A DNA stretch of 64,000 nt from Yoonia sp. GPGPB17. Lineage in GTDB: Bacteria; Pseudomonadota; Alphaproteobacteria; Rhodobacterales; Rhodobacteraceae. Positions within the stretch are counted from its first letter, which is position 1. Every line of letters starts with the position of its first letter. The notes below the pieces were generated by a model that worked only from the letters and a program-made list of their open reading frames with translations, was not told where the DNA came from and ran no database searches. Shown here in pieces: positions 1 to 64,000 of the stretch. A program made the translations under genes and the position numbers. The DNA lies in contig NZ_JATACI010000002.1 of NCBI RefSeq assembly GCF_037892195.1, positions 682,001 to 746,000 of the forward strand. The letters are read 5' to 3'.

Positions 1-367
1 GATGTCATCCTATTTTTGTGGCCCGGTGGAGCCTGCCGAAAGGTATCCTAGTGCCAGAAAAACTAAGGCGCATATCTGTCTGCAACAGCGGAGCTAAACA
101 AAAAGCCTTGAGCAATCCCTACAAGAAACGGCTTCTGAACTATCAACATACATCTTGTATGACCGCTACTTAAGGGCAGGGTACAGCGCGTCAGCAGCGG
201 CCACAACACCGGATCAGCCTTATCGCTTGGTACACGAGGCGGTCCGAACGCTATGGACTGGTCCGAGCTTGCATTTTTGCAGTGTCCGCCTTTAGCGCGC
301 AGCTGCCGTTCAGGCACCACGCAGCATTCAGCACTTTGGGCTCAAATCCGACTTCAAAACTCAAAAC
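1..367. other. Left-edge stretch with no supported gene
   Basis: The 367 bases before the glpR stop hold no gene I can support. An 85-codon open frame exists on the minus strand, but it has no ribosome binding site, low-complexity composition and no recognisable domain. No clear hairpin with a T-run is seen for glpR, which ends into this stretch. It may be decayed intergenic sequence. Confidence 0.4.
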
Positions 368-1120
368 CTATACCAATCCCACTCTTGTCCCCCAATCCGC
401 GCACCGATTGACCAACGCCTCTGACGGCACCCTATCCGTCACAAAGTGATCCATCTGTGCCAGTGATGCGATTTTCACGGGCGCTTTGCGTGTGAACTTC
501 GTGCTGTCGGCCACGAGGATCGTCGCCCTTGCCGCTTTGATCACCTGCTGGCTGACCCGCACCTCTTCGGGGTCGAAGTCCAGCAGGTCGCCGCTGACGT
601 CGATGGCCGATGCGCCAATCACAGCGAAATCGACCTTGAACCGGTCGATGGCCAAGGCGGCGAGGTCGCCGACCAGCCCGCCGTCTGATCGCCGCAAGCT
701 ACCGCCCGCCACCACCACATCACAGCTGGGGTTGCTGGCGAGGATATTGGCGACGTTGAGGTTGTTGGTCACCACCATCAGGTTGCGGTGGGCGTGCAGG
801 GCGTGGGCCACGGCCTCGGTGGTTGTTCCAATGTTGAGGAACAGCGAGGCGTTGTCGGGGATCAGCTGCGCTGTACGTCGGGCGATCCTGATCTTGATGT
901 CGCGGTTGAGCGCCCGCCTGTCGCCATATCCGATGTTGCTGACGCCGGAGGGGAGGACGGCGCCGCCGTGAATACGCTCCAACAGCCCTGCCGCGCAAAG
1001 CTGGCGCAGGTCGCGCCGGATGGTTTGCACGGCAACGCCGAGGTCAGCCGAGAGGTCAGTCGCCATAACCTTGCCTTGCGCTTGCGCGCGTGCGGATGTA
1101 AGTGAGGCGGGTTTCTGCAT
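368..1120 (-). CDS. glpR: DeoR-family regulator, GlpR-like glycerol-3-phosphate repressor
   Basis: A 250-residue DeoR-family transcription factor. The N-terminal winged helix-turn-helix carries the family pattern around TIRRDLRQLCAAGLLERIHGG (residues about 33-53). It is followed by the sugar-phosphate-sensing DeoRC domain, with NIGTTTEAVAHAL and VVTNNLNVA. It is divergent from glpD-glpK, and palindromes in the shared 174-bp gap contain the TTCG core typical of GlpR sites. The expected role is repression of glycerol-3-phosphate catabolism, relieved by glycerol-3-phosphate. ATG at 1120 is the first start in the frame and fits the usual family length. The family is certain; the GlpR assignment rests on the neighbours and the operator. 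Confidence 0.88.
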   Translation of the reverse strand: MQKPASLTSARAQAQGKVMATDLSADLGVAVQTIRRDLRQLCAAGLLERIHGGAVLPSGVSNIGYGDRRALNRDIKIRIARRTAQLIPDNASLFLNIGTTTEAVAHALHAHRNLMVVTNNLNVANILASNPSCDVVVAGGSLRRSDGGLVGDLAALAIDRFKVDFAVIGASAIDVSGDLLDFDPEEVRVSQQVIKAARATILVADSTKFTRKAPVKIASLAQMDHFVTDRVPSEALVNRCADWGTRVGLV

Positions 1121-1126
1121 CCATAT

Positions 1127-1150
1127 GTTCGTTTATGAAATTAAACGAAC
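1127..1150. promoter_or_regulatory. Palindromic operator, probable GlpR site
   Basis: A perfect inverted repeat with arms GTTCGTTT and AAACGAAC and an 8-base centre, 6 bp upstream of the glpR start and in the glpR/glpD divergent gap. GlpR operators in other bacteria carry an ATGTTCG core with its inverted partner, and this one starts ATATGTTCG. It would autoregulate glpR and could also act on glpD-glpK. Confidence 0.7.
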
Positions 1151-1164
1151 ACGATGCAACAAGA

Positions 1165-1184
1165 ATGACATGAAAATATGTCAT
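1165..1184. promoter_or_regulatory. Second palindrome in glpR/glpD gap
   Basis: Arms ATGACAT and ATGTCAT are perfectly complementary, with a 6-base A-rich centre, 14 bp from the first palindrome. It lacks the TTCG core, so it may be a weaker GlpR site or the site of another regulator. It lies about 110 bp upstream of glpD. Confidence 0.4.
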
Positions 1185-1294
1185 ATCACCTTTTCGTATG
1201 GTCTTCGCTTCCAGAACTGCGAACATCCCGGCAGCTCTGACTTGCACCCATGGGCCACGGGTCTAAACCACCCGCAAACATATGAGGCACGGGT

Positions 1295-2836
1295 ATGCAT
1301 ACGGATTTTGACGTCTTTATTGTCGGTGGTGGCATCAATGGATGCGGTATCGCGCGTGATGCGGCGGGACGCGGTTTGAAGGTTGGCTTGGCTGAGATGA
1401 ATGATCTTGGGTCGGCCACGTCGTCGGCCTCGACCAAACTGTTTCATGGCGGTCTACGCTATCTGGAGTTCTTTGAGTTTGGTCTGGTGAAGAAGGCGCT
1501 GGTTGAGCGGGAGGTCCTGCTCAAAAACATGCCGCATATCTCTTGGCCGATGCGCTTTGTACTGCCGTATCACAAGGACATGCGGTTCGAGAATGACACG
1601 CCGACGTCCAAATTGCTCTCGACGGTGATGCCATGGATGAAGGGCAGGCGGTAAGCGTGGCTGATCCGGCTGGGCCTCTTTATGTATGACAATCTGGGTG
1701 GGCGGAAGATTTTGCCGGGGACGCATGTGGTGGACCTGACCAAGCGTGAAACGGGTACGCCGCTGAAGGGCAAGTTCAAAACGGCCTATGAATACTCCGA
1801 CTGCTGGATAGAGGATTCGCGCCTTGTCGCTCTCAATGCCCGTGATGCCGAAGAACGGGGTGCCAAGATCATGACACGTACCAAGGTCATCAGCGCGACC
1901 CGTGCGGATGGCGTTTGGGAGATCGTCACCGAACATGGCGGCGAACAGCAGACCCAGACGGCGCGCGCGCTGGTCAATGCCGGTGGTCCTTGGGTGGAAA
2001 ACATCGTGCGGGACGTGGCCCGGCTGAACACGTCAGAGGGCGTTCGGCTGGTCCGTGGTAGCCATATCGTAACCAAAAAGCTGTTTGATCATGACAAAAG
2101 CTATTTTTTCCAAGGCGAAGATGGCCGCATCATCTTTGCCATTCCCTATGAGATGGATTTCACCCTAATCGGGACGACGGACGCCGAGCATGAGGACCTC
2201 TCGGAGAAGCCTTATGCGAGGGATGAAGAGCAGGATTACCTCTGTGCCTTTGCCTCGCAGTATTTCGAGAGGCCCGTGACGCGGGAGGATGTGGTCTGGA
2301 CCTACTCAGGTGTGCGGCCGCTTTACGACGACGGGGCCAAATCTGCGACCGCCGCGACCCGTGATTATGTGCTATCATTGGATCAGAATGGCGCACCACT
2401 GCTGAATATCTTTGGTGGCAAGATCACGACCTATCGTAAACTGGCCGAGAACGCATTGAAGAAGCTGACACCGCTCGTGGGTGGTGGCGATGTGTGGACG
2501 GCTGATGCCGCATTGCCAGGTGGTGACTTCAAGGTGAAAGAGCGCGATCAGCTGGTTGCAGATTTGCAGACCGACTATCCGTTTCTTGATGCACGGTGGG
2601 CGCTCCGCTTGATCAAGGGCTATGGCACCGAGGCACGTGTGATTTTGGGCGAGGCCAAGGCGGTGCATGATCTAGGGCAGGACTTTGGTGCGACCCTGTC
2701 AGAGGCCGAGGTCAAATGGCTGATGGCCAAGGAATACGCCTGCACCGCCGAAGATGTGGTCTGGCGTCGCTCGAAGCTGGGCTTGCGCCTCAGCACTGAG
2801 CAAATCGCGGCCCTTGACGCTTTCATGGCGGCTTGA
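1295..2836 (+). pseudogene. glpD: Glycerol-3-phosphate dehydrogenase (FAD), interrupted by in-frame TAA
   Basis: GlpD oxidises sn-glycerol-3-phosphate to dihydroxyacetone phosphate and feeds electrons to quinone at the membrane. The N-terminus has the FAD-binding fingerprint FIVGGGINGCGIARDAAGRG and the GlpD motif SSASTKLFHGGLRYLE. The C-terminal part carries the catalytic region, with DYVLSLD and NIFGGKITTYRKLAE. The frame is continuous over 513 codons except for TAA at 1652-1654, after residue 119. Conserved sequence runs on both sides (PWMKGRR, stop, AWLIRLGLFMYDNLGGRK), so no frameshift is involved. Read literally, the gene is broken. A base-call error or a recent nonsense mutation would both fit. 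glpK follows 26 bp downstream and is intact. The ATG at 1295 gives the usual GlpD N-terminus. Confidence 0.9.
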
Positions 2837-2862
2837 AACAAAACGACAAAAGGGGGGACACC

Positions 2863-4353
2863 ATGACCTATATTCTGGCCATTGACCAAGGCACAACATC
2901 AAGCCGCGCAATCATTTTTGATGCGGATATGCGGATTAAAGCGACCGCGCAGGAGGAGTTTACACAGCATTTCCCGCAGTCTGGCTGGGTTGAGCATGAT
3001 CCGTCGGACATCTGGTCTTCCGTAGCATCCACTTGCCGCGGCGCGATTGAAAAGGCCGGTATTACTGCCGCAGATGTGGCCGCCATTGGGATCACCAATC
3101 AGCGCGAGACAACGCTGGTGTGGGACAAGACGACGGGCGAGCCGATCCACAATGCGATTGTCTGGCAAGACCGGCGCACGGCCCCTTTCTGCGAAGAGCT
3201 GCGCAAGGAAGGGTTTGAGGCGACGATCACGCAGAAGACCGGGTTGCTGGCCGATCCGTATTTCTCAGGGACCAAGGTGAACTACATCCTCGACAAGGTT
3301 GAGGGCGCGCGGGCGCGGGCTGAGGCAGGTGAGCTGCTGTTTGGGACGGTCGATTGCTATTTGATCTGGAAGCTGACAGGCGGCAAGCGCCATGTGACGG
3401 ACGCCACGAATGCGGCCAGAACAATGCTTTACGATATCCGCAAGGGGCGGTGGAGTACGACAATCTGTGAACGCTTCGGTATTCCGACCGTGATGCTGCC
3501 CGAGGTGCTGGATTGTGCCGCCGACTTTGGCATGACCCGTGCAGACCTCTTTGGAAAAGAGCTCCCCATTCTCGGCGTGGCGGGCGACCAACAGGCGGCA
3601 ACCATCGGGCAGGCGTGTTTTGAGCCCGGCATGCTGAAATCGACCTACGGGACGGGGTGTTTTGCGCTGCTCAACACTGGCGACACGCTCGTGGAAAGCA
3701 AGAAGCGGCTGTTGGGCACAATCGCCTATCAGTTCGATGGCAAACCAACCTATGCCCTTGAAGGGTCGATCTTTATCGCAGGGGCAGTGGTACAATGGCT
3801 GCGCGATGGTTTGAAGATCATCCGCGAGGCGAAGGAAACGCAGCCTTTGGCTCAAACCGCGGACGAGGGCCAGGAACTCTACATGGTGCCCGCCTTCACC
3901 GGGCTTGGTGCACCGTATTGGGATGCAGAGGCGCGGGGGGCGATCTATGGGCTGACGCGCAATTCGGGTCCGGCAGAGTTTGCAAAAGCGGCCCTCGAAA
4001 GCGTTGGTTTCCAGACGCGTGACCTGTTGGAGGCAATGAAAAGCGACTGGCAAGCCTCTGATGCGGATGGTATTTTGAGGGTTGATGGGGGCATGAGCGC
4101 GTCCGATTGGTCGATGCAGTTTCTGTCCGACATCATTGGTGCGCCGGTGGACAGGCCAACGGTGCTGGAGACAACGGCGCTCGGTGTCGCATGGCTGGCG
4201 GGTAGTCGGGCCGGGGTTTACCCTGATCAGGCCGGGTTCGCGGCGAATTGGGCGCTTGATCGGCGGTTTGAGCCGCAGATGGATGAGGCGACGCGCGAGC
4301 GGCGGTACGCGGGGTGGCAGGATGCGGTACGAAGGACTTTGACGAAGAGTTAG
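2863..4353 (+). CDS. glpK: Glycerol kinase
   Basis: A 496-residue FGGY-family kinase that phosphorylates glycerol to sn-glycerol-3-phosphate using ATP. The N-terminal phosphate loop is [25 protein letters not shown] and VWQDRRT line the glycerol site, and the C-terminal ATPase motif is [15 protein letters not shown]. The start at 2863 has a strong purine-rich binding site (AGGGGGG) 5-6 bases upstream and gives the standard N-terminus. It lies 26 bp behind glpD, so the pair is probably one operon under GlpR control. Length and motifs are normal. Confidence 0.97.
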
Positions 4354-4499
4354 TGAACCGCGGCGAGCTGTTTTGGCGCTGAAGTCAGTTTTGCTCGGTT
4401 GTCTATCTCGCAACCAAGTCTCCAAACGTTAGTCAGCACTGAAAATCTCACAAGTTGAGCTTTCAAGGTGGACAACGTTCGGTCAGCGCACGACAGATG

Positions 4500-4994
4500 T
4501 TATCTGTCATCCGGGTGTTTGGCCGATACGCAGCGAACATAACTTAGGCTCTTAAGTACCGACATAACTGACCGATAAGCCTTTTCGTGAACCGTTGGAT
4601 CAGCCTTGTTTCGACCGCGAAAACGATCCCCTAAGCTTCGTTTATGGAAGTGGGTGATAGAGACACCTGCTTCGATCCAATCAAGATTTAGGTATGCTTG
4701 GTAGCTATCAGTGTCAGTATCGCTATTTTCGAGGACATGCGAGCCAATCATCATAAGGGCTTCTTCATGGCGTAAGAAAACGCACCAACCCCAATCCTCC
4801 GGAAACACCTCACTGTCATAACGCTCTGTACTTTCAGACCATCCGTCGCTCAGAAGTGCGGTCTTAAGAGCCTCCAGAAACCTTTTCCCACTTATCGCAT
4901 TAACATTGTCTTCGATATCAGCTTGGGTGTCTTTATGTCCTGAAAACTCGAACCAGATTGGTTCGGATAAGTCCTTTGTTGGTTCTTCGGTCAT
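4500..4994 (-). CDS. Hypothetical protein, low GC orphan
   Basis: A 164-residue acidic soluble protein that I do not recognise. It has no signal peptide or membrane segment. Notable parts are VFPEDWGWCVFL in the middle, a basic patch HKRSLGDRFRGRNK, and a Ser/Val-rich C-terminal helix. The start has a purine-rich leader (AAGGAGAATT) just upstream on the minus strand. The gene and its flanks (about 4.4-5.0 kb) look clearly lower in GC and use more A/T-ending codons than the neighbours, which suggests horizontal acquisition. It is convergent with glpK and upstream of the sulfotransferase gene's end. Confidence 0.6.
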   Translation of the reverse strand: MTEEPTKDLSEPIWFEFSGHKDTQADIEDNVNAISGKRFLEALKTALLSDGWSESTERYDSEVFPEDWGWCVFLRHEEALMMIGSHVLENSDTDTDSYQAYLNLDWIEAGVSITHFHKRSLGDRFRGRNKADPTVHEKAYRSVMSVLKSLSYVRCVSAKHPDDR

Positions 4995-5050
4995 AAATTC
5001 TCCTTCGCCCGAAATTTGTCAGTTCTTGTCTAGAAATGTAGTAGTGCAAA

Positions 5051-5653
5051 CTAGTTTCTACGCCGTCCCCACTCCCAAACCGCAAACTCCACCGCCCGTT
5101 TTTCGCGCAACTTGGCCTCAACCTCTGCGGATAACTCCAACTCCATCTTTGGCGAAACGTTCTTCTGCTTCAGCGTAATCGTCACATCCAGCCTCTCTTC
5201 CAGATACCCAATCACCTTGTCCCATTGCTCATACTGAAACAGGTGCTGCGCGCCGATCTCACCGTCGTTGATCGTCAGGAACCGTGCCTGTGATCCGACA
5301 TTGGCGAAAGGGGCGGGCGCGCCTTTGCAGTATTCCAGCACGAAGTCATCAAAACTGATATCGCGGGTGCTGTTTGGGTGTCCCACCAGGTCTTCGCGCG
5401 TGCGGTACCGGTACCAGCTGCCCAACCAATCAATCGGATTGCGCACGATGGCCATGAGTTCGGGGTTTTGCTCGCCGACCTGCTTGAACAGTGGCTTGAG
5501 GAATCGCTTATAGCGATAGCAGGGCGCATGTTTCAGTTCCGGCGGATCGCGCAGGACGAGTGATGCGCGCGGGGCCAATGCGCCTTCCAATGCCGTCGAA
5601 CCCGTCTTCGGCACTGCCATCAGCACCAGATTTTCTTTCCAGAAAACAAGCAT
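5051..5653 (-). CDS. Sulfotransferase-family protein
   Basis: A 200-residue protein of the sulfotransferase superfamily. The 5'-phosphosulfate-binding loop is VPKTGST at residues 14-20. A second PAPS-binding element is seen at LMAIVRNPIDWLGSWYRYR, with the Arg and Ser expected for the 3'-phosphate site. Such roseobacter proteins probably transfer sulfate from PAPS to a carbohydrate or lipid acceptor, but the substrate cannot be told. It has no membrane anchor. It is divergent from recA, and its start lies about 130 bp from the LexA box, so SOS control of it is unlikely. Confidence 0.78.
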   Translation of the reverse strand: MLVFWKENLVLMAVPKTGSTALEGALAPRASLVLRDPPELKHAPCYRYKRFLKPLFKQVGEQNPELMAIVRNPIDWLGSWYRYRTREDLVGHPNSTRDISFDDFVLEYCKGAPAPFANVGSQARFLTINDGEIGAQHLFQYEQWDKVIGYLEERLDVTITLKQKNVSPKMELELSAEVEAKLREKRAVEFAVWEWGRRRN

Positions 5654-5782
5654 TTGTTCGCTGTCTTTCGTCTTATTTCACCGCAATGCTAGGCCATAAA
5701 CCATTCCTTAACCACCATTGGATGAGGGTGAGAGGTGAAAATTTATGTTGCAATGTTCTGCTTTTGATCTCATTAACGTTGA

Positions 5783-5797
5783 GAACACAAAGAGAAC
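5783..5797 (+). promoter_or_regulatory. LexA (SOS) box upstream of recA
   Basis: GAACACAAAGAGAAC fits the alphaproteobacterial LexA consensus GAAC-N7-GAAC exactly, and ends 50 bp before the recA start. This direct-repeat box is the known SOS operator type in Rhodobacteraceae and relatives. Confidence 0.88.
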
Positions 5798-5847
5798 AAA
5801 AGCAGTGATTGCCGCCCCAAGGGCAGCGTGAAATAAGGACAGGACAC

Positions 5848-6930
5848 ATGGCAACGGCAGAACTCCTCAAAATGACTGACAAGAAGACCGCGGATAAGGA
5901 AAAGGCGCTGGAAAGCGCGCTGGCGCAGATCGAACGGCAGTTCGGTAAGGGCTCTATTATGAAGCTCGGTGGCGAGAACAAGATGGCCGATATCGAGGCG
6001 ACCTCGACCGGGTCGCTGGGTCTGGACATCGCGCTGGGGATTGGTGGCCTGCCAAAGGGTCGCGTGATTGAGATTTATGGGCCGGAATCCTCCGGTAAAA
6101 CCACGCTGACGCTGCATGCGATTGCGGAAGAGCAGAAGAAGGGCGGTGTTTGCGCCTTTGTCGATGCCGAACACGCGTTGGACCCGCAGTATGCCAAGAA
6201 GCTGGGCGTCAACCTGGATGAACTGCTGATTTCGCAGCCGGACACGGGTGAACAGGCGTTGGAGATTGTCGATACGCTAGTCCGATCCGGTGCGGTGAAT
6301 ATGGTGATTGTGGACTCGGTGGCGGCGCTGACGCCGAAGTCCGAGTTGGAAGGCGATATGGGCGATAGCTCTGTCGGTGTGCATGCGCGTCTGATGTCTC
6401 AGGCGATGCGTAAGCTGACCGGCTCGATCAACCGCTCTGGCTGCATGGTGATCTTCATCAACCAGATCCGCATGAAGATTGGTGTGATGTTTGGCTCACC
6501 CGAAACGACAACCGGTGGTAACGCGTTGAAGTTCTACGCTTCTGTCCGTCTTGATATCCGCCGCATCGGCGCGATCAAGGACCGCGATGAGGTTGTGGGC
6601 AACGCCACCCGCGTGAAGGTTGTGAAGAATAAAGTGGCCCCGCCGTTCAAACAGGTCGAATTCGATATCATGTATGGCGAAGGCATCTCGAAGATGGGCG
6701 AATTGCTTGATCTGGGTGTGAAGGCCGGTGTGGTTGAGAAATCGGGTGCCTGGTTTAGCTATGGTGACGAACGGATCGGGCAGGGGCGTGAGAACTCAAA
6801 GATTTTCTTGCGTGAAAACCCAAGTATCGCGCTGGAGATTGAAGATAAGATCCGTGCGGCACACGGGCTGGATTTTGATCTGCCAGAGGGCAGCCACGAC
6901 GATGGCGACGACGACCTGGTAGAGGTGTAA
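5848..6930 (+). CDS. recA: Recombinase RecA
   Basis: A 360-residue RecA that forms filaments on single-stranded DNA, drives strand exchange and triggers LexA self-cleavage. The Walker A loop is GPESSGKT at residues 78-85. Walker B is VIVDSVAAL, and the DNA-binding L2 region follows [21 protein letters not shown]. The acidic tail ([12 protein letters not shown]) is typical. The start at 5848 is preceded by AAGGACAGGA and removes a 13-codon extension not expected in the family. It is under a LexA box and closed by a clear terminator. Confidence 0.98.
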
Positions 6931-6983
6931 GGCAGTAATCCGCAAAGGCCAGCATCACGAAGTGATAGTAAGCATATTCTGTG

Positions 6984-7015
6984 AAAGGGTGCCGTAGAAT
7001 GCGGCACCCTTTTTC
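6984..7015 (+). terminator. Rho-independent terminator after recA
   Basis: A GC-rich stem, AAAGGGTGCC with GGCACCCTTT, a 6-8 base loop, and a T-run (CCCTTTTTCG). It lies 54 bp after the recA stop and before alaS. Confidence 0.9.
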
Positions 7016-7143
7016 GTTTCGCCAGATATGTCGGGCGGAGGTTTGATTGGGCGCAGAAAGCCGTGGGTTCATTGCCTGTGGACAGTGTGCTGGTGCGGGG
7101 CTATTTCTGCGGTTCAACAGAAATGATCGCCCGAAAGCGCACC

Positions 7144-9800
7144 ATGACAAGCCTTGCTGACATCCGTTCGACCTTCCTGCATTACTTTGGGAAACAAGGG
7201 CACGAGATCGTGGCCTCCAGCCCTCTGGTGCCACGTAATGACCCGACGCTGATGTTTGCCAACTCGGGCATGGTGCAGTTTAAGAATCTCTTCACCGGCG
7301 TCGAAACCCGCGACTACTCCCGTGCGACAACCAGCCAGAAGTGCGTGCGCGCCGGGGGCAAGCACAATGACCTTGATAATGTGGGCTATACGGCGCGCCA
7401 CCATACATTCTTCGAGATGCTGGGGAACTTCAGTTTCGGCGATTACTTCAAAGCCGAGGCGATTGCTTTTGCGTGGGAGTTGCTGACCAAGGACTTTGGG
7501 ATCGACAAGGACCGGCTGCTGGTCACCGTCTATCACACCGATGATGAGGCGGCGAACATCTGGAAGAAGGTTGCTGGCCTGCCGGACGACCGGATTATCC
7601 GCATTCCAACAGATGACAACTTCTGGCGCATGGGGCCAACCGGCCCTTGCGGGCCATGTACCGAGATTTTCTATGATCATGGTGAGCACATCTGGGGTGG
7701 CCCTCCGGGATCACCAGAGGAGGATGGTGATCGCTTTATCGAGATCTGGAACATCGTCTTCATGCAGAATGAACAGTTTGATGATGGATCGATGAAACCG
7801 CTTGAGATGCAGTCCATTGATACCGGCATGGGGTTAGAGCGGATAGGTGCGTTGCTGCAAGGCAAGCATGACAACTATGACACTGATCTGATGCGGGCGT
7901 TGATCGAAGCCTCTGCCGATGCGACATCGACCGACCCGGATGGGCCGGGAAATACCCACCATCGCGTGATTGCGGACCATTTGCGCTCAACGTCCTTTCT
8001 GATTGCGGAAGGTGTGCTGCCGTCCAATGAGGGCCGCGGTTATGTGCTGCGCCGGATTATGCGCCGCGCCATGCGCCATGCGCATCAACTCGGCGGCAAG
8101 GACCCGGTGATGCACCGTTTGGTACCTGCCTTGGTGCAGCAGATGGGTGCCGCCTATCCGGAACTTGGTCAGGGCCAGCGGCTGATCGAAGAGACGTTAT
8201 TGAACGAAGAAGTGCGGTTTAAGCAAACACTCGACCGAGGTTTGAAGCTGTTGGATGAAGAGCTGGATAGCCTGCCAAAGGATGCGGCACTGCCGGGCAA
8301 GGCGGCATTCAAGCTTTATGACACATATGGTTTCCCGCTTGATCTGACGCAGGATGCCCTGCGCGAAAAGGGCCGTGAAGTTGACACGGACGGTTTTGAC
8401 GCTGCCATGGCCGCGCAGAAGGCCAAGGCCCGGGCCGCATGGTCGGGCACGGGCGAAGCTGCTGATAGTGCCATTTGGTTCAACATCGCGGATGAAGGCG
8501 GTGCCACGGACTTTCTGGGGTATGATACGCTGACGGCTGAGGGCCAGATCGTAGCGCTGGTGCGCAATGGGGCCACATCAGACCATGCCGATGGTGAAGT
8601 GCAAGTGGTGCTGAACCAGACCCCGTTTTATGCCGAGGCAGGCGGTCAAGTCGGTGATGCAGGTATGCTGCGCACCGAGACTGGCACGGCCAAGATTACC
8701 GACACCAAGAAGTTTGGTGAGGTTTATGTCCACTTTGTCACGGTTACCGATGGCCACCTGCACAAGGGTCAGGGGGCGGAGCTGGCGGTTGATCCTGCGC
8801 GTCGCGCGCGTATTCAGGCCAATCACTCGGCCACCCATCTGCTCAATGAGGCATTGCGCGAGGTGCTGGGTGATCACATTGCGCAACGTGGATCGCTAAA
8901 CGCACCAGATCGTTTGCGTTTTGACTTTAGCCACACCAAGGCGCTGTCCGACGCAGAACTGGCGCAGGTCGAACGCGATGTGAACGCGATCATTCGCCAA
9001 AATAGCCCTGTCGAGACGCGGATCATGACGCCGGATGACGCCCGTGCAATGGGCGCGCAGGCGCTTTTTGGTGAGAAGTATGGCGATGAGGTCCGTGTTG
9101 TCTCAATGGGCCGTCAGGAAGGCTCTGGCAAAGGCACCTCTGGGGATACTTATTCTCTGGAGCTCTGCGGTGGGACCCATGTTAGCCAGTTGGGTGAGAT
9201 CGGTGCGTTTGTGACGTTGGGCGATAGTGCCTCAAGCGCGGGGGTGCGCCGGATTGAGGCGCTGACCGGGCAGGCGGCCCTCGACCACCTGCGTGAACAG
9301 GATGCGCGCCTGGGTCTGGCCGCAACTGCGCTTAAGGCGCCTGTAAGCGAAGTCGCAGAGCGGATCAAAGCGCTGCTGGATGAACGCAAGGCGTTGAGCA
9401 ATGAGGTCGCGCAGTTGCGTCGTGAACTCGCCATGGGGGTGGCGCGAAAGAGGCTGCATCCTCTGAAGCGATAAATGGTGTCGCGTTTCAGGCGCAAGTA
9501 CTGAGCGGCGTGACGGGTAAAGATCTCCCTGCACTGATTGATGAGATGAAAGCGGCGATGGGCAGCGGCGCTGTTCTTTTGATCGCGGATGCAGGCAATA
9601 AGGCCGCTGTTGCCGTTGGCGTGACAGCGGATCTGACGGATCGTGTCTCGGCAGTTGATATTTTGCGCGCGGCCACACCAGAGCTGGGCGGCAAGGGCGG
9701 CGGTGGTCGCCCTGATATGGCGCAGGGTGGTGGTGCGTCCGTTGAAAATGCAGATGCCGCAATTGCAGCAGCGAAAGCAGTTTTGGAGGGATTGAAATGA
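7144..9800 (+). CDS. alaS: Alanyl-tRNA synthetase, frameshifted as read
   Basis: AlaS charges tRNA-Ala and edits mischarged Ser/Gly. The class II catalytic core opens with [20 protein letters not shown] and [13 protein letters not shown]. The editing domain has HSATH near residue 561 and CGGTH near 675. The C-terminal domain runs through the DHHA1-like [18 protein letters not shown] and the Gly-rich [16 protein letters not shown] tail. The reading frame breaks at the G5 run 9435-9439: restoring one G turns MGVARK into [16 protein letters not shown] and joins the C-terminal 110 residues. The result is 885 residues, the normal family length. alaS is essential, so a sequencing error is the likeliest cause. 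The start at 7144 gives the usual N-terminus; longer upstream starts add no conserved sequence. Confidence 0.95.
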
Positions 9801-10084
9801 GCGCACTTTGGATTGCCCATGTGACGGTGACGGATGAAGCGGCCTATGGTGAATACGCCAAGCGTGCGACAGGCGCGATCGCGGACCATGGCGGTGTCTT
9901 TTTGGCCCGCGGCGGGGCCTATGAACAGCTGGAAGGCCCGGATCGCCCGCGCAATGTTGTTGCCCGCTTCCCAAGTCTACAAGCGGCACATGATTGTTAT
10001 TATTCAGAGGCTTACCAAGAGGCGCTGAGTTTTGCCAAAGGGGCCAGCCAGCGCGAGCTGAGCATCGTCGAAGAGATCGCTTGA
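9797..10084 (+). CDS. DUF1330 domain protein
   Basis: A 95-residue protein of the DUF1330 (dimeric alpha/beta barrel) family, recognisable by [31 protein letters not shown] and [15 protein letters not shown]. Family members are small soluble dimers of unknown catalytic role. Its ATG overlaps the alaS stop by four bases (ATGA), so the two are translationally coupled once the alaS frame is restored. The 3' end overlaps a probable TTG start of the MOSC gene. Confidence 0.88.
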
Positions 10085-10551
10085 AAGGTCAACTTGGCGA
10101 AATGATGGCCCGCCATGCCCGGGCCGGACAGCTGGATTGGATCGGGCTGCGGGCTGAACGCTATGCGGCGATGAATGTTGTCGATCAGGCCGAGGTGCTT
10201 GGCGCTGGCCTGATTGGCGATCATGGACGCGCCGGGAAACGGGCCGTCACCTTGATCCAGGCAGAGCATTTGCCGGTGATTGCTGCATTCGCAGGGCGAG
10301 ACAACGTGACGCCCGACGCTTTGCGCCGCAATCTTATGGTGTCTGGTCTGAACCTGTTGGCGTTGCGCAAAGGTTTGCTACGTGTGGGTGATGCCGTCCT
10401 GGAAATTCACGGCCCTTGCCCACCTTGTTCGCGGATGGAAAAGGAGCTGGGCCCGGGCGGCTACAATGCGATGCGCGGGCATGGCGGCTGGTATGCCAGC
10501 GTGGCCACGCCCGGCGTTATTCATATTGGTGATGCTGTGGTGCCTGCTTAG
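10081..10551 (+). CDS. MOSC domain protein
   Basis: A molybdenum-cofactor-sulfurase C-terminal (MOSC) domain protein of about 156 residues. It shows WIGLRAER near the N-terminus, GDHGRAGKRAVTLIQAEHLP, LRRNLMVSGLNL, and the conserved Cys region GPCPPCSRMEKELGPGGYNAMRGHGG. MOSC proteins bind sulfur on a Cys and transfer it to metal-sulfur centres or reduce N-hydroxylated bases; the substrate is unknown here. I prefer the TTG at 10081, which overlaps the upstream TGA; ATG at 10102 is the alternative. The gene ends convergently with typA, sharing four bases. Confidence 0.85.
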   Translation: MKGQLGEMMARHARAGQLDWIGLRAERYAAMNVVDQAEVLGAGLIGDHGRAGKRAVTLIQAEHLPVIAAFAGRDNVTPDALRRNLMVSGLNLLALRKGLLRVGDAVLEIHGPCPPCSRMEKELGPGGYNAMRGHGGWYASVATPGVIHIGDAVVPA

Positions 10552-12365
10552 GCCGCGCGCGCCTGACGTTTCCGCTCGTGCGGGTCCAGATAGCGTTTGC
10601 GCAGGCGGATCGCATTTGGTGTGACTTCCACCAATTCGTCATCGTCGATATAGGCAATTGCTTGTTCCAGTGACATCGTAACCGGCGGTGTCAGGCGCAC
10701 CGCTTCATCTGTGCCAGAGGCCCGCACGTTGGTAAGTTTCTTGCCCTTCAGCGGGTTCACTTCCAGATCATTCTCACGGCTGTGCTCGCCAATGATCATG
10801 CCAGTGTAGACCGCTTCCTGCGCGCCGATAAACATCTTGCCGCGATCTTCGAGATTCCACAGGGCGAAAGCCACTGAGGTGCCGTTTTCCATCGAGATCA
10901 GAACACCTTGGCGGCGCCCGTCGATCTTGCCCTTATAGGCGGTTTGTCCGTGGAACAGGCGGTTCAACACGCCCGACCCGCGCGTATCGGTCAGGAACTC
11001 ACCGTGATAGCCGATCAGACCGCGCGAAGGCACATGCGCGATGATGCGTGTTTTGCCAGCGCCTGCAGGTTTCATCTCGACCAACTCACCTTTGCGGGGC
11101 CCGGTCAGCTTTTCAACCACGACGCCGGTGTATTCGTCATCCACGTCGATGGTGACTTCTTCGACCGGCTCCATCCGCTGCCCGTCTTCTTCGGTGAAGA
11201 TGACCTGCGGGCGTGAGATCGAAAGCTCAAACCCTTCACGGCGCATGTTTTCGATTAGAACACCCATTTGTAGTTCGCCTCGGCCTGAGACCTCGAATGC
11301 ATCGCCACCCGGGGTGTCGGCAATTTTGATTGCAACGTTGACTTCGGCCTCTTTCATCAGGCGTTCGCGGATCACGCGCGACTGGACCTTTTTGCCGTCA
11401 CGGCCCGCCAGCGGGCTGTCGTTGATACCGAAAGTGACGGTGATGGTTGGGGGGTCAATCGGCTGGGCCGGGATAGGAGCCTCAATGCCTGGGTCGCACA
11501 GCGTGTCAGCAACGGTTGCTTTGGTCATGCCTGCGATGGTGACGATGTCGCCAGCTTCGGCCTGATCAATCGGTTGCTGCGCCAGACCACGGAACGCGAG
11601 GATTTTGGAGACGCGGAATTGTTCGATCTTTTCGCCAGTCCGGGAGAGCGCTTTGATGGTGTCACCAGCTTTCAATGTACCAGCCTCAACCCGCCCCGTC
11701 AGAATGCGCCCAATGAACGGGTCAGCTGACAGCGTGGTGGCCAGCATCTGGAACGGCTCATCCTTGCGGGTGATTTGCGCGGGGGTTGGCACGTGATCGA
11801 CGATCAGATCAAACAGCGCATCGAGGTTCTCGCGCGGGCCGTCGAGTTCGGCGTCGCACCAGCCGGAGCGGCCAGAGGCGTACATCGACGGAAAGTCGAG
11901 TTGCTCGTCCGAGGCTTCGAGGGCCGCGAAGAGGTCAAACACATCATCAACCGCACGGTCAGGCTCGCCGTCAGGTTTGTCGACCTTGTTGACAACCACG
12001 ATAGGGCGCAGGCCGAGTGCCAGCGCCTTGGAAGTTACGAATTTCGTTTGCGGCATGGGCCCTTCGGCGGCATCGACCAGCAACACAACACCGTCGACCA
12101 TGGATAGGATCCGCTCAACCTCACCGCCGAAGTCCGCGTGTCCGGGAGTATCGACGATGTTGATGCGGGTGCCTTTCCATTCCACAGATGTGCACTTCGC
12201 CAGAATGGTAATGCCGCGCTCGCGCTCAATGTCGTTGCTGTCCATCGCACGTTCAGACACAGCCTCATTGTCCCGGAAAACGCCGGATTGTTTGAGAAGT
12301 TCATCAACAAGTGTCGTCTTGCCGTGGTCAACGTGCGCGATGATCGCGATATTGCGGATATCCAT
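10548..12365 (-). CDS. typA: Translational GTPase TypA/BipA
   Basis: A 605-residue ribosome-associated GTPase of the EF-G family, needed for ribosome assembly and stress or cold adaptation. The G1 loop is [15 protein letters not shown], switch II is [16 protein letters not shown], and NKVDKPD is G4. Domain II ([13 protein letters not shown]) and the BipA-specific C-terminal domain ([46 protein letters not shown]) are complete. Length is normal. It is transcribed alone, convergent with the MOSC gene. Confidence 0.97.
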
Positions 12366-12473
12366 TGGATCAGCCTTTAAGGGTAAGTTGGCGCGCGGAT
12401 AGCGCGCATCCGCAGTCTTGGCCAGCCCTAATATGATCTCGCCCGGTGGAATGAAGGACGATGAGCCGCAGCG

Positions 12474-13160
12474 TTACGCAAAAACCTCGGCTGGGTTGTG
12501 TTCGGTCTGCGCCAATGTCCGCACGATACGTGCAAAAAAGTAGGCTGGGATCAGCCAAAGGAAACCTGAAATGATGAACAGCGTGTTGTAGTCAATGTAC
12601 TCGGGCAATTCGCGAGGCTCTGGCATGCGGCCGAGTAGCCGGTCAAATATGCTCATGCCGATCCAACTGAACCACCAGAGCCCGAGCCATGCCGGTGGGG
12701 CCTCTGATGGGATCAGACGGCTCCACGTTTGCTTCATGGCCTTAAAGGGCATCCAAAGATTGGCAATCGGAACAAAGTACCAGCCAACTGCCCAGCCGGG
12801 TGTGATCATCTTGGGATCATCATTGATGGCGGCGGCGTTCCGGCTGGCGAGGTAGAGAAACCGACCGTTCACGCATAGAGCGGCGACCAATATGACGAGG
12901 AAGCCGATGGATGTAGCAATTACAACACTATCGCTTTGTTCCAACTCGGCGACACCGGCCGTTCCATCCAAAAACCGATTGATGACTATATTTTGGTAGA
13001 TATGCACAAATGAAAAAGTAACCTGCGCCCCGGCATAAGCCCATGTCGCCCAAACTGCGCGTTGCCCAGATTTTTTGAGGTCGGTAAAGATGTAGTCAGC
13101 CAAAGTGATGTCCAATCGGTGTAAAGTCCCGGCGGGTGTCTTGCTCTCCCAAAACAACAA
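12474..13160 (-). CDS. DUF4328 membrane protein
   Basis: About 228 residues with four to five hydrophobic segments (near AVWATWAYAGAQVTFSF, VIATSIGFLVILVAALCV, GWAVGWYFVPIANLWMPF, WLGLWWFSWIGMSIF, LFIISGFLWLIPAYFFARIV). The sequence NDDPKMITPGWAVGWYFVPIANLWMPFKAMKQTW is the hallmark of DUF4328, a bacterial integral membrane family of unknown function. The start is uncertain: no ATG lies near the N-terminus, and TTG codons at 13160 or about 13112 are candidates. The TTG at 13160 would overlap the icd terminator, so the downstream one is more likely. Confidence 0.72.
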   Translation of the reverse strand: MLFWESKTPAGTLHRLDITLADYIFTDLKKSGQRAVWATWAYAGAQVTFSFVHIYQNIVINRFLDGTAGVAELEQSDSVVIATSIGFLVILVAALCVNGRFLYLASRNAAAINDDPKMITPGWAVGWYFVPIANLWMPFKAMKQTWSRLIPSEAPPAWLGLWWFSWIGMSIFDRLLGRMPEPRELPEYIDYNTLFIISGFLWLIPAYFFARIVRTLAQTEHNPAEVFA

Positions 13161-13191
13161 AAAGCGGCAACCATAGGCAGGCCACCGCTTT
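13161..13191 (-). terminator. Terminator after icd
   Basis: On the minus strand the stem AAAGCGGTGG / CCGCTTTTT encloses a loop of about 15 bases and runs into TTTTTGTTGTTTT. It is placed 19 bp after the icd stop. Confidence 0.8.
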
Positions 13192-13209
13192 CGTGCAGAT
13201 GTAGATGTT

Positions 13210-14418
13210 TTACATCGCTTTGTTCAGGTTTTCGTCGATCTTCTCAAGGAACCCCATGGTTGTCAGCCAACCCTGATCCGGGCCCACCAGTAAGGCGAGG
13301 TCTTTGGTCATAAAGCCGCTTTCAACGGTATCAATGATGACCTTTTCCAAAGTCTCGGCAAATGTCATCAATTGCCCATTTTCATCCAGTTTCGCCCGGT
13401 GCTTGAGCCCGCCTGTCCATGCAAAAATCGACGCGATCGAATTGGTGGATGTTGCTTGACCGTCTTGGTGCTGGCGGTAGTGGCGGGTGACGGTACCGTG
13501 TGCGGCTTCGGCCTCGACGATTTTGCCATCGGGTGTCATCAACTGGCTGGTCATCAGGCCCAATGACCCAAAGCCCTGTGCTACCGTGTCAGACTGCACA
13601 TCGCCGTCGTAGTTTTTACAGGCCCAGACGAATTTGCCGGACCATTTCATCGCCGAGGCGACCATATCGTCGATCAGGCGGTGTTGGTATTCGATCCCGG
13701 CCTCATCAAATTTCTCTTTGAATTCTTCATCAAACACCTGCTGGAACAGGTCTTTGAACCGCCCATCGTAGGCCTTTAGAATTGTGTTCTTGGTCGAGAG
13801 ATACACAGGCCAACCCAAGTTTAGGCCATAGTTGAACGACGCGCGTGCAAAGTCGATGATCGAGGCATCAAGGTTGTACATCCCCATCGCCACACCGGCA
13901 GAGGGGCTGTCGAAAACCTCTTTCTCTATCACGGTGCCATCTTCACCGACGAATTTCATCGTCAGTTTCCCGGGGCCTGGCATCAGGAAGTCGGTCGCTT
14001 TGTACTGATCGCCAAAGGCGTGACGGCCGATCACAATCGGATCAGTCCAGCCCGGCACAAGACGCGGGACGTTTTTGCAGATGATCGGCGCGCGGAACAC
14101 GACGCCACCAAGGATGTTGCGGATCGTGCCATTGGGCGAACGCCACATCTTTTTTAGATTGAACTCTTCCATCCGCTGTTCGTCCGGCGTGATGGTTGCG
14201 CATTTCACACCTACACCGATCTCTTTTATCTTTTCGGCGGCATCAATGGTGATCTGATCGTTGGTTTCGTCCCGGACCTCCATGGCGAGGTCGTAATAGA
14301 GCAGGTCAACGTCCAAATAAGGCAGGATCAGCTTTTGCTTGATGAAGTCCCACATAATGCGGGTCATTTCATCGCCATCGAGTTCAACGATGGGGTTTTC
14401 TACCTTAATCTTGGACAT
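13210..14418 (-). CDS. icd: Isocitrate dehydrogenase (NADP+)
   Basis: A 402-residue type II (eukaryote-like) NADP-dependent isocitrate dehydrogenase that makes 2-oxoglutarate in the TCA cycle. It begins [23 protein letters not shown]. The substrate-binding segment [23 protein letters not shown], the metal-binding [31 protein letters not shown], and the cofactor region [22 protein letters not shown] are all present. The start at 14418 follows a good purine-rich leader (GGAGACAG); an upstream ATG at 14457 adds a non-conserved 13 residues. It is monocistronic with its own terminator. Confidence 0.97.
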
Positions 14419-14513
14419 GGTCTGTCTCCGTAGTGCCGGGAATCTGGTTGTCGGCATAGACTATCATGGACGACGCGGGAAGCCCTGTATGCATAGGTAT
14501 ACCGAATAGGGGG

Positions 14514-14590
14514 TGGTAGGCCCGGCAGGACTTGAACCCGCAACCAAAGCGTTATGAGCGCTCTGCTCTAACCAATTGAGCTACAGGCCC
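14514..14590 (-). tRNA. tRNA with CAU anticodon (tRNA-Ile2 or elongator Met)
   Basis: A 77-nt cloverleaf with encoded CCA (rc of 14514-14516). The acceptor is GGGCCTG, the D arm GCTC/GAGC, the anticodon loop CTCATAA with CAU at 14554-14556, and the T loop TTCAAGT. The acceptor and D arm start GGGCCTGTAGCTCA as in alphaproteobacterial tRNA-Ile(GAU). This makes a TilS-modified tRNA-Ile2 reading AUA more likely than elongator Met, but sequence alone does not settle it. A G1-U72 wobble is unusual for either. It is not the initiator, because the GGG/CCC anticodon stem is absent. Confidence 0.9.
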
Positions 14591-14716
14591 CCTTGTGTGT
14601 TTGGGACTACCAGACGCAGGCGGTGCGTCAAGACTGGAATGAACCTGCGTGCCAATTCCTGTTCCCTTTGATGAAACGATACGGTAACGAACCCCAAACA
14701 CTACAGGAGCTGCCCC

Positions 14717-15760
14717 ATGACCAACAGAAATGGCCTGACCTATGCGGATGCAGGGGTCGATATTGATGCGGGCAATACACTGGTGGAACGGATCAAACCC
14801 GCCGCCAAGCGCACGGCGCGCCCTGGGGTCATGGCAGGTTTGGGTGGTTTTGGCGCGCTCTTTGACCTTAAAGGGGCAGGGTATGTTGACCCTATACTGG
14901 TGGCTGCGACAGATGGTGTCGGTACCAAGCTGCGGATTGCCATTGATACCGGTAATGTAGATAGCATTGGCATCGATCTGGTGGCGATGTGCGTGAACGA
15001 TCTGGTGTGTCAGGGTGCTGAGCCGCTGTTTTTCCTTGATTATTTCGCGACAGGGAAGCTGGAACTTGATCAGGCAACCCGCATTGTCGAAGGCATCGCA
15101 GCCGGTTGTGAGGCCTCTGGTTGCGCCTTGATTGGTGGTGAAACAGCAGAGATGCCGGGCATGTATCACGAAGGTGATTTTGATCTTGCCGGGTTTGCCG
15201 TCGGCGCGATGGAGCGTGGGGCAGAACTGCCCGCAGGTGTGCAAGAGGGCGATGTGATGTTGGGGCTTGCCTCGAACGGTGTGCATTCGAATGGGTATTC
15301 GCTGGTGCGTCGGATTGTTGATTTGTCCGGCCTGGCCTGGGCAGACGATGCGCCGTTCACGGATGGCACGCTGGGGGCCGCGCTGCTGGCGCCGACGCGC
15401 CTTTATGTCAAACAGGCGCTTGCTGCGGTGCGCGCAGGTGGCGTGCATGCGCTGGCCCATGTCACGGGTGGTGGGTTGACCGAAAATCTGCCACGGGTCT
15501 TGCCCGAAGGCATGGGCGCGCAGATTGATTTGGACGCGTGGGATTTACCGCCGGTGTTTCGCTGGCTGGCTGAAACCGGGGGGATGGCAGAGGCGGAACT
15601 GCTCAAGACCTTCAACGCAGGTATCGGGATGGTGCTTTCCGTGGATGCGGACCAGGCAGACCCATTGACAAAACTGCTGGTGGATCAAGGTGAAACTGTG
15701 CATCGTTTGGGCACTGTGACGGCAGGCGAAGGTGTCCGCTATACCGGTGCTCTTTTGTGA
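14717..15760 (+). CDS. purM: Phosphoribosylformylglycinamidine cyclo-ligase (AIR synthetase)
   Basis: A 347-residue PurM that closes FGAM to aminoimidazole ribotide in purine synthesis, using ATP. Diagnostic parts are [87 protein letters not shown], and [25 protein letters not shown] at 14717 has AGGAGCTGCCCC upstream. The stop overlaps the GTG start of purN (GTGA), the usual purMN operon arrangement. Confidence 0.97.
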
Positions 15761-16352
15761 GCAAACGGGTTGCGATCCTGATTTCGGGGGCGGCTCCAAC
15801 ATGGTCGCACTGGCGCAGTCCATGCGTGGCGATCATCCGGCAAGGCCCGTTCTTGTGCTATCGAACGATCCAGAGGCGGGCGGGCTGGCCAAAGCGCGCC
15901 AGATGCATATTCCAACTTTGGCGATAGATCATAAGCCGTTTGGCAAGGATCGTGCCGGATTTGAAGACGCGTTGCATAAGGCCTTGGACATCGCCCGGCC
16001 TGACATCATCTGCCTGGCTGGATTTATGCGCATTCTGACGCCCGATTTTACCGCCAAATGGGAAGGACGGATGCTGAACATTCATCCGTCATTGTTGCCC
16101 AAATACAAAGGCCTCCATACCCACGCGCGCGCGCTGGCGGCTGGCGATGCGGAACATGGCTGTACGGTGCATCAGGTGACCGCCGCATTGGATGATGGCC
16201 CGATCTTGGGGCAGGCCCGGATGCCTGTGTTGACAGGTGATACGGCTGACACGCTGGCAGCCCGCCTTTTGCCGCTTGAACACGCGCTTTATCCGGCTGT
16301 CTTGCGCCGCTTTGCAGCCGGTGATCGCACCCCGGTCACCATGCAAGGATGA
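15757..16352 (+). CDS. purN: Phosphoribosylglycinamide formyltransferase, frameshifted as read
   Basis: PurN transfers a formyl group from 10-formyl-THF to GAR. From GTG at 15757 the frame reads [11 protein letters not shown], then is lost at the G5 run 15786-15790. One extra G gives [15 protein letters not shown], the conserved phosphate-binding start. The rest follows: [51 protein letters not shown], the catalytic N-H-D set (NIHPS, and [16 protein letters not shown]). Reconstructed length is 198 residues, normal for PurN. ATG codons inside the second frame give no plausible start. GTG overlaps the purM stop. Confidence 0.93.
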
Positions 16353-16419
16353 CCCTGCGCTTTCCATCCCGCGGGCAATCGCCTATCAATTTGAAAAGCT
16401 TTTGCACTGACGGACTGAC

Positions 16420-17577
16420 ATGAAGACAATCACAACGACCGAAGATCTGGCCGCATTCTGCCAAGAGGCGGCAAAACGCCCCTATGTCACCGTCGATACC
16501 GAGTTCCTGCGTGAACGGACGTATTATTCGAAGCTCTGCCTGGTGCAATTGGCGTATCAGGATGACAGTGGTGCGGATGCGGTGCTGGTCGATCCGCTGG
16601 TCGATGGGCTGTCGCTGGAGCCGCTTTACGACCTTTTTAAAGACCACGGTTGCGTAAAGGTGTTCCACGCCGCCCGGCAAGACCTTGAGATTTTTTATGT
16701 CGATGCGGGCGTTATTCCCGAACCGCTTTTTGACACGCAGGTCGCGGCGATGGTCTGCGGGTTTGGCGAGCAGGTGGGATATGAGACGCTGGTGCGCAAG
16801 ATCACCAAATCCGATTTGGATAAATCATCCCGCTTCACCGACTGGTCTCGCCGTCCGCTGACGGATGCGCAGGCAAAGTATGCCGTGGCCGATGTCACCC
16901 ATCTGCGGGATATTTATGAGTACCTGTCTGCGCGACTTGCCAAATCTGGGCGCACCAAATGGGTCGCAGAGGAAATGGCCGTATTGGAAGATCCGTCGAC
17001 CTATCAGGCCGATCCTGACAATGCGTGGAAGCGGGTCAAGACACGTACCCAATCAGGCAAGTTTCTTGCGATCGTGCGCGAATTGGCGCGGTTTCGTGAA
17101 GGCTATGCGCAAGAACGCAACGTGCCGCGCAATCGTGTCTTTAAAGACGATGCATTGGTCGAACTGGCCTCGACCAAACCGCAGTCCGAGAAGGATTTGG
17201 GTCGATCCCGTCTCTTGCTGCGCGAGGCGCGCAAGGGTGACATTGCAGCGGGCATTCTGGCGGGTATCAAGGCGGGCATGGCTGTGAAACCAGAGGATAT
17301 GCCGAAGGTTGATAACGCGCGTGCAAAGCTACAGGTAAACCCAGCCTTGGCAGATATGCTGCGGGTCCTGTTGAAAGCCAAGACGGATCATGCCGAGGTC
17401 GCGCCTAAACTGATCGCAACCTCATCTGATCTGGACGCACTGGCGGCTGGCGAACGTGATGTGGCCGCCTTGAAGGGATGGCGACGCGAGGTATTTGGCA
17501 ACGATGCCCTGCAACTTTGCGAAGGTCAGGTTGGTCTGGCTGTGAAGGGCCAAAAGGTCGTCACCGTCGCGCTTTGA
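16420..17577 (+). CDS. rnd: Ribonuclease D
   Basis: A 385-residue 3'-5' exoribonuclease of the DEDDy family acting in tRNA 3' maturation. The exonuclease motifs are VDTEFLRERTYYSKLCLVQLAY (Exo I, D and E), VFHAARQDLEIFY (Exo II), and AKYAVADVTHLRDIY (Exo III, Y and D). The HRDC domain follows at about residues 205-290 (LREARKGDIAAGILAGIKAG region). ATG at 16420 is 68 bp after purN; no strong binding site is seen. Length matches the family. Confidence 0.95.
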   Translation: MKTITTTEDLAAFCQEAAKRPYVTVDTEFLRERTYYSKLCLVQLAYQDDSGADAVLVDPLVDGLSLEPLYDLFKDHGCVKVFHAARQDLEIFYVDAGVIPEPLFDTQVAAMVCGFGEQVGYETLVRKITKSDLDKSSRFTDWSRRPLTDAQAKYAVADVTHLRDIYEYLSARLAKSGRTKWVAEEMAVLEDPSTYQADPDNAWKRVKTRTQSGKFLAIVRELARFREGYAQERNVPRNRVFKDDALVELASTKPQSEKDLGRSRLLLREARKGDIAAGILAGIKAGMAVKPEDMPKVDNARAKLQVNPALADMLRVLLKAKTDHAEVAPKLIATSSDLDALAAGERDVAALKGWRREVFGNDALQLCEGQVGLAVKGQKVVTVAL

Positions 17578-17638
17578 TCTGGACGTTGCAGGGCAGGGAA
17601 CCTACATCCACATCAGGCACGCACCCCAAGGATCACCT

Positions 17639-18049
17639 ATGGCAAACCCCGATTTTGAAGACCTCGTCGATACTTTTGAATTCCTTGATGACTGGGAAGA
17701 CCGCTATCGCCATGTGATTGACATGGGCAAAGCGATGGCCCCGCTAGAGGATGCATTGCGCGTGCCTGCAACCAAGGTAGACGGCTGCGCCAGTCAGGTC
17801 TGGCTGGTGCCCAGGATTGAAGGCGATACTTTCACCTTTCGCGGCGAAAGCGATGCCATGATTGTGCGCGGCCTGATTGCGGTGCTGATTGCGCTGTATA
17901 ACAATCAACCCGTCAGTGAGATTGGCAAGATTGATGCGGCGGCGGAACTGGGGCGCTTGGGGCTGAATGACCATTTGTCAGCGCAGCGTTCAAATGGGTT
18001 ACGGGCTATGGTCGAGCGTATTCGGGAAACAGCTTCCACAGCCGCTTAA
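17639..18049 (+). CDS. sufE: SufE-family sulfur acceptor
   Basis: A 136-residue SufE/CsdE-family protein. It accepts persulfide sulfur from the cysteine desulfurase SufS on Cys50 (KVDGCASQVWL) for Fe-S cluster assembly. The fold is marked by LDDWEDRYRHVIDMGKAM and FRGESDAMIVRGLIAVLIALYNNQ. It stands apart from any suf operon here, 61 bp after rnd, and ends convergently with the DUF1638 gene with a shared TTAA. Confidence 0.93.
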   Translation: MANPDFEDLVDTFEFLDDWEDRYRHVIDMGKAMAPLEDALRVPATKVDGCASQVWLVPRIEGDTFTFRGESDAMIVRGLIAVLIALYNNQPVSEIGKIDAAAELGRLGLNDHLSAQRSNGLRAMVERIRETASTAA

Positions 18050-18672
18050 GAGAGAGCTTTCAACGCAGGCGTCAGATCACCGTAGCCGGTAAAACGACGC
18101 TCAAAGGCGAGGCCGAGTCTTTCGGCACAGATCTCGGCTTGCTCGGTCAAAGCCCGATCATCAGTTTGCGCCTGATAGACCAGCTTCTCGTAGTTCCCAA
18201 AATACATGTCTCGCAGATCAGGATGGCGGTCTAACCCTAGGGGTTTCCAAACAAAAGCTTCAAACTGGCGAACCAGAAAGTCGGTCAAGTAGAAGGCGGT
18301 CATTTCATCGCGGGCGGCGAAGGTTTCATTGCCTTCAAAGAACGAATAGCAATGCGGTCCGGCAACCATTTCAACGCCCATCTCGGCGCAGGCCGCTTGC
18401 AACTGGCCGCCTGTGCCACAGTCTGCGTAAACAACGAAGAGCTGCTCATAGGAATCGCGATAGGTTGCAACAGCCTCGCGCACTGCGGGCACGATACGGT
18501 CAGGATGATTGTGCAGGATGGCTGGCAGGCATTGCAGGTCAAGGTGATCCAGGGCGCTGGTCGCTTTGATCGCGAGAATTTCGCGAGCCAAAGCGCCGCA
18601 CGCAATCAGCAAGACACGTCCCTCGCCCTTTGGGGCCATACCAATATCGGTAAGGGTCGCGTCGGTTGTCAT
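18046..18672 (-). CDS. DUF1638 protein, likely accessory to split methionine synthase
   Basis: A 208-residue DUF1638 protein, recognised by LLIACGALAREILAIK, VFVVYADCGTGG-like (LFVVYADCGTGGQLQAAC), GPHCYSFFEGNETF, and DMYFGNYEKLVYQAQTDD. It contains conserved Cys residues at CGAL and ADCGTGG. The family sits next to corrinoid methyltransferase genes in roseobacters. From memory, mutant-fitness work linked it to methionine synthesis in Phaeobacter; I cannot check that here. ATG at 18672 overlaps the stop of the small membrane gene as TGATG; a GTG one codon upstream is possible. Inferred role: assembly or reactivation of the corrinoid methionine synthase. Confidence 0.82.
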   Translation of the reverse strand: MTTDATLTDIGMAPKGEGRVLLIACGALAREILAIKATSALDHLDLQCLPAILHNHPDRIVPAVREAVATYRDSYEQLFVVYADCGTGGQLQAACAEMGVEMVAGPHCYSFFEGNETFAARDEMTAFYLTDFLVRQFEAFVWKPLGLDRHPDLRDMYFGNYEKLVYQAQTDDRALTEQAEICAERLGLAFERRFTGYGDLTPALKALS

Positions 18673-18875
18673 CACTCACCTGATGTGTTGTCGCGTTTAC
18701 GGTCGATGAACCAGCGCCATGCAAAGGATGCGCAAAGGGCGATAAGGCTCAAGATCGCGAGGCCTGTTATAGGTGAGGCACTTACCGCGTCGACCATGGC
18801 GAGCACCACAGCGATTGTTGCGGCTGCAAGGGCCATCACGAGTACAAGAATAAAGATCAGTCTTTCAATTGGCAT
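18672..18875 (-). CDS. Small two-helix membrane protein
   Basis: 67 residues with two hydrophobic helices (LIFILVLVMALAAATIAVVLAM and PITGLAILSLIALCASFAW) and a basic, polar tail ending KRDNTSGE. A GGAGGAC binding site lies just upstream of the ATG. I do not recognise the family. It lies between the corrinoid protein and DUF1638 genes, 50 bp after the former and overlapping the latter, so it is co-transcribed with both. Confidence 0.7.
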   Translation of the reverse strand: MPIERLIFILVLVMALAAATIAVVLAMVDAVSASPITGLAILSLIALCASFAWRWFIDRKRDNTSGE

Positions 18876-18925
18876 GTCGTCCTCCTGAGCCTTTCAGATA
18901 AGAACGCCATGCCAATTTTATAAGA

Positions 18926-19633
18926 TTAAACGGCTGCGGCACCTTGGTTATGCTTGCGTGCCATGAACGTCTTGGCCGTCTCAACGGCGACGGCCGCATC
19001 ACGACAGTAGGCATCCGCGCCAATGGCTTTGCCGAACTCTTCGTTCAGTGGCGCGCCACCCACAAGCACGACATAGTCATCGCGCAGGCCCTTTTCGACC
19101 ATCGTGTCGATAACCACCTTCATGTAAGGCATCGTCGTGGTCAGCAGCGCGGACATGCCCAGGATATCGGGTTGTTCAGCCTCAAGCGCTTCGAGATACG
19201 CTTCGACAGCATTGTTAATACCTAAATCAACGACTTCGAAACCCGCACCTTCCATCATCATCGACACAAGGTTTTTGCCGATGTCGTGGATGTCACCTTT
19301 GACCGTGCCAATGACCATCTTGCCAACACGTGGCGCGCCAGTTTCGGCCAGCAGCGGTTTCAGGATGGCCATACCGCCCTTCATGGCGTTGGCCGCCAAA
19401 AGGACTTCTGGCACAAAAAGGATACCATCGCGGAAATCGTGGCCCACAATGGTCATGCCGCCAACGAGTGCTTCGGTCAGGATGCGGTAAGGCTCCCAAT
19501 CGCGTCCCAGAAGGATATTCACCCCTTCCTCGATCTCTTCCTTCATACCGTCATAAAGGTCATCGAACATCTGAGCGACGAGGTCTTCGTCATTCAGTTC
19601 GGACAGGATGATGTCATCTTCTTCGTCGGACAT
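18926..19633 (-). CDS. Corrinoid (B12-binding) protein of split methionine synthase
   Basis: A 235-residue two-domain corrinoid protein. The N-terminal four-helix cap (about residues 20-95) precedes the cobalamin-binding Rossmann domain. That domain has the DxHxxG signature GDIHDIGKN (His116 as the lower cobalt ligand), then MSALLTTTM and VLVGGAPLN. It matches MtbC/MetH cobalamin modules. Roseobacters lack a full-length MetH and make methionine with separate homocysteine-, cobalamin- and folate-binding proteins; this is probably the cobalamin part. The homocysteine-binding partner is nearby at 21101-22117. Confidence 0.9.
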   Translation of the reverse strand: MSDEEDDIILSELNDEDLVAQMFDDLYDGMKEEIEEGVNILLGRDWEPYRILTEALVGGMTIVGHDFRDGILFVPEVLLAANAMKGGMAILKPLLAETGAPRVGKMVIGTVKGDIHDIGKNLVSMMMEGAGFEVVDLGINNAVEAYLEALEAEQPDILGMSALLTTTMPYMKVVIDTMVEKGLRDDYVVLVGGAPLNEEFGKAIGADAYCRDAAVAVETAKTFMARKHNQGAAAV

Positions 19634-19741
19634 GGGCCAAGCCTTTGCAGTAGTTTGTAAAACAGTAGTGCGCCTGTTTGCGCAAATCTACCTGCTGATT
19701 TCCGACATTCGCATGATCGTGACCGACCTGTCATTGCCCAT

Positions 19742-19756
19742 GTTCTTGAAATGTTC
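19742..19756 (+). promoter_or_regulatory. LexA (SOS) box before radical SAM gene
   Basis: GTTCTTGAAATGTTC fits the alphaproteobacterial LexA consensus GTTC-N7-GTTC exactly, and ends 11 bp before the start of the radical SAM gene. This is a position where LexA would block transcription or its start. Confidence 0.75.
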
Positions 19757-19767
19757 TAATAAAGATT

Positions 19768-20850
19768 ATGGATGATTTGCCACTTCAGAAATCGCATCGG
19801 ACGCCGGGCCGCGCCGCCGGGTCAAATCCGGATGTGCGGTTCGACAAATTGCACGCCGAGGCGGTGGATGATGGCTGGGCGCCAGACGAAGATTTGCCGG
19901 TCCTGCGCACCGAAGTGACGGATGAGATTGCCCGTTCAATCATTTCACGCAACACATCGCCTGATTTGTCGTTTGACCGCTCTATCAACCCTTATCGCGG
20001 GTGTGAGCATGGGTGTATTTATTGCTTTGCGCGGCCCAGTCATGCGTATTTGGGGCTATCTCCGGGGCTTGATTTTGAAACCAAGCTACTGGCGCGGCCC
20101 AACGCGGGGGCGCAACTGCGCAAAGAGCTTTCAAATGCGCGTTATGTCCCAAAGATGCTTGCGATCGGAACCAATACAGATCCCTATCAACCAATTGAAA
20201 AAAAACGTAAAATAATGCGTGATGTCTTGGGGGTGTTGCGTGACTTCAATCACCCGGTTGGCATTGTCACAAAGGGAACTTTGATTGAAAGAGATGTCGA
20301 CATTCTGGGCCCCATGGCGGCGCAGGGTCTGGTCCGCGTGGGGGTCTCGATCACGACACTTGATCCCAACGTCTCTCGGGCAATGGAGCCGAGGGTGCCG
20401 ATGCCTGCCGCACGACTGCGGACGATCCGGCGGTTAACAGATGCGGGTATCCCGGTGCGGGTGATGGTATCACCGGTTATCCCTGCTTTGACGGATCATG
20501 AAGTGGAGAAAATCCTTGAGGTCGCACAAGGGGCGGGTGCTGTGGCGGCATCATCCATCATGCTGCGACTGCCGCGTGAAGTGGCCGGGCTTTTTCGCGA
20601 TTGGCTGGCCGAACATTATCCTGAACGTGCAGCACGGGTAATGGGGCGGGTGCGCGAATTGCACGGTGGCAAGGATTACGATCCGAACTTTGGGACGCGC
20701 ATGGTCGGTCAGGGTGAATGGGCTGCGGTGATGAAGCAGCGGTTCGGACTGGCGACGCGTAAGCTTGGGCTGGACCGATCACTGCCGTCTTTGCGGACGG
20801 ATTTGTTTGAACGACCAGCGCAAACGGGCGATCAGCTCTCACTCTTTTGA
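19768..20850 (+). CDS. PA0069-family radical SAM protein (SplB-like)
   Basis: A 360-residue radical SAM protein of the PA0069/COG1533 family. The 4Fe-4S cluster motif is CEHGCIYC (CxxxCxxC), in INPYRGCEHGCIYCFARPSHAYLG. It is followed by LAIGTNTDPYQPIE, GIVTKGTLIERDVDIL and VSITTLDPNVSRAMEPRVP, all typical of the family. Its relatives include spore photoproduct lyase, a DNA-repair enzyme, but the substrate of this branch is unknown. The LexA box directly upstream supports a DNA-damage role. It is divergent from the corrinoid gene. Confidence 0.88.
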   Translation: MDDLPLQKSHRTPGRAAGSNPDVRFDKLHAEAVDDGWAPDEDLPVLRTEVTDEIARSIISRNTSPDLSFDRSINPYRGCEHGCIYCFARPSHAYLGLSPGLDFETKLLARPNAGAQLRKELSNARYVPKMLAIGTNTDPYQPIEKKRKIMRDVLGVLRDFNHPVGIVTKGTLIERDVDILGPMAAQGLVRVGVSITTLDPNVSRAMEPRVPMPAARLRTIRRLTDAGIPVRVMVSPVIPALTDHEVEKILEVAQGAGAVAASSIMLRLPREVAGLFRDWLAEHYPERAARVMGRVRELHGGKDYDPNFGTRMVGQGEWAAVMKQRFGLATRKLGLDRSLPSLRTDLFERPAQTGDQLSLF

Positions 20851-20873
20851 TCTATGCGTTTGTTGTGGCGTTC

Positions 20874-20909
20874 GGAGCCTCCGGCGGAGGTATTTTTGAA
20901 CATGAGAAG
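20874..20909 (+). repeat. Rhodobacteraceae intergenic repeat, plus orientation
   Basis: GAGCCTCCGGCGGAGGTATT followed by TTTGAACATGAGAAG. A short GC hairpin (GCCTCCGGCGGAGG) leads into an AT stretch and a purine tail. A related copy in inverted orientation lies at 21039-21090. Elements of this type sit at the 3' ends of many roseobacter genes. Confidence 0.6.
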
Positions 20910-20988
20910 ATGTGTTCAGCACTTCTTAACTATGCTTGTGCAATCTGGTGTCACGGTGCAGGCTGAGGAGCCGATGGCCGTAACGTGA
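20902..20988 (+). CDS. Possible 28-residue small protein
   Basis: ATG-initiated frame of 28 codons that encodes MRRCVQHFLTMLVQSGVTVQ then AEEPMAVT. A GGAGG sequence lies 11 bases upstream, and the stop is followed at once by a strong terminator, which is unusual for a chance frame. The first codons lie in the repeat element, which weakens the case. I recognise no family. It could instead be an sRNA transcript that contains a chance frame. Confidence 0.3.
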   Translation: MRRCVQHFLTMLVQSGVTVQAEEPMAVT

Positions 20989-20989
20989 G

Positions 20990-21031
20990 AAGCCCCGCTT
21001 GGCCCAAGGGCTGATGCGGGGTTTTCTTTTT
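20990..21031 (+). terminator. Strong rho-independent terminator
   Basis: Stem AAGCCCCGC / GCGGGGTTT with an inner GGCCCAAGGGC mini-stem, then TTTTCTTTTT. It lies between convergent genes and is not attached to the 3' end of the radical SAM gene, which stops 140 bp earlier. It implies a small transcript of its own or a long 3' UTR. Confidence 0.85.
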
Positions 21032-21038
21032 GCTTCAG

Positions 21039-21090
21039 CTTCTCATGTTCCTAAATACCTCGGGGGCCGAAGGCGGGGGCAGCGCCCCCT
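21039..21090 (-). repeat. Rhodobacteraceae intergenic repeat, minus orientation
   Basis: Read on the minus strand: a GGGGGC-AGC-GCCCCC-type hairpin, CGCCTTCGGCCCCCGAGG, then TATTTAGGAACATGAGAAG. Its tail matches the 20874-20909 copy (AACATGAGAAG). It starts 11 bp after the methyltransferase stop and may act as that gene's 3' processing or termination element. Confidence 0.6.
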
Positions 21091-21100
21091 CGATGGTCGC

Positions 21101-22117
21101 TTAAGATCGCCGCCGTCGCCCACGACGTGGTGATGCCTCAGGGCCAGCACCATCCGTTCCGTCTGATTCAGACGAAAATCCACCAAGCGCTTGCGCAATG
21201 ACCTCCAATGACGGCGCGTGACCTTTGGGCCGCGTTTCCAACGCTTCACGCATGGCGCGCAAGTGATCTGGCGTTGTGCCGCAACAGCCACCGATGATTG
21301 TCGCGCCGCAATCGCGGGCAAGGACGGCGTAATCAGCCATCAGGGCTGGTGTTCCGTCATAGTGGATGTGCCCATCGTGATACTTTGGGATGCCAGCGTT
21401 TCCTTTGGCGATGACAGGCAGGTCAGGCCCGGCGGCCATAAACCCTAGAACCGTCCGCAGTAGGTCAGATGCACCGACACCGCAGTTTGCGCCGAATGCG
21501 AGCGGTTGATCGGGCAGTTTCCCAACCTTTTTGACCATATCTGCTGAGGTCAGGCCCATCATCGTGCGGCCCGCCGTGTCAAAGCTCATTGTACCGCACC
21601 ACGGCATCTCGGCTATCGCGAACGCCTCTGCGGCCGCGGCAAACTCTTCCGGGGCGCTGATGGTTTCGACCCAAAGAACATCTGCGCCACCCGCCTTCAA
21701 ACCCTCGGCCTGTTCATGAAACATCTCGACCGCGATCTCATGGGTGAGGCTGCCCATTGGGGCCATGATTTCGCCGGTTGGGCCGACGGAACCTGCAACC
21801 ACGATCTGACGTCCTGAGGCATCGGCAACGTCGCGCCCCAGCTCTGCCGCGGCTTTATTCAACTCTATGACACGCCTCTCCGCGCCGTGCAGTTTCAGGC
21901 GCGAGGCATTCGCACCAAAGCTGTTGGTCAGAAAGATATCGCTGCCAGCATCTGCCGCCCCCTTGTAAAGCGCAGTGATCTTGGCGGTTTCGTCTATGTT
22001 CCATAGCTCTGGCGCATCGCCCGACATCAGCCCCATGTTGAACAGGTTTGTGCCTGTCGCCCCGTCGGCCATCAACCAGTCGCGCTTTTGCAGCAGGGTT
22101 GAGAGTGCGTTTGTCAT
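21101..22117 (-). CDS. bmt: Homocysteine S-methyltransferase (split MetH / betaine-homocysteine type)
   Basis: A 338-residue zinc-dependent homocysteine methyltransferase. The barrel starts DWLMADGATGTNLFNMGL. The zinc ligands are the Cys in FGANCGVGASD and the Cys pair 278-279 in IIGGCCGTTPDHL. The C-terminal 30 residues are a Ser/Gly/Arg-rich tail ending RRGRRRRS, outside the enzyme core. It matches the homocysteine-binding part of MetH, and the corrinoid and DUF1638 genes lie 1.5-3 kb away on the same strand. It is therefore probably the homocysteine subunit of split methionine synthase, although betaine-homocysteine methyltransferase is the usual database name. Confidence 0.9.
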   Translation of the reverse strand: MTNALSTLLQKRDWLMADGATGTNLFNMGLMSGDAPELWNIDETAKITALYKGAADAGSDIFLTNSFGANASRLKLHGAERRVIELNKAAAELGRDVADASGRQIVVAGSVGPTGEIMAPMGSLTHEIAVEMFHEQAEGLKAGGADVLWVETISAPEEFAAAAEAFAIAEMPWCGTMSFDTAGRTMMGLTSADMVKKVGKLPDQPLAFGANCGVGASDLLRTVLGFMAAGPDLPVIAKGNAGIPKYHDGHIHYDGTPALMADYAVLARDCGATIIGGCCGTTPDHLRAMREALETRPKGHAPSLEVIAQALGGFSSESDGTDGAGPEASPRRGRRRRS

Positions 22118-22215
22118 GGCGTGTTCCTGTGGATGTGGGGTGTTCAGCGTCCGCTCTCATGAACGACGTGGATGTGCAAACCCAAAGTCTGCATATTGAT
22201 TATGCAGAAAATGAT

Positions 22216-22242
22216 AAAGCCGCCCCAGACTGGCGCGGCTTC
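22216..22242 (-). terminator. Terminator after DUF1476 gene
   Basis: Minus-strand stem AAGCCGCGCCAG/CTGGGGCGGCTT followed by TTATCATTTTC. The T-run is imperfect. It lies 29 bp after the DUF1476 stop. Confidence 0.6.
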
Positions 22243-22270
22243 GATCGTGGTGTCTTTGGCAAATGTAAGT

Positions 22271-22585
22271 CTAGACTTCGTCCATCAGCTGCGCTTTGGC
22301 CTCAGTCATCAGTTCGGCCATTTTGGCGCGGATTGTGGCTTCGTCTGCTTTGCTACCCAAATCACCAGAGACCTTGCGGTAGACATCTTCGTGACCGGCC
22401 TCTTCGAAATCTGATTTCACAACTTCTTTGGCGTAGTCTTCCGCCTCCGTACCCGATTTGCCCATCAGCTCTGCCGCCCAGAGGCCCAGCAATTTGTTGC
22501 GGCGCGCGTCTGCTTTGAACTGCATTTCAGCGTCGTGGGCGAATTTGTTTTCAAAAGCATTTTCGCGGTCGTCAAAGGTGCTCAT
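22271..22585 (-). CDS. DUF1476 protein, F1-ATPase zeta inhibitor homologue
   Basis: A 104-residue all-helical protein of the DUF1476 family. Its Paracoccus member is the zeta subunit, which inhibits ATP hydrolysis by the F1Fo-ATP synthase. Family marks are FDDRENAFENKFAHDAEMQFKADARRNKLLGLWAAELMG and DEATIRAKMAELMTEA. The N-terminal segment of zeta inserts in F1. ATG at 22585 has AGAGCC-type leader and gives the conserved MSTFDDREN start; a 30-codon upstream extension is not conserved. It is divergent from purC. Confidence 0.9.
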   Translation of the reverse strand: MSTFDDRENAFENKFAHDAEMQFKADARRNKLLGLWAAELMGKSGTEAEDYAKEVVKSDFEEAGHEDVYRKVSGDLGSKADEATIRAKMAELMTEAKAQLMDEV

Positions 22586-22721
22586 GTGTAGGCTCTCCGG
22601 ATTGGAATAGATGTTGTCTATGATATGCCCATCCGAACGCTTGCCCGCAAGGGGGGCTTGCACTATGACGCGCATATGACGCGGCCCAAACCGGGCCGCA
22701 TGATTGGGGCAAGGGATCAGT

Positions 22722-23486
22722 ATGGCGCGCCGTAAGAAGATTTATGAAGGCAAGGCAAAGGTTCTCTACGAAGGCCCCGAGCCGGGGACATTCGTTCAGT
22801 ATTTCAAGGATGATGCGACGGCCTTCAACGCCGAAAAGAAAGAGGTCATTGAAGGCAAAGGCGTGTTGAACAACCGCTTGTCCGAGTTCTTCATGACCGG
22901 CCTTGGCAACCTCGGCATCCCGACGCATTTCATCAAGCGTCTGAATATGCGTGAGCAGTTGATCCGCCAGGCCGAGATTATTCCGCTTGAGGTGATCGTG
23001 CGCAACTTTGCGGCTGGTACGATGGCCAAGCGTATGGGCATGGAAGAAGGCACGGCCTTGCCACGTCCTGTGGTCGAGTTTTCCTATAAGGACGACAGTC
23101 TTGGCGACCCGCTGGTGCCGGAAGAGTACATCATCGCTTTCGGCTGGGCGTCTCAGCAGGAAATGGATGATATCGTCAGTCTCGCGTTGCGCGTGAACGA
23201 TTGGATGTCGGGCGTGATGTATGGCGTCGGCATCAAACTGATCGACTTCAAGATCGAGATCGGTCGGGTCTGGGACAATGATTTCCAGCGCCTGATCCTG
23301 GCCGATGAAATCAGCCCTGACAGCTGCCGTTTGTGGGATATTGAGACGGGTCAGAAGCTCGACAAGGATGTCTTCCGCCGCGATTTGGGCAATCTGACGG
23401 ATGCTTACACCGAAGTGGCCAAGCGTCTGGGCGTTATGCCGTCCAACGTGACCCATGCAAATCCAAAGCCAACCTTGATCAATTAA
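22722..23486 (+). CDS. purC: SAICAR synthetase
   Basis: A 254-residue PurC, joining CAIR and aspartate with ATP in purine synthesis. Motifs are [61 protein letters not shown], and [34 protein letters not shown]. The start at 22722 gives the usual [18 protein letters not shown] precedes it. It leads a purC-purS-purQ operon with gaps of 15 and 0 bp. Confidence 0.97.
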
Positions 23487-23501
23487 GAGGACTGCAATCC
23501 G

Positions 23502-23732
23502 ATGAAAGCCCGTGTACATGTGATGTTGAAGAACGGCGTTCTGGACCCCCAAGGTGAAGCCGTACGACACGCGCTTGGCAGTCTGGGCTTTGATGGGGTT
23601 GAGGGCGTGCGCCAGGGCAAAATCATTGAACTTGACCTCGCGGATGGCACGTCCGAGGCAACAATCGGCGAGATGTGTGAGAAACTTCTCGCAAACACGG
23701 TGATCGAAAGCTACAGCGTCGAGGTGCTGTGA
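23502..23732 (+). CDS. purS: FGAM synthase subunit PurS
   Basis: A 76-residue PurS, which links PurQ and PurL in the three-part FGAM synthase. Typical segments are [45 protein letters not shown] and [19 protein letters not shown]. Its TGA overlaps the purQ ATG (TGATG). purL is not in the operon here. Confidence 0.95.
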
Positions 23733-24401
23733 TGCGCGCCGCTGTCATCGTTTTCCCCGGATCAAACTGTGATCGTGATATGGCTGTGGCGCTGAAGGGC
23801 GCAGGCGCTGACGTCAGCATGGTGTGGCACAAGGATGCCGATCTGCCTGACGGCGTTGATCTGGTTGCTGTGCCGGGCGGTTTTTCCTTTGGCGACTACC
23901 TGCGGTGTGGTGCGATTGCGGCGCAATCGCCGATCTGCAAGGCCGTTGTCGGACATGCCGAACGCGGCGGTTACGTTCTGGGCGTTTGTAACGGCTTTCA
24001 GGTTTTGACGGAAACCGGTCTCTTGCCGGGCGCGTTGATGCGCAACGCGAACCTAAAGTTCATTTGCAAGACGGTTGATTTAAAGGTCGAAACATCTGCA
24101 TCTTCCTTTACCGAAGGGTATAATGCCAAGCGACATTGTTGGCTATCCGGTCGCGCATCATGACGGCAACTATACCGTGGATGAGACAACTCTGGCCAAG
24201 CTGAAGTCCGAGGATCGCATCGCATTCACGTATAGCGACAATCCAAATGGATCGGTCGCGGACATTGCGGGTGTTTTATCGGAAAATCGCCGGGTGCTTG
24301 GTATGATGCCCCACCCCGAGCGGGCTATTGACGCTGGTCACGGCGGGACGGACGGGCAGGCGCTTTTCCGCGGGCTGATTGCGCAATTCGCCCAGGCCTG
24401 A
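23732..24401 (+). CDS. purQ: FGAM synthase glutaminase subunit PurQ, frameshifted as read
   Basis: A class I glutamine amidotransferase that supplies ammonia to PurL. The N-terminal part has [39 protein letters not shown] and the catalytic Cys in [23 protein letters not shown]. The frame breaks near 24125-24130 (GCCAAGCGAC). Removing one A restores [17 protein letters not shown], and the catalytic His/Glu in [10 protein letters not shown] follow. The reconstructed protein is 222 residues, the standard length. The lesion here is an insertion, unlike most others in the window. The gene is required for purine prototrophy. Confidence 0.93.
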
Positions 24402-24445
24402 TCTGCTTACTTGCTGCAACTCAGGTGTGCGCCTAGACTGCGCAT

Positions 24446-26200
24446 ATGATGAAGCTGCGAAAACTTTCGGGCAGTAAAAGCAGGGGCAGGTGGTACTTGC
24501 GCCTTGCGGTGCTTGTGATCTGTCTTTTGGCCGTCATCGTTATCTATGTGTCCAATCAGTTGTTGACCCAACGGTTTACAGAGACGATCAGCAATCGCTC
24601 TGAGGTACGCTTGGCGCTTTATGTGACCAACCTGATGAATGAACTGCAGCGAAATTCTGTCGTGCCCCAATTGTTGTCACGCGATCCAGAGCTGATCAAT
24701 GCACTGGAAAACCGCAATTATTCGCGATCAACCGCGCGACTGTTGTCATTTGTTGATGAAATCGGTGCGGCCTCCCTGACGTTGTTGGATCGCGATGGGC
24801 GCGCGGTGGCCGCGACGGATCGCAACGAAATTGGCGTTGACCACCGAAACACCCCTTACTTTGTTGATGCGTTGCGCAACAATCAGACCGTCTACACCAC
24901 CCATCTGAACGATGAAGGCGCCTATGCCTATATCTACTCACGCCAGATTGAGGTGCGCGGCGCAGTACTTGGCGTGATCATGGTTGAGGTGGATGGCCAC
25001 AGGTTAGAAACCGGCTGGGCTGGTGTGTCGGATGCGGTGCTTGTGATGGACAGCGAAGGCACCATCATCATGGCAACCGAACCCCGGTGGCGTGGATTGG
25101 TGGAAGAAGATGCTTTGGCGCGCCAATCTGCCCCATCAGCGATTGAACGCGCGATCCGGGCGACGCAGGGCTGGGCAGCGCTGCCAGCGGATGCCTACCT
25201 GCGCGGTGAAGCGGTGCTGCGCCGCGAAATGCGCGTACCGCATCAAGGTTGGCGCATGGTCAGTTTCACCACCTACACGTCGGTGCGTGAACGGGTAAAC
25301 GGCATTCTTGCGCTGCAGGTCATGGGATTCGCCATTCTGCTGGCGCTGGTCTTTTGGTCGACCTCGCGACGCACCGCGTCGCGACTGGTCTTTTTCCAAC
25401 GCGAGTCAGCAGAGCTTCGCGCATTGAACCGCAGGCTACAGCGGGAAATTGCCGAGCGTGAAAAGGTGGAAAAGACCCTTGAAGTCGCCGAGCAGACAAT
25501 CGCGCAGTCGTCAAAACTGGCCGCCTTGGGCGAGATGTCGGCGGCGGTCAGTCATGAGTTGAACCAGCCGCTGGCGGCGATGAAAACTTATCTCGCAGGG
25601 GCACGTCTGTTGCTGCAACGCGAACGACCGGAAGAGGCGCTGTCATCCTTCCAACGTATTGACGACCTTTTAGAGCGGATGGGGGCCATTACACGGCAGT
25701 TGAAGTCTTATGCGCGAAAGGGGTCAGAGGCGTTTGAGCCCGTAGATACAAGGGCTGCGGTGTCAACTGCGCTGGCATTGATGGAGCCGCAGCTGAAAAC
25801 CCGTGCCGTCAATATCATCCGCACATTGCCCAACGAACCGGTGATGATCATGGGTGATCGGCTGCGGTTGGAACAGGTAATAATCAACCTGCTGCGCAAC
25901 GCGCTCGACGCCACCAAATCTGCGGCGAACCCAACAATCGAAATTCTTCTCGCTGCAGGTGACATCGTCAGCATTCAGATCCGCGACAACGGCGAGGGCA
26001 TCGAAAACCTCGATGATCTGTTCGAGCCGTTTTACACAACCAAACAACCTGGTGATGGGGTGGGTCTTGGGCTTGCTATCTCTTCCGGCATCGTAAACGA
26101 TTTGGGTGGGCGCCTGACTGCACGCAATGCAGTTGATGGCGGGGCTATATTCGAGGTGCAACTGCCGACCATAAGGCAGGATGTCGCCGCGGCAGAGTAA
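24446..26200 (+). CDS. dctB: DctB-like sensor histidine kinase
   Basis: A 584-residue membrane histidine kinase. One N-terminal helix (LRLAVLVICLLAVIVIYVSNQL), a periplasmic dCache-like sensor (about residues 40-275, with LTLLDRDGRAVAATDRNEIGVDHRNTPYF) and a second helix (ILALQVMGFAILLALVFW) lead to a coiled coil. The kinase core has an H-box SHELNQPLAAMKTYLAGAR (His about 370), an N-box QVIINLLRNALDAT, and G-boxes DNGEGI and GVGLGLAISSGIV. The DctB/DctD type senses C4-dicarboxylates. No TRAP transporter genes (dctPQM) are near, so the ligand is inferred. Confidence 0.85.
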   Translation: MMKLRKLSGSKSRGRWYLRLAVLVICLLAVIVIYVSNQLLTQRFTETISNRSEVRLALYVTNLMNELQRNSVVPQLLSRDPELINALENRNYSRSTARLLSFVDEIGAASLTLLDRDGRAVAATDRNEIGVDHRNTPYFVDALRNNQTVYTTHLNDEGAYAYIYSRQIEVRGAVLGVIMVEVDGHRLETGWAGVSDAVLVMDSEGTIIMATEPRWRGLVEEDALARQSAPSAIERAIRATQGWAALPADAYLRGEAVLRREMRVPHQGWRMVSFTTYTSVRERVNGILALQVMGFAILLALVFWSTSRRTASRLVFFQRESAELRALNRRLQREIAEREKVEKTLEVAEQTIAQSSKLAALGEMSAAVSHELNQPLAAMKTYLAGARLLLQRERPEEALSSFQRIDDLLERMGAITRQLKSYARKGSEAFEPVDTRAAVSTALALMEPQLKTRAVNIIRTLPNEPVMIMGDRLRLEQVIINLLRNALDATKSAANPTIEILLAAGDIVSIQIRDNGEGIENLDDLFEPFYTTKQPGDGVGLGLAISSGIVNDLGGRLTARNAVDGGAIFEVQLPTIRQDVAAAE

Positions 26201-26211
26201 GGAAAAAGATC

Positions 26212-27543
26212 ATGAGTAAGGTCATGAAGATCGCGATTGTCGATGACGAGAAAGATATGCGTCAGTCAATTTCACAATGGTTGGCGCTGTCTGGTTTCGA
26301 CACCGAAACCTTTGCGTCGGCTGAAGATGCGCTGAAAGGTTTGGGTAACGACTATCCCGGCATTGTGGTCAGCGACATTAAAATGCCCGGTATGGATGGA
26401 ATGCAGTTTCTGAAGAAATTGAAGGGTGTTGATAGCTCTCTGCCTGTCATCATGATCACAGGCCACGGTGATGTGCCAATGGCGGTTGAAGCGATGCGCG
26501 TCGGTGCATTCGATTTCCTTGAAAAACCATTTAACCCCGACCGTATGACGGAGCTGGCCAAGAAAGCGACATCCGCGCGCCGCCTGACATTGGACAATCG
26601 TGCGCTACGCAAAGAACTGTCTGACGGCTCTGCCTTGATCAAGAAACTGATCGGTCAGTCGCCGCCGATGGAGCGTCTGAAAGAAGATATTCTTGATCTG
26701 GGCCAAGCCGATGGCCACGTGCTCGTCGAAGGTGAAACGGGGACAGGTAAGACGTTGGTCGCGCACGCCCTGCATGCCGTGGGCGCGCGGGCAAACAAGA
26801 AGTTTGTGCTGCTCAGTTGCTCGGCCTACGACGAAGAAACCCTGGGCCGCATCATCTTCGGCCCGGCCAACGATGACGAACCAATCCCCGCGATGGAAGA
26901 GGCGCGCGGCGGTACGTTGGTGTTGGAAGATATTGAGGCGCTCAGCCATTCGATGCAGGCGCGCTTGCTGACAGCGATCAATAATCAGGGCACCCCTGCA
27001 GAGACCCGCATCGTTGCGATCTGCAATCTGCAAGAACAGGACCAGACCTGTGAAAGCGTTCTGCGTCCTGATTTGTTTTACCGCCTCGCGGCGCTGCGGA
27101 TCACGGTTCCGCCGCTGCGCCAACGTGGCGAGGATATTCTGACGCTTTTCACCCGTCTGGGTGAACAGTTCGCCGAGGAGTATGGCTGCGATGCGCCAGA
27201 AGTCAGCGCACAAGAGGCCGCGCAGCTATTGCAGGCCCCATGGCCCGGCAATGTCCGCCAGTTGATTAACGTGGCTGAACGGGCTGTGCTGCAAAACCGC
27301 CGCGGAACAGGCTCGATCGCGTCGCTGTTGATGGCAGATACTGAAGAGTTGAAGCCCGCAATGACCACCGAAGGCAAGCCGCTGAAAGAGTTCGTCGAGG
27401 CGTTTGAACGGATGCTGATCGACAACACGATGCGCCGCCACAAAGGGTCTATCGTATCGGTGATGGAAGAACTCTGCCTTCCGCGCCGCACGCTCAATGA
27501 GAAAATGGCGAAATATGGTCTGCAGCGATCCGACTATCTGTAA
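26212..27543 (+). CDS. dctD: DctD-like response regulator lacking the GAFTGA motif
   Basis: A 443-residue NtrC-family regulator. The receiver domain (residues 6-120) has DD at 11-12 and phosphoacceptor Asp55 in VVSDIKMPGMDG. The AAA+ domain has Walker A GETGTGKT (about 174-181), a Walker-B-like LVLEDIE, and the RPDLFYRLAALRITVPPLRQRGEDI and PWPGNVRQL segments. The C-terminus is a Fis-type helix-turn-helix (KGSIVSVMEELCLPRRTLNEKM). The sigma-54 contact loop GAFTGA is absent; the region reads LGRIIFGPANDDEPIPAMEEARGG. This suggests it does not act with sigma-54 in the usual way. It is cotranscribed with the kinase, 11 bp apart. Confidence 0.88.
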   Translation: MSKVMKIAIVDDEKDMRQSISQWLALSGFDTETFASAEDALKGLGNDYPGIVVSDIKMPGMDGMQFLKKLKGVDSSLPVIMITGHGDVPMAVEAMRVGAFDFLEKPFNPDRMTELAKKATSARRLTLDNRALRKELSDGSALIKKLIGQSPPMERLKEDILDLGQADGHVLVEGETGTGKTLVAHALHAVGARANKKFVLLSCSAYDEETLGRIIFGPANDDEPIPAMEEARGGTLVLEDIEALSHSMQARLLTAINNQGTPAETRIVAICNLQEQDQTCESVLRPDLFYRLAALRITVPPLRQRGEDILTLFTRLGEQFAEEYGCDAPEVSAQEAAQLLQAPWPGNVRQLINVAERAVLQNRRGTGSIASLLMADTEELKPAMTTEGKPLKEFVEAFERMLIDNTMRRHKGSIVSVMEELCLPRRTLNEKMAKYGLQRSDYL

Positions 27544-27960
27544 CTGCTAAAGGTCAAGCCGCGTTTCTGTTCGGGCAGTTTGCACACAACCACTTGTACA
27601 AGGTGCCCTTCCTCCCTTATGTATTGGAAACGGATGCTCGCGCAGCAATTGCGCGGTGACAGCCGATTGAGATTCTCTGTTTCGCCTTTGACGGCAGTTC
27701 AAAGCAAAACAGCTGATTTGATCCCCCGGGATCAGGAGAACGCCACGGATCGCGCGACACCGCCGACCGGGCCACGAACGGGCCTCGCCACGTGTGAGGT
27801 CGGAGAAGAAACGCGATGCAAAGCGCGCATAACATGAGGCACGATGCAGCCGCCCCGAGGGGTGCTGGTACGGCCCGCGCGCAGATCGCCTTAATCAGAC
27901 ATGTAACACGGACAACAGCGCCTCCAGGGGCGCCACCGGGGTTATGTGCGAACGGACAAA
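27544..27960 (+). other. Intergenic stretch and long leader of rne
   Basis: 417 bases without a convincing gene. Short frames here on either strand lack binding sites or conserved character. The stretch is GC-rich near rne, with several local inverted repeats (for example CCCCCGGGATC and GAAACGCGATGCAAAGCGCGC). A long structured 5' UTR is known for rne in other bacteria, where RNase E controls its own mRNA, and it is plausible here. No promoter could be assigned. Confidence 0.4.
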
Positions 27961-30587
27961 ATGCCAAAGAAAATGCTCATAGATGCCACACACGCGGAAG
28001 AAACCCGCGTGGTTGTGGTCGACGGAAACAAAGTCGAAGAATTTGATTTCGAAAGCCAGTTCAAGCGTCAGCTTGCTGGAAATATATATCTGGCCAAGGT
28101 CACACGTGTCGAACCATCGCTGCAGGCAGCGTTTGTAGACTATGGCGGCAATCGCCACGGATTCCTGGCTTTCTCGGAAATCCACCCCGACTACTATCAG
28201 ATCCCTGTCGCAGACCGCGAAGCTCTGATCGCTGAGGAAAAGGCCTATGCTGAAAGCCTGAAGGCCGAAGCAGAAGCCGAGGAAGAGAAACCCAAACCCA
28301 AGCGTCGCCGCCGCAGCAAGGCGAAAGCGGCTGAGGTAGAGACCGATGATGCGGTCGTGACGGCCGAGGTTGAAACCCCCGAGGAAGAAACCTCTGGCGA
28401 TATCGCGGGTATGGAAACCATCGATCTTGATGACAGTGTCGAGGGCAGTTCACCCATGGAGCTGGTTGCCGAAACACCGGTGGAGACACCGGCCGCTGGT
28501 GAAGAAGACGAAGACGACGATGAGGAACAGCCAGAGGCGGATCCAAAATCGAAGGATGAGACCATCGAAAGCGTCGCCGAAGAGGACGATAGCGAAGATG
28601 TACGCCCCGTGCGCAAGCCGCGTCCGAAGCGCTATAAGATCCAGGAAGTCATCAAGGTTCGCCAGATCCTGCTAATCCAGGTCGTGAAAGAAGAGCGCGG
28701 CAACAAGGGTGCTGCCCTGACCACCTATCTCTCGCTCGCCGGGCGCTACTGCGTTCTGATGCCAAACACCGCCCGTGGCGGTGGCATTTCGCGCAAGATC
28801 ACCAATGCGGCTGACCGCAAAAAACTGAAAGATATTGCGAATGCGATGACGGTGCCGGATGGCGCGGGTCTGATCATTCGCACCGCCGGGTCGCAACGCA
28901 CGAAGGCCGAGATCAAGCGCGACTACGAATACCTGCAACGTATGTGGGAACAGATCCGCGAGTTGACGTTGAAATCGACAGCCCCGGCCAGAATTTACGA
29001 AGAAGGCGATCTGATCAAACGCTCGATCCGCGATCTCTATTCCAAAGAGATCGACGAGGTGATCGTTGCAGGCGAGGCAGGCTATCGTACCGCCAAGGAT
29101 TTCATGAAGATGATCATGCCGTCCCATGCCAAGAACGTGAAATACTATAGCGAACAACTGCCGCTCTACGCCCGTTATCAGGTTGAGGGCTATTTGAACG
29201 GTATGTTCAATCCGACGGTACAACTGCCATCGGGTGGCTATATTGTGATTGGGATTACCGAGGCACTGGTTGCGATCGACGTCAACTCTGGTCGTGCGAC
29301 CAAAGAAGGGTCGATTGAACAGACCGCGACCAAAACCAACCTTGAGGCCGCCGATGAGGTGGCCCGTCAGTTGCGCTTGCGTGACCTTGCCGGACTGATC
29401 GTTATCGACTTCATTGATATGGATGAGCGTCGAAATAACGCCGCCGTTGAAAAGCGCTTCAAGGAAAAGCTCAAGACAGATCGCGCGCGCATTCAGGTCG
29501 GCCGCATTTCCGGCTTTGGCCTGATGGAAATGTCACGTCAGCGTCTGCGTCCGGGCATGCTGGAAGCGACAACACAAATGTGTCCGCATTGTCATGGCAC
29601 GGGTCTGTTACGCTCTGACGACAACGTGGCCCTTTCCATCCTGCGCAGCCTGGAAGAAGAGGGTGTACGCGGACGGTCTAAAGAGGTGCTGATCAAGGCG
29701 CCGATTTCGATCGCGAACTTCCTGATGAATGGGAAGCGCGAGCATATCGCGGATATTGAAGCGCGCTATGGCATGTCCGTGCGGATCGAATGTGACCCGA
29801 CGCTGGTCTCTCCTGACTATGCGATTGAGAAATTCAAGACAGCCACGCGCGTCGTGCCCGACGCGTCCCCCGTGGTCAGTTCTGCGGTCATGATGGATGA
29901 CGATGCAGACGACAATGCTGGGATCATCATTGATGCAGAGTCTGTTGAGGATGCAGCAAGTGACGCCAGCGAAGGTGAAGATCGTCCCAAGCGCAAGCGC
30001 CGTCGTCGTCGGCGTCGGCGGGGTGGCGGTGGCAACGCCGACAACCAGAACGGCGAAAACCAGAACCAGAATGCTGAGAATGCAGATGGACACGCTGACG
30101 CAGCGCTGGCGGAGGCCGCAACAGATGCGCCTGCCGCTGAAGTAGCAGAGGAAGCGCCCGCGCCTGAAGAGAAACCCAAGCGCACCCGCACCCGCCGCAA
30201 GAAGGCGGAGCCTACTGCTAAACATGCGGATGAGACACCGGCAGAGGAGAAGCCTGCCGAAGACGTCGCAGAAGAAAAGCTTAAGCACCAAAGAAACGGA
30301 CACGCCGGAAGAGGGCTGATCCTGTGGAAGAGGCACCAGCCGAGGCGGCTGAAGCCCCGGCAGAGGCAGAAGTTGCGGAAGAAAAACCAAAGCCCAAGCG
30401 CCGTAGCCTGGCCAAGCCAAAGGTTGCGGCAGCACCCGCTGAGGCGGCACCAGTTGAAGCCGCAGCAGAGGTTGTGACAGAAATGCCTGCCGCGCCGGAG
30501 CCAACGCCTGCGGCGGAACCTGCTGCAGAAGCCACACCAAGTGATGATAAGCCCAAACGCAAGGGCTGGTGGTCGCTCGGCCGCTGA
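27961..30587 (+). CDS. rne: Ribonuclease E, C-terminal frameshift as read
   Basis: The main mRNA-decay and rRNA-processing endoribonuclease. The N-terminal S1 domain (KRQLAGNIYLAKVTRVEPSLQAAFVDYGGNRHGFLAFSEI) is split by a 120-residue acidic/basic insertion (about 95-220), as in other alphaproteobacteria. The DNase-I-like core has the catalytic Asp in VAIDVNSGRAT (about 440) and IVIDFIDMDERRN (about 484). The Zn-link is CPHCHGTG (about 541). The tail is Arg- and Glu/Ala-rich. The frame breaks near 30281-30290: one added G after TTAAG restores APKKRTRRKRADPVEEAP and the terminal KRKGWWSLGR, for 875 residues. ATG at 27961 is the standard MPKKMLIDATH start. Confidence 0.95.
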
Positions 30588-31555
30588 TGCCGGGCACGGT
30601 TGTGATCACGGGGGGCTGCGGCTTTTTAGGCGCGGCCCTTTCAAAGCGGATCGTTGATGACGGTTTAGTGCTGTCCGACGGGCAGCATCTGACGTCACCG
30701 CAAATTCACCTTTGGGATCAGCCCGGCGCGCAGGTGCCAGTTTTGCCAAAGGTGCACTTTAAAGCCGTCGACATCGCAGACAAAAATGCGGTCCGGGCCG
30801 CGATGCCGGATGATGTCGTCTTGATCTATCATCTTGCTGCGGTGGTCAGCGGGCAGGCCGAGGCAGATTTCGAACTGGGAATGCGGGTCAATCTCGGTGG
30901 CACCAATGCTGTGTTAGAGGCCGCGAGGGCCAAAAGCCCCGGGATGCCTGTGATTGGCACCTCATCGCTGGCGGTCTATGGGGGCAGCCCGCAAGAGCCA
31001 CTCACCGAAGATACGCAAATTCAGCCGCAGAATACCTATGGCGTCACCAAGGCAATGGCGGAATTGGTCATGGCCGACTACCACAGACGCGGTTGGGCCG
31101 ATGCGCGTACCCTGCGTTTACCCACGGTGACAGTGCGGCCTGGCAAACCGAATGCGGCAGCATCCTCTTTCGCGTCATCGATCATTCGCGAGCCGCTCAA
31201 CGGTGTTCCAGCGGTCTGCCCGGTTGATCCCGAGATGATGCTTTGGGTGGCATCGCCAGATGCGGCTGTCGCCGCACTTTGGCACGCGGCTTCAGTTGCC
31301 AAAGCCGATTGGCCCGCCTTTGGCGCGGTCAACGTGCCCGGCTTGCGCGTACAGGTTTCGGAGATGATTGCCGCATTGCGCGCGCGCGCAGGCGACGACA
31401 CTGCAAACCTCATTGAAATGAAGCCCGATCAGCGGATCATTGATATCGTCGGGACTTGGCCGACGCTCTTTGACACGCGCCTTGCCCAATCCCTTGGGTT
31501 TGTCGGCGATGAAAGCTTTGAAGCGATCCTCGATCAGGCTTTCCTGATGAAATAG
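30587..31555 (+). CDS. NAD-dependent epimerase/dehydrogenase (DenD-like SDR)
   Basis: A 322-residue extended short-chain dehydrogenase. The nucleotide-binding site is VVITGGCGFLGAALSKRI. The active-site Ser lies in IGTSSLAVYGG, and YGVTKAMAELVM gives Tyr-x-x-x-Lys. RLPTVTVRPGKPNAAASSF is typical of the D-erythronate dehydrogenase (DenD) branch, which oxidises a sugar acid at C2. The exact substrate is unproven. ATG at 30587 overlaps the rne stop (TGATG), so it is coupled to rne. The 3' end overlaps the convergent tusA by 22 bp. Confidence 0.85.
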   Translation: MPGTVVITGGCGFLGAALSKRIVDDGLVLSDGQHLTSPQIHLWDQPGAQVPVLPKVHFKAVDIADKNAVRAAMPDDVVLIYHLAAVVSGQAEADFELGMRVNLGGTNAVLEAARAKSPGMPVIGTSSLAVYGGSPQEPLTEDTQIQPQNTYGVTKAMAELVMADYHRRGWADARTLRLPTVTVRPGKPNAAASSFASSIIREPLNGVPAVCPVDPEMMLWVASPDAAVAALWHAASVAKADWPAFGAVNVPGLRVQVSEMIAALRARAGDDTANLIEMKPDQRIIDIVGTWPTLFDTRLAQSLGFVGDESFEAILDQAFLMK

Positions 31556-31761
31556 AGTTGACCATCGGTGACGTCTTCGGTGCAAACCAGTTCATGCCCC
31601 GCTTCATTGCAGAAATGTGGGACATCAATCACAGCCGCCGGATCATCTGCTAAGACACGCAAGACCTGACCAGATGTCAAAGCCTGCAGCCGTTTGCGCG
31701 CCTTCAGAACGGGCAGGGGGCAGAGCAGCCCTTTGGCATCAAGATCAGCGTCATAGGTCAT
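31534..31761 (-). CDS. tusA: TusA-family sulfurtransferase
   Basis: A 75-residue TusA/SirA protein. The catalytic Cys14 is in the motif GLLCPLPVLKARKRL, and the fold ends GHELVCTEDVTDGQLYFIRKA. It relays persulfide sulfur for tRNA thiolation or other sulfur uses. I start it at the ATG at 31761; the open frame extends 59 codons upstream into the ccdA region with no conservation. It is divergent from ccdA. Confidence 0.92.
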   Translation of the reverse strand: MTYDADLDAKGLLCPLPVLKARKRLQALTSGQVLRVLADDPAAVIDVPHFCNEAGHELVCTEDVTDGQLYFIRKA

Positions 31762-31867
31762 GGACCTGAGGTATGTGTGATGTTTCATTTTGTCCACTAA
31801 GTTGTGACATCTTGGGCCGTGACCTATTGCCCGCGCTCGCATAGGTAGGGTGCAAAGGAAGACCTGA

Positions 31868-32623
31868 ATGCTCGACACCGCACTCATTTTTGATGCCGCT
31901 TTGCTGCCAGCGATGTTGATCGCAATGTTGGCGGGCATTCTGTCGTTCCTGAGCCCTTGTGTGTTGCCGGTTGTGCCGCCCTATCTGGCTTATATGGGCG
32001 GCGTGTCAGTCAGCGAGATGGAGGAAACCAAGACCGCGCGCAAACGTGTGTTCGTGTCTGCCGTTTTCTTTGTGCTGGGGTTGTCGACGATCTTCCTGCT
32101 TCTGGGTCTCGCATTCTCGACCATGGGGCGGATGCTGTTGCAGGTGCAGGATTGGTTCGTCATTTTCGCCGGTGCCTTGATCATGATCCTTGGCGCGCAT
32201 TTTGTTGGTGTCTTCCGTATTGGTTTCCTTGACCGCGAGCTGCGGGTCGACGCAGGCGACAAAGGCGGATCGGCTTTTGGTGCATACCTTTTGGGGCTGG
32301 CTTTTGCGTTCGGCTGGACCCCGTGCCTTGGGCCCATTCTTGGCGCGATCCTCAGTCTTGCGGCGTCAGAAGCGGATGTGTCCCGCGGCACTGTTTTGCT
32401 TGCGGTATATGCCCTTGGCCTTGGTATTCCGTTTCTGCTGGTCGCCGCTTTCTTTCCCCGCCTCAAGGGCGTGATGGCGTGGATGAAGCGCCATATGGAC
32501 CGGATTGAGAAGGTCTCGGGCCTGCTTCTTTGGACCGTTGGGCTGATGATGATGACGGGCCAGTTTGCTGCGTTCAGCTATTGGCTGCTTGAGCGCTTTC
32601 CAGCACTGGCGTTAATCGGCTAA
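31868..32623 (+). CDS. ccdA: Cytochrome c biogenesis protein CcdA
   Basis: A 251-residue six-helix DsbD-beta/CcdA membrane protein that passes electrons across the membrane to periplasmic thioredoxin-like proteins for heme c attachment. The two redox Cys are in SFLSPCVLPVVPPYLAYMGG and LAFAFGWTPCLGPILGAIL. Further helices end in WTVGLMMMTGQFAAFSYWLL. ATG at 31868 is preceded by a GGAAGACCTGA leader. It lies 30 bp upstream of the hydrolase-like gene. Confidence 0.95.
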   Translation: MLDTALIFDAALLPAMLIAMLAGILSFLSPCVLPVVPPYLAYMGGVSVSEMEETKTARKRVFVSAVFFVLGLSTIFLLLGLAFSTMGRMLLQVQDWFVIFAGALIMILGAHFVGVFRIGFLDRELRVDAGDKGGSAFGAYLLGLAFAFGWTPCLGPILGAILSLAASEADVSRGTVLLAVYALGLGIPFLLVAAFFPRLKGVMAWMKRHMDRIEKVSGLLLWTVGLMMMTGQFAAFSYWLLERFPALALIG

Positions 32624-32653
32624 CCTGCCCCCAAGCATCAGCAAGGGGCGGCA

Positions 32654-33928
32654 ATGAGTGCGCAATCAAGGCAGGTCAGAAAACGGCGTGTGTTTCATAT
32701 TCCGGGCTATGACCCGATGCCGCCACGCCGCTACCGTGAGCTTTATCGCACTGAAGGGGCCGCCCAGGCCGATATCAGCGGGTACGAGATCGGGGTGAAG
32801 GCCGATAGATCTGACGACACATTTCGCTGGACCGTTGGTGCTCGTATTGATGGGCGATCGGTGTTGGCACAGATTGACGTGCTGGTTTGGGCTGACATTG
32901 TCCGTGACAGTATGGCCCAGTCGATTCCGGCGACCTATTGGCAGTTGGTGCAGACCGCTTGGACATACATCGGTACAGGTACGCTGCGCCGCCTGATGTG
33001 GATGCGCAAAGGGCCGGTGATTGCAGCGCTTTATCCAGTGATGATGCTGTTGGGACAGCTGATCCTGGCGCTTGTCGTCGGCTCTTTGGTTGGGGGCTGG
33101 GCGCAGGGCCTGATCATGGGGGCGCTGGCATTGGTTGGTGTGACCGAAGGTGCATTTTTTGATGTTGTGGCATGGATGGCCTGGGCGATCGGTTGGTTGC
33201 TCCTGATCGGGATTGTCGTTGTGTTGCTCCGCTGGTTCAAGGCGCAGGACAACAAGCTTTTTGCCCATTATCTGATGCACGACTACGCCTATTCGGCGAA
33301 GAAGCGCGGCGAGACACCATCTGAGCTGCAAGCGCGGATGACGGCCTTTACCGCGATCATTGCCGAGGCATTGGCGATGGACGGGGATGAGGTGCTGATC
33401 GTAGGGCACTCCTCTGGCGTGCATCTGGCAGTGTCTATTATTGCTGACCTTATTCGTGGGGGACACCTGCGGGATGATGGGCCAAAGCTGGCGTTCCTGT
33501 CGCTTGGGCAGGTCGTGCCCATGGTGTCCTTCCTGCCGCGTGCACGGCGGTTACGCAGTGATCTGGCTTTCCTGTCCACGCGTGATGATATCACATGGGT
33601 TGATGTATCTGCCCCCGGTGACGGGTGCTGTTTTGCGCTATGCGACCCGGTCGCGGTCACCGGTGTCGCACCAGAGGGCAAACGATGGCCTTTGGTCATC
33701 TCAGCCGCTTTCACGCAAAGCCTGTCGTCCGCGCGTTGGAAAGAACTGCGCTGGCGGTTCTTTCGGCTGCATTTCCAGTACTTGTGCGCATTCGATCAGC
33801 CAAAAGACTATGACTACTTCCAGATCACTGCGGGGCCCATCCTGCTGGCTGATCGCTATGCGGGCCGTAAACCTTCAGGGTCGCGCATCCATGTGCCTGT
33901 GTCCAAATACACATCGCTGCTGCCATGA
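32654..33928 (+). CDS. Membrane-anchored alpha/beta-hydrolase-like protein
   Basis: A 424-residue protein with two long hydrophobic helices in the middle (about residues 122-150 and 168-195: VIAALYPVMMLLGQLILALVV and MAWAIGWLLLIGIVVVLLRW). It also has a nucleophile-elbow-like GHSSG (about 251-255, in VLIVGHSSGVHLAVSII) typical of alpha/beta hydrolases. The N-terminus KRRVFHIPGYDPMPPRRYRELYRTEG is conserved in roseobacter homologues as I recall. No substrate can be named. Its last four bases overlap the P450 ATG, so the two are coupled and may act together. Confidence 0.68.
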   Translation: MSAQSRQVRKRRVFHIPGYDPMPPRRYRELYRTEGAAQADISGYEIGVKADRSDDTFRWTVGARIDGRSVLAQIDVLVWADIVRDSMAQSIPATYWQLVQTAWTYIGTGTLRRLMWMRKGPVIAALYPVMMLLGQLILALVVGSLVGGWAQGLIMGALALVGVTEGAFFDVVAWMAWAIGWLLLIGIVVVLLRWFKAQDNKLFAHYLMHDYAYSAKKRGETPSELQARMTAFTAIIAEALAMDGDEVLIVGHSSGVHLAVSIIADLIRGGHLRDDGPKLAFLSLGQVVPMVSFLPRARRLRSDLAFLSTRDDITWVDVSAPGDGCCFALCDPVAVTGVAPEGKRWPLVISAAFTQSLSSARWKELRWRFFRLHFQYLCAFDQPKDYDYFQITAGPILLADRYAGRKPSGSRIHVPVSKYTSLLP

Positions 33929-35282
33929 CGGTGCTGCCGCCCAAACCGCCCTCACGCCCCGAAAAAGTGTCTTTGTGGCGCTATATGCGTCTGTTTCGTC
34001 AGGATATTCTGTCCGCACAGCCCGCCAAATTGTACCGTGCATGGATGGCAGAGTTTCGCACCCCGTTCTTTCGCAGTTATCTTGTAAACGACCCGGCATT
34101 GGTCAAAGAAGTGCTGACGCGCAACCCGGATGCGTTTCCAAAGTCTGACCGGATCGGTGCTTAGGCTTGCGTCCATTGCTGGGCGATAGTGTCTTTCTGA
34201 CCAACGGCGAGACGTGGAAGCGGCAACGCCGGATCATTGACCCCGCATTTGCGGGTGGACGGTTGCGCGATACCTATCCGGGTATCTGCGCGGCGGCCGA
34301 TGCTGGGGTGGCCCGGCTTGCCAAAACAGCGGATGGCACCCCGCAAGAGATTGAGGCGATCACCAGCCATATCGCAGCAGATGTGATCTTTCGCACGCTT
34401 TTCTCGATCCCAATTGAAGATGAAACAGCCCAGGAAGTCTTTGAGGCATTCCGCGCCTATCAACGCACGCAACCCATCTTGAACCTTGCGGCCTTTGTAC
34501 GCGGGCCAGCCTGGATGCCACGATTCTTTCGGTCTGAAACGCGCCGCACCGCGCGGCAAATCCGCGTCCTGATCACCAAGTTGACCCAGGGCCGGTTGGA
34601 TCTGATTGCGACTGGACATGCCCCCGATGACCTTGCGACCAAGATCCTCACGACCAAGGACCCGCTGACGGGCAAAACCTTCACACTGGATGAAATGGTC
34701 GATCAGGTCGCCATCTTCTTTTTGGCGGGGCATGAAACAAGCGCCTCCGCTCTTTCCTGGGCGCTTTATTTGCTTGCGACGCACCCGGATTGGCAAGAAA
34801 AGGTCGCGCAAGAGGCTGCAGCGTTCAGTGGCGCATTTGCAGATTTGTCCACCCAGAAACACACACGCGATGTGTTCCGAGAGACACTCCGGCTTTATCC
34901 GCCTGTTCCGATGATGGTGCGCGAGGCGACGCAGCCAGATACCTTTCGAGGGCGGGCCGTGCGCGCGGGCGCGCAAGTGGTTTTGTCGCCCTGGCACTTA
35001 CACCGGCATACCCGCATGTGGGACAATCCGGACGGTTTTGATCCGGCGCGGTGGGAAACTGACAATGGCAAGACCTGCGCGCGCGATGCTTATATGCCTT
35101 TCTCCGCTGGGCCGCGCATTTGCACCGGCGCAGGTTTTGCATTGATCGAAGGCACAGTGGTTCTAGCCCGATTGATGAAGCATTTCACATTTGAAGCGCT
35201 GGAAGGGCGTGATCCGGTGCCCGTCGCGCATCTGACCGTGCGTGCACGGGATGGCATATGGCTTCAGATCGGGCGGCGTTAA
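33925..35282 (+). CDS. Cytochrome P450, frameshifted as read
   Basis: A P450 monooxygenase of about 452 residues. The I-helix oxygen-binding motif is FLAGHETSAS (about 268), the K-helix ExxR is ETLR, and the heme-Cys loop is FSAGPRICTGAGFALIEG (about 392-405). The frame is interrupted at 34159-34166: GGTGCTTAGG reads a stop, while one added T gives IGALGLRPLLGDSVFLTNGETWKRQRR. All motifs survive after the lesion, so an error or very recent change is likely. The substrate is unknown. Neither redox partner (ferredoxin, reductase) is adjacent. ATG overlaps the upstream stop. Confidence 0.92.
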
Positions 35283-35528
35283 CCTGATTCTGTTTCCATT
35301 TTGCCTACAGAACGAGCCCTCCGCGTCCAAAATCGTAGTAAAGGAAACACAAATGTGGCAACCATAAGTAGAAACTTTGTGAGCAGATATGGTTAAACGC
35401 CAATAAAACAAGGCGTTAAGCATGGTTTGGCGCGTTTAACTAAAAATGGCAGAATTGCACGACTGCCCGAATTATGTCATACCCGTGTTAACGAATTATC
35501 CGATTCAACCCGTTGAGGTTTTCTGCAC

Positions 35529-35771
35529 ATGACAATTTCACTTCCAGGATCGTCTAGAAAAGGTCTCACAGGACTCTTTAAGCGCAAGAATGACGACAAG
35601 AAGGGGGCCGCCGTGTCAAAGAAAAAGCTGGGTGGATCCGATATTGCCAAGCTGTTTGACAAGGATGTGCGGACAGCGAAGGCCGTGAAACCTGCCAAGC
35701 TAAGCGAGACCGAAATCAACGCCAGCGAACAGTTGTCCAGCATGCGCGGTGCGCTTTACTCAGACAAGTGA
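35529..35771 (+). CDS. Small basic hypothetical protein
   Basis: An 80-residue, Lys-rich, soluble protein (LFKRKNDDKKGAAVSKKKLGG near the N-terminus, then AKLFDKDVRTAKAVKPAKLSETEINASEQL). No family is recognised. About 246 bp of AT-rich sequence precedes it, with room for its own promoter. Its 3' end overlaps the end of the ribbon-helix-helix gene on the opposite strand by 16 bp. No coding signal beyond codon use and start context supports it strongly. Confidence 0.5.
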   Translation: MTISLPGSSRKGLTGLFKRKNDDKKGAAVSKKKLGGSDIAKLFDKDVRTAKAVKPAKLSETEINASEQLSSMRGALYSDK

Positions 35772-35988
35772 TGGCCCGCCAACGCGCGCTCTAACACAAA
35801 AATCCGCATTGCAGAGGCAAGCCCGAGATCACCTCGGGCTTCATCTATTTTTGCGGCAAGCCCATTGATCGTTTCGCCCTCTGCTTCTGCGCAGTCGCGA
35901 AACGTATCCCAAAAATGTCTTCAAGCGATACGCTGGTGCGGTGACCACGCAGCGTTAGCGACCGTTTGACAGGGCGGCGATGACCCAT
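35756..35988 (-). CDS. Ribbon-helix-helix protein, frameshifted as read
   Basis: A small DNA-binding ribbon-helix-helix protein (RHH_4 type) of 77 residues after repair. It reads [20 protein letters not shown] then SLEDIF; the frame is lost at the T5 run (A5 at 35918-35922 on the plus strand). One extra T restores FWDTFRDCAEAEGETINGLAAKIDEARGDLGLASAMRIFVLERALAG. The start overlaps the stop of the DUF4169 gene (TGATG). The order fumC-DUF4169-RHH is a known Rhodobacteraceae operon order. The encoded protein may be a repressor of its own operon; that is inference. Confidence 0.8.
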
Positions 35989-36164
35989 CAATCATCCTCG
36001 AACTTCAGCTGCGCGAGGCGCTCACTCGCCTGCTGAGCCTGCGTTGCCTCAAGCACTTTCTGCGCCTTGGTGCGGCCAAACCGGACGGCATTCTCATCCG
36101 CTTTGGCCTTGGCCTCAGCGCGTGTTTTGGCTTTGCGCGCTTGGTTCAAGTTGATTGGTTTCAT
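35988..36164 (-). CDS. DUF4169 protein
   Basis: 58 residues: [20 protein letters not shown], then [20 protein letters not shown] and [18 protein letters not shown]. This is the DUF4169 family, small basic, highly helical proteins of unknown role. The N-terminal half is rich in Lys/Arg/Ala and may bind nucleic acid. The ATG overlaps the fumC stop (ATGA), and its own TGA overlaps the next ATG. It is too short for most gene callers but the codon pattern and family match support it. Confidence 0.85.
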
Positions 36165-37552
36165 TTCGGGCCAATCATGTCTTCCGGGCGGACAACCTTA
36201 TCAAAGGTCGCTTCATCAACAAAGCCCAGCTTGATGGCCTCTTCCTTAAGGGTCGTGCCATTCTTGTGTGCGGTCTTGGCCACAGTCGTGGCATTGTCAT
36301 AGCCGATGGTCGGGGCAAGAGCAGTGACGAGCATCAGTGATTCCCGCATCAGCTTCTCAATCCGTGTCCGGTCTGCCTGAATACCGACCACGCAGTTGTC
36401 GGTGAATGTCACTGAAGCATCGCCCAAAAGCTGCATGGATTGCAATACGTTATAAGCCATCATTGGTTTCATGACGTTGAGTTCAAAGTGACCTTGCGAG
36501 CCCGCAAAACCCACGGCTGCGTCATTGCCCATGACATGGACGCAGACCTGCGTCAGGGCTTCAACCTGTGTCGGGTTCACCTTACCGGGCATGATGGACG
36601 ACCCGGGTTCGTTTTCTGGCAGCATCAATTCGCCAAGCCCACACCGCGGGCCGGATCCCAACATGCGGATGTCAGCGGCGATTTTGTAGAGGCTTGCAGC
36701 GACGGTTTTCAACGCGCCGGACATTTCGACCAACGCGTCGTGGGCGGCCAATGCCTCGAATTTGTTGGGTGCGGTCACGAAGGGAAGGCCGGTGATCTCA
36801 GCCATATTCGCGGCAACGGTTTCACCCCAACCTTTTGGTGTGTTCAATCCGGTGCCAACGGCGGTGCCGCCTTGGGCCAGTTCGTACACAGCGGGCAGCG
36901 CGGCCTTCACACGGCGGATGCCCATCGCGACCTGATGCGCATAGCCAGAGAATTCCTGACCCAATGTCAGCGGCGTTGCATCCATGGTGTGGGTGCGACC
37001 AATCTTGATGATATCATCAAACTCGCTCTGTTTTTGCTCTAACGCGGCATGCAGTTTGGCCAGGCCCGGCAGAAGCACATCATGGGCGGTCATCGCGACG
37101 GCGATGTGCATCGCGGTTGGGAATGTATCGTTCGAGGACTGCCCCATGTTGCAGTGATCGTTTGGGTGCACCGGGTCTTTTGATCCGATGGTGCCGCCCA
37201 GCATCTCAATCGCGCGGTTTGAGATAACTTCATTGGCGTTCATGTTGGATTGAGTGCCAGAGCCGGTTTGCCAAACCACCAACGGGAAGTGATCATCCAA
37301 CTTGCCAGCCACCACCTCGGCCGCGGCAGCAATGATGGCGTCGGCGCGCTCCGCATCCAGTTTGCCGCGTTCTTTGTTCGCCATGGCACAGGCCTGTTTG
37401 ATGACCCCAAGTCCACGCACGATCGCCACCGGCTGCTTTTCCCAACCGATTGGGAAGTTCATGATCGAACGCTGTGTTTGCGCGCCCCAATAGCGGTCGG
37501 CCTGCACCTCAAGCGGGCCAAAACTATCGGTTTCTGTGCGTGTGTCGGTCAT
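36161..37552 (-). CDS. fumC: Class II fumarate hydratase
   Basis: A 463-residue, oxygen-stable fumarase that interconverts fumarate and malate. It starts [26 protein letters not shown]. The substrate sites are [36 protein letters not shown] and [20 protein letters not shown]. The superfamily signature [17 protein letters not shown] carries the catalytic Ser loop. It leads the operon fumC-DUF4169-RHH. Length is standard. Confidence 0.97.
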
Positions 37553-37621
37553 GGTGATCCCCTCTGGCTAAGTCACTTTGACCTATAGGCAGCAGGGGTC
37601 CAAATCGCAATATCGCAATAG

Positions 37622-38182
37622 CTATGCCAAGTGAACGAACTGCGCGCTTTGGCCGATTGGTTTGCTATCTGCGACGGCCCGAAGCTTCTCTTCCATCACG
37701 GCATCATCGGCCCCATGGTAGTAGAAAAACGTATAACGTTCGCCTGCGTTACTGCCGCCATAGCTGTAGCCATCACCGAGGGCCGCGACGATCTCATCGC
37801 TGAATGTATCGGGGTCGAAATCTTCGTAGGCGCTGTCTGGCAGGCCTGTGCCATCAAGGCCGACGCCAACCACACAGACAGTCCCAAACTCGCGTAGCGT
37901 GTTGCCATCGTCATTCAGGAATTGGGTTTTCTTTGGTGCCCCAAGTGCGACCATGGCCGTCTCCAACTGGGTCAACCGGTCATCGGACAGATCCGGTAGG
38001 GCCAACTCAAGATCAGAAAATTGAATCTCACCGTCTTCATCCATCATGGTGCCGCCGCCAGAGACTTCACCCTCTCCAACGGATTTCAGATGCTCTTCGA
38101 GCGGTTCTTCCCAGAATTCATATCGTTCAAGCGGGCCGATTTTGAGCGGGAGCCGAATTGTCAGAAAAACGGGTTCAGTCAT
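37622..38182 (-). CDS. Hypothetical acidic protein
   Basis: A 186-residue acidic soluble protein with no recognised domain. Segments are FLTIRLPLKIGPLERYEFWEEPLEEHLKSVGEGEVSGGG and, in the C-terminal half, FDPDTFSDEIVAALGDGYSYGGSNAGERYTFFYYHGADDA. The latter resembles a small alpha/beta regulatory fold, possibly an immunity-like or ACT-like domain, but this is a guess. It lies 22 bp after sspB on the same strand and before fumC, so it is probably cotranscribed with sspB. Confidence 0.6.
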   Translation of the reverse strand: MTEPVFLTIRLPLKIGPLERYEFWEEPLEEHLKSVGEGEVSGGGTMMDEDGEIQFSDLELALPDLSDDRLTQLETAMVALGAPKKTQFLNDDGNTLREFGTVCVVGVGLDGTGLPDSAYEDFDPDTFSDEIVAALGDGYSYGGSNAGERYTFFYYHGADDAVMEEKLRAVADSKPIGQSAQFVHLA

Positions 38183-38204
38183 GCGATGTCTCGGTGGTTG
38201 GTGA

Positions 38205-38705
38205 TTACTTGCGGAATTGATCCAAACTCACAACTTCCGCTTCTTTCGGGGTGTCATCTTCTTCCTCCGGTTCAACCATTTCATCCATCGGAGCCTCTTC
38301 AACATCGGCAACCGGGGTGTCTTCGTCGTCGTCCTGCGTTTCAAACCGCAGGCCGAACTCGACTGATGGATCAACGAATGTCTTGATCGCATCATAGGGG
38401 ATATAAAGCGTCTCGGGGTTGTCGCCGAAGTTCAACGTGATGGTGAAACCTTCGCCTGTGACATCCAGATTGTCGAACCAATGCTGGATCACGACCGTCA
38501 TCTCGCCGGGATAGCGATCCGACAGCCAATCTGCGATCTCAACATCCGGGTGCATGGTGTCGAATGTCACAAAGAAATGGTGCGCGCCGGGCAGCCCATC
38601 TTTTTGCACATCTGTCAGGACTTCCTGAATAAGACCGCGCATCGCCCGGTGCATCAGATTTCCATAGTCGATCGTGCTGGTCACGGTAATGGCCCCCTTC
38701 GTCAT
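38205..38705 (-). CDS. sspB: ClpXP adaptor SspB (alpha type)
   Basis: A 166-residue SspB-alpha, which delivers ssrA-tagged proteins to ClpXP. The folded core spans MHRAMRGLIQEVLTDVQKDGLPGAHHFFVTFDTMHPDVEI, HWFDNLDVTGEGFTITLNFGDNPETLYIPYDAIKTFVDPSVEFGL. A long acidic linker (about residues 124-155) leads to the C-terminal ClpX-docking tail AEVVSLDQFRK. The ssrA gene that makes its substrate tags lies about 2.1 kb downstream. Confidence 0.93.
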   Translation of the reverse strand: MTKGAITVTSTIDYGNLMHRAMRGLIQEVLTDVQKDGLPGAHHFFVTFDTMHPDVEIADWLSDRYPGEMTVVIQHWFDNLDVTGEGFTITLNFGDNPETLYIPYDAIKTFVDPSVEFGLRFETQDDDEDTPVADVEEAPMDEMVEPEEEDDTPKEAEVVSLDQFRK

Positions 38706-38748
38706 ATGGTTACCATAAGGGATTCGATGGGGGTTGAAAGGGTGCGTT

Positions 38749-40002
38749 TCAGATCAGACCCATTGCGGCGGATACCGCAAGGCTGAGTGCCGCGGAAATA
38801 AGCAACACAAGCGGCAGGGGCCAATGCCGCCCGAGCAAAAGTACGCCAGTGACAATCGCGAGCCCGATGGCGATAGGTTGCAAGGTGGTCAGATCTGGCC
38901 AAATCGTCTGTATTGGCCCGGCGGAGACTGTGCTGACCGCGCCAAAAAAGACGTGGCAAGCGAACCAAAGCGACAGATTGGCAATCACGCCGACGACGGC
39001 AGCAGTGATGCCCGCAAGCGCGCCACGTAATCGTGGCCGCCCATCCAGCCAATCGATCAAAGGGGCACCCGCGAAGATCCAGATGAAGCAGGGGACAAAC
39101 GTCACCCAAAGTGTCAACGCACCGGCGATCAAAGCCATACCCCAGCCGCCCTCTGCCAACCCTGCGATCATTGCGACGAACTGTGTCACAAGGATGAGCG
39201 GTCCGGGGGTCGTTTCAGCCAGCCCCAGCGCGTCCATCATTTGCGGTGTGGACAGCCATGCATAGGAAACCACGACCTCTTGGGTCATATAGGCGAGCAC
39301 AGCGTATGCCCCACCGAAAGTAACAACGGCGAGTGTTGAAAAGAAAACACCTATATCGTGCAAGAAACTATTGCCCGTCAGCGCAACCAGTCCGAAAGGG
39401 GCGGCCCAGATCAACCCGCCAACCATGGCGATTTTCAGACTACGGACCAATGTGCCTGATTGCGGAGCATGCGCAGTTGTTTCACCCGGTTGCCCGATTG
39501 CGCCAATGACGGCAGCTACAAGGATAACCAGCGGAAAGGGGAGGGCGAAGAAAAATAGCGCGATGAAAGCGCCGCCAGCAAGGATCAGATGTTTGGTTTT
39601 GATCAATGCGCGTTTGGCAATTTTGACCAACGCCTCGACGACGATGATCACCACTGTCGCCTTAACCCCCAGAAACAGCGCCTGCACCACCGGCAGATTT
39701 CCATAGGTTCCATAAGCCAGTGCCAGCACCATGATGACCACAGCACCGGGCAACACAAAAAGCCCACCACCGATCAGCCCGCCGACAATCCCTTGCCGCT
39801 TCCATCCTGCATAGGTGGCCAGCTGCATCGCCTCTGGCCCCGGTAACAGCATGCAAAAGGACAAGGCGCGTAGAAACTGCTTTTCAGTGAGCCAATCGCG
39901 CTTTTCGACAAGTTCTTGATGCATCAAGGCGATCTGTGCCGCTGGTCCACCAAACGAAAGCAGCCCAATACGCCCGAAGACGCGAAGAAGCTCTTTTGTC
40001 AT
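38749..40002 (-). CDS. chrA: Chromate transporter, ChrA family
   Basis: A 417-residue two-domain (long-chain) CHR family transporter with about ten membrane segments. Each half shows the duplicated CHR pattern: FGRIGLLSFGGPAAQIALMHQELVEKRDWLTEKQFLRALSFCMLLPGPEAMQLATYAGW, and FFSTLAVVTFGGAYAVLAYMTQEVVVSYAWLSTPQMMDALGLAETTPGPLILVTQFVAM. ChrA exports chromate by proton antiport and confers chromate resistance. No chrB regulator is near, so natural substrate and induction are open. Confidence 0.93.
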   Translation of the reverse strand: MTKELLRVFGRIGLLSFGGPAAQIALMHQELVEKRDWLTEKQFLRALSFCMLLPGPEAMQLATYAGWKRQGIVGGLIGGGLFVLPGAVVIMVLALAYGTYGNLPVVQALFLGVKATVVIIVVEALVKIAKRALIKTKHLILAGGAFIALFFFALPFPLVILVAAVIGAIGQPGETTAHAPQSGTLVRSLKIAMVGGLIWAAPFGLVALTGNSFLHDIGVFFSTLAVVTFGGAYAVLAYMTQEVVVSYAWLSTPQMMDALGLAETTPGPLILVTQFVAMIAGLAEGGWGMALIAGALTLWVTFVPCFIWIFAGAPLIDWLDGRPRLRGALAGITAAVVGVIANLSLWFACHVFFGAVSTVSAGPIQTIWPDLTTLQPIAIGLAIVTGVLLLGRHWPLPLVLLISAALSLAVSAAMGLI

Positions 40003-40074
40003 GCACGAGATCCTTTCAGCCGTCTTGGTTTGCTGAAGATCACAACACAGTGGGAATGTAAAACCTGTGTAAGT

Positions 40075-40788
40075 TCAGCCAAAAATCCGGCTGATCTCGC
40101 GCAAGATTTTGGCACGGATTGTTTGTGGGTATTCGCGATGGGTGCGGGCGGTCATGACAAAGCCATCGCGGGTGATCACAGCGCCGCGAAAGAAGTTTGT
40201 AATCGCCAGCCCCATCGATTCAATGGCTATGCCGTTGATTGTGACCCCTGCGCGCTCAGCCGCGTTGCGCGCGGCGCGCACGTCGGAGCCTCCATTCGGC
40301 GTTCCATCACCAGATACATCGATCACGCGCCGGTCACAGCCGGTGACCTCATCAAACAGCTCAAGCGAAAAATAGATCGCTTCGGCCGGTGCCGTATCAG
40401 AGAGCACAAAAGCTCGTTCCATCAGGCGTGCTTTTTGCGCAAAAGCTTCGACATCCAGCGCTGTGCGCATCTGGGTCCAGGGGATCGAGACGGTTTGTCT
40501 GTCAACGCCCGACCATTGCACAACCGCCAGATAGTTTTCGCCGACCACCATCGTGTCAACGATTTCAGGATCACGCAAGGCATCAGCCAGCCCATCCGTT
40601 TGCAGGCGGTACTCAGCGGGATCAATTGAGTTGGACACATCAATAGTCAGGATCAACGCGGTATCGCACGCCTGTGCCACAACAGGCAACGAGGAGAGAA
40701 GTGACACAAAAGCAAGCCGCAACATCGGGTTATCGTGCACAGAGCCTGTCTTGCATTGCAAGTCACAAGATTGGGGGGTGTCTGACAA
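40075..40788 (-). CDS. DUF1194 von Willebrand A-like secreted protein
   Basis: A 237-residue DUF1194 protein of the vWA superfamily. A signal peptide (LRLAFVSLLSSLPVVAQA, cleavage near AQACD) begins at an internal Met after about 20 residues. The metal-ion adhesion site is DVSNSIDP, with VDVSGDGTPNGG downstream (VIDVSGDGTPNGGSDVRAAR). The function is unknown, but periplasmic metal-dependent binding is expected. The ATG of the mature reading, MLRLAFVSLL, is at about 40728, and I prefer it to 40788. Confidence 0.82.
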   Translation of the reverse strand: MSDTPQSCDLQCKTGSVHDNPMLRLAFVSLLSSLPVVAQACDTALILTIDVSNSIDPAEYRLQTDGLADALRDPEIVDTMVVGENYLAVVQWSGVDRQTVSIPWTQMRTALDVEAFAQKARLMERAFVLSDTAPAEAIYFSLELFDEVTGCDRRVIDVSGDGTPNGGSDVRAARNAAERAGVTINGIAIESMGLAITNFFRGAVITRDGFVMTARTHREYPQTIRAKILREISRIFG

Positions 40789-40794
40789 AATGCT

Positions 40795-41130
40795 GTTTGA
40801 TAGGGTGGAAGTGCAGGTTTCTGTTGCCAGGTACCTGCGAACCCCGCCCTAGGTCGCAAAACCTAGGGAGTTAAGTTTCGATATTACGCACAGCTTAAGC
40901 TGCGAGTGCCATCGGTGCTTTGTTGTCATTTGCAACTAGCTTAATTGTACCGATAACGGTGGTAACTCACCGAAACAAAGCAAACCCCTTTAGACGTTCG
41001 TCGATCCTATTTCGGCCCCATAGCCCCCAAATGAAGGGTGTTTGGTGGAGCCGCCGGGTACCGCCCCCGGGTCCGATCCGCTTATTACGAGCGCGTTTAT
41101 GTCCATAGTCCCGAAGGACATACAGTACAT
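40795..41130 (-). ncRNA. ssrA: Transfer-messenger RNA, permuted two-piece form
   Basis: On the minus strand the acceptor piece comes first and ends GGCGGCTCCACCA (3' end at 41043). An intervening 23-base segment follows, then the coding piece beginning GGGGCCGAAATAGGATCGAC at 41019. GGGGCCG pairs with CGGCTCC to form the acceptor stem. The tag frame is at 40933-40895 and encodes ANDNKAPMALAA before TAA, preceded by the charged Ala. A pseudoknot-like region ends with GGCAACAGAAACC near 40810. This circular permutation is known in alphaproteobacteria. Outer ends are approximate. A 71-codon open frame over the RNA is not a gene. Confidence 0.93.
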
Positions 41131-41200
41131 AGGGAAGGTCACCTTGTCGTGCAAGTCTGAAGCGATGAACGTTACTGGTCATATGGTTCTATGCGGTGGC

Positions 41201-41545
41201 TTAAAGGTTCAGCACGATGGCCGGGATGCCAACGGCGGCCTCTACAACGAAGTAAACCCATTTCTTTTGCGACGCCCCGTCCAGAACAATAGAGGTCAAA
41301 CGCCCAGCGGCTGCCCCGCACCAGCAGAACCCAAGCATCACATAGGCTTCAGGCGTCCCCAGCCACAGTGCCCCGAGCCCCATGCCAACGAATAAACAAC
41401 CAACCGAGGCGCGAACCTCGGACATGCCCATCGTGGTTTCACCCATCTCAAGATCAAGCGCGCCCAGCGTGTAACGCGGGGCAAGCCAGCCAAAACAGCC
41501 CAGCCCGATGCTGAGAATAGCGAAGATGATGTTGAGGATGTCCAT
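41201..41545 (-). CDS. Small integral membrane protein, DUF4345-like
   Basis: A 114-residue membrane protein with four predicted helices (NIIFAILSIGLGCFGWLA, VRASVGCLFVGMGLGALWLG, AYVMLGFCWCGAAAGRLTSI and WVYFVVEAAVGIPAIVLNL). The pattern GxSEVRA-G-xxxGxG, with a GRLxSI segment before the fourth helix, resembles DUF4345. Function unknown. It is downstream of hemN on the same strand, 66 bp apart. Confidence 0.65.
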   Translation of the reverse strand: MDILNIIFAILSIGLGCFGWLAPRYTLGALDLEMGETTMGMSEVRASVGCLFVGMGLGALWLGTPEAYVMLGFCWCGAAAGRLTSIVLDGASQKKWVYFVVEAAVGIPAIVLNL

Positions 41546-41611
41546 GACCGTGCCCTGTGTGCCTGCCCCGATGAAACTGGCGCAATCGGCGATAAGATCA
41601 ATGGTGACGGT

Positions 41612-42961
41612 TCAAGACGCCTGCGAGTATTGTGCGACGATATCGCTAAAGCCGTCATAGCGCTGTGCAATGATCCGCGTGAGTGGCCTGCCTGCTTGGG
41701 TGATTCTGAGACCTTGACCCGTTGCGACAACAAAGCCTGCAAATTCTTCTAGAATGGCCTTGTGTATCGGCAAAAGATCACGCGCATTGGGATGCTGATC
41801 AAGCTTTTGAAGATCAATTTCAAAATCGCACATCAACATGTTGATGGCGGATGCGCGCAGCCGATCTTCAGCTGTTATCTCATAGCCGCGATGACCTGAT
41901 AACTTACCCGCCTCAACCCGTTCGATGTAGGCGGCGGTCGCGGATGCGTTTTGCACATAGCCTTGTGCGAACTGCGAAATCGACGAGGCACCGATCCCAA
42001 TCAAGGTTGGGCAGGTGTCGTCTGTATAGCCTTGGAAATTCCGGCGTAAATGTCCGCTGCATGCTGCGATGGTCAAACTGTCCTCGGGTTTGCCAAAATG
42101 GTCGATCCCGATGGCGTGATAGCCGCTGCCCGTAAAAGCTTTCGCCGCTTGGCGGGCAAGGTGATAGCGGGCCTCTTCATCGGGCAAAGCATCATGTGGG
42201 ATCAGTTTTTGTCGTTTTGAAAAGGTCGGTACATGTGCATAGCCAAAAAGGGCGATGCGGTCAGGATCAAGGGTGCGGACCTTGGCGATTGTATTGGCCA
42301 GTTTTGCAGGTGTCTGATGGGGCAGGCCATAGACCAGATCAGCGTTCAAAGATGTGATCCCTGCGGCACGCAGGCTTTCGACACATGCGCGCGTGGCCGC
42401 ATAGCTTTGCTTGCGCCCGATAGCCTCTTGCACATCAAGCGCAAAATCCTGGATGCCAATGCTGGCACGGGTCATGCCCATTTCGGCAAGGGCTGTGATT
42501 TTATCGTCGTCGACCAAGGTGGGATCAATCTCAACCGAGAAGCTAAAGTTGGGGGCGGGCGGAATGACCTCTTTAACGGCCTGCGCCAGTTCGCGGATCA
42601 TGGGGGCGGGCAAAATGGTCGGTGTGCCGCCGCCCCAGTGCATTTGCCCCATCGTAATGCCCGCGGGTAGCGCGGCGCGCAGTAACGCCAACTCGTCTTT
42701 GACGACGCGCAGATAGTTTGCAACCGGTTTGAGTGTGGTAGTGCCTTGCGTCCGGCATGCACAAAACCAGCACAGACGTTCGCAAAAGGGGATGTGGATA
42801 TAAACCGATACTGGAACCGCAGGGTTTAGCGCTTTGAGGCAACTGACCTGAAATGCCTCGCCAGTTTTTGCACTGAACGCGGTGGCGGGCGGATAGCTGG
42901 TGTAGCGCGGGACGCGGGCATCAAAAAGGCCCATGCGGCGAAGATTATCAAGGTGTTCCAT
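41612..42961 (-). CDS. hemN: Oxygen-independent coproporphyrinogen III oxidase
   Basis: A 449-residue radical SAM enzyme that converts coproporphyrinogen III to protoporphyrinogen IX without oxygen, in heme and bacteriochlorophyll synthesis. The cluster-binding motif is CERLCWFCAC (CxxxCxxCxC, Cys60, 64, 67, 69), which marks true HemN and not the HemW group. Also present are GGGTPTILPAPMIRELA, EIDPTLVDDDKI and QGYTDDTCPTLIGIGASSIS. The start at 42961 gives MEHLDNLRRMGLFDARVPRYTSYPPATAF; the upstream 19 codons cover the FNR-box region. The FNR-like box upstream suggests induction at low oxygen. Confidence 0.95.
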   Translation of the reverse strand: MEHLDNLRRMGLFDARVPRYTSYPPATAFSAKTGEAFQVSCLKALNPAVPVSVYIHIPFCERLCWFCACRTQGTTTLKPVANYLRVVKDELALLRAALPAGITMGQMHWGGGTPTILPAPMIRELAQAVKEVIPPAPNFSFSVEIDPTLVDDDKITALAEMGMTRASIGIQDFALDVQEAIGRKQSYAATRACVESLRAAGITSLNADLVYGLPHQTPAKLANTIAKVRTLDPDRIALFGYAHVPTFSKRQKLIPHDALPDEEARYHLARQAAKAFTGSGYHAIGIDHFGKPEDSLTIAACSGHLRRNFQGYTDDTCPTLIGIGASSISQFAQGYVQNASATAAYIERVEAGKLSGHRGYEITAEDRLRASAINMLMCDFEIDLQKLDQHPNARDLLPIHKAILEEFAGFVVATGQGLRITQAGRPLTRIIAQRYDGFSDIVAQYSQAS

Positions 42962-42995
42962 ACATTCACTCTGGCAGAGTGCTGCATGGGTTTTC

Positions 42996-43009
42996 TTGCG
43001 CCAGATCAA
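42996..43009 (-). promoter_or_regulatory. FNR/FnrL-like box upstream of hemN
   Basis: TTGCGCCAGATCAA, one exact half-site (ATCAA) and one degenerate (TTGCG) of TTGAT-N4-ATCAA. It is 35 bp before the hemN start. FnrL control of hemN is established in Rhodobacter. It fits but differs at two positions. Confidence 0.55.
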
Positions 43010-43032
43010 GTGGCGCAAGAATTCTGCGGCTG

Positions 43033-43638
43033 TTAGCTCAACTCGTTGATGAAACAGGCCGAAATCTCGGCGATTTGCTCGGGTGAGTGGTCCCTGCGAA
43101 AGAATGTCTTAAAACCTGTTTCGGGGAACATCAGATATGTCTGCGTTGAGTGATCGACGAGGTAGTACTCAGGGTCACCCTCCACCACACGGTAGTAGGT
43201 CTTATAGGCCTGGCTTGCGGCTTTCACCTGTTCGGGCGAGCCCGTCAATCCGATCATGTCGTCATGAAAGTTGTCGGTGAAATCCCGGACCACTTCCACA
43301 GTGTCCCTTTGTGGATCCACCGAGATAAAAACAGTACCAAGGTCAAGTCCCTGTTCTTCAAGTATATATGCCGCCTGCGCATTGCGTGCGGAATCCAACG
43401 GGCAGACGTCGGGGCAGAATGTATAGCCAAAATAGACCAGCGTCGGTTTTGTGATAACATCTGCATCAGTCACGGTTTCCCCGGTTTCCGAGATTAGTTC
43501 GAACGGACCGCCGATGGCGCTGCCTGCCACGGCAGTATCACCGCAGGGATGTGCCTGACCCGATTGCGATTGCCAAGCGTAGATCCCGATAGCGGCTGCG
43601 GCAGCGAGCGTGGTTGATCCAAAGATGACAGCTTTCAA
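43033..43638 (-). CDS. SCO1/SenC-family copper protein
   Basis: A 201-residue SCO protein that delivers copper or electrons to the CuA site of cytochrome oxidase. An N-terminal anchor (VIFGSTTLAAAAAIGIYAW) precedes the thioredoxin-like domain with the copper-binding pair Cys75 and Cys79 in GYTFCPDVCPLDSARN; the His is in YLVDHSTQTYLMFPE. I choose the TTG at 43638 because AGGAGG stands 5 bases before it and the ATG-like frame start lies 48 bases upstream of non-conserved sequence. It is upstream of hemN on the same strand. Confidence 0.9.
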   Translation of the reverse strand: MKAVIFGSTTLAAAAAIGIYAWQSQSGQAHPCGDTAVAGSAIGGPFELISETGETVTDADVITKPTLVYFGYTFCPDVCPLDSARNAQAAYILEEQGLDLGTVFISVDPQRDTVEVVRDFTDNFHDDMIGLTGSPEQVKAASQAYKTYYRVVEGDPEYYLVDHSTQTYLMFPETGFKTFFRRDHSPEQIAEISACFINELS

Positions 43639-43851
43639 GGTGGCCTCCTGAAATGAGAATAATTCTGTTGGCGCAGTATCGCGCAACGCTTCGCTTCACA
43701 ATATGCTTTCTTGCCGCACGACGCAGCAGCACAATTGTCGCGATGGCGTCACAAGATTGTGTTTCGCAACTGTCTTGGGGCCGCCTCCAAAGACTATTTT
43801 GATGAGTCTCAGAGGCCGGCTTGCAAGGTGGTTACGATCCACCGCGAAGAA

Positions 43852-44586
43852 TTAACCGCGCTTGGCCCGCCGCTGAGCAATCACCCCCTGTGCCAGCTCT
43901 TGCGTATAGTGGGCCAATGCGGCCAAATGCGCATCTGCTGCAAGCCCATCCTGGGCCTCGATCGCATCTGCAATATCGCTGTGAAATGCGACGATCTTTT
44001 CGCGTGATCGCGCGCTGAAGGTGATCATGTTCATCAATGGCTGCATAGCCTCGACCGCACCGGCCAGTTGATAAGACAGAACCGGGTTGTCCGCCGCATC
44101 GACCAACGCCCGGTGAAAGGCGACATCTGACGCGCAAAACGCTTCGTCCGTCAGTCCCGGTTGCGATTGCCTGTGTGCCTCGGCGCGCATGGTGGCCAGA
44201 TGATCAGCCGTCCGGCGCATCGCCGATAGGGGTGCGCAGGCCCGCTCCAGCGCATAGCGCGCTTCGCAGGCTGTCGCGAAACCAATATCGTTCATCGACA
44301 ACAACAAGGTCGATGTCGTGATCTGCTGTCCATAGGCATCTTCGAACTTCAGCCTGTTCACAAAGGCGCCGCCGGTGGCCCCGCGTTGTGTGCGAATAAG
44401 CGATTGTGCCGCCAATCGTTTCAGCGCTTCACGCACTGTGGGCCGTGAGACATCAAACTGTTCTGCCAGTTCCGCTTCCGAGGGCAGACGCTCATCCACG
44501 GGCAGATCGCCACAGATGATTGCATCGCGAATGGCCTTGGCAATTTGCGCCGATAAGTCGGCGGGGTTCTTGGGATCAATTTTCAT
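43852..44586 (-). CDS. GntR-family (FadR-type) regulator of the DMSP gene cluster
   Basis: A 244-residue GntR/FadR-subfamily regulator. The wHTH is at the N-terminus (AIRDAIICGDLPVDERLPSEAELAEQFDVSRPTVREALKRLAAQSLIRTQRG, about residues 14-67). The FCD ligand domain follows, with FHRALVDAADNPV and FHSDIADAIEAQDG, giving the metal-binding Asp/His positions. It is divergent from the DUF2182-to-acuI genes, and two operator cores lie beside its start. A role controlling DMSP or acrylate metabolism is inferred from position; its ligand is unknown. Confidence 0.88.
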   Translation of the reverse strand: MKIDPKNPADLSAQIAKAIRDAIICGDLPVDERLPSEAELAEQFDVSRPTVREALKRLAAQSLIRTQRGATGGAFVNRLKFEDAYGQQITTSTLLLSMNDIGFATACEARYALERACAPLSAMRRTADHLATMRAEAHRQSQPGLTDEAFCASDVAFHRALVDAADNPVLSYQLAGAVEAMQPLMNMITFSARSREKIVAFHSDIADAIEAQDGLAADAHLAALAHYTQELAQGVIAQRRAKRG

Positions 44587-44611
44587 TTGTCAGACAATTA
44601 AACGTCTGACA
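44587..44611. promoter_or_regulatory. Paired GntR/FadR-type operators
   Basis: TTGTCAGACAA at 44587-44597 fits the FadR-subfamily consensus T-N-G-T-N3-A-C-N-A exactly. A second core, GTCTGAC, lies at 44604-44610. Together they form a perfect long palindrome, arms TGTCAGAC and GTCTGACA with an 8-base centre. They sit just upstream of gntR and 59 bp before the DUF2182 start, which suits autorepression and control of the divergent operon. Confidence 0.75.
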
Positions 44612-44669
44612 TATCATTGTGCAAGCCCTGAGTCGCACTTAGCCTTTTGGGACCGTTTGGGAGGACGCC

Positions 44670-45437
44670 GTGTCGCATCTGGTTCGATCATCACTGTGGT
44701 TGTCGTTCTTCGGCGCGATCCTGTTTGCATGGTGGATGATGTACGTCATGGCGATGGACATGGACCTTGATCTGCTGGGGCGTCCGGGGCCGATGGGGCA
44801 AGCCATGGCAGATATGGACCCGCGCATGCCGATGGATATGCCAATGGCACGCTTTGGACCGCTTTTTGCAATGTGGGCGATTATGATGGCGGCGATGATG
44901 TTGCCGACACTGGTACCGACACTGACCACTTATGAGCGGCTGATGGTCAGTGCCGATGGCACCCGCGCCGGGTGGCTGGGCGTGCTGCTGGGATACTTCA
45001 TTGTTTGGGTTGGCTTTGCCGCTCTGATTACGGCTGTTCAACTGGCGCTGCTCTTTGGCGGGGTGATCAATATGCTGGGGATTGCGCCGGTCTGGCTGTC
45101 TGCCGCCTTGCTGATTGTTGTAGGCGCCTTTCAGTTCACCCGCGTTAAGGAAGTCTGTCACGGTGTGTGCCACGCACCAATGACCTATTTTCTGGGCCAT
45201 TGGAAAACAGGTTTTTCCGGCGGTTTGCGCATGGGGTTGGGTTTGGGCGCATTTTGTGTGGTCTGTTGCTGGGGCTTCATGGCCCTTGGTTTTGTTGGTG
45301 GTGTGATGAGCTTGGCCTGGATGGGTCTGGCGACAGTATTGATGGTGTTCGAAAAACTGCCTGATATCGGGCATCGTGTGATCAAACCAACCGGCGTGGC
45401 ACTGATTGCCGCTGGTCTGGCTTTGGCTGTCTTTTAA
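44670..45437 (+). CDS. DUF2182 integral membrane protein, Met-rich
   Basis: A 255-residue DUF2182 (predicted metal-binding) membrane protein. The GTG start at 44670 has GGGAGG upstream. The N-terminal part has a Met-rich periplasmic-looking stretch (MAMDMDLDLLGRPGPMGQAM, then ADMDPRMPMDMPMARFGP), followed by the family core AMWAIMMAAMMLPTLVPTLTTYERL. Four further helices and a KEVCHGVCHAPMTYF Cys/His motif precede LGLGAFCVVCCWGFMALGFVGG. Met/Cys/His clusters suggest copper. It opens an operon that runs into dmdA. Confidence 0.88.
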   Translation: MSHLVRSSLWLSFFGAILFAWWMMYVMAMDMDLDLLGRPGPMGQAMADMDPRMPMDMPMARFGPLFAMWAIMMAAMMLPTLVPTLTTYERLMVSADGTRAGWLGVLLGYFIVWVGFAALITAVQLALLFGGVINMLGIAPVWLSAALLIVVGAFQFTRVKEVCHGVCHAPMTYFLGHWKTGFSGGLRMGLGLGAFCVVCCWGFMALGFVGGVMSLAWMGLATVLMVFEKLPDIGHRVIKPTGVALIAAGLALAVF

Positions 45438-45452
45438 GGAAAGGGACGAGAT

Positions 45453-46166
45453 ATGGCTGAAAAGACGGAACGCGCACCTGCCGATCGGTTGCCGATCTCG
45501 CAGCGGATCGACCAGCGGATGGAAAGCAACCCGCTACGTCGGAAAATGAAGCCGACAGAATGGGCCATTAAGGGCGAGCTTTTTCTGAACTGCTCGTGCA
45601 CGGTCTTCTGCCCCTGCGTCGTAAGCCTTGGCGCTCATCCGCCAACAGAAGGGCACTGCCATGCATGGATGGCGATTGCCATTGATGAAGGGCATTTTGA
45701 AGGCGAGGACCTCTCAGGTCTGAACGTCGGCCTTCTTGTCGATATTCCGGGCCGTATGGCCGAGGGCAACTGGAAAGTCGCGGCCTATGTCGATGAGCGT
45801 TCTACGCAGAAGGCTTACAATGGCGTCCTGAAAATCTTTAGCGGGGCGGCTGGCGGCACCACGGGTCTTTTCACGATGCTGGTGTCCGAGATCATCGGCG
45901 CCGAGCGCGAGAAGGTCGAGATTGTGCGTGAAGGCGACAAGCGCGGCATCTATATCGGGCGCAAGATCCAGGGTGAGATTGAGATGATGAAAGGGGCAAG
46001 CCCGGATCATCCGGTGATGATCAGCAACTCAAAATACTGGATGGGCCCCGATATTATCGCAGCGGCTGGCACGAAGTCGCGGGTGCGCGACTATGGCCGT
46101 GTCTGGGACTTTGGCGGCAAGTCGGCTGAGATTTGCCCGATTGACTGGAAAGGGCCCAAGCCTTGA
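45453..46166 (+). CDS. DUF1326 Cys-rich protein
   Basis: A 237-residue DUF1326 protein. The family hallmark is the Cys cluster NCSCTVFCPC (Cys47, 49, 53, 55) and a following His (HPPTEGHCHAW), a likely metal- or thiol-redox site. The remainder is beta-rich with GVLKIFSGAAGGTTGLF and HPVMISNSKYWMGPDI. DUF1326 genes are usually next to DUF2182 genes, as here (15 bp gap). Copper handling is a common guess, not proven. The TGA overlaps the TTG start of DinB. Confidence 0.85.
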   Translation: MAEKTERAPADRLPISQRIDQRMESNPLRRKMKPTEWAIKGELFLNCSCTVFCPCVVSLGAHPPTEGHCHAWMAIAIDEGHFEGEDLSGLNVGLLVDIPGRMAEGNWKVAAYVDERSTQKAYNGVLKIFSGAAGGTTGLFTMLVSEIIGAEREKVEIVREGDKRGIYIGRKIQGEIEMMKGASPDHPVMISNSKYWMGPDIIAAAGTKSRVRDYGRVWDFGGKSAEICPIDWKGPKP

Positions 46167-46666
46167 TCACGCCAGCGTACTGTCAAATGATGGCGCGCTA
46201 CAATGCCTGGCAAAACAAGGGCCTGCGTGACATGATTGCCAATATCGACCGGGATGCGCTGTACCGTGATCGCGGTGCGTTCTTTGGGTCTATCATGGGT
46301 ACCCTCAATCATTTGTTGTGGGCCGATACGATTTGGATCAGCCGGTTTGATGGCGGTGAAGGGCCAACGGTGCCCGCCAAGGAACATCTTGAGATGACGC
46401 CAACACCTGCTGTCTGGGCCGCCGAAAATTTCCGCATGGACGCCCGCATCAGACTTTGGGCGGAAAGTGTGAGCGCAATTGATCTGGTCGGTGACCTGAC
46501 ATGGACCGCAGCGCTTTCGGATACCACGATGTCCGAGCCGATGGGGCTTTGTGTTGTACAGTTGTTCAACCACCAAACCCATCACCGTGGTCAAGTCCAC
46601 GCGATGCTAACGGCGATGGGTCTTAAGCCGAACGATACTGACCTTCCCTTCATGCCCGAGGACTAA
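46163..46666 (+). CDS. DinB-family metal-dependent protein
   Basis: A 167-residue DinB four-helix-bundle protein. The metal triad is probably the His in LNHLLWAD and the two in FNHQTHHRGQVH. Family relatives are thiol S-transferases and unknown DNA-damage-associated proteins. The TTG start at 46163 overlaps the previous stop (TTGA); TTG with coupling is plausible. The next gene, dmdA, starts 3 bp after the stop, so they are in one transcript. Confidence 0.85.
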   Translation: MITPAYCQMMARYNAWQNKGLRDMIANIDRDALYRDRGAFFGSIMGTLNHLLWADTIWISRFDGGEGPTVPAKEHLEMTPTPAVWAAENFRMDARIRLWAESVSAIDLVGDLTWTAALSDTTMSEPMGLCVVQLFNHQTHHRGQVHAMLTAMGLKPNDTDLPFMPED

Positions 46667-46668
46667 CC

Positions 46669-47768
46669 ATGGCTGTGATTGCACCTTCCCGCCGCATCCG
46701 GCGGACCCCATTTACGGACGGCGTCGAAGCCGCAGGTGTGAAGGGGTATACCGTCTATAACCATATGCTGCTGCCAACCGTGTTCCGCAGCGTCGAAGAA
46801 GACTATCACCACCTGAAAACCGCCGTGCAGGTCTGGGACGTCGCCGTTGAGCGCCAGGTTGAACTGCGTGGCCCCGACGCGGCGCGCTTGATGCAGATGC
46901 TGACCCCGCGCGATCTGCGTGGAATGTTGCCGGGGCAGTGCTACTATGTGCCGATTGTGGATGAAACCGGGGGCATGCTGAATGATCCGGTGGCGTTGAA
47001 GCTGTCTGAGGACCGCTGGTGGATTTCAATCGCCGACAGCGATCTGCTGTTTTGGGTGAAGGCGCTGGCCTACGGGTATCGTCTGGATGTTTTGGTGGAT
47101 GAGCCTGACGTGTCGCCGCTGGCTGTGCAGGGTCCGCTGGCAGAGGATCTGATGGCCCGCGTATTTGGCGATGCTGTGCGCGCGATCAAGTTCTTCCGCT
47201 TTGGCTGGTTTGATTTTCAGGGTGTCAGCATGGCGGTGGCCCGTTCGGGATATTCCAAACAGGGCGGCTATGAAATTTACGTGGATGGCACCAAGAACGG
47301 GATGCCGCTCTGGAACGCCCTTTTGAGGCGGGTAAGGATCTGGATGTACATGCCGGATGCCCCAACCTGATCGAACGGATTGAGGGGGGATTGCTGTCTT
47401 ACGGAAATGACATGACGCGCGAGAATACCCCTCACGAGTGTGGATTGGGTCGGTTTTGCTCCACCCAGACGGCCATTGGCTGTGTTGGCCGCGACGCGCT
47501 GCTGCGGGTCGCGAAAGAGGGGCCAACCCAACAAATTCGCGCCATCGCGATTGATGGTGACATGCCGGTCTGTGATCAGGTCTGGCCGATTATGGCCAAG
47601 GGGAAACGGATCGGGCAGGTGACCTCGGCGGCGAAATCGCCGGACTATGATACCAACGTTGCCATCGGTATGGTGCGGATGACCCATTGGGACGAAGGCA
47701 CAGTGTTGGATGTGCATACGCAGGATGGGCCGCGCACGGCCACAGTGCACGAGAATTTCTGGATCTAG
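46669..47768 (+). CDS. dmdA: Dimethylsulfoniopropionate demethylase DmdA, frameshifted as read
   Basis: DmdA moves a methyl group from DMSP to tetrahydrofolate, giving methylmercaptopropionate. It belongs to the GcvT fold. Features are RRTPFTDGVEAAGVKGYTVYNHMLLPTVFRSVEEDYHHLK, QVWDVAVERQVELRGPDAARLMQMLTPRDLRG, and in the second part GGLLSYGNDMTRENTPHECGLGRFC and GQVTSAAKSPDYDTNVAIGMV. The frame is lost in the T4 run 47321-47324; one added T restores WNALFEAGKDLDVHAGCPNLIERIEGGL. Restored length is 366, close to the known DmdA. The trio dmdA-acuI plus GntR is typical of roseobacters. Confidence 0.93.
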
Positions 47769-47856
47769 TAACCAGTTCCGCCGTCGGAGGCCCCGTCGGA
47801 GGTTTGAAGAGACATAGGAAGCTGGGGACGTAGCACCCCTTATGAGAGGAAAACGG

Positions 47857-48840
47857 ATGTTTAAGGCTTTGGTCGTTGAAAAGGACGAAGATGGCAAAAC
47901 CAGTGCCGCAGTGCAGGAGCTGTCACTTGAACAACTCCCCGCAGGCGATGTGACGGTGGCGGTCGAGTATTCAACGGTTAACTACAAGGACGGTTTGTGC
48001 ATCGGTCCGGGCGGCGGTTTGGTGCGCAACTATCCACATGTACCGGGCATTGACATGGCGGGCACGGTCGAGGCGTCGGACAATCCCTGCTACAAGGTCG
48101 GCGATAAGGTCGTGCTGACAGGGTGGCGCGTCGGTGAGGCGTATTGGGGGGGCTACAGCCAGAAGGCCCGTGTCAAGGCAGAGTGGCTGGTACCCTTGCC
48201 CGAAGGTCTTGATACCCGTCAGGCGATGGCGGTGGGGACTGCCGGGTTTACGGCGATGCTGGCCGTCATGGCGCTGGAAGATCATGGCATCAAGGATGGG
48301 CCTGTTCTGGTGACGGGGGCCGCAGGTGGTGTTGGTTCTGTTGCGACAGCGATCCTGGCGCATTTGGGTCATCAGGTCGCTGCGGTGACCGGACGGCCAG
48401 AAACCGCTGACTATCTGACTTCGCTGGGGGCGACGCAGATCGTACCGCGCGAAGAGATCAATGAAATCACCCGCCGTCCACTTGAGGCGGAAACCTGGGG
48501 CGGTTGTGTCGATGCCGTGGGCGGTGAGATGCTCGCGCGCGTGCTGGGGCAGATGAAATATGGTGCTTCAGTTTCTGCCGTTGGTTTGGCGGGTGGGGCA
48601 GGGATGCCTGCATCGGTCATCCCGTTCTTGCTGCGTGGTGTGAATTTGTTGGGTATCGACAGTGTGATGCAGCCCTATGACAATCGCGTCCGGGCTTGGG
48701 CGCGGATCGCAAAGGATCTGCCGATGGACAGACTTGAGGCCATGATCCAACCGGCCACTTTGACGGATTTGCCAGAGCTGGGCCGCGGGATACTGAAAGG
48801 TCAGGTCAAAGGGCGCGTTGTTGTAGATGTGAACGCCTAG
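47857..48840 (+). CDS. acuI: Acrylyl-CoA reductase (NADPH)
   Basis: A 327-residue quinone-oxidoreductase-like MDR enzyme of the YhdH/AcuI group. It detoxifies acrylyl-CoA, from DMSP cleavage or 3-hydroxypropionate, to propionyl-CoA. Key parts are VAVEYSTVNYKDGLCIGPGGGLVRNYPHVPGIDMAGTV, GYSQKARVKAEWLVPLPEGL and the NADPH fold VLVTGAAGGVGSVATAILAHLG. The MFKALVVEKDEDG start at 47857 follows AGAGGAAAACGG. It lies 88 bp after dmdA, and a clear terminator ends the unit. Confidence 0.95.
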   Translation: MFKALVVEKDEDGKTSAAVQELSLEQLPAGDVTVAVEYSTVNYKDGLCIGPGGGLVRNYPHVPGIDMAGTVEASDNPCYKVGDKVVLTGWRVGEAYWGGYSQKARVKAEWLVPLPEGLDTRQAMAVGTAGFTAMLAVMALEDHGIKDGPVLVTGAAGGVGSVATAILAHLGHQVAAVTGRPETADYLTSLGATQIVPREEINEITRRPLEAETWGGCVDAVGGEMLARVLGQMKYGASVSAVGLAGGAGMPASVIPFLLRGVNLLGIDSVMQPYDNRVRAWARIAKDLPMDRLEAMIQPATLTDLPELGRGILKGQVKGRVVVDVNA

Positions 48841-48862
48841 GCTCACTGAAAACACGGTTTCA

Positions 48863-48891
48863 AAGACCGCCCCACTGGGGCGGTCTTTTTG
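48863..48891 (+). terminator. Terminator after acuI
   Basis: Stem AAGACCGCCCC / GGGGCGGTCTT, a 3-base loop and TTTTTG. It lies 23 bp after acuI and ends the DUF2182-to-acuI unit. Confidence 0.95.
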
Positions 48892-49049
48892 TTTGAAGGT
48901 ACGCAGAAAGGCCCAGAATGCTGCGTTTGCAAAGGTTTTTGCGCATGTGCAGCGTCGTTTCGGCGTGACAATGTGGCGCATTATCGGGTTAACTCGCCCC
49001 ACCGATCCGTCAAGATGATCGGATAAAAATAGCCAACGGGGAATATATC

Positions 49050-50735
49050 ATGGCACCAAAACCACCACTATCGGAACTTCCGATTAAGACCGCCGACGTC
49101 GGTTTTTATCGAGGGTTCAGCGTCAATGTGACTGTCATCAGTAAGATCATCATCAGCATCCTTGTCGTTTGGGCGATCGTCTGGCCTGAGTGGGCTGGCG
49201 AGGTACTGGGCGCGTGGAACGCGGTCATCCTGAACAACTTTGCATCCTGGTACATTTGGACGGTCGCATTCTTTGTTATCGTTTGTCTCGGATTGGCGCT
49301 TTGGCCAACAGCGGGGCGGCTCAATCTAGGTCAACCAGGTGAGAAACCGGAGTTCTCCAATTTCTCTTGGTTCTCGATGATGTTTGGTGCCGGTATCGGT
49401 GTCGGCATGCTGACCTGGGCTGTGGCCGAACCGATTGCGCACTTCAAAAACAACCCCTCGGTTATTCAGGGTGTGACAACGGCGCTGGAAGCCGACAACG
49501 TGCGCACGGCCTATGTATGGTCTTTCCTGCACTGGGGTTTGGGTGCTTGGGCGTGTTATGCTGTTGCGGGCCTTGCGCTTGCATTCTTTAGCTATCGCCG
49601 TGGATTGCCACTGACGATCCGGTCTTCTTTGACACCTTTGTTTGGCAAGTCCTTGTCTGGGACAGTAGGTCATATCATCGACATTGTGGCGGTTGTTGCG
49701 ACTATCCTGGGTGTTGCACAAACACTCGGCTTCGGTGTCGAACAATTTGTGGCCGGTCTGACACGCATTGGTATTGGCGGTCTGGCGCTGGATGATGGGT
49801 CTGCGACCACCTTAGGCATTGTCGTGGCCTTGCTGGTGATCATGGGGGCATCGACGCTGTCCGCGCTTTCGGGTGTTGGCAAAGGCATCAAGTGGCTGTC
49901 GAACATCAATATGACGCTCTCGATTGTCTTGTTGAGCTTCTTCATCCTGTTTGGGGCAACATGGTTCGGTGCGACAGCGTTCTTCGTGGGTATCTGGGAC
50001 TATCTGATCCAGCTGCCATGGTTGAGCTTCAACGTCTACCGTTCTGACGGTGTTGAAGGGTCCGAAGCGTTCTTGCTGGCGCAGTGGCAGGGCTGGTGGC
50101 CTGTGTTCTACTGGGCATGGTGGATCGCATTTGCACCCTTCGTTGGCCTGTTCCTGGCGCGTATTTCACGTGGCCGGACAATCCGCGAGTTCGTCTTGGG
50201 CGCGATGATCGTACCCTCGCTGATGTGCTTTGTCTGGTTTTCATGGGCCGGTGGGACGGCCGTTGATCTTGAACTCAATGGCGATGCTGGTGGCTTGATC
50301 CTTGATGCGGCCAATGGTGACAAGATCTTTGCGATGACCGAGTTCATGCTGTCACCTGTCAGCCAGGCACTGGCGTGGGGCATGGCGGTGATGATCGTGG
50401 TCTTGCTTTTGACGTTCCTTGTGACCTCGGCTGACTCTGCTGTGTTGATCGTGAACACGATCAATGCGGCTGGGGACGAAGGGCCGAAGGCGCGTCCGCA
50501 CATTTTGTTCTGGGGTGCTGCTCTGGGCCTTGTTGTGGCAGGCTTGCTGATATCTGGCGGAACCGGAGCCATTCAAACCGCGATGGTGATTGGCGCGTTG
50601 CCCTTCTCGGTGGTGATGGTGTTGATGTGTCTTGCCCTGATCAAGGCGATCTACAACGACGGACGCCGTGAAGCAGCGGGTGTGCCAACGACCCATGGCG
50701 AGATCCAGGCCGCGGCAGCAACGCCAGCCGAGTAA
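49050..50735 (+). CDS. BCCT-family betaine/carnitine/choline (or DMSP) transporter
   Basis: A 561-residue twelve-helix BCCT symporter. Motifs are SMMFGAGIGVGMLTWAVAEPIAHF, the Trp-rich substrate region WWPVFYWAWWIAFAPFVGLFLARISRGRTIREFVLG, and the core FLVTSADSAVLIVNTI. BCCT carriers take up quaternary amines and the sulfonium DMSP; the DMSP block just upstream makes DMSP or glycine betaine the likely cargo. It has its own upstream gap of 158 bp after a terminator and a strong terminator after it. Confidence 0.92.
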   Translation: MAPKPPLSELPIKTADVGFYRGFSVNVTVISKIIISILVVWAIVWPEWAGEVLGAWNAVILNNFASWYIWTVAFFVIVCLGLALWPTAGRLNLGQPGEKPEFSNFSWFSMMFGAGIGVGMLTWAVAEPIAHFKNNPSVIQGVTTALEADNVRTAYVWSFLHWGLGAWACYAVAGLALAFFSYRRGLPLTIRSSLTPLFGKSLSGTVGHIIDIVAVVATILGVAQTLGFGVEQFVAGLTRIGIGGLALDDGSATTLGIVVALLVIMGASTLSALSGVGKGIKWLSNINMTLSIVLLSFFILFGATWFGATAFFVGIWDYLIQLPWLSFNVYRSDGVEGSEAFLLAQWQGWWPVFYWAWWIAFAPFVGLFLARISRGRTIREFVLGAMIVPSLMCFVWFSWAGGTAVDLELNGDAGGLILDAANGDKIFAMTEFMLSPVSQALAWGMAVMIVVLLLTFLVTSADSAVLIVNTINAAGDEGPKARPHILFWGAALGLVVAGLLISGGTGAIQTAMVIGALPFSVVMVLMCLALIKAIYNDGRREAAGVPTTHGEIQAAAATPAE

Positions 50736-50754
50736 TCGTCGAAAATTTACAAAC

Positions 50755-50788
50755 AAAGGCCCCGGTGCTTGCGCATCGGGGCCTTTTT
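50755..50788 (+). terminator. Terminator after BCCT gene
   Basis: Stem AAAGGCCCCG / CGGGGCCTTT with a GTGCTTGCGCAT loop and TTTTTC. It starts 20 bp after the stop. Confidence 0.93.
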
Positions 50789-50803
50789 CGTATCCATGGG
50801 GAT

Positions 50804-52024
50804 ATGAGTCTAGATATCGCATGGGTGCGCGCCCAATTCCCCGCCTTTGATGAACTGTCCTTGCAGGGCCAAGCCTTTTTCGAGAATGCGGGCGGGTCTT
50901 ACACCTGCCGTCAGGTCATTGACCGCCTGCATCGTTTTTATACCCAGCGGAAGGTGCAGCCCTATGCGCCCTATGAGTCTTCTCGTCTTGGGGGCGCGGA
51001 GATGGATGAGGCACGTGGGCGCCTTGCCGAAATGCTGGGTGTGGCGACTGATGAGGTGTCCTTTGGGCCGTCCACGACCCAGAATACCTATGTGTTGGCG
51101 CAGGCGGTGCGCAAGTGGATCAAGCCCGGTCAAAGCATTGTGGTCACCAATCAGGACCATGAGGCCAATAGTGGCCCTTGGCGCAGATTGGCGGACGAAG
51201 GTGTGTCGGTCCTCGAATGGCAGATTGATCCTGAGACGGGAGAGTTGCACCTGGAGGATTTGGCCGAGCTTCTGGAGCAGGATGTTGCATTGGTCGTCTT
51301 TCCGCATTGCTCAAACGTCGTTGGCGCGATCAATGATGTTGCGGCCATTGCAAAGCTGGCGCGTGATGCTGGTGCGCGAACCTGTGTGGATGGCGTATCT
51401 TACGCGCCCCATGGGTTTCCTGACGTTGGCGCGTTGGGATGCGACGTTTATCTTTTCAGCGCCTACAAGACCTATGGTCCGCATCAGGGCATCATGGTGA
51501 TCCGCGAAGACTGGGGAATGGAGCTCCCCAACCAGGGGCACCATTTCAATGGCGACAGCCTTTACAAGCGTTTTACGCTTCTAGCTGGCCCTGATCACGC
51601 TCAGGTCGCGGCCAGTGTCGGTATGGCGGATTACCTTGAGGCGCTGTCGGTACATCATGGGGGCGGGACGGGCGCCGCAGCGGCCCGCACATCGCATGAT
51701 TTGATGCGGGCGCAAGAGGTCGCGCTATTGCAGCCGCTGCTGGATTATGTGGCAGCGAAGAACTCGGTCCGGCTTGTCGGTCCTACGGACGCTTCGCGCC
51801 GTGCGCCAACCGTTGCTATGGCGTTGGAGGGGGATGCCGAAGAAGCGGCGGCAAAGCTGGCCCCTCATGGCATTATGGCCGGTGGTGGCGATTTCTACGC
51901 GCAGCGCCCGCTTTCTGCGGTTGGTGTCGACCTGTCTAAAGGCGTCTTGCGCGTCAGTTTTGTGCATTACACGACAAAGGATGAGGTTGACGCGCTGATG
52001 GGTGCGCTAGATCAGGTTTTGTAA
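50804..52024 (+). CDS. Cysteine-desulfurase-like aminotransferase class V protein
   Basis: A 406-residue PLP enzyme of aminotransferase class V, in the group annotated as cysteine desulfurase-like (TIGR01976). The PLP Lys is in YLFSAYKTYGPHQG, and the cofactor Asp/His contacts are in CVDGVSYAPHGFPDV and TNQDHEANSGPWRRL. The GGSYTCRQVIDRLHRFYTQRKVQPY start and ATDEVSFGPSTTQNTYVLAQA are typical. Real desulfurase function is unproven; related proteins act on varied amino compounds. I use ATG at 50804, 15 bp beyond the terminator; an upstream ATG in frame would lie in the terminator. Confidence 0.85.
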   Translation: MSLDIAWVRAQFPAFDELSLQGQAFFENAGGSYTCRQVIDRLHRFYTQRKVQPYAPYESSRLGGAEMDEARGRLAEMLGVATDEVSFGPSTTQNTYVLAQAVRKWIKPGQSIVVTNQDHEANSGPWRRLADEGVSVLEWQIDPETGELHLEDLAELLEQDVALVVFPHCSNVVGAINDVAAIAKLARDAGARTCVDGVSYAPHGFPDVGALGCDVYLFSAYKTYGPHQGIMVIREDWGMELPNQGHHFNGDSLYKRFTLLAGPDHAQVAASVGMADYLEALSVHHGGGTGAAAARTSHDLMRAQEVALLQPLLDYVAAKNSVRLVGPTDASRRAPTVAMALEGDAEEAAAKLAPHGIMAGGGDFYAQRPLSAVGVDLSKGVLRVSFVHYTTKDEVDALMGALDQVL

Positions 52025-52054
52025 GCAGGCGACACAGCCCTGCGCGGAGGTCTG

Positions 52055-53471
52055 ATGGGCAAACCCCCATATTGATGTGGTTCCGGCGTGATCTGCGCCT
52101 TGGCGATCACGCGGCGCTGACAGCAGCCTGTACGGCGGGCCGCCCTGTGATTCCGGTCTTTATCTACGATGAGCTAACTGACGCCATGGGCGCGGCCCCA
52201 AAGATGCGCTTGGGATTATCTGTTACGGACCTGAACGGATCGCTCGCGCAGAAGGGCAGCCGTTTGATATTGAGGCGGGGCAAGGCGTTAGATGTGTTGC
52301 GGGATCTGATCGCGCAAACTGGGGCAGGGGCCGTCTATTGGTCACGCCTTTGCGATCCGCAAAGCCGCGAACGCGATACGACACTGAAGGCGGCGCTGAA
52401 GGACGACGGTATCGTTGCCGAGAGCTTTGAGGGCCATGTCCTGTTTGAACCTTGGACGGTCGCGACCAAGACTGGTGGGTTTTACAAAGTCTATACGCCG
52501 ATGTGGAAGTCTGTGCGCAACCGTGCAGTGCCAGCGGCGCTGCCCGCGCCCGGTAAAATCCCGGCGCCAGAGGCGTGGCCGCAATCGGATGCCCTCGGCG
52601 ACTGGCAGATGGATGCGGCGATGCACCGGGGGCGGATGGGCTCAAAAGCAATTGCACTGTTGGTGAAGCGGCTGCGCTGAACAGGCTTCACAGGTTCATT
52701 GCTAACCAAGTGTCGAATTATGTGGTGAATCGCGACTTGCCTGCGGTCGATGGCACCTCACGCCTGTCCGAAAATCTGACCTATGGCGAAATCAGCCCGC
52801 GGACCTGCTGGCATGCCGGATGGGCGGCGTTGAATGAGGGGGGAGATGACGCCGAAGTATTCCTGAAAGAACTGGTCTGGCGTGAATTTGCCTATCATCT
52901 GGCTTTTCACACGCCGCGCATGACAAGCCGCAACTGGAAAGAAGACTGGGATGCGTTTCCGTGGAACACTGATGAAGATCGCCCCGAGGTACAGGCCTGG
53001 AAACAGGGGCGCACGGGCATCCGCTTTGTCGATGCGGCCATGCGCGAGATGTATGTGACCGGCACAATGCACAACCGTGGTCGGATGATCGTCGCCTCTT
53101 ATCTGACCAAGCATCTGCTGTGTCACTGGAAGATCGGTCTGAATTGGTTCGCCGATTGCCTGATTGATTGGGACCCCTGCAGCAACGCGATGGGTTGGCA
53201 ATGGTCGGCTGGCTCTGGCCCGGACGCGACACCGTACTTCCGTGTCTTCAATCCGGTGACTCAGCTTGACAAGTTTGATAGAGATCGCGCGTACGTCAAA
53301 AAATGGATCGCGGAAGGAGCCAAGACCCCCAGCGCGACGGCTTTGGCATACTATGATATGATACCGCTTAGTTGGGGCATGACGGCGCAGGATCGTTATC
53401 CTGATCCAATTGTTCCCGCAGATGAAGGACGCAAGCGCGCCTTGGACGCCTATCAGAACCGGGGGTTCTGA
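52055..53471 (+). CDS. phrB: Deoxyribodipyrimidine photolyase/cryptochrome, two frameshifts as read
   Basis: A photolyase that repairs UV pyrimidine dimers with FADH- and light. The first half is the DNA-photolyase domain WFRRDLRLGDHAAL. FAD-binding C-terminal motifs are RTCWHAGWAALNEGG, FLKELVWREFAYHLAFHTPRM, GIRFVDAAMREMYVTGTMHNRGRMIVASYLTKHLL, WFADCLIDWDPCSNAMGWQWSAGSGPDATPYFRVFNP. ATG at 52055 has GGAGG four bases before it, but the C5 run 52064-52068 throws off the frame; a sixth C gives MGKPPILMWFRRDL. The G5 run 52628-52632 is also one base short; a sixth G gives HRGADGLKSNCTVGEAAAL. Restored length 472. Confidence 0.92.
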
Positions 53472-53597
53472 CTTCCGCTAGGTCAGGGTAACTATTTTTG
53501 AACGTTTTCCGTGACTTCGCCGTATCAAAGGTTAACTTGCCATAAAAAGAAGTGGCGACCAACGGCCATGCATGACCAGAAGACGACAGGAAGTAAG

Positions 53598-54806
53598 ATG
53601 ATCTTAACCAGTACCGACAACCAAACCGGTCTCCCGCGGTACTTTGCCCGCGTGTTTGATCAGATCAAAGATCTGCAGAAGGGACGGGTCGATATCATTT
53701 TGCCCGACGGACGGCATTTCCGGGCTGAAGGACCAGAGCCGGGCTATGTGGCCGAGGTGCATGTGCATAATGATGATCTGTTCTCGCGCACAATCCGTGA
53801 AGGCGATATGGGATTTTCGGAAGCCTATCTGGACGGCTGGTGGACCACGCCTGATCTGATGGCCGTGATGGATTTCATGCATGATGAGGCCGATCACATC
53901 TATGATGGGTTTCCCGCGCAAAAGCTGATCCAGTTCTATGAACGGGTCCGGTTTTGGATGCAGCGCAACTCCAAGACACAAGCGCGTAAGAACATCAGCT
54001 ATCACTACGATCTGGGAAATGAATTCTACGGCCTGTGGCTTGACGATACGATGACCTATTCATCAGCCATCTTTGAAACTGGCCAGGAAAGTACCGAGGC
54101 AGCGCAAACGGCCAAATATGCCAGCATGGTTGATCAGATGGGTGCCAAGGTAAGCGATCATGTGCTGGAAATCGGTTGTGGTTGGGGCGGCTTTGCCGAA
54201 TACGCGGCCAAAGAGCGCGGGATCAAAGTGACCGGGCTCACAATCAGTCAGGAACAACACGACTTTGCGGTTGCGCGGATGGCCAAAGCGGGTCTTTCCG
54301 ACATGGTTGAAATCAAGATGCAGGATTACCGCGATGAAAAGGGGCTCTATGATGGTATTGCCAGCATCGAGATGTTCGAAGCGGTGGGCGAGCAGTATTG
54401 GCCCACATACTTTGAAACGGTCCGCAAACGTCTCAAACCGGGCAAACACGCAACACTTCAGATTATCACGGTGAAAGAGGAACGGTGGGAGGGCTACCGC
54501 AAAGGGGTGGACTTTATCCAGAAGTACATATTCCCCGGCGGCATGCTGCCCAGCCCGAAGGTATTGCGGCAAGAAGTTGAAAAGGCAGGATTAAATGTGA
54601 ATGGTTCAATCGAGTTCGGCAAAAGCTATGGGCTGACCCTGCGCCGCTGGTATGAAACATTCAACGAAAAATGGGATCAGGTCGAGGCATTGGGCTTTGA
54701 TCAACGCTTCAAGCGGATGTGGGATTTTTATCTGACCTCTTGTGCCGCGACATTTGATAGCAGAAACTGTGACGTAACGCAGATTACCGTGTCGCGACCG
54801 AGTTGA
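53598..54806 (+). CDS. Cyclopropane-fatty-acyl-phospholipid synthase family protein
   Basis: A 402-residue SAM-dependent methyltransferase of the CFA family, which modifies unsaturated acyl chains in membrane phospholipids. The SAM loop is VLEIGCGWGGFAEYAAKERGIKVTGLTISQEQ. It also has ISYHYDLGNEFYGLWLDDTMTYSSAIFE, MFEAVGEQYWPTYF and QKYIFPGGMLPSP. Start at 53598 has AGGAAGTAAG before it; a longer frame to 53511 shows no conserved residues. It is isolated, 39 bp before trgA. Confidence 0.92.
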   Translation: MILTSTDNQTGLPRYFARVFDQIKDLQKGRVDIILPDGRHFRAEGPEPGYVAEVHVHNDDLFSRTIREGDMGFSEAYLDGWWTTPDLMAVMDFMHDEADHIYDGFPAQKLIQFYERVRFWMQRNSKTQARKNISYHYDLGNEFYGLWLDDTMTYSSAIFETGQESTEAAQTAKYASMVDQMGAKVSDHVLEIGCGWGGFAEYAAKERGIKVTGLTISQEQHDFAVARMAKAGLSDMVEIKMQDYRDEKGLYDGIASIEMFEAVGEQYWPTYFETVRKRLKPGKHATLQIITVKEERWEGYRKGVDFIQKYIFPGGMLPSPKVLRQEVEKAGLNVNGSIEFGKSYGLTLRRWYETFNEKWDQVEALGFDQRFKRMWDFYLTSCAATFDSRNCDVTQITVSRPS

Positions 54807-54845
54807 GTTAAGGGTCGCGCGCGTCAATAAAAAGGACGCAGTGAC

Positions 54846-55289
54846 ATGCCCACAGCCGGACGTCTTGCAGGTGCAATTATTTTTGGTTTGTTCGGGTGGT
54901 ATATTGCCGGGCTGACAATTCCATTCTTTCCAGAATCGAACGCCCCGGATTTCTGGCTTCCTGTGGTCAGTGCGATTTCTCTGGTTGTCGGGTGGCGTGT
55001 TTGTGGGAGCCGTGCAGGACGGGGTTATAACCCGGCGACTGGTGTCGGGCTGACCTGCGGCTTTGCCATTGCGTTTTGCGCGATTTTTGCGTTATCGCTC
55101 AACCAGATGATCAGCAATGCGCTACGCAACCGCTACAATGATGGCACGATGGAAGCGGTAATTGATGTGTTCAACCAAATGATCGAGTTTTCGGTCATGT
55201 TTTACGATGTCACGTTGATTGCGACCTTGTTCATCGGTGGTGTGGTTTGCGCCTGGGTGACTGAATACTTTGGTCAGCGCTTTCCCTAA
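54846..55289 (+). CDS. trgA: TrgA-family membrane protein
   Basis: A 147-residue protein with four hydrophobic segments (GAIIFGLFGWYIAGLTIPFF, FWLPVVSAISLVVGWRV, GLTCGFAIAFCAIFALSL, VTLIATLFIGGVVCAWVT). It matches TrgA, first described in Rhodobacter sphaeroides in a locus giving tellurite resistance together with trgB and cysK. The same order is seen here. Biochemical function is unknown. It is 2 bp before trgB. Confidence 0.88.
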   Translation: MPTAGRLAGAIIFGLFGWYIAGLTIPFFPESNAPDFWLPVVSAISLVVGWRVCGSRAGRGYNPATGVGLTCGFAIAFCAIFALSLNQMISNALRNRYNDGTMEAVIDVFNQMIEFSVMFYDVTLIATLFIGGVVCAWVTEYFGQRFP

Positions 55290-55291
55290 GG

Positions 55292-56407
55292 ATGGATCTT
55301 TTTGTTTATGGGACGTTGCGCTCGCCCGCTTTGATGGCCGCCGTTTCAGGTGGTGCACCACAGATCGGCATTCCAGCCCAACTTGACGGATACGGTGTTT
55401 TTCCAGTCGAAGGCAATGTGGTGCCGTTCATTGCCAAACAGCCGCATTCCGTTGCCGAAGGTGTCATTTACACGGATGTAACCGCCACACAGATAGATCG
55501 CCTGAACCTCTATGAAGGCGCGTTTGGTTATCGCATGGTCTCGGTCACCGTGCGAACGCAGGCTGGTCCCTGTGATGTCTCTTGTTATCTGCCGCCTGAT
55601 GATATCGCGGCAGGGGATGGAACATGGTCATTGAAGGATTGGGAAAAGCACCATCTTGCACCGGCCATCTTGGCGGCGACTGAGCTCTTTGCCCGCGATC
55701 CACTCCCCTCGTCAGTTGCACTGCGCAAGATGTGGCCGATGATCGAAGCGCGGGCATGGGCGAAGCATCGTGCGACGACCGGCCCTGCGACATCGCGGTA
55801 TGCTCCGGCGGCCAACGACTTTGACATCAAATGCGCGCATGCGCCACGCGGAAACTTCTTTTTGTTTCAGACCGTTGATCTGGTTCACCGCCGATTTGAC
55901 GGCAGCATGAGCGAAGAGCTGACACGCGAGGCGTTTTACGGCATCGATGCCGCAATAGTTTTGCCCTATGATGCGGGCAGAGATCGTGTGTTGCTGGTCG
56001 AACAGGCGCGCGTCGGGCCGAGGCTGCGGCATGATCCGAACCCGTGGATGCTGGAGCCTGTTGCGGGCATTATTGATGCACGCGAAACGCCCGAAGGTGC
56101 CGCCCGGCGCGAATGCGAAGAAGAGGCGGGTCTTCACGTGAAAGAACTGGTTCCAGCGGGTTCATTTTATGTGTCTCCGGGGGCGACGACTGATTACTTC
56201 TACACCTATGTCGGGCTATGCGATCTGCCACAGCAGCAGGCCTATGGCGGTGGGCTTGAACAAGAGGCAGAGGATCTGCGCCTGCATCCGATGTCTTTTG
56301 ACGCCGCTTTGGATCTGGCTGACAGCGGCGAAATCTCCACTGGTCCGGCACTTTTCCTGCTGCATTGGTTGTTACGCCATAGGGACCGTCTGCGTATGCG
56401 GGCCTGA
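55292..56407 (+). CDS. trgB: TrgB: gamma-glutamylcyclotransferase-like plus Nudix hydrolase fusion
   Basis: A 371-residue two-domain protein. The N-terminal AIG2/GGCT domain starts LFVYGTLRSPALMAAVSGG (residues 1-130). The C-terminal domain is a Nudix hydrolase with the Nudix box GIIDARETPEGAARRECEEEAGL (about residues 255-277) and an ADP-ribose-pyrophosphatase-like shape (DAGRDRVLLVEQARVGPRLRHDPNPWMLEPVAG). It is the TrgB family of the tellurite locus. Acts probably as a nucleoside-diphosphate hydrolase. Fusion with GGCT is a family trait. Confidence 0.9.
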   Translation: MDLFVYGTLRSPALMAAVSGGAPQIGIPAQLDGYGVFPVEGNVVPFIAKQPHSVAEGVIYTDVTATQIDRLNLYEGAFGYRMVSVTVRTQAGPCDVSCYLPPDDIAAGDGTWSLKDWEKHHLAPAILAATELFARDPLPSSVALRKMWPMIEARAWAKHRATTGPATSRYAPAANDFDIKCAHAPRGNFFLFQTVDLVHRRFDGSMSEELTREAFYGIDAAIVLPYDAGRDRVLLVEQARVGPRLRHDPNPWMLEPVAGIIDARETPEGAARRECEEEAGLHVKELVPAGSFYVSPGATTDYFYTYVGLCDLPQQQAYGGGLEQEAEDLRLHPMSFDAALDLADSGEISTGPALFLLHWLLRHRDRLRMRA

Positions 56408-56476
56408 TCCTTTGTTTGCTTGATGTTGGCTGATGGCAGTCCTACACAGAACGCAACCGAGTGAAAGGGCCGTGAC

Positions 56477-57505
56477 ATGACCATTAGAACCGATCTTGCA
56501 GATGCCGTTGGGAACACGCCCCTGATCAAACTGCGTGCCGCGTCCGAGGCGACGGGATGCACCATTCTGGGCAAGGCCGAGTTCCTGAATCCCGGCCAAT
56601 CGGTCAAGGATCGCGCAGCGCTCTTCATGATCAAAGACGCGATTGCGCGTGGCACGCTTAGACCGGGTGGCACGATTGTTGAAGGCACAGCGGGCAACAC
56701 AGGGATTGGCCTGGCGCTTGTTGGGGCGTCTATGGGGTTCAAGACGGTGATTGTGATCCCCGAAACCCAAAGTCAGGAAAAGAAGGACATGATCCGTGTG
56801 GCGGGCGCCCAATTGGTTGAGGTTCCAGCGGTGCCTTACGCCAACCCGAACAACTATGTGAAGTATTCCGGGCGTCTGGCTGCGGCCCTCAATGAAATCG
56901 AACCGAATGGTGCAATCTGGGCGAACCAGTTTGACAACACTGCGAACCGACAGGCCCATATCGAAACCACGGGCCCCGAGATTTGGGACCAAACAGACGG
57001 AAAAGTCGATGGCTTCACCTGCGCTTGCGGATCTGGGGGTACGCTGGCGGGTGTTGGTCAGGTGCTGCAGCCAAAGGGCGTCAAAGTCGGTATCTCCGAT
57101 CCTGATGGGTCAGGTCTGTACAAGCTTTACACTGATCAGGTGCCACCAGCTAGCAACTCCATCACCGAAGGGATCGGGCAGGGCCGGATTACGGCCAATC
57201 TCGAAGGCTTTACCCCTGATTTTGCGTATAAGATCCCGGATGCAGAGGCGTTACCCATCGTTTTTGATCTTCTGCAGCATGAGGGTCTCTGCATGGGGGG
57301 CTCGACAGGCATCAACATCGCGGGTGCAATACGTCTGGCCCGTGATATGGGCCCCGGACATACCATTGTGACGATCCTGTGTGACTATGGCACCCGGTAC
57401 CAATCGAAGATTTTTAATCCAACCTTCCTGCGCGACAAAGGCTTGCCCGTGCCCGTGTGGATGGAAGCCGAGGTCGACGTACCAGAGGTGTTCGAAGACG
57501 TATGA
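56477..57505 (+). CDS. cysK: Cysteine synthase A
   Basis: A 342-residue O-acetylserine sulfhydrylase. PLP Lys44 is in LNPGQSVKDRAALFMI; the phosphate loop is EGTAGNTGIGLALVGASMGFK; substrate-binding segments are SNSITEGIGQGRITANLEGF and GGSTGINIAGA. It makes cysteine from O-acetylserine and sulfide. It lies downstream of trgAB, the arrangement known from Rhodobacter, and its stop overlaps the mscS ATG (ATGA). It contributes to tellurite tolerance in other bacteria through cysteine supply. Confidence 0.95.
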   Translation: MTIRTDLADAVGNTPLIKLRAASEATGCTILGKAEFLNPGQSVKDRAALFMIKDAIARGTLRPGGTIVEGTAGNTGIGLALVGASMGFKTVIVIPETQSQEKKDMIRVAGAQLVEVPAVPYANPNNYVKYSGRLAAALNEIEPNGAIWANQFDNTANRQAHIETTGPEIWDQTDGKVDGFTCACGSGGTLAGVGQVLQPKGVKVGISDPDGSGLYKLYTDQVPPASNSITEGIGQGRITANLEGFTPDFAYKIPDAEALPIVFDLLQHEGLCMGGSTGINIAGAIRLARDMGPGHTIVTILCDYGTRYQSKIFNPTFLRDKGLPVPVWMEAEVDVPEVFEDV

Positions 57506-59822
57506 TCCGCTCTTACATAGCATTTTTTCTGCTGTGTCTGTGCTTGGTCACCCATCCTGTAGCGGCGGCCGCACAAGAACAGGATATCGCGGAAACTGTC
57601 TTCGACGATACTGAAGTCTTTGAGCGCTTGGCCCAAAGGGCCGAGGCTTTGGCCGCAAACCAAGAAGCTTCATCGTTTTCAATCAGTCGGTTACGTGCCG
57701 AACTTGTGGTTTGGCGCGATGAGTTTCTAGTGCGTTCGAATGTGAATGCAGGGCGCCTGGCTACAGTTGATGCACAGCTTTCGGCATTGGGCCCGGTCCC
57801 CGAAAGTGGCGAAGAGGCGTTAAGTGTCGCGGCCCGTCGGGATGCGCTGGTGGCACAACGCACCGCGCTGATGGCACCCCGGCTACTGGCGCAGGAGGCG
57901 CATGCCCGGGCGAACGGGCTGATCAGTGAATTTGATGCGCAATCGCTGCAACAGCAAACCAGTCAACTGACGAACCGTGGCCCCTCGCCGTTGAACCCAT
58001 CGCACATCACGGGCGCAATGGCAGCAGTCTGGGGGCTAATCGAGGTGATCGGCGTCGAAATCCGTGTGGGCTTTGCGACCAAATGGCAATCTGGCCAGTT
58101 GGGTCAGGCCTTGCCGCGATCAGTGCTATTGTTCGTGGTCGGTATTGCGTTGTTAGGGGCGGGAAGGCGCTTGGTGACGCGTTGGCGCACCAATTTTGAC
58201 AAAGACGTGGGGGGGCCGTGGCACCCGTTCTTTAGATTTTTCTTTTCCGCTGCGCAGTTGATAGTGCCACTACTTGGTATTTTTATTTTATCAGAGGCGC
58301 TGCATTCACTGGATATTGTTGGCCTGCGCGGCGGTGATGTTGTTGAGGCGATCCCGGTCGCTGGATCATTTGTTATTCTGGGTTGGTGGTTATCGCGTCT
58401 GATCTTTCCTGCAGGTGAGGACGTCGGCTATCTGGGGTATAGTGCGAAGACACGTGCCAAGGGCCGCAGGTTGGGCAGCGCGATCGCCTGGGTGATGGCG
58501 ATCGGAACACTTGTCGGATCAGGACTGCGCACAATGGAGATGACGCGCGGTGCAGAGGCGGCATTTACCTGGCCATTTCTGGTAACCCTTGGTTTCTTGT
58601 TTTGGCGTCTTGGTCGGGCGATTTCCACAAAACCGGTTGAACGTGCCGGAGCGGTGTTGTCAGCAGGGCGGATGCGCGGCTATCTTGGACGGGCCGTGAC
58701 CATCGTCGCGATATTGGGGCCGTTGTTGGCCGCGTTTGGCTATTCAGAGGCTGGGACGGCGCTGTTGGGTCCGGCAATCGTGTCTGTGGCGCTAATCGGT
58801 GTATTGTTTCTGCTACAACGCATCGTGCATGAGGTCACACGCACTCCGGAGAACGAAGAAGACTTCCGTGGTGTTTATGCGTTAATCCCGGTCTTCATCA
58901 GCTTTGTGCTTTTCTTGATGAGCTTGCCGATCTTTGCGCTGATCTGGGGGGCGCGCGTTGCGGATCTGACCGAACTCTGGACCCGCTTTCGCGAGGGGTT
59001 TGCCTTGGGTGATACGCGAATATCGCCGACAGATTTTCTGATGTTCGCGGCCGTATTTGCGGTTGGCTACGTGCTGACCCGGTTCATCCAAAGCACGCTG
59101 CGTAAGTCAGTTCTGCCGCGCACCCGGCTTGATCTGGGCGGGCAGAACGCCATCGTTGCGGGGTTTGGGTATGTTGGTATCATTCTTGCGGCGATCATCG
59201 CGATCACCAGCGCCGGAATTGACCTGTCCAATCTGGCGATTGTCGCCGGTGCGCTATCGGTGGGTATTGGTTTTGGCCTGCAAAACATCGTCTCGAACTT
59301 TGTCTCAGGCATTATCCTGCTGATCGAACGACCCGTCAGCGAAGGCGACTGGATCGAAGTTGGCGGCCAGATGGGTTATGTGCGCGCAATCTCTGTTCGC
59401 TCGACGCGGATAGAAACCTTTGACCGGACCGATGTGATCATTCCGAACGCTGATCTGGTAAGCGGGCAGGTGACGAACTGGACCCGTGGCAACTTGGTGG
59501 GCCGCGTGATTGTGCCCGTGGGTGTCGCCTATGGCAGTGACGTTGATAAGGTGACAGAGATATTGCAGGGGATCGCCGAAGCGCATCCGCTGGTCGTTAT
59601 GGCACCGCCACCAGCCGTTCTGTTTCAGGGTTTTGGCGCGGATTCCTGGATTTTGAGATCAGGGCGATCCTGCGTGATGTTAACTATGTGCTGGTGACAA
59701 AATCCGAGATGAACCACGCCATCGCCAAAGAATTTGCTGCAGCGGGCATTGAGATCCCGTTCGCCCAGCGTGACATCTGGCTGCGCAATCCCGAAGTGCT
59801 GAAGGACCCGACACCATCATGA
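57502..59822 (+). CDS. MscS-family mechanosensitive channel with DUF3772, frameshifted near end
   Basis: A large MscS/MscK-type channel, 773 residues when repaired. A signal peptide ([22 protein letters not shown]) precedes a DUF3772-like helical periplasmic domain (about residues 30-180). About ten helices follow, then the MscS core [41 protein letters not shown] and [27 protein letters not shown]. The frame is lost at 59645-59646 (GATTCCTGG): adding one C gives [54 protein letters not shown] and the stop TGA at 59820. ATG at 57502 overlaps the cysK stop, and the stop overlaps the alaX ATG. Role: relief of osmotic downshock. Confidence 0.9.
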
Positions 59823-60535
59823 CCGAACTGCTTTTCCGTAAAGACGCTTATGCCCGCGAAGCAAAAGGTAAGGTGACCGAGATCACGTCGGAAGGCGGGA
59901 TCGTTTTGGATGGGACGATCTTTTATCCAACCTCCGGTGGCCAGCCAGGTGACAGCGGAATACTGCGCTGGAAAGGGGGCGAGATCGAAATCGCGACCAC
60001 CGTAAAGGTGGCTGGCGATACAGTTGTGTTGGTCCCGGCTGAACCTGCGGGGATGCCGACCCTGGGGCAAGAGGTAACACAGGTGCTGAACTGGGATCGC
60101 CGCTATCGCCATATGCGCGTCCACACGGCCTTGCATCTGTTGTCTGTGGTGATCCCTTTGCCCGTGTCAGGTGGGGCTATCGGGGCCGAGAAAGGGCGCC
60201 TTGATTTCGATATGCCGGACGCAGCCGGGGATAAGGCGGCGCTGGAAGGTGATCTGAACCGTTTGATTGCCTGCAACATGAATGTAACCGAAGAGTGGAT
60301 TACGGATGCTGAACTTGATGCCCAGCCTGAGCTGGTTAAGACGATGTCCGTGCAACCGCCACGCGGGAGTGGTAAAATTCGCCTCATACGTATCGGCGTC
60401 GGCAATGAAACAGCTGATTTGCAACCTTGCGGAGGCACGCATGTGTCAAACACCGAAGAGATCGGGCAGGTGCGTATCGGAAAGATCGAAAAGAAGGGCC
60501 GCCAGAACCGGCGTGTCTATCTGCATTTGGAGTAA
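59819..60535 (+). CDS. Alanyl-tRNA editing protein AlaX (type II)
   Basis: A 238-residue AlaX, a free-standing editing enzyme that hydrolyses Ser-tRNA-Ala. Zinc-site elements are HTALH (about residues 102-106) and CGGTH (about 204-208). The N-terminal barrel domain is [13 protein letters not shown]. It shares the editing fold with alaS, also in this window. ATG overlaps the mscS stop by four bases (ATGA). The next gene starts 4 bp beyond its stop. Confidence 0.93.
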
Positions 60536-60539
60536 GACT

Positions 60540-61193
60540 ATGTGGCGGTTTACGTTTCTTCTGGCCGGGCTGATCGGCACGGCTTTCCCTGCAACCGCTG
60601 ACGAACGGTTTGAAGGCTGCAATGCAGAGCAAACAAAGATTATTGATGAGGCGCTAGGCACCGCCAAGGATCTTACGCTGAAGGCTGCGGTCGCGGTGGG
60701 CGATACACCAAGCTATCAGCGCTGGTTTGGTGAGTATTCCGAAGCGAATGCAGAACAGGTTCGCGCCAACCTCAAATCCGTCGTAACCGCATTGCGCGGT
60801 GGCGGGGTAACAGCACAATGTGATCTGGCCGCAGATGATGGATGTGGCGGCGGCACCTACGCATGGGTCTACGCCCATGAGCCCTACCTGATGCATCTAT
60901 GCCCACCGTTTTTTACGCTCCCACCTTTGACGGCACTTCGCCCGGGTGAGCGGCGCTCAGACAATGGCACGTTAGAAGGCACGCTCGTGCACGAGATTTC
61001 CCACTTTCGGCCCGTCGCGCAGACCGAGGACCACTGCTATTCAAGGACAGATTGTTCACGGATGGCGCAAGGGGATGCGCGACGCGCGATCGAGAATGCG
61101 GACAGCTATCAATATTTCACGGAAGACGTGACCTATTTCGCGCGTCAACCTTTGGCCAACAAGCCACCACCGGCACCCCGCGCGAACCGCTAG
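60540..61193 (+). CDS. Secreted M35-type (deuterolysin-like) metallopeptidase
   Basis: A 217-residue exported protein. Signal peptide MWRFTFLLAGLIGTAFPATADE with cleavage near ATA-DE. The zinc motif HEISH is at 151-155, with the downstream TEDHCY near 162-167, which fits the aspzincin pattern (HExxH with a later Asp ligand, GTxxxD-like) of M35/lysine-specific endopeptidase. Conserved Cys in CNAEQ and CGGGTYAWVYAHEPYLMHLCPPFF suggest disulfides. It starts 4 bp after alaX and is probably cotranscribed. Its stop overlaps that of the AI-2E gene. Confidence 0.85.
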   Translation: MWRFTFLLAGLIGTAFPATADERFEGCNAEQTKIIDEALGTAKDLTLKAAVAVGDTPSYQRWFGEYSEANAEQVRANLKSVVTALRGGGVTAQCDLAADDGCGGGTYAWVYAHEPYLMHLCPPFFTLPPLTALRPGERRSDNGTLEGTLVHEISHFRPVAQTEDHCYSRTDCSRMAQGDARRAIENADSYQYFTEDVTYFARQPLANKPPPAPRANR

Positions 61194-62336
61194 TCGCGGC
61201 GCAGGTCTTGGCCGAACAGATCACGCTCGATCGGCTGATCGAGCATCTTTTCGGATTCTGGGAAGCCCTTCACGTGACAACAACACCGCCACATTGCGCA
61301 GGTTGGGCACGTGACTGCAGACCACAAGCAGCATCACCATGATTGGCACCGACAGGAACATACCCGGGATACCCCAGACAGCACCCCAGAAGGCCAGCGA
61401 CAGGATAATCCCGAAGGACGACAGCCGCAACGCGCGGCCCATCAACATCGGATCAATGATGCTGCCATTCACAAACTGAATGACGCCCGCAATGGCAAAG
61501 ATGGCCAGCGTCATGGTTGGGTCACCAATTTCAACATGGGCCACAAGCGCGATCAAAGCGGTCGCCACGATGGACCCGATGTTGGGAATGAAGTTCAAAA
61601 CGAAGGTAATGATGCCGAGCGATGTGGCGAGCTCCAATCCAAACGCCTGCGCCAGCACAAAGATCATTGCACCGGTGATGGCGCTGATGACCGTCTTCAC
61701 AAGCAGGTAGTAGTTCACACGGTGGATGATGGATTGGATAATTTTTCCTACCCGTTCCGCCTGCGCCTCATCGCCGACAAGGCTGAGGAGTTTGGTTTCA
61801 AACCAGATCCGTTCCGCAAAGAGAAAGCCCACAAAAAGAATAACCAGCACCGTCCCTTGTGTCATGCCGCTTGCCTGGCTGGCGGCCCCGCTGAGGTAGC
61901 TGGATACGTTCACGGACTGCAGCGCATTAAAGACCGCCATCTGGCTATCATCACCAAGGAAGGAAAAGAGCGATGCAACCGCTGAGGGCGCGCGTTCGGC
62001 ATAGGACAACGTGGTGACCAGCACAGTATTGACCTGTGCCAAAAGGATCGAACTCAGCGTCAACAGCGCCGCCGCAATCAATACCATCGCCGCAATACTG
62101 GCGAGTGTGTTGGGGATGCGAAACGGCCCAATGCGCTGTCGTGCGATAAAGTTGATCACATCACTGGTGAGGCTGAACAGAATGATCGCCGTTGCCAGTG
62201 AAATCAGAACGAACCGCGCTTGCACGAGCAAGAATAGTACAACCGCAAAGGCGATAATTATCAATGCACCCGTTTGCAGGCGCGTTGTCTCGCTTGGCCT
62301 TTCAGCTTTGCCGGTTTTCGGCGGATCGTGAAGCAT
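61190..62336 (-). CDS. AI-2E family transporter (PerM-like), C-terminal frameshift as read
   Basis: An AI-2E/UPF0118 exporter-like protein with eight helices. The core is FLFAERIWFETKLLSLVGDEAQAERVGKIIQSIIHRVNYYLLVKTVISAITGAMIFVLA, then LGIITFVLNFIPNIGSIVATALIAL, IDPMLMGRALRLSSFGIILSLAFWGAVWGIPGMFLSVPIMVMLLVV. As read, the end is LSREGLPRIRKDARSADRA with rare Arg codons. Removing one base in the G3 run 61260-61262 gives EGLPESEKMLDQPIERDLFGQDLRRD and a stop that overlaps the peptidase stop (CTAG). Substrate unclear. Confidence 0.87.
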
Positions 62337-62465
62337 TTGCTGATTGGCCTCTCATCATCGAAGCCTCATTTGTAAAGCGCAGTTGGGGGAGAGGTAAAGA
62401 GCCCTCACAAACATATGTATAGGGTCTTGCAAAAGGGTAGGTGATGAGGCTAAACCGCGCCCCAC

Positions 62466-62555
62466 GGACAGGTGGCCGAGTGGTCGAAGGCGCACGCCTG
62501 GAAAGTGTGTAGGCGGGAGACCGTCTCCAGGGTTCGAATCCCTGTCTGTCCGCCA
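62466..62555 (+). tRNA. tRNA-Ser(GGA)
   Basis: A 90-nt class II tRNA with encoded CCA. The acceptor is GGACAGG paired with TCTGTCC, discriminator G. The D arm is GGCCGAGTGGTCGAAGGC, the anticodon loop CTGGAAA (GGA anticodon), the long variable arm GTAGGCGGGAGACCGTCTCC, and the T loop TTCGAAT. It is the last host gene before the integrase-like region, and tRNA-Ser genes are common phage/island attachment sites. Confidence 0.97.
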
Positions 62556-62588
62556 CCTCATTAGAACCCCATTGATTTTATTGTGTTT

Positions 62589-63039
62589 TTAGCCGTTTTT
62601 GGCAACTGGTTCCGACGAGTTGTCAATTTGTGTTCCACTTATGATCTTTTTGGCATCGGCTGTCTTGCTGTAGTCGCGGGTCTGTGCGGTGGTGTCGTGG
62701 CCCAGAATTGCCATGCGCTGCTCCAAGTTCGCGCCTCGTTCGGCCATATAGGTGGAGAGGTATTTACGCACACCGTGGGCCGTTTTGTTGACCCCAAGAG
62801 TTTCCTTGCATCAAGGTCAAGCGGGTTCTGATAGTTCAGTGGCACAGGTCGGCTGCGCAGGATCGCAGCTACAAAAATCTGCGTGGCATTGGCGATGGCA
62901 AGGCCGCGCCCCTCACCCCAGGTGCCCGTCGCTATTGCCAGACCGGTGCGCCATCCCATTGTTTCAGGCGCAACAACGCTTTGTTGACCGGATCGAGCTG
63001 ATCAGCTCGTGGCATTACATCGGCATGGTGCAATGTCAT
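62589..63039 (-). CDS. Integrase-like protein, C-terminal part, two frameshifts as read
   Basis: About 150 residues when two single-base losses are restored. It starts MTLHHADVMPRADQLDPVNK; one base is missing near 62937-62946, and one more C in the C4 run 62792-62795 (G in sense). The end reads KTAHGVRKYLSTYMAERGANLEQRMAILGHDTTAQTRDYSKTADAKK. This is the tyrosine recombinase C-terminus, with HxxR (HGVRK), LGHD, and the active Tyr (DYSK). The first catalytic Arg and the core-binding domain are not seen, so it is truncated or a separate short protein. Convergent to tRNA-Ser, 33 bp away. ATG overlaps the previous stop (ATGA). Confidence 0.6.
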
Positions 63040-63248
63040 GCTTGCTTCTTTGTCTTCTCGGGTGCCTTTGGGAAAACCGAAACCTCTTCGGGAAGGTCCT
63101 CTGGTGCCACTTCCGGATCAGGGCCCGCGCGACGTGTGTGAAAGTGCAGGTCTGCCTCAATCGCTTCGCGCAAACGTGGGTTCAGCCCCGCACCCGTCTT
63201 CTGCGCGAGTTGGTCCATCGCTAGCAAGTCTTTGAATATGTTAGACAT
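63036..63248 (-). CDS. Hypothetical protein of integrated element
   Basis: A 70-residue soluble protein: MSNIFKDLLAMDQLAQKTGA start, then a helical segment GLNPRLREAIEADLHFHTRR and an acidic/basic tail PEDLPEEVSVFPKAPEKTKK. No family is recognised. It overlaps the upstream gene by 8 bp and the integrase-like gene by four bases, so all three form one operon. Confidence 0.65.
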   Translation of the reverse strand: MSNIFKDLLAMDQLAQKTGAGLNPRLREAIEADLHFHTRRAGPDPEVAPEDLPEEVSVFPKAPEKTKKQA

Positions 63249-63743
63249 AGGCTGACACATCCTGCATTTTCTCGAACTCGGGAAGAAGCGCTGCAAGGCG
63301 TGCGAACGCACCTACGGTTTGCGTGATGTCGTTGCCTTCGCAAAGCATCATCAGTTCGGTCTGGGTCCGACCCAACTGACCAAGACGCACACCTCGTAAC
63401 GCGGCCATCAGACGCCGCTCATGCTCGGTCACGATCGCGGCGCAGCCCTCGCAGGTTGGCGCGCTAAAGCAGAAGACAGATTTGCGCGCAAAGCGCATGC
63501 AGCGCAACGCATCGAGAAGTCGCAACGCGATGACGGGGCCATCCTTTTCACCAAACATCGCTTCGGCCAGGTCGAGCCCGTGCATCCATGCCTGTGATTC
63601 AGGTACTGCAAAGGACTGAAAGTAGAACCGCGCCAACGTGAGGATGTTGTCTTCTACATAGTCGAAGCTTAAGCATCTGACCTCAGAACCTCTTTTGGAA
63701 GCGGTTGGCGGCCACAGTGATTGGTCGCTTTGGAATGCGGCAT
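63241..63743 (-). CDS. Hypothetical protein, frameshifted as read
   Basis: About 167 residues after one-base repair. It starts MPHSKATNHCGRQPLPKEVL, and TT at 63671-63672 (AA on the plus strand) is one base short; a third T joins RSDALSFDYVEDNILTLARFYFQSF. It continues with FGEKDGPVIALRLLDALRCMRFARKSVFCFSAPTCEGCAAIVTEHERRLMAALRGVRLGQLGRTQTELMMLCEGND. A CxxC pair and a helical C-terminus are visible. Function is unknown; I suspect an accessory gene of an integrated element. It heads the three-gene operon next to tRNA-Ser. Confidence 0.6.
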
Positions 63744-64000
63744 GTCGAGACCTCTTTTGCATCAGGATGGCGTCCTATCTGGCAAATCTGAAAACAGAGC
63801 TCGACAAGGGATTGGCTATTGATAGCCGTACCTGACAGTTTTTATCGGGAAAAATCAACCCCAATATTTCCGACCGAACCCTTGCACGACACACTTTTAA
63901 CGATTGTTCCAAATGTGGAAGGGCAATGCCTATAATCAGTCCGAAACTAGTCTAACGGCGAAACGGAAAGTGATGCCTTGACCACCGGGCGTTGGATCAA

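Follow-up and report, generated by a model that had tools for sequence, protein, structure and literature searches.

A DMSP/acrylate operon under predicted GntR control, headed by a putative Cu(I)-handling membrane module, in Rhodobacteraceae

Introduction

The closest described counterpart of the locus analyzed here is dmdA-acuI of R. pomeroyi, in which dmdA is likewise followed by acuI and both are co-induced by DMSP and acrylate. Reporter fusions were induced approximately 14-fold by acrylate and 10-fold by DMSP, and MMPA, the next step toward methanethiol, gave no induction (Todd et al. 2012, PMC3338564). DMSP or acrylate inducibility was also seen for an isolated 350 bp fragment with its end in dmdA, which places a promoter within this fragment, whereas in the present locus the predicted operator precedes DUF2182 and the genes leading to dmdA are only a few bases apart; a single transcript is thus not universal. 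The words "GntR" and "DUF" are absent from the main text of that paper.

Three other systems share individual traits with the locus. The acuR-acuI-dddL operon of Rhodobacter sphaeroides is also an acrylate-responsive acuI operon, but is controlled by the TetR-type AcuR, includes a lyase and, as described, comprises three genes (PMC3017554, PMC3338564). The mtoX-SCO1/SenC-mauG cluster is a further DMSP-linked gene set with a putative copper chaperone; it differs in its chaperone family, in its IclR regulator and in encoding the copper enzyme itself, the Cu-dependent MtoX; many bacteria, among them R. pomeroyi, carry a separate SCO1/SenC dedicated to mtoX (PMC5739008). In Marinomonas mediterranea, the PpoB1-PpoB2 operon encodes, as here, a membrane protein of COG5486, and PpoB2 was reported to transfer copper to tyrosinase; that operon includes the client copper tyrosinase (PMC2855505). 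No cuproenzyme was found among the profile matches of the present operon. Searches of PMC returned no literature on DUF2182, DUF1326, PF09948 or PF07040, which may partly reflect coverage, none on SPO1909-SPO1912, and, at the level of the search listings, none naming these genes together with dmdA.

Results and Discussion

Organization of the locus

The window, i.e. the whole stretch of 64,000 nt of Yoonia sp. GPGPB17 DNA that was analyzed, carries between 44670 and 48840 the genes DUF2182, DUF1326, DinB, dmdA and acuI in this order, with a divergent gntR (Table 1). The spacing reported in the initial annotation (15, -4 and 2 bp from DUF2182 to dmdA) was confirmed, and a terminator ends the unit after acuI, which lies 88 bp behind dmdA if its start is at 47857. 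DUF2182, DUF1326, DinB and dmdA, previously described as fused, are separate genes. Their proposed cotranscription is likely in the present locus, which forms a single unit under predicted GntR control that is conserved among Rhodobacteraceae, but does not extend to every relative, given the inducible R. pomeroyi fragment. Neither DmdA nor AcuI is known to require copper.

Table 1. Features of the gntR-acuI region; coordinates are positions within the 64,000-nt window.
Feature	Position	Strand	Evidence
gntR, FCD-type (FadR subfamily) regulator	43852..44586	-	Pfam GntR 67.4 bits, FCD 64.6 bits
Predicted operator core 1, GTCAGAC	44589..44595		GTCNGAC match
Predicted operator core 2, GTCTGAC	44604..44610		15 bp centre to centre from core 1
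DUF2182 / PpoB2 (COG5486-type) membrane protein	44670..45437	+	GTG start; PF09948 192.6 bits, cut-off 28.7
DUF1326, five-Cys cluster	45453..46166	+	PF07040 168.8 bits
DinB-superfamily protein	46163..46666	+	TTG start, 4 bp overlap with DUF1326; PF05163 79.0 bits
dmdA, DMSP demethylase	46669..47768	+	NF009133: 428.2 + 185.8 bits for two pieces, cut-off 410
acuI, acryloyl-CoA reductase	47857..48840	+	TIGR02823 441.2 bits, cut-off 297.25
Intrinsic terminator	48862..48891	+	12-pair stem 48862-48888, T-rich tail

The dmdA gene is not one open frame, a point missed initially: positions 46669-47325 lie in one frame and 47322-47768 in another, with the break near 47322. The first piece passes the NF009133 equivalog cut-off by itself, dmdA is open as a 366-aa frame in the loci of relatives (L002-L004), and the part after the break differs from L002 by 60 synonymous versus 12 non-synonymous codon changes. 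The break is probably an assembly error, the alternative being a very recent mutation. The acuI product stays under the equivalog cut-off of NF051456 (417.5 versus 440 bits), which appears ill-suited to Rhodobacteraceae since only 30 of 248 genomes pass it.

gntR and the predicted operator

Both the GntR helix-turn-helix and the FCD domain were matched in the gntR product, placing it in the FadR type. The two GntR-type cores noted earlier between gntR and DUF2182 are present, and conserved palindromic cores occupy this divergent promoter in relatives, 117 instances of which yielded a single predicted operator consensus, AWWTGTCWGACAWTT. At least one core is found in the gntR-DUF2182 gap of all 64 loci scored; compared with a background density of 0.34 per kb over 80 fetched loci, the pattern exceeds chance. 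Of the 70 fetched dmdA loci having DUF2182, 64 have a gntR gene close by. Where no dmdA is adjacent, a core lies within 400 bp upstream in 8/10 loci with gntR versus 2/23 without it. These sequence patterns strongly suggest that an FCD-type GntR binds the two GTCNGAC cores, and we propose gntR as the dedicated repressor of the operon.

A search of the own genome for core pairs at exactly the 15 bp spacing recovered one intergenic pair; a second (C2:197626), internal to an open reading frame resembling a recombinase gene, was taken as a chance occurrence, not as part of a regulon. No shared regulator was found among the ten upstream genes scanned ahead of gntR-less units, which encode solute-binding proteins, a glycosyltransferase, a chromate transporter, an MFS protein, an acyltransferase-like protein and one LuxR-type HTH protein, one gene being unmatched.

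Conservation of the operon among relatives

The linkage reported initially is real and widespread. In a survey of 248 Rhodobacteraceae genomes, one per genus, dmdA was carried by 106, and 81 of these have DUF2182 within 5 kb upstream on the same strand; DUF2182 is absent from 18 others and located elsewhere in the remaining 7. Among the 80 nearest dmdA loci, DUF2182 is upstream of dmdA in 70. The DUF2182-DUF1326-DinB trio adjoins dmdA elsewhere too, so that its absence there, named in the initial annotation as a refuting case, does not apply.

The trio might still consist of mere neighbors, functionally uncoupled from a dmdA-acuI pair driven by its own promoter, as the R. pomeroyi fragment suggests (PMC3338564), together with a Ruegeria locus (L077) in which dmdA is preceded by 166 bp lacking GTCNGAC, and the 25/106 dmdA genomes that lack an adjacent DUF2182. 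We consider this very unlikely: in 42/64 loci no more than 12 bases separate dmdA from the end of the match upstream of it, the 350 bp ahead of dmdA are free of cores in 63/64 (one locus has a core there), and the linkage persists in two divergent subclades and reaches other families. Cores between dmdA and acuI occur in 3/64 loci. The DUF2182-DUF1326 pair is dispensable, since gntR-dmdA-acuI units exist without it (L134, L169 and L170, as well as L133, which has DinB only).

Operon-order loci without an adjacent dmdA retain acuI nearby in 26/36 cases, 24 of them with acuI behind on the same strand, and this linkage occurs in both subclades of the tree. The other two (L113 and L114) have acuI divergent beyond gntR and no core, and in the tree they fall outside the operon clade. 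Of the ten loci missing acuI, four are truncated by contig ends. Beyond Rhodobacteraceae, an acyl-CoA ligase follows in 5/7 loci, three of them from a single genus and one with dmdA. These ligases, located behind DUF1326, fall in the broad PRK08162 "acyl-CoA synthetase" subfamily, and the search for solved relatives found none close enough to fix the substrate. It would seem that dmdA is a frequent passenger between the copper-like module and its steadier partner acuI.

Methanethiol oxidase and DMSP lyases

A tie to methanethiol or methylated sulfur stress had been suggested. The persistence of acuI without adjacent dmdA and the failure of methanethiol oxidase to track the DUF2182-DUF1326 pair among dmdA genomes weaken this reading, as does the non-inducing MMPA in R. 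pomeroyi. Among dmdA genomes, mtoX is present in 48/81 with an adjacent DUF2182 versus 15/25 without, i.e. there is no association. The pair could nevertheless be a dedicated copper chaperone for MtoX, the step downstream of demethylation, in line with the copper dependence of this enzyme and with the placement of mtoX beside gntR in two genomes (G043 and G240), behind dmdA in one lacking DUF2182 (G066) and behind acuI on Marinovum pMaD9. In the 142 dmdA-less genomes, mtoX is also more common with operon-order DUF2182 (10/29) than without it (10/113), a difference that phylogeny can explain. Given that 33/81 dmdA genomes with adjacent DUF2182 have no mtoX, that mtoX often comes with its own SCO1/SenC (PMC5739008), and that acuI is the partner retained once dmdA is gone, MtoX was rejected as specific client and is kept as a quite unlikely alternative.

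A link to DMSP lyases was also rejected: cupin lyases (PF16867) exceed the cut-off in 16/29 dmdA-less genomes with operon-order DUF2182, 35/113 other dmdA-less genomes and 50/106 dmdA genomes, in a survey limited to this lyase family.

A putative Cu(I)-handling module

The Pfam family of the DUF2182 protein, PF09948, is named PpoB2, copper chaperone. Its model is helical (pLDDT 92.5), and over 41 operon-type sequences eleven residues are invariant Met or Cys (M68, M72, M76, M77, C163, C167, C196, C199, C200, M204 and M218), all inside predicted helices. The Met-rich loop on which copper or thiol chemistry had partly been founded is present here but reduced or absent in many relatives; conserved in its place are the Met and Cys within the helices, plus the Cys cluster of DUF1326, where the NCSC and FCPC motifs noted before were located at residues 46-55. 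Copper is plausible through the PpoB2 literature and one DUF2182 relative, 50% identical, whose surroundings include a heavy-metal ATPase, cueR, glutaredoxin and DsbB. Against copper, this relative has no DUF1326 annotated alongside, and most of the neighbors inspected for further DUF2182-DUF1326 pairs are genes unrelated to copper. From its sequence, DUF2182 is predicted to be a Cu(I)-handling protein.

DUF1326 appears to have an enzyme-like fold, similar to that of acetoacetate decarboxylase, which speaks against a pure copper role. The pair may instead carry out a step in the chemistry of acrylate, short-chain acids or acyl-CoA, in which DUF1326 would be the enzyme for a small acid or thioester and DUF2182 the partner in the membrane. 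This we regard as unlikely: the Foldseek TM-scores of the acetoacetate-decarboxylase-like matches are just 0.34-0.41, no Lys for Schiff-base chemistry is conserved in DUF1326 (none at 90% in the first 27 rows, none among the invariants of all 52), four Cys of one cluster are invariant in both DUF1326 types, and the Met and Cys of DUF2182 are conserved in a family with a copper-transfer relative.

In DinB, H50 is invariant and H137, H140 and H141 are near-invariant over 30 sequences; we take these residues to be a metal site. A helper function akin to that of a metal-dependent thiol transferase is probable.

Proposed mechanism and significance

The operon and its predicted operator are well supported, the copper role being our inference, so that the earlier interpretation is supported in part. 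On balance we lean slightly toward a GntR-controlled DMSP/acrylate operon in which a membrane module for Cu(I) handling takes the lead position, an arrangement usual in Rhodobacteraceae. The effector of GntR is probably acrylate or acryloyl-CoA, because acrylate is a stronger inducer of dmdA-acuI than DMSP in R. pomeroyi, and MMPA is no inducer at all; its tie to the present GntR would be by analogy. De-repression would allow transcription to run from DUF2182 through acuI up to the terminator, as the gaps and the terminator suggest. DUF2182 belongs to the PpoB2 copper-transfer family and is presumably an inner-membrane protein lined with Met and Cys. Together with its putative Cys-cluster partner DUF1326, it would most likely transport or buffer Cu(I) during exposure to acrylate, a thiol-consuming electrophile, and to reduced methyl-sulfur compounds, which would bind Cu(I).

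More tentatively, and with less confidence, an acrylate-switched copper-homeostasis module could be built into marine alphaproteobacterial DMSP/acrylate catabolism: a GntR sensing acrylate or acryloyl-CoA would switch on the DUF2182-DUF1326 Cu(I) system, the DinB thiol enzyme and acuI, with dmdA repeatedly gained or lost inside an older acrylate-stress unit. If so, acrylate toxicity would partly be copper toxicity.

The dmdA gene is a widely used marker for ocean sulfur cycling. In Rhodobacteraceae, its unit opens with a little-noticed gene set in 81 of 106 dmdA genera and, where scored, lies behind a predicted operator that the passages compared do not discuss. The operator consensus offers a direct route to testing the switch of dmdA in these bacteria. 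If copper handling belongs to the pathway, copper supply or copper stress could influence whether DMSP is demethylated or cleaved to DMS.

Organization of the operon

In the window, gene content and intergenic gaps are as given in the initial annotation, which had a putative metal-handling pair (DUF2182 and DUF1326) and a DinB protein cotranscribed with dmdA and acuI under GntR control (see table). The current Pfam name of DUF2182 is 'PpoB2, copper chaperone'. The BCCT transporter behind the operon, likewise found in many of the 80 relatives described below, is a possible DMSP importer, and hemN and the SCO1/SenC gene beyond gntR are matched in some near relatives only. The operon and its enzymes are already known. 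Neither the conserved leading module, nor its linkage to acuI where dmdA is missing, nor the predicted operator was found in the PMC literature searched. Neither 'GntR' nor 'DUF' occurs in the main text of the dmdA operon paper, 'GntR' is absent from two further dmdA papers, and 'copper' from three papers.

Coordinates of the operon, its surroundings and related loci
Feature	Location	Strand	Basis or remark
gntR	43852-44586	minus	profile match
DUF2182, DUF1326, DinB, dmdA, acuI (in order)	run ends 48840	plus	profile matches
Terminator, 12-pair	48862-48888		closes the operon behind acuI
hemN and SCO1/SenC copper-chaperone gene	41612-43644		beyond gntR
BCCT transporter	49050-50735		behind the operon
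Photolyase gene	52060-53468		frame-broken
mtoX adjoining the unit	G043:C11:643473-644846; G240:C14:36084-37460; G066:C1:190712-192088; L181:13964-15361
Gene with alpha/beta-hydrolase and glycosyltransferase-28 C-terminal domains	L102:7788-9881; L115:7778-9874; L143:4946-7039		precedes a reverse-order (DUF1326-DUF2182) pair
DUF1326-DUF2182, Cupriavidus pHG1	L185:4033-5732		followed by a GDCCVxC (seleno)protein

The initial annotation overlooked that the dmdA reading frame breaks near 47322. The two halves lie in different frames and each matches DMSP demethylase (428 and 186 bits), their spacing is one base off that in the 80 fetched relatives, and codon changes relative to the related locus L002 remain mostly synonymous past the break (60 synonymous, 12 non-synonymous; 93 and 3 ahead of it). 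The photolyase gene is also broken, near 52632, which hints at indel errors in the assembly. Two breaks in the approximately 20 kb compared, the preserved coding pattern and the one-base offset together suggest either misassembly or mutation in the very recent past.

Conservation beside dmdA and linkage to acuI

Among the 80 dmdA loci closest to that of the window in a named genome collection (the best 80 of at least 578 confirmed), DUF2182 lies upstream of dmdA in 70; contig ends cut five (L019, L031, L043, L051 and L067), the pair is absent from five (L035, L046, L053, L055 and L063), and DinB is missing from a minority. Since near relatives bias this set, 248 Rhodobacteraceae, one genome per genus, were surveyed. 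The DmdA profile NF009133 scored above cut-off at 116 loci in 106 genomes, and the DUF2182 profile PF09948 matched in 131 genomes (150 places listed in 130). In 81 of the 106 dmdA genomes DUF2182 is encoded on the dmdA strand at most 5 kb upstream of that gene; it lies elsewhere in 7 and was not seen in 18. The pair can be absent and is thus dispensable to the unit, since gntR-dmdA-acuI units lacking it occur among the fetched dmdA loci (L134, L169 and L170, and L133 with DinB).

The unit's tie to acuI is stronger than its tie to dmdA. Of the 69 DUF2182 places that had not been scored as neighbours of dmdA, 68 were retrieved, in 67 loci; the 69th, the second piece of a split gene in genome G167, adjoins dmdA after all. 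By gene order, 25 loci have DUF1326 before DUF2182, 36 the window order or its remains, and six are unclassified. The reverse type is 25-42% identical to the window proteins (tblastn), and no close acuI, dmdA or gntR was found at its 25 loci. Among the 36 window-order loci, acuI is near in 26, behind the pair on the same strand in 24 (L125 with a dmdA-like gene in between, L117 without a DUF1326 match) and divergent beyond gntR in two (L113 and L114); four of the other ten reach contig ends. When 131 DUF2182 sequences are placed in a tree rooted at its midpoint, operon-order sequences, except L113 and L114, form one clade (support 0.977), which splits into two subclades, each containing dmdA-bearing and dmdA-less units.

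Predicted operator and promoters

At least one GTCNGAC, the core of the predicted operator, lies between gntR and DUF2182 in all 64 of the 80 loci where both genes were found, compared with 1/64 in the 350 bp before dmdA, 3/64 between dmdA and acuI, and a background of 0.34 per kb. The consensus from 117 instances is AWWTGTCWGACAWTT; the commonest spacing of two cores is 15 bp, as in the window, with 33 in some loci and other values elsewhere. In window-order loci without adjacent dmdA the predicted cores go with the presence of gntR, a core being present within 400 bp upstream in 8/10 loci with the regulator versus 2/23 without it (3/36 unscorable).

In R. pomeroyi, Todd et al. (PMC3338564) measured about 14-fold induction by acrylate, about 10-fold by DMSP and none by MMPA from a 350 bp fragment whose end lies within dmdA, which speaks against one universal promoter. 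The Ruegeria locus L077 has a 166 bp gap ahead of dmdA (L077:9834-10000) with no GTCNGAC, in which an inverted repeat seen by eye (TCCAAC...GTTGGA) is a candidate second operator. On the basis of that fragment and this gap, lineages with a gap before dmdA may have an internal promoter. Unlike these, the window has a DinB-dmdA gap of 2 bp, with no intergenic room for a promoter; one might lie inside DinB, although a consensus scan found none there.

Occurrence outside the family and putative role of the pair

Across the class, 289 genomes were searched for DUF1326 at E 1e-30, with matches in 13, nine of them from other families. Seven of these nine loci were fetched, the two weakest being left out. 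An AMP-binding acyl-CoA synthetase follows DUF1326 in five (three from one genus), once with dmdA (503.9 bits) in between; none was seen in the examined parts of the other two. The gene order at L205 is reversed. A Marinovum algicola plasmid carries in a row DUF2182, DUF1326, acyl-CoA synthetase, DmdA, an alcohol dehydrogenase (78% to the window AcuI) and SBP56. Its depositors named DUF2182 'Transmembrane protein involved in DMSP breakdown' and DUF1326 'protein involved in DMSP breakdown'; the pair's DMSP link had therefore already been noticed in an annotation.

A DUF2182 on a Sulfitobacter mediterraneus plasmid, 50% identical to that of the window and inside the operon-type clade, neighbours a heavy-metal P-type ATPase, cueR, glutaredoxin and DsbB, with no DUF1326 beside it. 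This copper-gene neighbourhood is a single case, the other examined pairs lying mostly amid unrelated genes. The methanethiol oxidase MtoX is Cu-dependent (PMC5739008), and in a few genomes mtoX is the direct neighbour of the unit's gntR, dmdA or acuI. Within dmdA genomes MtoX does not track the pair (48/81 with adjacent DUF2182 versus 15/25 without), and we therefore favour, with moderate confidence, a role of the pair in copper handling in general rather than in the service of MtoX.
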